Positions 1 through 21,803 of a DNA stretch of 21,803 nucleotides are shown here, piece by piece. The notes under the pieces were generated by a model that saw nothing but the letters and a program-made list of their open reading frames with translations, had not been told where the DNA came from and made no database searches. The stretch covers positions 1-21,803 of IMG/VR virus record IMGVR_UViG_3300012000_000143. The stretch is one strand, 5' to 3'. Numbering within the stretch: position 1 is the first letter of the stretch; each line of letters opens with the position of its first letter. Source of the DNA: a virus. The position numbers and the translations under genes are program-made.

Positions 1-351
1 AGCCGGCCGCGCCTCATCGTTGACCTGATCGATCACCGATTCTAGAGTGATTTTCGACGCGCCGGTCATGTGATAATCATTCCAGCAAGTCTTGAGTCGG
101 TTGTAGACGCTGGGGCTGACGTAGTTGCTGATCGTCTGGAGCAGGGCATTGACGGTGTTGTTCCCACTGGAGGAAGGTGGGGATTCCGGGTCAATGTCGA
201 AGCTGTATTCCATACTGATCGTTGGAACCACGGCAAAGAAACGCCGGGTGATCTGAGCGCAGAACTCGTTCTCCTCGAAGAAGTTCTTTGTCTCTAGTAC
301 CTTTGCGCGGCGGCGATCAGATGCCGATGTTCGTAATGTGTAGCGTGTCAT
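1..351 (-). CDS. Unknown protein, 5' part only (runs off the left edge)
   Basis: The minus strand is open from an ATG at 351 to the window edge, giving 117 residues beginning MTRYTLRTSASDRRRAK, with no stop. The N-terminus is basic. It is followed by a Phe/Glu-rich stretch (NFFEENEFCAQITRRFF), a Ser/Pro-rich stretch near residue 60, and a mixed polar part. I recognise no family. An AGAAAG element lies 12 bases before the ATG, as at two other minus-strand genes here, and a good sigma-70-like promoter sits about 80 bases upstream (434-462). These support a real gene with its own transcript. A competing plus-strand frame at 70-297 has no ribosome site or context and is rejected. The call as coding is moderately sure; the function is unknown. 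Confidence 0.55.
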   Translation of the reverse strand, partial: MTRYTLRTSASDRRRAKVLETKNFFEENEFCAQITRRFFAVVPTISMEYSFDIDPESPPSSSGNNTVNALLQTISNYVSPSVYNRLKTCWNDYHMTGASKITLESVIDQVNDEARPA

Positions 352-433
352 GATGGACTTGTTCTTTCTGTGAGTCGTTGTTGGTGTTAAGAAAGTGGCT
401 TGCTCCTGACCCTATGGAACCAGTCACAGATCA

Positions 434-462
434 AGGCTAGCACGCTGTCAAAGGTGTGTCAA
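434..462 (-). promoter_or_regulatory. Sigma-70-like promoter for the left-edge gene
   Basis: Read on the minus strand, a perfect TTGACA (457-462) is followed after exactly 17 bases by TAGCCT (434-439). It lies in the 127-base gap between the nuclease-ATPase gene and the left-edge gene and points at the latter, leaving a leader of about 75 bases. The -10 box is weak (3 of 6 matches), but its form (TAG-C-T) resembles the -10 of the promoter at 4807-4835. That suggests host-polymerase (early) transcription. Prediction only. Confidence 0.5.
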
Positions 463-478
463 GCGGAATATGACAATG

Positions 479-3400
479 CTAATACGAAACGTGCGAGGAT
501 TCACTAGCTTCGCCGCTATGAATCATGATGAAGTCATCAGCGGCTTCTTTGAGTGCGTTAACGTGTGATATAACAAGAATGCTCCTGAACTTGGTTTTCA
601 ACGCGTTCAGGAGTTCAACAGCTCTTGAAACGTTTGTGTCATCAAGCACATCCCAGCCTTCATCGATCACAAGAAAATCTGGCTTTGGCAACCTGGAAAG
701 GTTGATCAGTGCTACTCTGAGGGCGAGAGATGCGATCATCTTCTCCATTCCGGATGCAAGCTCAATGACTCTGGAACTATATTCATCCTCGATGAACACG
801 TCTAGAACGTTTGCGTTTCCAACTTCAGTTTGGAGATATACTCTGAACGGGACAACGCCCCCAAGGATGTTATCAAGCTCTGCGTTCAGGTATGGTAGAG
901 CCGATTGAATCACCATTGCTGGGATGGCATTCTTTGAGAATGCAACACAGATTGCATCCAGGATCTTCTGTTCGGAGACAAGTTTCTCTGCCTCAAGCTT
1001 GTCGGTTTCCAGGGTTGACATCTTGTTGCTGATGGCGCCCAAGCTCTTCATGTTGTTCTGGAACTGCACCCTTGCAAGGTCTAGTTGGTTCTGTATTGCC
1101 TTCTGTTCATCTTGTCTTGCTTCGATCTCTTCAATCTTGGAAAGCAACTCTGCATGTTCGGCGTTGATCTTTTCATTCTCGGCAAGAACCATGTCAAGGT
1201 TAGATTGTGTCGATTCGTGCAACCTTTCCTTGTAGACCTTCTCCAGCAGCGCTGCCTCAAGCTTTGTCTCAGCGTCTTCAATCGCTCTGACCGTTGCATT
1301 CCTTGCTTTGATAGCAAGATCGATGTCTGACACCCGAAGACTGTTCAGGCTCTCTGCAACGGTCGACATCTCCGCCAATATCATAGCCAGCTCAGTGTTT
1401 GTCTTGACTAATAGCTCTCTGTCTTCCTTGGCTCCGGAAATGTACTTGCAAGAGTCAAGGTATTGATCGCCGCAAGGAACGACGTTCAATCTCTTAACAG
1501 ATTCTTCCTGCTTCCGGATCATTGCACGTCCAATAGTCTCACTGCTTCTAAGATCGGCCAGTTTCAATGTCAACTGTTGTAGCGCATCTTTCTTCTGCAA
1601 GAGCGAGTCTTCTCCTTCGGATGTTTCTAGCTCCGTTTTCTTGGCTGCTAGGACTTCGTTCAAACTTCTGATCTTAGATTCTTGCGCGGCCAGTTCTTGG
1701 ACACAAGAGAAGATCTTTGCCTGAACATCTTTCAGAGCTTTGTCAGATGTTGTTTTCCTTGCAATCACGTCGTCAATCTTGCCGCTGTGGTTGTTTGTCA
1801 GCCAGAGTTTTGCTTCGGCCAAGTCTTCTTCAAGCAGATCGATCTCAGCCTTGATCTCTTCCGATTCCTTCTCCAAGGCTTCATGTTCCGAACAGAGCTG
1901 GCTGAGTCTCTGCGAGAAGTCAATGCCCCTGAACCTTGCAGTCTTTGCGTTCATGAGGTTCAGATCGTCGTTCGCTAGCTTGAAGATATCTTCATAGATG
2001 CGCAAATCAAGGAACCTGGAGATCATCTGTTTCCTTGCGGTGGCACCCTCGTTGATGAACTTGTTCATCTCTCCCTGTGCTGCTAGGCCGGTCATGAGAT
2101 AGTCTTGGGGTGATCCAATCAGGTTGCGAATAACCTTGTCGGTGTCGGATCTTGTTTCTGCGTTCTCAGTGTTTAGTTCAATTTCTTGACCGGACATGTC
2201 GACGCGAGCCAGATAAAGTTTTCCAACCGCCTTGTCGTGATCAATCCCTTTTCTTGATCGAGACTTGGTAACTTCTCGCCGCAGAACATAATCGGTTCCA
2301 GACACGTTGAACAAGATCTCTGCAATGCCATTTGTCTTGTTCCTGTTGATGATGTGCGCGGCCTTCACTGGCCCCCTGTCCGTGGTGTTGAACAGGCCGA
2401 ACATCATCGCACCAATGATCGAGCTCTTGCCAGACGCATTGCCGCCAAAGATCCCAGTGATCCCACGCATCTTGGAAAAGTCAATGGTGTTGTCTTCGCC
2501 GAACTTGTAAAGGTTAGAAAAGCTCATGTTCTTCAATGACCACACAACGTCTCTTGCTGAATCTACTCCGCCAGCAACTCTGTTGTAGTATTCAAGGGCC
2601 ATGTTGATCATTGCCTTCTCAGTAGAAGAACCAGAAACAACGTGCACAGCCTCCTGGTTGTCAGCAATGTATTTCTTCAGAGCTTTAACAACCGTGTCCT
2701 GCATTGAGACAGTCCCAGTTCCTGACTTGTGAGTGTTGAACAGATCCTCGTCTGCAACCTCTCCGTCCGAGTATAGACTATTTGAAGTGTCTCGTTTCTT
2801 CTCGAAACGATAAACAACCTCCACAGCCCTGTGTTTTGTACGGAGTTGTTGTGTCAGATCTGTCTTCTGGATGTCAAAGATGGTATTCCTAGACAGGACC
2901 CGTATGCTCTTGCCCGAAAGGTCGTGGCCATGGTCGCGTGTCAATGCGGGAATAGTTTCGAGTGTTGACCCATGCCATTGCACACTCACGAAACTGTGGT
3001 TGTTGTGAAGTCTCCGGAACTCCACATCCCAATCGCTTCTCGATCTGATATCCCAGACCAAGTAACCTTTGACGGCGGACTCACCATAATTCTGCTGAAT
3101 CAAAGAACCAGGATATGCAACGTTTGGCTTCTGGTTCCCATCACCATCTTCTCGATAGGAAAGATATTGCTGCTGGTGAATGTCACCGAACAGTCCAAAC
3201 TCAATTCCTTGGAAATATGACATGCTCTGTTCGGCACCCTTGGTCATGATCCAGTCGGTGTCGGTGACGCATCCTGTGACTGATCCGTGATACAAACAGA
3301 TAGAAACTTTGTTGGGTCGCTGACCTGATATAAACTCTGCCATCGTCCCATCCCAGTCGGCCTTGTCGAACGGGGACAGAACTCCGATGCGCAGATCGCT

Positions 3401-3775
3401 ATCTGGCAGCTCATACACGCCAGTCTTTTTGAAGATCTGAATTCTCGGAGAGTTGATAGCATCAGCAATTGGTGTGATCGTATCCTGCCGGTCCTCGTTC
3501 GCAAGGTTGCCATCATGGTTCCCAAGAATTCCAATCAGCGGAGCTATTGCTGACAACTCACGAAACACCCAAGTCAACTTTTCAATTATCTCAGGCGTGA
3601 TGGCCACAGTTTTCGTGTGAAACCAGTCGCCGGTGCAAACAATATAGTCAGGTTGGACTTCTGTTCTCAGCTCTTCAAACAGCCTTTCAAAACATTCGGT
3701 ATACTCTCTGTGTCTTGCGATACCGCGGAAGTGTATGTCTGATATGTGTGCTAGTTTCATGCTTTTATTTTTCAC
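479..3775 (-). CDS. Fused Mre11/SbcD nuclease - Rad50/SbcC ATPase (T4 gp47-gp46 type)
   Basis: One 1098-residue chain holds both halves of the DNA-end-processing complex that phages normally encode as two proteins (T4 gp47 and gp46). Residues 6-250 are a Mre11-type metallophosphoesterase, with metal-ligand motifs SDIH (12-15), GD (49-50), GNHD (85-88), YHG (162-164) and GDIH (197-200). The Rad50 part starts near 410, with Walker A GGNASGKSS (444-452), long coiled-coil-like arms (about 620-940) around a C-x7-C apex (C768, C776), signature LASGMEK (about 1006-1012), Walker B FLVIDEG (1034-1040), a D-loop (LDD) and switch His1071 (ISHV). All catalytic motifs look intact. Expected role: ATP-driven exo/endonuclease for recombination-dependent replication and host DNA breakdown. 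The frame opens with GTG at 3775, overlapping the primase stop. The ATG at 3760 (MKLAHISDIH) matches usual Mre11 N-termini and may be the true start; neither has a clear ribosome site. Confidence 0.93.
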   Translation of the reverse strand: MKNKSMKLAHISDIHFRGIARHREYTECFERLFEELRTEVQPDYIVCTGDWFHTKTVAITPEIIEKLTWVFRELSAIAPLIGILGNHDGNLANEDRQDTITPIADAINSPRIQIFKKTGVYELPDSDLRIGVLSPFDKADWDGTMAEFISGQRPNKVSICLYHGSVTGCVTDTDWIMTKGAEQSMSYFQGIEFGLFGDIHQQQYLSYREDGDGNQKPNVAYPGSLIQQNYGESAVKGYLVWDIRSRSDWDVEFRRLHNNHSFVSVQWHGSTLETIPALTRDHGHDLSGKSIRVLSRNTIFDIQKTDLTQQLRTKHRAVEVVYRFEKKRDTSNSLYSDGEVADEDLFNTHKSGTGTVSMQDTVVKALKKYIADNQEAVHVVSGSSTEKAMINMALEYYNRVAGGVDSARDVVWSLKNMSFSNLYKFGEDNTIDFSKMRGITGIFGGNASGKSSIIGAMMFGLFNTTDRGPVKAAHIINRNKTNGIAEILFNVSGTDYVLRREVTKSRSRKGIDHDKAVGKLYLARVDMSGQEIELNTENAETRSDTDKVIRNLIGSPQDYLMTGLAAQGEMNKFINEGATARKQMISRFLDLRIYEDIFKLANDDLNLMNAKTARFRGIDFSQRLSQLCSEHEALEKESEEIKAEIDLLEEDLAEAKLWLTNNHSGKIDDVIARKTTSDKALKDVQAKIFSCVQELAAQESKIRSLNEVLAAKKTELETSEGEDSLLQKKDALQQLTLKLADLRSSETIGRAMIRKQEESVKRLNVVPCGDQYLDSCKYISGAKEDRELLVKTNTELAMILAEMSTVAESLNSLRVSDIDLAIKARNATVRAIEDAETKLEAALLEKVYKERLHESTQSNLDMVLAENEKINAEHAELLSKIEEIEARQDEQKAIQNQLDLARVQFQNNMKSLGAISNKMSTLETDKLEAEKLVSEQKILDAICVAFSKNAIPAMVIQSALPYLNAELDNILGGVVPFRVYLQTEVGNANVLDVFIEDEYSSRVIELASGMEKMIASLALRVALINLSRLPKPDFLVIDEGWDVLDDTNVSRAVELLNALKTKFRSILVISHVNALKEAADDFIMIHSGEASESSHVSY

Positions 3776-4800
3776 GATTCCATGGAAGTTCTGATCTTCT
3801 CGGCAACCATCGAGTCAATTCCTAGAAACTCAGACAGTCTTACGTTCTTCGCGAAGTGTGAGGCGCTGAAGAATGAGCCGGGATCTTTCCAGTTCTCGCT
3901 CCATGAAGCAGTGTAAACGTGGCTTAATCCGCTGTCAAACAACATCTCTGCCAACTTGAAACGCTCTGTGTTGGCGTCATTGTCCAGTGCAACAATAGTC
4001 GGTGTGTCGTTCAAGACAAGCTGTTGATATAACTTGTAATCAAACCCCAACTCTTTCCCTATCAGTGGAACCACGTTCGTAGAAGGTGCCTTGAACATAT
4101 CAAACACACCCTCCACCAGCCACACCGGCCTTGTCCAGTCTATGTTGATCTCGTTGAAGATGAAATCCTTCTTTGGTGTATCTGGGTTCTCATATGGCGG
4201 TTTCACCCCACGATGGATAGTTCTTGCAACGAAATAGTTCAGGACACCATCGACTCCGTGCGAAGGGATCACCAAACGCCCGGCCATCTTGCCAGTGAAA
4301 CAATAGCCAATCTTGTGCCGCCAGATATCTTGCTCGGATAGGTTCCTCTGCTTGCAGTATCGCAACACCTCATCAAGCACGTCACTCTTCGCTGAGCTAG
4401 AACGCCAGTGCAACGCCTCGCCAAGGAACATATACCCTTCCGGAAGTGCGACACCCCTGAATATGTTTGATTCATCATTCGCATTGAATTTGTACTGCCC
4501 GTTCTCATCCTGAACGGCCAAGGACCCGTCCGAACCAAGAAAGGCCGCTACATATTCTCCTAGGAGGTCTGGGCGGAACTTTGCCAGGGTTGGCAGGAGG
4601 TTTCTGGCCTTGTGGCCGCAGACCCAGCAGTGTGTCAGCCAGTTGTCTGTGCGGACTGTTAGTTTTTTCTTGACCCCCAGCATCTTCTCAGCGCACCATG
4701 GGCATTCGAACGTAGGGTTCAGGGTGTTCTTGGAGTGTTTTTGACCTAGAGCTTTCTCTAGGAAAATCATTCTGTTGCCGAGTGTGTCTGTGAAATCCAC
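3772..4800 (-). CDS. DnaG-type phage primase (zinc finger + Toprim)
   Basis: This 342-residue protein is predicted to make RNA primers at the phage fork, the role of gp61 in T4. An N-terminal zinc-ribbon has two Cys pairs, CPWC (33-36) and CWVC (58-61). A DnaG core segment (RLVIPSHGVDGVLNYFVAR, about 175-193) leads to a Toprim fold with the catalytic Glu in WLVEGVFD (E230) and the metal-binding pair in LDNDAN (D273, D275), followed by KDPG (305-308). There is no helicase domain or helicase-binding tail that I can recognise. The frame opens with GTG at 4800, which is exactly where a promoter at 4807-4835 would place the transcript start. Translation is therefore either leaderless from GTG or begins at the ATG at 4770 (MIFLEKALGQ), which keeps the zinc finger intact. 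The gene overlaps the following nuclease-ATPase gene by 4 bases if that gene uses GTG, suggesting coupling. Confidence 0.9.
   Translation of the reverse strand: MDFTDTLGNRMIFLEKALGQKHSKNTLNPTFECPWCAEKMLGVKKKLTVRTDNWLTHCWVCGHKARNLLPTLAKFRPDLLGEYVAAFLGSDGSLAVQDENGQYKFNANDESNIFRGVALPEGYMFLGEALHWRSSSAKSDVLDEVLRYCKQRNLSEQDIWRHKIGYCFTGKMAGRLVIPSHGVDGVLNYFVARTIHRGVKPPYENPDTPKKDFIFNEINIDWTRPVWLVEGVFDMFKAPSTNVVPLIGKELGFDYKLYQQLVLNDTPTIVALDNDANTERFKLAEMLFDSGLSHVYTASWSENWKDPGSFFSASHFAKNVRLSEFLGIDSMVAEKIRTSMES
3910..3938 (-). promoter_or_regulatory. Candidate internal promoter for the Mre11-Rad50 fusion
   Basis: On the minus strand inside the primase gene, TTGACA (3933-3938) and TACACT (3910-3915) are separated by exactly 17 bases, pointing at the nuclease-ATPase start about 135 bases downstream. 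The matches are as good as at the intergenic sites. However, a similar pair (TTGACA, 17 bases, TAGAAG) occurs at 1544-1572 deep inside the nuclease-ATPase gene, so chance is a real possibility. Confidence 0.3.
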
Positions 4801-4806
4801 GAAAAC

Positions 4807-4835
4807 AGTCTAGCTCCAGGCCGGAGAAGCGTCAA
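4807..4835 (-). promoter_or_regulatory. Sigma-70-like promoter for the primase gene
   Basis: Minus-strand TTGACG (4830-4835), a 17-base spacer, and TAGACT (4807-4812). The -35 box overlaps the TGA stop of the upstream small gene, and the -10 box ends 6 bases before the primase GTG, so +1 would fall on that GTG. Its form is close to the promoter at 434-462. It likely drives primase and nuclease-ATPase transcription by host polymerase. Confidence 0.55.
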
Positions 4836-5122
4836 CTAGTTGGTATGCGCTTGGCGCCTTTGCCTTGTTCCAGATGGAAAACGGCACTCGTCTGTTGGGT
4901 GTTCTTGCGTCTGGCTGGGGGATTACTATTCTTTCCTAGCTTGTTTGCGCTGACATCCAGGAGAACTTCACCGGCTCGGTTTGTTTTGAGCTCCGCAATA
5001 ACCTCGACGTATCCTCCGTACCCTGTTGCTAGAATCTCTGCAAGTAAATCTTCTGTGGCTTTGATCAGTTGGAAATCAAGCGTGAATCTTAGTTTGTCTA
5101 CTTCTGTGTTTCTTTTGTGCAT
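4832..5122 (-). CDS. Small unknown protein (96 residues)
   Basis: I start this gene at the ATG at 5122 (MHKRNTEVDKLRFTLDF). The frame is open further upstream to a GTG at 5242, but that extension encodes a hydrophobic, unlike-looking stretch and overlies a structured leader (5150-5200), so I reject it. The upstream sequence GGGGAGAAAGAACC can serve as a ribosome site, with AGAAAG 8 bases from the ATG. The protein has a charged N-terminal half with probable helix-strand pattern (ATEDLLAEILATGYGGYVEV) and a basic, Gln/Asn-rich, probably disordered tail. I recognise no family. It lies between the post-GroEL gene and primase; its stop overlaps the primase promoter. Confidence 0.6.
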   Translation of the reverse strand: MHKRNTEVDKLRFTLDFQLIKATEDLLAEILATGYGGYVEVIAELKTNRAGEVLLDVSANKLGKNSNPPARRKNTQQTSAVFHLEQGKGAKRIPTS

Positions 5123-5149
5123 CTCTGGTTCTTTCTCCCCTTCCCAAAT

Positions 5150-5200
5150 GTCCCTTACACCACCAGAGACAGATAAAAGAGGATACAGTACTCTGGGGAC
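5150..5200 (-). other. Two-part stem in the leader of the 96-residue gene
   Basis: GTCCC (5150-5154) pairs with GGGAC (5196-5200), and CAGAG (5164-5168) pairs with CTCTG (5191-5195). The two helices stack as a 10-bp stem with a 9-base bulge on one side and a 22-base A-rich loop. It sits in the 135-base gap between 5257 and 5123, upstream of the ribosome site of the gene at 5122. It could be a leader structure or a weak stop for transcripts coming from GroEL; there is no U-tract for a classic terminator. Confidence 0.3.
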
Positions 5201-5257
5201 TAGTAGAAGGATATAAGAGTAGGGTTGTAGTGGGTTGAACACTCAGGAAAATAGATG

Positions 5258-5608
5258 TCAGGCAACGACTCTAAGGTTTTCAGAATAGACATAAGCTATC
5301 TTTTGGTAATGATCAAACCTAACAGGGATTAGTTGCACAGTATCCAGGCCACCAGTTGAAGGTGCGTGACCAATGGTGGCTTCACGTACAGTTGATCGAT
5401 GCACGGGCACTCCCATGCCTTCTATGGTACCAACAGAGCCTCCAGCGGCTCCCCCAATCATTCTACTGATTCCACATCCTTTGTCGTCCAGTACTGCGAC
5501 GCCATTGAGATGCTCAATGTTATACACAGGCACGGTGATCTTTGGGTCATACCCATGAATGCCTTGTGAGATGTTCTTCCCTATGATTACTCTGTCGCCG
5601 TTAGCCAT
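5258..5608 (-). CDS. Small beta-rich protein directly downstream of GroEL, function unknown
   Basis: This 116-residue protein starts MANGDRVIIGKNISQG at 5608, with AGAAAG 12 bases upstream, and follows GroEL by only 24 bases, so the two are probably one transcript. The sequence reads as short beta strands: GDRVIIG, KITVPVYNI, GVAVLD, a glycine-rich loop (MIGGAAGGSVGTIEG, about 51-65), then VQLIPVRFD, KIAYVYSENLRVV. The second half looks like an SH3/KOW-type barrel. Position suggests a helper of the chaperonin, since phages such as T4 carry their own co-chaperonin (gp31), but I cannot find the GroES mobile-loop Ile-Val-Leu signature, so a co-chaperonin call is not justified. No membrane segments or signal peptide are visible. 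Confidence 0.75.
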   Translation of the reverse strand: MANGDRVIIGKNISQGIHGYDPKITVPVYNIEHLNGVAVLDDKGCGISRMIGGAAGGSVGTIEGMGVPVHRSTVREATIGHAPSTGGLDTVQLIPVRFDHYQKIAYVYSENLRVVA

Positions 5609-5632
5609 TTTTATTTGGTTCTTTCTTGATTA

Positions 5633-8296
5633 TCAGTTATTGTCGCGGTCAAACACAACACACTCGGTTGTTAGGAGAAGTTGAGCTACTGAGCTAGCAT
5701 ACTCCAGGGCTAGCCGTGAAACTTTCACCGGATCAATAACCCCAGACTTGATCAGGTCACAGAACTCGCCAGTGTTTGCATTGAAACCAAACCTGCTGTG
5801 AGCGTTTGTGCTTCCAGTTTCGTTGAATTCGCTCAGGAGTTTTGCCAAGACCAGATCCGCACTGCCACCAGCGTTCCCAACGATTGTTTTCAGTGGAGCT
5901 TGGCATGCCTCAATAACGACCCGCACCCCAGCGCAGAAATCGTCTGATCTAGTTTTCGAGAGCTCTTGGAGCCTTGTTGACAGTTTGAAAGAATTTGTGC
6001 ACAATGCTGTTCCACCGCCGCCATGGATTCCTTCTTGAACCGCAGCCAGAGTAGCATTGAGCGCATCTTCAACGCGGTCTTTCTTTTCAAACAGCTCAAC
6101 CTCTGTCGAGCCGCCAACCTTCACAACCGCAACACCACCAGAAAGTTTAGCAAGTCTAGTCTTGAGTTGTTCGTACTTCTCATCGCTCAGAACTCCAGGA
6201 GTCTTCCTGGCATGGTCAAGGGAGCTCTCAAGGCTAGCAATTCGTTCCTTCACATGATCGTTTCTGTTCTCGGAAACAAGGAGCGTGCTGGTTTTCCCAG
6301 CGACAACTTTCCCGCAAACACCGAGTTCATTCTTACCAACGGAAGAAAGTGGTTTAGCGTACCCAGAATCAATGAGTTTGGCACCGGTTACAAGGGCAAT
6401 GTCAGAGAGCAGCTCATGCCTGTGATCACCGAACGCTGGCGCTCTGATAGCACAGACTTTGATGATCTTGTTTGTCTTGTTGACAATCAGAGCATGCAGC
6501 GCTTCCCCCTCAACATCATCAGCAATGATCAGGAGCGCTTTGTTTTCCTGCTGCACAACTTCAAGCACCCTCAAGATATCTTTCATCGAAGAGATCTTCT
6601 GAGTGGTCACTAGCACATAACAGTCATTGAACTCAGCAGTCAGTTTCTCTTGGTTTGTAACAAAGTACGGCGATATGTAACCGTTAGATATCTCCAGCCC
6701 ATCTGTCACTTCCAAGGTTGTCTTGGTGCTCTTTGCCGGCTCTACAGTAATCAGCCCGTTTGGTCCAACTTTCTCAACCGCATCAGCAATCAGTTCGCCG
6801 ATCTTCCTGTCACGAGATGAGATCTGACCAACGCTGATAACCGCTTCGCGGTCCCCACTGACTGACACGGATCCAGCCACCATGTCATCGATCACAACCT
6901 TGGTGGCCCACTCAATACCTTTCTGTAGGTCAGAAGTCGACCTCCCAGATGCCTTCATCTTCAGTCCAGAGTACAAAAGGTTATAGGCCAAGACAGAGGC
7001 CGTCGTTGTATTATGCGTAGGCACAAAATCGTTTGTGATGTACAGATGATCTTCGTTGCTTACCTTGATGCAGACCATCTCTGTTTTTTGAGACGTCTTT
7101 TCAATGTCCAATAGCGCCAGACCATGTTTGTTTCCTTTCAGTTGCGTTACTCTATAGATTGGCTTGGTGCTGAAGCTTCCGTCGCCAGCCTTCCTTTCCA
7201 ATTTTCTGACATGGATCTGTAGCCCCAAACTCCTGCACAGGTGCACAAAATCCAAACACAGCTTCTCGCTTACTGTACTAAGTTCAAACAGTCCTCTCCC
7301 CGAAATCGTTCCATCGGTATCGATCAACCCCTCCAGTAGTTTTCTCCTGCTTTCAAGTGAAGAAAACAGATAGTTTGCCGGAATGAACTTTGTATGGCTA
7401 TTAGTCCCAAGAAGTCCCAGAGTACGAAGATGTCTCTTCACTATCGATCTGTTGCCGTTTTCATCTTTTGGCGAAGTGCCTGACAGCGTTGCCCTGATAT
7501 AGTGTTTCTTGTCTCTATAGAATCGTTTGTGAACTTTGCATCCTTCAGGCAAGAGCAACCGGTCGATCACATCTTCTTCGCCAAGACCAACGGCAATTTC
7601 AATACGACCATTTTCGCTCAAGCTGCCATCACCGAGTAGCACTCCGAGCAGATACGGATCAAGAGGCAACTCGCTTGATTGGAATTCTATCTGCGTTGGT
7701 CGTACAAAGTATTTAGTACCAACGCTGCGTCGGATACCAGATTTGATTATTTCACCAGTAGTCATGCATTTTTCGTCACCATTGTACGTGACAACGGACC
7801 AGAGATGGTTTTCACTACATTCGACAACACGAGTTGTCTTGTTGCCGTCACCAAAATGCATTTTATATACGGTTTGCACGCCTTGAGGAAATATGCCAAG
7901 CACGTGCTGTAGTGTGCCATTGGTGCCGCATATCACGTCGCCAGTTTTCAACTGTCCGATGGTTGTCCATCCTGTTGGGGTAAGCACTTTTGCATGCATC
8001 GGTTGTGGGCCATCTCCGCAGGCTTCGTTGGTTTTTGCTGCAACTTCTTTGATCAGGTTTGCTCCAACAGACTCCAGTCTGTCCTTGAGGTTGATTGAAC
8101 GAGCAACGGTCACACCATCCTTTGTGATCAGTGGCGCGGTCACTCCGTTATCAATGATAACGTTCTTGCCTTTTGGACCCATGGTGGAGCTGACAGCGGT
8201 AAACAACTTCTTTGCACCACGCATCATTCCGTCTGTTGCGGCAGATCCAAAAACAACGCTATCAAGTTCTTCGGCGGCCTCTTTGTTTTGTTTCAT
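5633..8296 (-). CDS. groEL: GroEL/Cpn60 chaperonin precursor interrupted by an intein
   Basis: The 887-residue precursor is a 554-residue group I chaperonin plus a 333-residue intein (97-429). Extein signatures are TMGPKGKNVII (38-48), ITKDGVTVAR (57-66), EVAAKTNEACGDG (84-96) running into TTTASVLAYN (430-439), PAFGDHR, LAKLSGGVAVVKVGG, and RVEDALNATLAAVQEG, which contains the catalytic Asp equivalent to E. coli D398. It ends SSVAQLLLTTECVVFDRDNN without a Gly-Gly-Met tail. Expected role: ATP-driven refolding of phage proteins, plausibly the large gp23-like capsid protein, since T4 gp23 requires the host GroEL. The intein splits the nucleotide-binding Gly-Asp-Gly/Thr-Thr-Thr loop, so unspliced protein should not turn over ATP. 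The start overlaps the stop of the gene at 8769 as ATGA. The phage GroEL is complete, not a remnant. Confidence 0.96.
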   Translation of the reverse strand: MKQNKEAAEELDSVVFGSAATDGMMRGAKKLFTAVSSTMGPKGKNVIIDNGVTAPLITKDGVTVARSINLKDRLESVGANLIKEVAAKTNEACGDGPQPMHAKVLTPTGWTTIGQLKTGDVICGTNGTLQHVLGIFPQGVQTVYKMHFGDGNKTTRVVECSENHLWSVVTYNGDEKCMTTGEIIKSGIRRSVGTKYFVRPTQIEFQSSELPLDPYLLGVLLGDGSLSENGRIEIAVGLGEEDVIDRLLLPEGCKVHKRFYRDKKHYIRATLSGTSPKDENGNRSIVKRHLRTLGLLGTNSHTKFIPANYLFSSLESRRKLLEGLIDTDGTISGRGLFELSTVSEKLCLDFVHLCRSLGLQIHVRKLERKAGDGSFSTKPIYRVTQLKGNKHGLALLDIEKTSQKTEMVCIKVSNEDHLYITNDFVPTHNTTTASVLAYNLLYSGLKMKASGRSTSDLQKGIEWATKVVIDDMVAGSVSVSGDREAVISVGQISSRDRKIGELIADAVEKVGPNGLITVEPAKSTKTTLEVTDGLEISNGYISPYFVTNQEKLTAEFNDCYVLVTTQKISSMKDILRVLEVVQQENKALLIIADDVEGEALHALIVNKTNKIIKVCAIRAPAFGDHRHELLSDIALVTGAKLIDSGYAKPLSSVGKNELGVCGKVVAGKTSTLLVSENRNDHVKERIASLESSLDHARKTPGVLSDEKYEQLKTRLAKLSGGVAVVKVGGSTEVELFEKKDRVEDALNATLAAVQEGIHGGGGTALCTNSFKLSTRLQELSKTRSDDFCAGVRVVIEACQAPLKTIVGNAGGSADLVLAKLLSEFNETGSTNAHSRFGFNANTGEFCDLIKSGVIDPVKVSRLALEYASSVAQLLLTTECVVFDRDNN
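7010..8008 (-). mobile_element. Class 3-type intein with LAGLIDADG homing endonuclease, in GroEL
   Basis: This 333-residue in-frame insert lies between Gly and Thr of the chaperonin GDG/TTT loop. The N-terminal block (PQPMHAKVLTPTGW) opens with Pro rather than Cys or Ser. Block B ends ENHLW (W70), block F reads MVCIKV (C313 in the place of the usual Asp), and block G is FVPTHN (T331, H332, N333), followed by Thr +1. A non-nucleophilic residue 1, the W/C/T triplet and Thr +1 are the published marks of class 3 inteins, such as the mycobacteriophage Bethlehem DnaB intein. There splicing starts from the block F Cys. Two LAGLIDADG helices, LLGVLLGDGSL (120-130) and LLEGLIDTDGTI (224-235), keep their acidic residues, so homing activity is likely. 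Removing it restores GroEL with no residue gained or lost. Confidence 0.93.
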
Positions 8297-8769
8297 ACGT
8301 CTATCTCTAAGTCAATCTTTGTGCCATCTGGCATTGTCACTGTTGGTTTTTTCTTTGGCTGGTTGTGTATTGCTCGATCCTGATCAGATGCACTCCTGGG
8401 CGAATTATTGGCACTCTCCGCTGGCGTTTGTGACGCACCAAAACTAAGCATCGACAGCTTCTCCGCATTTTCAACTAAGTTTGAAACAATAGCCTCAAAC
8501 TTGTCAATGAGATACCGTTTCGCAGTCTCAAGGGTCGGAAACCATTGATCACCAATCGTTTCTAGCTGCAAGAGCTGTGTGGTTACTGAACTATCTTCCG
8601 CAAAGGTATCCAGCCTGACAGTGTATGTTTTCTTTGTTCCACTGATCGATTTGTGGACAACCTCTTCAGTTACTTGGACTGGATAGAGCGCACCAGTCTC
8701 GGAAGCAACACAGTATATCACTTGCCCGATCTCTAACTGATGACTTTGTTGTTGCAGAGGATCTGTCAT
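8293..8769 (-). CDS. Unknown protein (158 residues) upstream of groEL
   Basis: It starts MTDPLQQQSHQLEIGQVIYC at 8769; no strong ribosome site precedes it, but it lies 25 bases after the gene at 9208, and its stop overlaps the groEL start by 4 bases. Residues 12-95 look like a small beta domain (GQVIYCVASETGALYPVQV, KKTYTVRLD) followed by a helix (TLETAKRYLIDKFEAIVSNL). Residues 108-145 are Ser/Asn/Lys-rich and probably disordered, and the chain ends in a strand-like tail, VTMPDGTKIDLEIDV. I recognise no named family. Translational coupling to groEL suggests joint expression, not necessarily joint function. Confidence 0.8.
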   Translation of the reverse strand: MTDPLQQQSHQLEIGQVIYCVASETGALYPVQVTEEVVHKSISGTKKTYTVRLDTFAEDSSVTTQLLQLETIGDQWFPTLETAKRYLIDKFEAIVSNLVENAEKLSMLSFGASQTPAESANNSPRSASDQDRAIHNQPKKKPTVTMPDGTKIDLEIDV

Positions 8770-8794
8770 TGGAGTGCGCGTTCACTGGCCCAGG

Positions 8795-9208
8795 TCAGTT
8801 AGACAACCCTGACTGACGAAGGATTTTTTCATAGTCTTCTTTCAACACTAAGATAGTTTCCTTGTTTCCAGTCTTCTTCTCATAAGGAATGAGATCCAAA
8901 CCCTCAAGGGCTCGCCGCATCTTTGTCTCACTGTCATAGCCTGAGTACAGAGAGAACAGCGCCATGATTTTTTCAAACGCGGTGCTGTGCAGTCTCATTG
9001 GCATGATCTGTCTCACTGGGATTCTACGGTCGCTTGCTTCTTTGATCAGTCGGTCGTAGTCAACTATGATCATGTCAGTTCTGTCGCCGCCATAGATCGC
9101 GTACTGTTTGTCTATGAGACGCACGCGGAGCTTTGACTCGGAGCTGTGACCACCAAAGTTCTTGACTTCGTTCAGGATGTTTCCTATGACTGTCTGGTGG
9201 AGTTTCAT
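8795..9208 (-). CDS. Unknown protein (137 residues)
   Basis: It begins MKLHQTVIGNILNEVKNFGG at 9208, with ATGA overlapping the stop of the preceding gene, and ends SGLSN. The pattern is mixed helix and strand: an N-terminal helix, strands at KLRVRLID, YAIYGG and DMIIVDY, then helices at LIKEASDRR, AFEKIMALFSLYSG and EDYEKILRQSG. No catalytic motif, membrane segment or signal peptide is visible and I recognise no family. It is probably cytoplasmic, in the same transcript as its neighbours. Confidence 0.75.
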   Translation of the reverse strand: MKLHQTVIGNILNEVKNFGGHSSESKLRVRLIDKQYAIYGGDRTDMIIVDYDRLIKEASDRRIPVRQIMPMRLHSTAFEKIMALFSLYSGYDSETKMRRALEGLDLIPYEKKTGNKETILVLKEDYEKILRQSGLSN

Positions 9209-9666
9209 TTACTTGTTCCTACGTCTTCCTTTGCTCTGGCGGCAATTCTTTCGTTCACAATGTTCTCGGCTAGTTTGCTAGCTGTCTCTAGAAGTTCATT
9301 GCCCTTCTTCTTCGCAACCTTCAGAGGCTCTAGACCAATTGATATTCTTATGTGATCGACAGTCTCGATGAATGCCTTGTTCTGTTTGCCGCCAAACTTC
9401 TTCGAAAGGGCCTCCTCAACCTCTTTGAAATCCACGAACATATGTGGCCACGGGCCTTCCATCACAGGCTCACCATTCTGTAACTCCTCAGTTTCACGAT
9501 ATTCCATCACAAACAGCCCCGCGGGCATGTCGGCATCTGCTGGGATGATCACATAAGGAATTGGTGAAACTTTCTCGCCATCAAAGTTTGGAGTTTCATA
9601 TAGAATCTCTGGGAGGTGCTTCATCTTCCGGCGTTGTTTGCCGTTGACTGAATATTTCTGTGACAT
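9205..9666 (-). CDS. Unknown protein (153 residues)
   Basis: It begins MSQKYSVNGKQRRKMKHLPE at 9666, six bases after the stop of the GapR-like gene, with a GGAGAGG sequence somewhat far upstream. The first 15 residues are strongly basic. Residues 20-80 look beta-rich (ILYETPNF, YVIIPADADMPAGLFVMEY, WPHMFVDF). The C-terminal half is helical and charged (VEEALSKKFGG, LLETASKLAENIVNERIAAR). No family is recognised. Its stop overlaps the next start (ATGA), so translation of the two is probably coupled. Confidence 0.75.
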   Translation of the reverse strand: MSQKYSVNGKQRRKMKHLPEILYETPNFDGEKVSPIPYVIIPADADMPAGLFVMEYRETEELQNGEPVMEGPWPHMFVDFKEVEEALSKKFGGKQNKAFIETVDHIRISIGLEPLKVAKKKGNELLETASKLAENIVNERIAARAKEDVGTSK

Positions 9667-9672
9667 ATAAGC

Positions 9673-9975
9673 TCAGTCAACCTCTCCGCCAAGCACATGA
9701 ACAAACAGATCAAAGTAGTGCTTGCGTTCGACCTTGGAACGCAGCTCTACTTCTTTCATTGCCAACTTCAGAGTCTTTGTGTCGAGCTTGTCAGAGTATT
9801 CTTCGACCAACTCTTTCTTCTGTTGCTTGAGCTCAAGCTCTTCGTTCTCAAGCGTCCTGTATCTGTCTATGAACTCAGTCACGATTGGTTTAAGATCGTT
9901 GATGTTCTCTGGCATGTTGTTTGGCTGCTCTGCGCCGCCATGCTGTTTGCGGTTTTTACGTCTGCCGGTTGTCAT
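9673..9975 (-). CDS. GapR-like (DUF2312-type) DNA-binding protein
   Basis: This 100-residue protein has a basic, Asn/Gln-rich N-terminus (MTTGRRKNRKQHGG) and then, from about residue 31, the layout of the GapR family. A long helix with regular acidic and basic residues (EFIDRYRTLENEELELKQQK) leads through KELVEEYSDKL to the family-like DTKTLKLAMKEVELR, followed by the short Asp-Leu-Phe-Val-His-Val-Leu-Gly end, which parallels the Asp-Leu-Tyr-Met-x-Ala-Leu-Gly end of GapR. Known GapR is an alphaproteobacterial nucleoid protein that clamps overtwisted DNA ahead of polymerases and forks. A phage copy could assist topoisomerases during phage replication or compete with host GapR. The match is by eye to remembered family patterns. 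No clear ribosome site; a hairpin (9984-10012) lies just before the start. Confidence 0.65.
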   Translation of the reverse strand: MTTGRRKNRKQHGGAEQPNNMPENINDLKPIVTEFIDRYRTLENEELELKQQKKELVEEYSDKLDTKTLKLAMKEVELRSKVERKHYFDLFVHVLGGEVD

Positions 9976-9983
9976 TGGTTATT

Positions 9984-10012
9984 AACTCAGTACCTGTTCT
10001 CTAGGCTGAGTT
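9984..10012. repeat. Bulged inverted repeat upstream of the GapR-like gene
   Basis: AACTCAG (9984-9990) and CCT (9993-9995) pair with AGG (10003-10005) and CTGAGTT (10006-10012). This gives a 10-bp stem with a two-base bulge and a 7-base loop, in the 76-base gap between the 390-residue gene and the GapR-like gene. It could be a weak terminator for the former or an operator or leader element for the latter. There is no U-tract. Confidence 0.4.
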
Positions 10013-10051
10013 ATGTCACGAACAATCGGTGATGTATAGTTGTTTTCTCTA

Positions 10052-11224
10052 TCACATGGCCGCGGACATGACTTGCTTGAACTCGCCAGCGGTCGCAACG
10101 CCATTTGGATCCTCTGCTATGATTGGTTTGTACTTCTTCATGATCGAGTCCAGGATCGCATTCTTTTTGTTCGCCAGCTCCGCCGACCAGCGAGCCATCT
10201 CCTGGTCATTGATCTGAAGAGGCCCGGCATTTGCTCTAAGGTCTTGTTTCACTGCTGGGAACATTGGAGCCAGGAGAGTTTCGGTGTTTTTCTTCACGAA
10301 ACTGAGTTCTCTGTCCTTGGTGTTTTTGAAGATCTCATCCATGAAATGCTGCATGTCTTCTTGGTAAGTTTTCCCCAAGACCTTCTTCAATGTTTCCAGG
10401 TTCTTCTTGAGGCTAGTAGAGCTCACACCGCTGGGTGCAGCCTCTGCCATGACTTGCGACATGGCATGCGTGGGTGTGTGAAACTCATCATTTGCCAAGT
10501 GGAAGATGTTGCCAAGAAGTCCGCGCTCCTTATAGTTCGCTGTCGAATAACTGAAAGGCCGGTAGAGGTGACTGCGGATATAGGAGTCAAGGTTTCCTGG
10601 ATCTCTCATGTCATCTGGAAGGTTGATAATCCTGTCGATGAGATGTCCTACAAGGCCGCCGGTTATCACGTTCGTTATAGAAACGGCAGTATCAATTGCT
10701 TGACCAGCAGCCATCATGTTGCCAACGACGCCATAGGGAGCAATAAAGAAGCCAAGACCTATCAAGTCTGGTTTGATTAATTCCCAGCCTGTGTCAAAGC
10801 CGGCCAACTCTTTCTCAAACTGTTGATTGATTGATTTGATGGCCCGAGCTTCCCAGTACATGAATTTTCTGGTGACATAAGATGTGGCAAGGTGCGAGTT
10901 GAAAGGCAAGAGCATGGTCACTGTGCCTGCAAACAGTGATCCCACCGTCGAGAGCGCCTGGACTCCAAGTTTTGCACTGTCTCGCTTCAAGATGTTCCAT
11001 ATGTCTCTGATTGCGGCAAAACCCATTGCACCAAACACGCCATTGCGCGACCACATCCCATTGTCGGAACCAGAAGACGATGAGCCATATCCACCGCCGC
11101 CACCAAGAGAAACGCCATAGCCGCCCTCATAGCCAGGGCTGTCATAGGATCCGTCATCTTGCTCCGTGAGCAGAAGTTCCGCTAGAGTTGTCTTACTTTT
11201 TTGTTTTTGTTTTCCTGGTTTCAT
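10052..11224 (-). CDS. Unknown protein with glycine-rich linker and hydrophobic segments (390 residues)
   Basis: It begins MKPGKQKQKSKTTLAELLL at 11224, overlapping the end of the upstream gene by 32 bases. Residues 1-25 are basic. Residues 25-55 are an unusual Gly/Ser/Tyr-rich stretch (GGYGVSLGGGGGYGSSSSG). Two hydrophobic regions follow: about 88-105 (LSTVGSLFAGTVTMLLPF) and about 154-195 (LIGLGFFIAPYGVVGNMMAA, continuing through SITNVITGGLVGHLI), which could be membrane segments. The C-terminal half is charged and helical. I recognise no family. It lies next to the head module but on the opposite strand. It might be a virion or membrane-associated protein; this is inference from composition only. 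Confidence 0.8.
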   Translation of the reverse strand: MKPGKQKQKSKTTLAELLLTEQDDGSYDSPGYEGGYGVSLGGGGGYGSSSSGSDNGMWSRNGVFGAMGFAAIRDIWNILKRDSAKLGVQALSTVGSLFAGTVTMLLPFNSHLATSYVTRKFMYWEARAIKSINQQFEKELAGFDTGWELIKPDLIGLGFFIAPYGVVGNMMAAGQAIDTAVSITNVITGGLVGHLIDRIINLPDDMRDPGNLDSYIRSHLYRPFSYSTANYKERGLLGNIFHLANDEFHTPTHAMSQVMAEAAPSGVSSTSLKKNLETLKKVLGKTYQEDMQHFMDEIFKNTKDRELSFVKKNTETLLAPMFPAVKQDLRANAGPLQINDQEMARWSAELANKKNAILDSIMKKYKPIIAEDPNGVATAGEFKQVMSAAM

Positions 11225-11735
11225 TGCGGACAGTCTGGGTTGATATCAGAGAAGCCATGAGCTCTTTCCTAGCTAACAAGGCAGCACTAGCGAGTGTGTT
11301 CTTGTCATAGATCGTTTGGTACTGTTTTCTTTTAGGATCATTCGGCTGACAATATCTCTCAGGTCTGATTGTGAGTCTGACCCCTGTGATAGCAGCCCAA
11401 TAATCTAAGATGGCGAACTCAACCTCGTTGTGATAAAACTTTTTGTCTGATCTACGTTTGGTTAGCAATCCTTTGGCTTTAAGTTTTGGATCAAGATAGA
11501 ACACTAGCTTCTGTTTGATGTTCAACCAGTCGTTCGTTGTTGTCCCTACAATCTCCCAGAGGTAGTTCAGGCGATTCATGAACGCATCCACATGTTGTTC
11601 TTCCCCGTCCAGTTTCGCCCTGAGACATTCCAGTAAAACGTTTCTAGAACGATGGAACTCTTCCACTAAAGGATCCTGCCATGGCGCCGTCGGGCGCTGT
11701 TCTGGAGAGACAGTGTTTTCATCGGTGGTACACAT
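11193..11735 (-). CDS. Unknown protein (180 residues), first gene of the leftward block
   Basis: It begins MCTTDENTVSPEQRPTAPWQ at 11735, with a good ribosome site (GGAAG, 6 bases before the ATG). It is divergent from the portal gene across a 73-base gap and is the first leftward gene visible after that gap. Residues 20-110 are mainly helical (FHRSRNVLLECLRAKL, HVDAFMNRLNYLWEIVG), then LLTKRRSDKKFYHNEVEF, then AAITGVRLTIRPERYCQP. The C-terminus is very basic (RNETRKTKTKK) and lies in the part that overlaps the next gene. No family is recognised. Confidence 0.8.
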   Translation of the reverse strand: MCTTDENTVSPEQRPTAPWQDPLVEEFHRSRNVLLECLRAKLDGEEQHVDAFMNRLNYLWEIVGTTTNDWLNIKQKLVFYLDPKLKAKGLLTKRRSDKKFYHNEVEFAILDYWAAITGVRLTIRPERYCQPNDPKRKQYQTIYDKNTLASAALLARKELMASLISTQTVRNETRKTKTKK

Positions 11736-11750
11736 GTATGACTTCCGGAA

Positions 11751-11758
11751 TATAAATA
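11751..11758 (+). promoter_or_regulatory. T4-type late promoter ahead of the portal gene
   Basis: TATAAATA, the exact T4 late-promoter octamer, lies in the divergent gap 58 bases upstream of the portal ATG, pointing into the head module. In T4 this element needs no -35 box and is read by host polymerase with the phage gp55/gp33/gp45 system. I found no second perfect copy in the intergenic regions of this window, so the whole head module may rely on this one. The surrounding arrangement fits late expression of structural genes. Confidence 0.7.
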
Positions 11759-11808
11759 AGAATTGGTTGCAATGAGTACTTGCTAGCCATCATTAAGGCC
11801 ATATACAA

Positions 11809-13938
11809 ATGAGTGATACCGAATCGCAGTCATCGTCGACAATCTCAAGCGCTTTGACGTTCTATAAACGTTTAAATCGACTCTTTCGCTCCGGTCCGGC
11901 AATCAGGCGTAAAGTTAAAGGACAGGACTACAGGAATTTCTACGACACCGAGGTGATGAAGGGTGCGATGGGTTATTATGGCCCTTCAGCATTTCGCCGC
12001 GAATCTTCACCGTTCTCTTCGATGGGTGCCTATGGTATTCTAGACCGCCAGAGTCGCGCCGCAGAGTTTGCTGAGATGGATGCTCGGTGTGCGGAAGTCT
12101 CAACAGCGCTGAACGTCTATGCAGATGAGTCTTGCGCCTCTGACGAGACAGGACAGATGTTCCACGTCTATAGCGACAACCCAGAGATACACAAAGCGCT
12201 TGGCGAGCTGTTCTATGATGTTGTTGACATAGAGTTCAACGGACGGCGCATGATGAGAAACCTTGTCAAGAACGGTGACTACTTCTGCTATGTCGAGGTG
12301 GTACCAAATTTTGGCGTGATAAACGTAGAGCCACTCCCAGTCAACGAGGTAGAACGCGAAGAAGGCTATGACAAGAACGACCCATATGCCACTAGGTTCA
12401 GACTGCTAACAAGAGGCGGTAAATACCTTGAGAACTGGCAGATCCTGCACATGAGGATCCTAGGGTCTGACATGTTCCTCCCATACGGAATGTCTCTCCT
12501 AGAATCCGCTAGAAGACCATGGCGCATGCTCACAATGATCGAAGACAGCATGTTGCTCTATCGTCTCGTGAGATCTCCAGAACGAAGAGTGTTCTATGTT
12601 GATGTCTCTGCAATCGCTCCGAACGATATTCCAAGTTACATGGAAGGTGTCAAGGAGGCGATGCGCGGCACTAGCGTGATCGAACACGAGGAAGGCAAGC
12701 AGGACTTCAGGTACAACCCATTCTCCGCACTTGATGACTACTTCATGCCAGTAAGGCAGAACACCGGCACGAAGATTGAATCCCTGGCCGGAGCTAGCGA
12801 CAACACCGCCGTTGATGACGTTCAGTACATCTTGAACAAGCTCATCGCAGCCCTGATGGTTCCAAGAGCTTATCTGACATATGATGAAGCGATCTCATCA
12901 AAGAGCACCCTGGCCCAAGAAGATATCAGGTTCTCTAGAACCATTGCAACACTACAGAAGATCATGGTCGCAGAGTTGAACAAGCTGGCGATGATCCATT
13001 TGTTCGCGCTGGGATTCTCCGGTGAAGATCTGATCAACTTCGAGCTCGGATTCTCCAACCCGTCAACGGTCGCAGTTCAACAGAAGCTCGCACTGATGAC
13101 TGCAAGAATAGAATTGGCTGGGAAAGCTTGGGAACTCGGCAAAGAAACAGGAATGGTCAGCATTCCATACATCCAGAAAGAGATCTTGGGATTCAGGCCG
13201 GATCAGATGAACAACATCTGGCAAGAGGCGAAGATCGATCAAACACGAGTTGCTGAGCTCTCAGCGATTGCAGAAGATCCTAAGTTCGACAACTCGGAAG
13301 ACAGCAACATAGACATATTCGACAAGTCAAACTATGAAGTGCCTGGATCTCCATTTGCACCAGACCCGGAAGCCGTTGCAGACGTGGAAAAGGCCAACGT
13401 TCAGATGCAGCAGATGCGGGACAATGAGAAGGCTGCAATACGTCAAGCGGAACGAGGGCAGATCAATGGAGTCAACAACTCCGGAGGCAAGCCAACCGGA
13501 AACATTGCTCCTATCCGAACAAACTATACCCCAGGTCTAGATGCAGCGGCGAGAAGGATTTCGCGGCGAAACCCGTTTGGAGGCAAAGGCGCCCTCAACA
13601 TGCCTGATTTCCAATCTATGCTCAGTCCGCTGACTCGTCGTGCCAGAGATAGTGTTTATGATGTGCCGACTGGTAGAGCGCTTCTAGAAGCCAGCGAACT
13701 GTTGACTGAACAGGTAAGACCAATTCCTGGATCTATGAACAGGGGCGTTCGTTCAGCGCTGACCAGACTTAAAGAACACCTGAACCGAACAGTCAAGGAG
13801 AGCGCAGCACAAGCGGCACAAGCTGAACTGCCACGGGAGGAAGATGAGATTGTTCTACTTGAGCAGAGCATCATCGGGTCGCAGCAACCAGCCGAAGAAA
13901 CACAAGAAACAAATATCTTGCTCACTGAAAATAGTTAG
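11809..13938 (+). CDS. gp20: Portal protein, T4 gp20-like
   Basis: This 709-residue protein forms the dodecameric portal at the head vertex through which DNA is packaged and to which the neck attaches. The gp20 family signature is clear around residues 313-356: DYFMPVRQNTGTKIESLAGA, then DDVQYILNKLIAALMVPRAYL, parallel to the LPRREGG, LPGG and DDVEYF/ALNVP pattern of T4 gp20. The N-terminal third (residues 80-270) has the usual portal body with mixed strands. The C-terminal ~200 residues are Gln/Arg/Asn-rich and extend beyond T4 gp20 (about 520 residues). It is the first gene after the late promoter, with AAGG 10 bases before the ATG. The gene order with gp21- and gp23-like genes downstream supports the call. 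Confidence 0.93.
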   Translation: MSDTESQSSSTISSALTFYKRLNRLFRSGPAIRRKVKGQDYRNFYDTEVMKGAMGYYGPSAFRRESSPFSSMGAYGILDRQSRAAEFAEMDARCAEVSTALNVYADESCASDETGQMFHVYSDNPEIHKALGELFYDVVDIEFNGRRMMRNLVKNGDYFCYVEVVPNFGVINVEPLPVNEVEREEGYDKNDPYATRFRLLTRGGKYLENWQILHMRILGSDMFLPYGMSLLESARRPWRMLTMIEDSMLLYRLVRSPERRVFYVDVSAIAPNDIPSYMEGVKEAMRGTSVIEHEEGKQDFRYNPFSALDDYFMPVRQNTGTKIESLAGASDNTAVDDVQYILNKLIAALMVPRAYLTYDEAISSKSTLAQEDIRFSRTIATLQKIMVAELNKLAMIHLFALGFSGEDLINFELGFSNPSTVAVQQKLALMTARIELAGKAWELGKETGMVSIPYIQKEILGFRPDQMNNIWQEAKIDQTRVAELSAIAEDPKFDNSEDSNIDIFDKSNYEVPGSPFAPDPEAVADVEKANVQMQQMRDNEKAAIRQAERGQINGVNNSGGKPTGNIAPIRTNYTPGLDAAARRISRRNPFGGKGALNMPDFQSMLSPLTRRARDSVYDVPTGRALLEASELLTEQVRPIPGSMNRGVRSALTRLKEHLNRTVKESAAQAAQAELPREEDEIVLLEQSIIGSQQPAEETQETNILLTENS

Positions 13939-13954
13939 GACCGAGAATCACACA

Positions 13955-14872
13955 ATGAAACAATCGCCGACAACAACAAAGAAGATGCTCGAAGAACTGT
14001 CTGCGAACATTGCAAACAACCACAACAAGAGCCAGTCTATAGCAACGCTACTCAGGGTTCCACAGCATCGCAAGCAGTACACCATGGCCTTTGATGCTGC
14101 AAAACAGTGCCGCGTACTGGGCAGAACTCACGGCCGCGCGGTGCTGAAACAGTACCTCGATGAGCTCAAGGCGATGTTCGACAAGACACATGATCAGAAG
14201 GCGTTGCTAGCGGAGAGAAAGATTCTCAACACCATCCCAGCCGTCAGCAGCACTGTTGTACCATCAAACACTGAAGAGCGTTTGTTTGCTCTGATGGAGG
14301 TCTGGTCAGTTCAGTCTACGTCACCTTCTTCGTCGATGCTGGCAACTCAAGTTCGTCTTGTTGAGGATCTTCTGGAGTCATGTTCTTCTAAAACATCTGA
14401 TGATGCGATCAACGAGCAAGAAGTAGAAGAAGACGGACCAGACGCTTCAGACAGCGATGACGGCAGTGATGACAGCGACATTGATGATGATATGATCACA
14501 GAGAGTAACGGTTCCGAGTTTCAACTGGAGCTGCTGTTGGAGTTGGCCGCAAAACATTTCAACAACGAATACAAAGGTCTTCTTTCGGAGTCGCAGATGA
14601 ACTTCATGATGAGTTATGTGACAATGGACTCGGATCAGTTCACGGCCAAAGTTTTGCTGCCTCTAGAAGAGAGTGTTAGCAAACTTCTTCTGACGCTGGG
14701 TGCGACTGATCCACTGTTCGTCGAGCAGAGTTCAACAGTCGGTGAACTGATCAAGAAGTTTGGTAACGACCGCAAGATTATCTCAGAGAGCAACAACAAG
14801 CAACATGTTGCGGCGATCAATTTCTACCTATCTCTGGTTGATCTGTCAGACAAGATCAATATTAAAGAATAA
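13955..14872 (+). CDS. Unknown acidic protein between portal and protease (305 residues)
   Basis: I start it at the ATG at 13955 (MKQSPTTTKKMLEELSANIA), 16 bases after the portal stop. The frame extends upstream inside the portal gene but that part is a shadow. Residues 1-110 are helical and basic. Residues about 150-175 are a striking acidic run rich in Asp and Ser (ASDSDDGSDDSDIDDD). The C-terminal part is helical (LLELAAKHFNNEYKGLL, KVLLPLEESVSKLLLTLGA). In T4 this place holds the small prohead-core genes 67 and 68; by position and acidity this could be a core or internal head protein, but I see no sequence match. Confidence 0.75.
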   Translation: MKQSPTTTKKMLEELSANIANNHNKSQSIATLLRVPQHRKQYTMAFDAAKQCRVLGRTHGRAVLKQYLDELKAMFDKTHDQKALLAERKILNTIPAVSSTVVPSNTEERLFALMEVWSVQSTSPSSSMLATQVRLVEDLLESCSSKTSDDAINEQEVEEDGPDASDSDDGSDDSDIDDDMITESNGSEFQLELLLELAAKHFNNEYKGLLSESQMNFMMSYVTMDSDQFTAKVLLPLEESVSKLLLTLGATDPLFVEQSSTVGELIKKFGNDRKIISESNNKQHVAAINFYLSLVDLSDKINIKE

Positions 14873-14876
14873 GACT

Positions 14877-15533
14877 ATGACAGACACAAGAAAACTACTA
14901 CTCCGAGAGTTCAGCAGATTTGAGCTGGACAGTGACGAACAGGAAACCACGCAGGAAGGGCCGCACGACTATAGCAAACTCAAGGATGGCGAACCGCTGA
15001 TCCTAACTGGCGTCATTCAGCGTGCCAACACCCTGAACGCAAACGGACGGGTTTACCCTCTGGATGTTTTGCGGCAAGAGATCAGCAACTATCAGAAGCT
15101 GATCAAAGAGAACAGAGCCTTTGGAGAACTGGACCATGCCGAAGAACCAATCGTGAACATGAAGAACGTCTCACACATGATCAAGAAGATCTGGATGGAT
15201 GGCGATAATGTCAAAGCCAAAGTGCATGTGTTTGACACGCCATCCGGCAAGATCATTCGTGAGATCGTCAGAGGCGGTGGGGTTCCAGGAATTTCCTCTA
15301 GAGCCCTTGGCTCTCTGAAGAAGCAAGGAGATGTGAACTATGTTCAAGATGACCTACAGATCATCTGCTGGGACTTTGTATCTGAGCCTTCAACTCCTGG
15401 GGCTTTTATGAAGCTAGCTGAGTCCAAGAAGCTTTATGACCCAAGAGAAGTATTCACCAAGAACGATTTGATATTCCGTGCATTGAACAACAGCGCTGCA
15501 ATTGCAGAACAGTTCAGGAAAGCAAAGAAATGA
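14877..15533 (+). CDS. gp21: Prohead maturation protease, T4 gp21-like
   Basis: This 218-residue serine protease cleaves scaffold and capsid proteins inside the prohead before DNA packaging. The start is the ATG at 14877, four bases after the previous stop; the frame's upstream extension is a shadow. Family landmarks are GVIQRANTLNANGRVYP (45-61), the His motif GELDHAEEP (83-91), NVSHM (97-101), the Ser motif GISSRALG (138-145), and WDFVSEPSTPGAFM (165-178). The length is close to T4 gp21 (212). The His and Ser expected for catalysis are present. It sits between the acidic protein and a Gln-rich protein, with its stop overlapping the next start (ATGA). Confidence 0.92.
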   Translation: MTDTRKLLLREFSRFELDSDEQETTQEGPHDYSKLKDGEPLILTGVIQRANTLNANGRVYPLDVLRQEISNYQKLIKENRAFGELDHAEEPIVNMKNVSHMIKKIWMDGDNVKAKVHVFDTPSGKIIREIVRGGGVPGISSRALGSLKKQGDVNYVQDDLQIICWDFVSEPSTPGAFMKLAESKKLYDPREVFTKNDLIFRALNNSAAIAEQFRKAKK

Positions 15534-16093
15534 CCGCCAACAAAACAACAAAATCTTCGACCGCAACCACGAAGACGGAACTGCGCCAGATCATCAAAGG
15601 GCTGCTCCTTGAGATGATATCCGATGGGACACTTCCTGCCGCCATCAGAACCTATGAGACATTGACGGAAGGCGCTTCACGTGCACCTCAACAGCAACAA
15701 AGACAGGTGCCACAGCAACCAGCAAACAGAACCGGTTTCATCAGCGAGCAGCAGAGGGCAGCGATGAATGCGCAGGCTGCCTTTGGAAATGATGAGGACA
15801 TGGCAAGCATTTTTGCCGACACCTTGGCGAACGCGGATGGTGCAATGCTGGAAGAACAAGCAAGACTTGATGCGATAACGGCGCGAAAGCAGATTAGCCC
15901 AGTCCCCGGGATTGGCGAAGCATTTCCTAGAAACATGCTGCCACCGAGAGATCCAGGAATGTTGAACGAGGGGAATGAAAGTCAGAACATCATTCCAAAC
16001 GCACCACCGGCGAACCGCTGGGCCGAGTTGGCATTCAGCAAGAGTTCAATGCCAAAACCAAACAAACCAGGTTTCCTTCCAGGCCAGCGCTAA
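15530..16093 (+). CDS. Unknown Gln/Pro-rich protein (187 residues), possible head-core component
   Basis: It starts at 15530 (MTANKTTKSSTATTKTELRQ) with ATGA overlap of the protease stop, so translation is probably coupled. An N-terminal basic Thr/Lys stretch leads to a helix (IIKGLLLEMISDG), then a Gln-rich low-complexity part (APQQQQRQVPQQPANRTG, about 52-69), a helical middle (about 85-125) and a Pro-rich tail (NAPPANRWAELAFSKSS, MPKPNKPGFLPGQR). Sites of the L-x-E type that gp21-like proteases favour occur at LLE (near 27) and LTE (near 46). Context and composition suggest a prohead core or minor head protein; no family is recognised. Confidence 0.75.
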   Translation: MTANKTTKSSTATTKTELRQIIKGLLLEMISDGTLPAAIRTYETLTEGASRAPQQQQRQVPQQPANRTGFISEQQRAAMNAQAAFGNDEDMASIFADTLANADGAMLEEQARLDAITARKQISPVPGIGEAFPRNMLPPRDPGMLNEGNESQNIIPNAPPANRWAELAFSKSSMPKPNKPGFLPGQR

Positions 16094-16126
16094 AAGTTAC
16101 TCTCCGACAAATCTACTGAATGTGTG

Positions 16127-16162
16127 ATTAGTTACCTGTTGAAAGCAATAGGCGTAACCAAT
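16127..16162 (+). other. Hairpin immediately before the 191-residue gene
   Basis: ATTAGTTAC (16127-16135) pairs with GTAACCAAT (16154-16162), a 9-bp stem with one mismatch and an 18-base loop, ending one base before the ATG at 16164. The gene has no obvious Shine-Dalgarno sequence; the nearest candidate, AGG at about 16150-16152, lies at the edge of the loop. The hairpin could therefore limit or tune translation. Confidence 0.35.
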
Positions 16163-16163
16163 C

Positions 16164-16739
16164 ATGTCATCTACAGTACAATATGAGATCTTCTCAAACC
16201 AGCCCCAGTTTCAAGATCGGGCCTATTCTTCCAACAGAGATGGTGGAATGGGAAGGTCCAATACCGTTTCTCTGAACAGATCATACGGCACCAGCCCCAT
16301 CATCAGTGGTCAGTATACGATTGAGACAGCTAGGCGTGTCTTCGCACAGTATGACGGCGAAAACACTCTGTATGGCATGACAATGTATCGCAGGAACTTC
16401 GTTCCACAGAACGACAGTCGGCCCGAGTACGTTGATCCTAGGAATAAACTAGCCACTCCTACCGGCCCCGCAGGGCTCCCAGCAACACCATACTCTCCGA
16501 ACGTTGTGTCGCCTGGAGAAGGTAATGGCAACGAAGCAACTCTGATCTCGGAAGTTGAAAGAGGTACTGTTCCCACTGGCGCAAGAACATTTGATCAGCT
16601 CAACCCTGCATCTCCTGCCTATGAGAACATCAGCTCTGAAGGTATTGGCAACAGTGGACCTGGGTATGTTACCGGACAGGTTCGGACGTTCAGGCTGGGC
16701 GTTGGCTCTGGTTATCCAAGAGACAATAGCAACCCCTGA
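16164..16739 (+). CDS. Unknown Gly/Pro/Asn-rich protein (191 residues), probable virion-associated
   Basis: It begins MSSTVQYEIFSNQPQFQDRA at 16164 after a 70-base gap containing a hairpin. The protein is rich in Gly, Pro, Ser, Asn and Tyr and poor in long hydrophobic runs (SLNRSYGTSPIISGQYTI, KLATPTGPAGLPATPYSP, GNSGPGYVTGQVRTFRLG). Such composition is typical of extended structural proteins, but I recognise no family. It lies between the Gln-rich protein and the scaffold-like protein inside the head module, so expression should be late. Confidence 0.7.
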   Translation: MSSTVQYEIFSNQPQFQDRAYSSNRDGGMGRSNTVSLNRSYGTSPIISGQYTIETARRVFAQYDGENTLYGMTMYRRNFVPQNDSRPEYVDPRNKLATPTGPAGLPATPYSPNVVSPGEGNGNEATLISEVERGTVPTGARTFDQLNPASPAYENISSEGIGNSGPGYVTGQVRTFRLGVGSGYPRDNSNP

Positions 16740-16764
16740 GACTTATTAGCATAGAGTAAAGTAC

Positions 16765-18792
16765 ATGTCGAAGAAAATAACAGAACGTGCAGTCCTCGAT
16801 GCTGCCGAGATTAAAAAGTTTGCACTGCGCCGAGCCCAGCAAGACTTGATGGAAAAGCTCACGCCATCAATCATGAAAAAGATTGATGCTGATCTCTTAA
16901 AGTTCATTGCAGAACAACAGGATCCATTTGGAGCAGACCCAAACGCCATGCCTGCGGCAGATCCGGTTCCGCCTGCACCCGCAGCGCCGAGTCCGGACGC
17001 TGGCGCTACAGCCCCAGTTACCCCTGCCCCTGCTCCTGGTGCAACGCTCACAGACCCTGCCGTTGCAAGCGCCAGCACTCCGATTGCTTCACCAGAACAG
17101 CAAGTCCTTGGCAAGATCGAAACAAATCCAGAGGGCGGGCAAGAGCTCGTCATTCCAATTGACAGCTTGTTCCAGCAGGCAGATGCCGCTGGGGTCACGC
17201 AGCCACCGCCTCCAGTGCCAATTGAGACTGGCGCAATTTCGCCGCCAGAAGCCGCCCCAGCAACCCCTGAGCTCTCTCCCGTTCCTGGCGATCCAGCGGA
17301 ACAAAACACTCAGGCGCCTTTGGCTGAGCGCTCAGAGGTGATCCTATCAGCAATTGATAAGATCCTTGAGAACATTGCTGTTGCGAATGTTGTGCCGGAG
17401 AACTCTGCTGCGGCCGTTGTGCCAAACGCAACGGAAAGCGTCTTGGACGTTAACAGCACAGTCGAAAATGCTTCCGCTGTTAGTGGCAAAGTCTATGAGA
17501 GTTTCAAGAAGATCCTGAATGCGGCTGAAGAGGTTAGCGCAAGTGGCGCACGTCTCAGCGACAAGACAGTTGTGTCTCTCAGGGAATCTCTTGCCCAACT
17601 ACGCAAGAACAAAATGATCACAGAGCGCCTCTGGCGGCTGAATACCCGCAAACTAGACTTGCTGGAAAATGGAATTAGCAAAGCTTCAAATAGTTACCGA
17701 AAAGAAGAAACACAAGACAATATGGCTACTGCAACAAAAACGACCAAGAAACCACAGTCTCTCAAGGATTTCGCCCTCAAGCTTTTTGAAGGCGCAGAAG
17801 GCTTTGAGAAAGAAGTCGGGAAAGTAGATCCTGCTGGCGATGCAGAGGGTCTTAACGACGAACACGCGAAGAAAGCTAGCGGCAACCCAAAGAAGGTGAA
17901 AGCCGAGCTTGAGAAAGCTCCGTTCAAACACCCAGCCGAAGAAGGCGACCAGGGCAAGGCACTTCTCGAAGAGATCGAGAAGGAAATCAATGAGCTGATG
18001 GCATCAATGTCTGACGTTCCAATGAAAGAACAAGACGATGCAGCAGTCGATGATGCGGCCGAAGTTGTGCAGGATGACGTTGTGCTCGACGACGACGTGG
18101 ACGTTGCTGGCGACGCCGAAGATCCGGATGCGATGACCATCACGATTGACCTCCAGGGTGTCACCAGTGATGCGGTCAGCAATGTCAATGTTCAAGTTGA
18201 TGGCAAGCCAGTGGCCGGTGACGACGAAGAACTCGACGTTGATATGGCGCCAGAAGGCATGGGCGGGGATGAAGTCTCCGTGGACATGGCTGCTGATGGG
18301 GCGGGTGATGAAGATGAGATGATGGTTGTGAGCGAAGTTCGTCGACTGGTTCGCGAGCAGTTGGAAGCGCTTGGTCTGAAACCCAAGAAGAAACAACCTG
18401 TTGCTGCGCCAGCGAAGCCTGCAAAAGCAACCGCTGTGAACGAAGTGGCAGAGCTTACCAAGCAGCTTGATGAGACTCGGGTGCTGACTGCACGTTCACT
18501 CTTCCTGAACAAGATTTTGGTGAGCGAAGCGTCGCTTACTGAAGCACAGCGCCGGAAGATTGTTGAGTATCTCGACGCAGGTAACACTGTGAACGAAGTG
18601 AAAGACATTTACGGTAAGATTGTGAAAGCAATCAACAAAAACAAAACCAAGAAGGCTGGTAATGCAGCTTCTCTGAACGAATCAGCAAACGTGAATGGCA
18701 AGCAAATTCGCCAAGTTTCTGATCTCATGAATGTCCCGATGTTTGACGCAGATCGCTGGAGCAAACTTGCTGGGATTGGCAAAACTCGCTGA
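16765..18792 (+). CDS. Scaffold-like head-core protein, apparently two modules joined (675 residues)
   Basis: The place directly upstream of the capsid gene is that of T4 gene 22, the main prohead scaffold. Module 1 (1-319): a basic helical start (MSKKITERAVLDAAEIKKFA), a Pro/Ala-rich linker (about 60-110), then helices (SEVILSAIDKILENIAVANV, and residues 235-300). Module 2 (320-675) starts at an internal Met (MATATKTTKKPQSLKDFALK, ATG at 17722), is strongly acidic in the middle (DDDVDVAGDAEDPD), and ends in coiled-coil-like helices (VRRLVREQLEALGLKPKKK, and 540-600). High helix content, acidic composition and L/I-x-E sites (such as ITE) fit a gp21-degraded scaffold. I recognise no direct sequence match. 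The break at 319/320 looks like an old gene boundary, so two products are possible. Confidence 0.7.
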   Translation: MSKKITERAVLDAAEIKKFALRRAQQDLMEKLTPSIMKKIDADLLKFIAEQQDPFGADPNAMPAADPVPPAPAAPSPDAGATAPVTPAPAPGATLTDPAVASASTPIASPEQQVLGKIETNPEGGQELVIPIDSLFQQADAAGVTQPPPPVPIETGAISPPEAAPATPELSPVPGDPAEQNTQAPLAERSEVILSAIDKILENIAVANVVPENSAAAVVPNATESVLDVNSTVENASAVSGKVYESFKKILNAAEEVSASGARLSDKTVVSLRESLAQLRKNKMITERLWRLNTRKLDLLENGISKASNSYRKEETQDNMATATKTTKKPQSLKDFALKLFEGAEGFEKEVGKVDPAGDAEGLNDEHAKKASGNPKKVKAELEKAPFKHPAEEGDQGKALLEEIEKEINELMASMSDVPMKEQDDAAVDDAAEVVQDDVVLDDDVDVAGDAEDPDAMTITIDLQGVTSDAVSNVNVQVDGKPVAGDDEELDVDMAPEGMGGDEVSVDMAADGAGDEDEMMVVSEVRRLVREQLEALGLKPKKKQPVAAPAKPAKATAVNEVAELTKQLDETRVLTARSLFLNKILVSEASLTEAQRRKIVEYLDAGNTVNEVKDIYGKIVKAINKNKTKKAGNAASLNESANVNGKQIRQVSDLMNVPMFDADRWSKLAGIGKTR

Positions 18793-18817
18793 ACGCAGGA
18801 AAAAAGAAAAAGAATCA

Positions 18818-18851
18818 TTAGTTAGAAACAACTAAAAGGCAAGCATAAGGA
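18818..18851 (+). promoter_or_regulatory. Capsid-gene leader: small hairpin and strong ribosome site
   Basis: In the 65-base gap before the capsid gene, TTAGTT (18818-18823) pairs with AACTAA (18830-18835) around a 6-base loop. An AAGGA ribosome site (18847-18851) follows, 6 bases before the ATG, within A-rich, unstructured sequence. No TATAAATA element is present, so the capsid gene probably shares the upstream late transcript and gains its high output from translation or mRNA stability. Confidence 0.45.
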
Positions 18852-18857
18852 AAAACA

Positions 18858-20828
18858 ATGTCTATTACACTATCACAACTCGCTGAAGGTATCCAGCGCA
18901 ATGCTACCGGTGGCGCCAGCGACCGTCTAGTAACCAAATGGAAAAAGGTTAAGCTGCTCGAAGGTCTTTCGGCCAACGGTCAGCAACTCATGGCCCGACT
19001 GCTTGAAAACCAAGCGGTTGAGATGCTCAAAGACGGTGGCCGGATGCTCAACGAATCGCTCTCACTCTCAACCGGTGGTGCAGCGCTCGTTTCAAGCGGG
19101 CAGGTCGCAGGTTTCACCAGCGTCGCATTCCCAATCGTGCGCAAAGTCTTCGCGGGTTTGATTGCCAACGAGATTGTCAGCGTGCAGCCAATGTCTCTGC
19201 CATCGGGTTTGCTCTTCTATCTTGACTACACCTACGGGTCGTACGTCGGTGGTGATGCAGGTACTGCGGCAAACAAATATGCAACCAACTCTGACCCAGG
19301 CGCTGCAACATATTCGCGCGGTCAGTCAATCTACACGAACCCAGTGGGCAAGGAAATCCGGACATCCGGTTCGCTAGCCGCTGGTGGCCAGTACAACCTC
19401 ATCGGCCATGGTTACACCAAGGTGCAGGTCCAAGGTCAGCTTGCCACAGGTCCAGTGATCGTTGGTGCATGGACCGGGGATACCACATGGCTTACAGGTT
19501 CCAGCGTTTCCGCTTCGGCAGGATTCTCTGGGGATAAAGCCCGCCTCGTGGGCTACAACCCACTGCTCCAGACTGACGTTCAGAGCAACGTGCTCGACTT
19601 CTGCTTCCTAGTTGTGAGCGCATCGCAGATCACCACAGCGATCAACGGCGCAGACATGACAGACTTCGACCAGATCGCAGTGACCGGTCTTGGTACATCC
19701 GGATCCGTGTTCTCGACATCGGTGCCAGCAACATATCAGCAGGGCGAAGGCGTTCTGAACTTCCGCCAGTTCACCAAGCGTGGAAACTGGCTCGATTCCG
19801 GGACAAACTCGACATTCACCGTTGATCCGTTCAACGGCTCGCACATCTTGTTCGCAATGGTGCTTCCAAACGGTTCGTCTGGCCCAAGCGCAGCAAACCT
19901 TCCAGGTACCGGTATCGGTGCAGCAGCTACACGCGTGACTGCCTCTGCTCCTATCGCGGACACCCTCTCGGTGAACTCCGATGGTTCAACCCTCACGATC
20001 CCTTCGTTCGAAACCAACTTCGACGTTGATTCGAGCCCACGGATCCCAGACGTTGACATCAAGGTTGAATCTGTATCGGTGACTTCAACGACTCGCAAGC
20101 TCCGCGCTCGCTGGTCGCCTGAAATGGCACAAGACCTCACAGCCTACTTCTCAGTGGACATTGAGGCCGAGCTGACCAACCTTCTCTCGGAAATGATCAC
20201 CCTGGATATCGACCGCGAAATCTTGAACGATCTCTTGACCCAGGCAAACGCAGCCAGCCTATACTGGAGCCGCGCCCCAGGCAAGTTTGTGAACGTGTTC
20301 ACAGGCCAGGAAATTGCTCGTACTTCGACCTCGTACCCAGGCCCAGCCTTTACTGGTGACGTGCAGCAGTGGTACCAGACGCTTGTTGAGACAATCACAA
20401 ACGTCGCGAACATCATCCACAAGAAGACACTTCGTGGTGCAGGTAACTTCATCGTGTGCTCCCCAGATATTCAAACCATCCTGGAACACACCGTGGCTTA
20501 CCGGGCAAACTACAAGATCGACAGCGATGGCCAAGTGCGTGACTCGATGAGCATTGGCCGCGAAGCAGCAGGTACGATCAACGGTCGTTACTCGGTGTTC
20601 GTGGATCCATACTTCCCATCGAACAAGATCCTGATCGGTCTGAAAGGTTCGACCTTCCTTGAGAGCGGTTATATCTACGCACCATACGTGCCGCTGATCC
20701 TCTCTCCAGTGGTGTACGCTCCTGAAGATCTCACCCCACGCAAGGGCATCATGACTCGGTACGGCAAGAAGATGGTTCGCTCCGACTTCTACGGAACCGT
20801 GACAGTGCTCGATACTGCTATCATATAG
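18858..20828 (+). CDS. gp23: Major capsid protein, T4 gp23-like
   Basis: This 656-residue protein is the hexamer-forming shell protein. Two conserved blocks identify it: SGQVAGFTSVAFPIVRKVFA then LIANEIVSVQPMSLPSG (about 80-117), and RKLRARWSPEMAQDLTAY then FSVDIEAELTNLLSEMITLDIDRE (about 410-452), parallel to the AQDLKA and DAEAELTNILS block of T4 gp23. L64-N65-E66 followed by Ser67 fits the L-x-E site where gp21 trims T4 gp23 after residue 65, so the first 66 residues are probably a removed delta domain. The protein is about 135 residues longer than T4 gp23 (521). The extra length lies mainly in a Gly/Ser/Thr-rich central region (about 175-400), which may be an enlarged surface domain. Confidence 0.95.
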   Translation: MSITLSQLAEGIQRNATGGASDRLVTKWKKVKLLEGLSANGQQLMARLLENQAVEMLKDGGRMLNESLSLSTGGAALVSSGQVAGFTSVAFPIVRKVFAGLIANEIVSVQPMSLPSGLLFYLDYTYGSYVGGDAGTAANKYATNSDPGAATYSRGQSIYTNPVGKEIRTSGSLAAGGQYNLIGHGYTKVQVQGQLATGPVIVGAWTGDTTWLTGSSVSASAGFSGDKARLVGYNPLLQTDVQSNVLDFCFLVVSASQITTAINGADMTDFDQIAVTGLGTSGSVFSTSVPATYQQGEGVLNFRQFTKRGNWLDSGTNSTFTVDPFNGSHILFAMVLPNGSSGPSAANLPGTGIGAAATRVTASAPIADTLSVNSDGSTLTIPSFETNFDVDSSPRIPDVDIKVESVSVTSTTRKLRARWSPEMAQDLTAYFSVDIEAELTNLLSEMITLDIDREILNDLLTQANAASLYWSRAPGKFVNVFTGQEIARTSTSYPGPAFTGDVQQWYQTLVETITNVANIIHKKTLRGAGNFIVCSPDIQTILEHTVAYRANYKIDSDGQVRDSMSIGREAAGTINGRYSVFVDPYFPSNKILIGLKGSTFLESGYIYAPYVPLILSPVVYAPEDLTPRKGIMTRYGKKMVRSDFYGTVTVLDTAII

Positions 20829-20840
20829 TTGTAACGGGAC

Positions 20841-20888
20841 CATCCTTGATATGAGGATGTAGACTTGACAACAGGACCAGATCGGTCC
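20841..20888 (+). other. Two small hairpins after the capsid gene
   Basis: CATCCT (20841-20846) pairs with AGGATG (20854-20859), and GGACC (20874-20878) pairs with GGTCC (20884-20888). Together with the longer stem that follows, they form a run of three stem-loops in the 106 bases between the capsid stop and the endonuclease start. They could protect the 3' end of the abundant capsid mRNA or help end transcription. Confidence 0.4.
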
Positions 20889-20895
20889 ATGCTTA

Positions 20896-20930
20896 AGAAG
20901 GCCAGGAAAACCTGGCCTTCTCTATTTGTA
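20896..20930 (+). terminator. Strong hairpin, probable terminator of the head-module transcript
   Basis: A perfect 11-bp stem (20896-20906 with 20911-20921) closes an AAAA loop and is followed by TCTATTTGT, a weak but T-containing tract. It lies 68 bases after the capsid stop and 14 bases before the endonuclease start, so read-through of the late transcript into the endonuclease gene should be limited. Confidence 0.7.
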
Positions 20931-20934
20931 CTAT

Positions 20935-21803
20935 ATGAAACCAGACTATAAAGAACCGGGCAATAGCCGCTTAGGCGGTGTCTACAAAATCATCAATCTA
21001 ATCAACCATCGTGTGTACTATGGCAGCACTCTGTCTTTTCGAAAAAGATATGCAGGCCACCGTACCTCCCTAGAAAACAACAAACATGCCAATCGATTTC
21101 TTCAGGCCGATTACAACAAAACCGGCGCGGAACATTTTATTTTTGAAGTAGTAGAGGTGGTTGCCGGCACCAAGGAGGAGCTTTACGTAGAAGAACAAAA
21201 ATACCTGGACAAGTTTTATGACAACGGTAAACAGTGCTATAATTTGCGATCAGTAGCATCGGTATCAAGAGCCGAATGTCCAGGTGTTGAAAAATGCGAT
21301 AAAATAGATAAACGCCGCCAAAAGCCGACAGCCGAAACTCTGGCAAAAAGGAGGGCGGCAATTAAGAGATATTTCGAAGAAGAATATACCGAAGAAGATA
21401 GAGAAATTCGGAGAGCTGTCACTGAGAAATACTATGAGGAGAACAGCAAGTTCAACGGCCTGCTCCTCACGCACCTGGGAACTGGCGAACAGGTGACAGT
21501 GCAGGGTTCTCTTCGTTCGTTCTGTGAGGAGCGTGGACTGAGTTACAAAGCTTTTCACCAACTGGTCAAGGGGAAGATCAAGTCATCTGGTGGTTGGATT
21601 GTTGGGACTGAGAAGCCCGCGTACGTTGAACGGAAAGGGGAGAAGAGGAAACCTCTGACCAAGGAACACCGGGAGAAGATTGCCAAGGGCAAGTATGAAG
21701 GGATTGTTCTTGTGAATGATCGCGGCGAAACTCTGACACTCAGCAAGAACATCAAAGAACAGGCTAGGGAGCATGGACTGTATTACACCACGCTCCTCAA
21801 AGT
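20935..21803 (+). CDS. GIY-YIG homing endonuclease, 5' part (runs off the right edge)
   Basis: The frame is open from the ATG at 20935 to the window end: 289 residues, no stop. The GIY-YIG nuclease domain covers about residues 14-105: GVYKIINLINHRVYYGST (the GIY/YIG strands as GVY and YYG), the catalytic Arg region FRKRYAGH, FIFEVVEVV, the metal-binding Glu in YVEEQKYLDKF, and CYNLR. Residues about 125-172 are a charged linker. Two related DNA-binding repeats follow: 173-226 (GEQVTVQGSLRSFCEERG, then SYKAFHQLVKGKIKSSGGWI) and from about 252 (GETLTLSKNIKEQAREHG), of the type seen in free-standing phage homing enzymes. No ribosome site or own promoter is evident. The 5' half looks more A/T-rich than the capsid gene, fitting a mobile gene inserted behind it. 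Confidence 0.9.
   Translation, partial: MKPDYKEPGNSRLGGVYKIINLINHRVYYGSTLSFRKRYAGHRTSLENNKHANRFLQADYNKTGAEHFIFEVVEVVAGTKEELYVEEQKYLDKFYDNGKQCYNLRSVASVSRAECPGVEKCDKIDKRRQKPTAETLAKRRAAIKRYFEEEYTEEDREIRRAVTEKYYEENSKFNGLLLTHLGTGEQVTVQGSLRSFCEERGLSYKAFHQLVKGKIKSSGGWIVGTEKPAYVERKGEKRKPLTKEHREKIAKGKYEGIVLVNDRGETLTLSKNIKEQAREHGLYYTTLLK

Follow-up and report, generated by a model that had tools for sequence, protein, structure and literature searches.

The groEL gene of the window, a stretch of 21,803 nucleotides (IMG/VR record IMGVR_UViG_3300012000_000143), carries an in-frame insert. We consider it very probable (roughly 0.93) that the insert is a class 3 intein of full length which carries a LAGLIDADG homing endonuclease and separates Gly96 from Thr97 in the GroEL of a tailed phage (GDG/TTT, where the slash marks the insertion site), and that splicing and homing are to be expected. 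The window also encodes a T4-like portal protein (Gp20), a major capsid protein (Gp23), and a head maturation protease and is, therefore, a tailed-phage contig. The parts of the interrupted gene are as follows:

5633..8296, minus strand: groEL with in-frame intein; precursor of 887 aa, predicted spliced product of 554 aa
8009..8296, minus strand: N-extein, GroEL residues 1-96, ending in NEACGDG; matches the empty allele of contig L014
7010..8008, minus strand: class 3 intein of 333 aa, PQPMHAKVL...VPTHN, assigned from residues, alignment, tree, and predicted structure
5636..7009, minus strand: C-extein, GroEL residues 97-554, starting with TTTASVLA; the stop codon is at 5633-5635

The coordinates, length, and residues that a first-pass annotation had given for the insert were all reproduced from the open reading frame at 5633-8296 on the minus strand. 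The insert comprises residues 97-429 of this frame (333 aa), contains no internal stops, and splits GroEL between CGDG and TTTASV, with the frame open across all 887 codons. Pfam and NCBIfam found two GroEL stretches flanking a LAGLIDADG homing endonuclease in the 887-aa product. Without the insert, a protein of 554 aa is left, which is a GroEL, or group I chaperonin, at full length: residues 14-551 align to solved GroELs with E values down to 3e-131, and a further family match had an E value of 3e-165. The insert is more than a chance feature because a syntenic contig, L014, encodes an insert-free GroEL with 81% identity and because more than 30 other GroELs carry inserts at the same site with the same residues.

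No PHROGs families were found for the neighbouring genes at 5258-5608, 8293-8769, 8795-9208, 9205-9666, and 10052-11224 (all on the minus strand), and the four of these five that were searched against Pfam were negative there as well. The gene at 8293-8769 (minus strand) overlaps groEL by 4 nt, and no GroES was recognised among the groEL neighbour genes of the window. Farther away, a 1098-aa open reading frame at 479-3775 (minus strand) joins a calcineurin-like phosphoesterase (residues 6-97) to an SMC/SbcC-type ATPase (residues 415-1089) and is a fused gp47/gp46 (SbcD-SbcC) nuclease.

Class 3 inteins are defined by the lack of an N-terminal nucleophile together with Trp at B:12, Cys at F:4, and Thr at G:5 (PMC3196547). 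All these sequence features were found in the insert, which has no Cys, Ser, or Thr at position 1 and in which the G:5 Thr is followed by His-Asn. The residues concerned and the endonuclease motifs are at the following positions:

8006..8008, minus strand: Pro1 (codon CCA), no N-terminal nucleophile; the scissile bond is Gly(-1)-Pro1
7805..7807, minus strand: His68, block B:10, invariant in 128 inteins
7799..7801, minus strand: Trp70 (TGG), block B:12, Trp of the WCT triplet; ENHLW is intein 66-70
7070..7072, minus strand: Cys313 (TGC), block F:4, Cys of the WCT triplet and predicted initiating nucleophile; MVCIKV is intein 311-316
7010..7018, minus strand: Thr331-His332-Asn333, block G:5-7: Thr of the triplet, His, and cyclising Asn
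7007..7009, minus strand: Thr +1, expected to act as nucleophile in the second step; it is also the first Thr in the ATP-site motif of GroEL, GDGTTT
7625..7651, minus strand: LAGLIDADG (DOD) motif 1, LLGVLLGDG, intein 120-128, catalytic Asp127
7310..7339, minus strand: LAGLIDADG (DOD) motif 2, LLEGLIDTDG, intein 224-233, catalytic Asp232

The first-pass annotation had read these splicing residues correctly. Pro is the first residue of the insert (codon 8006-8008), with the boundary set by empty alleles. The Trp closing block B in ENHLW is W70, two residues past the invariant His68, and aligns to B:12; the Cys of MVCIKV, at a block F position usually held by Asp, is C313 and aligns to F:4. The Thr-His-Asn end is T331-H332-N333 at 7010-7018, and the C-extein TTTASV supplies the Thr at +1. 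Misalignment of W70, C313, and T331 had been named as grounds for rejecting the assignment, and the triplet aligns to the class 3 positions. Both catalytic Asp residues (D127 and D232) are present in the two DOD motifs, as predicted for a LAGLIDADG homing endonuclease. The Pfam family PF14890 (Intein_splicing) had no match in the window.

Relatives that align over the full length at 30-38% identity were found in phage helicases, terminases, PhoH, and other proteins and in plasmid ATPases. The 12 nearest keep the equivalents of W70, C313, and THN, except that Trp is missing in one. This one, the RNA ligase intein of Staphylococcus phage Alsa_1 (L010), has Ile at B:12 together with Cys at F:4 and THN. 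Residues were counted in a non-redundant set of 128 inteins. Pro1, Trp, Cys, and THN were present in 22/22 GroEL inteins, where Pro1 and THN were in no scan pattern and the boundary search demanded an early Pro and a terminal THN; in the unfiltered listing, GDG/P was seen in every GroEL match with its N-terminus present. The other class 3 relatives had Trp in 97/98 and Cys in 97/98, and their THN is no evidence since it was preset as an inclusion condition. Some scan patterns included His/Trp of block B or Cys of block F and another pattern set included neither, while the GroEL inteins L052 and L053 were recovered by way of the GroEL extein only. In the six well-behaved class 1 phage inteins, position 1 is Cys, and Leu and Gly stand where class 3 has Trp and Cys, respectively.

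A tree with class 1 and class 3 inteins, which had been proposed as a check, was built from 80 rows with IQ-TREE (LG+C20, quick search) and placed the insert inside class 3. The 22 GroEL inteins formed one clade (SH-aLRT 100) within the class 3 set, and the only class 1 outgroups, six in number, lay across a branch with a support of 100. The first-pass annotation would have given up its assignment if the insert had grouped with class 1; it falls on the class 3 side (SH-aLRT 100). The P1201 terminase intein formed a long branch and was dropped from a second tree, which gave the same outcome with support values of 99 and 100. With the defining residues at aligned positions, a position inside class 3 in the tree, and six class 1 inteins outside, the original claim of a class 3 intein in a phage GroEL is supported. 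A terminase intein of Acidovorax phage ACF1 (L217, MZ547449.1, 460-1515) has Cys1 as well as Trp at B:12, Cys at F:4, and THN, and the tree places it among the class 3 inteins; it is possibly a class 1/class 3 hybrid or a reversion.

The insert was also modelled with AlphaFold, with ten extein residues on each side (pLDDT 89.5, pTM 0.89). When this model was searched with Foldseek, PI-SceI and other endonuclease-bearing inteins came first (E value 1.5e-16), followed by the class 3 MchDnaB1 and M. smegmatis DnaB inteins. The model confidently predicts the Hint fold that belongs to class 3.

Natural empty alleles (L014 and L016) encode the expected uninterrupted GroEL. The intein-bearing L052 and the intein-free L016 share about 91% DNA identity on both flanks of the insert, and the BLAST matches end at the predicted boundaries (2004/2005 and 3021/3022 of L052 against 3291/3292 of L016). 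The nearest relative of the window is L014, a syntenic phage contig whose insert-free GroEL has 80-81% amino acid identity. These two close pairs fix the intein boundaries and indicate patchy mobility. In the GroEL extein tree, the window is sister to the empty L014 and L072 to the empty L016, and at least five switches between presence and absence of the intein fall on well-supported branches. A homing element would leave such a pattern, and so would repeated loss, gain and loss being indistinguishable on the tree. The inteins of L052 and L053 differ with a dN of 0.22 and a dS near saturation, which would fit constraint on the intein, if imprecisely, and the window extein has a low dN/dS against its empty sister L014. 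These selection estimates are rough because dS was saturated in most pairs. Vibrio phage 1.244.A (L005, MG592609.1) combines a class 3 intein at Walker A with a GroEL gene that lacks an intein and is a candidate setting for intein transfer between the Walker A and GroEL sites.

The window is not a singular case and belongs to a family with more than 30 GroEL inteins. At the GDG/TTT site, 33 further distinct versions were found (31 clusters at 90% identity), which come from viral contigs and one bacterial MAG contig with terminase- and portal-like open reading frames. One more match to the GDG...THN pattern (L193) was a chance match within an endonuclease and was discarded, which reduced the count from 34 to 33 and the clusters from 32 to 31. 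All 33 have Pro1, Trp, Cys, THN, and Thr at +1. A GroEL profile made from intein-free phage GroELs matched 32/32 tested exteins with E values of 2e-50 or better. Some of the exteins are very divergent, so that some of the host proteins may no longer function as chaperonins. Two members are mini-inteins of 139 aa (L115) and 247 aa (L114) that have lost endonuclease sequence and have kept P1, W, C, THN, and the frame. This retention of the splicing residues after endonuclease loss argues that splicing is under selection. One GroEL intein copy (L096/L097) has a frameshift inside the intein, from either sequencing error or decay. Used as a single-sequence query against viral contigs, the insert found no relative; alignments and the GroEL extein were needed.

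Three other explanations of the insert were weighed. The first is a class 1 or class 2 intein that has Cys at F:4 by coincidence; in class 1, residue 1 would begin the splicing, and in class 2, the KlbA type, the +1 residue would attack directly. Examples of class 1 with an F:4 Cys are known (PMC3196547), and the ACF1 terminase intein combines Cys1 with the WCT residues. The Pro at position 1 in all GroEL inteins, however, makes class 1 chemistry impossible, class 2 has been reported only in KlbA (PMC3196547), Trp B:12 and Thr G:5 are present along with the Cys, and the tree sets six class 1 inteins apart, all of which makes this explanation highly improbable. It is also very unlikely that the element is degenerate and either does not splice or only cleaves, leaving a GroEL pseudogene or GroEL in two pieces. 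Decayed relatives are represented by the frameshifted L096/L097 copy, and a related class 3 intein, Arthrobacter Arth_1007, is known to be dead (PMC3196547). Against decay, the catalytic residues of the window intein are all intact, the 887 codons are open, the extein is about 80% identical to its empty sister with a low dN/dS, and the splicing residues are retained in mini-inteins.

Since the window is a 21.8-kb metagenomic virus record, mis-joining of an intein sequence to groEL during assembly was considered as well. The same junctions, however, were found across many samples, in over 30 distinct GroELs, these inteins form a single GroEL-specific clade in the intein tree, and the composition differs little (GC 0.456 vs 0.49), so that a chimera is vanishingly unlikely.

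Judged by its sequence, the class 3 intein of the window very likely splices. In class 3 splicing, the F:4 Cys attacks the N-terminal scissile bond, transfer to the +1 residue follows, and Asn cyclisation and an acyl shift complete the reaction (PMC7664689, PMC7891396, PMC3196547). By analogy with these characterised homologues, we infer that Cys313 would attack the Gly(-1)-Pro1 bond and take up the N-extein as a thioester. Transesterification would then move the N-extein to Thr +1, cyclisation of Asn333, helped by His332, would release the intein, and an O-to-N acyl shift would form the Gly-Thr peptide bond and restore GDGTTT. In GroEL, the first Thr of this motif binds nucleotide phosphates and Mg. 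Because the acceptor is this Thr, correct ATP binding would be prevented before splicing, and the unspliced GroEL should be an inactive ATPase. The endonuclease would cut the intein-free groEL of related phages, into which the intein would be copied. Since the ATP site is blocked and a free Cys would begin the reaction, timing or redox control of splicing is conceivable. We nevertheless regard it as improbable that the intein is a useful post-translational gate that confines the activity of the phage chaperonin to one particular phase of infection. That the element, in some cases as an endonuclease-free mini-intein, has long persisted at a single site is compatible with such a role and does not require it.

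The insert was compared with the class 3 inteins of mycobacteriophage Bethlehem DnaB, D. radiodurans Snf2, MP-Catera Gp206, M. chimaera DnaB1 (PDB 6rix/6riy), and M. smegmatis DnaB (PDB 6bs8). Common to all are the absence of an N-terminal nucleophile, Trp B:12, Cys F:4, Thr G:5, His B:10, a His-Asn end, and the Hint fold, which is predicted for the GroEL intein. The differences lie in the host, which is GroEL and not a P-loop helicase or terminase; in the site, GDG/TTT as opposed to Walker A GK/[ST]; and in residue 1, which is fixed as Pro in GroEL inteins and is mostly Ala in class 3 relatives. The first-pass annotation had described class 3 inteins as residing mainly in replication and packaging proteins, in agreement with the relatives retrieved here, most of which interrupt P-loop proteins such as helicases and terminases at Walker A. 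Since most relatives lie at Walker A GK/[ST], the GroEL site follows the same logic of a glycine-rich phosphate loop and then Thr. Among the phage Walker A inteins, the best match to the window insert, from Vibrio phage 1.161.O (MG592529.1), had 37% identity. This group shares with it a full-length alignment, a LAGLIDADG endonuclease, a QP start, and a THN/T end, but differs in host proteins, residue 1, and insertion motif and falls outside the GroEL clade. The AceL NrdHF intein (PMC7891396) resembles the GroEL case in its class 3 mechanism, a host (ribonucleotide reductase) beyond the helicase and terminase set, and a probable phage contig; in contrast to it, the AceL intein is split, departs from the usual WCT triplet, and has another host protein.

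We found no mention of a GroEL intein in the open-access literature searched, although the 1701 class 3 inteins catalogued from nr in 2020 may include one unremarked (PMC7891396). When GroEL-intein junctions were searched for in 50,697 phage records, all matches were to P-loop proteins or due to chance, and megablast of the window against phage records gave no match. One unannotated junction match, MT835760.1, was rejected: its intein ends in THN/TTVLKW, and a GDG-type GroEL junction was not found. The class 3 chemistry is already known; GroEL as a host protein, the GDG/TTT site, and the distinct clade are new.

With these findings, class 3 inteins, a rare chemistry, gain GroEL as a host, and a nucleotide-binding loop outside the P-loop proteins is seen to have been invaded. 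The more than 30 diverse members, the mini-inteins, and the close empty alleles make up a natural test set for class 3 splicing at a Gly-Pro scissile bond, and the same set is suited to the study of homing between phages. New class 3 mini-inteins, such as the 139-aa one, are possible ligation tools. The family also makes it possible to study a paradox, namely that a folding machine has to begin by processing itself.
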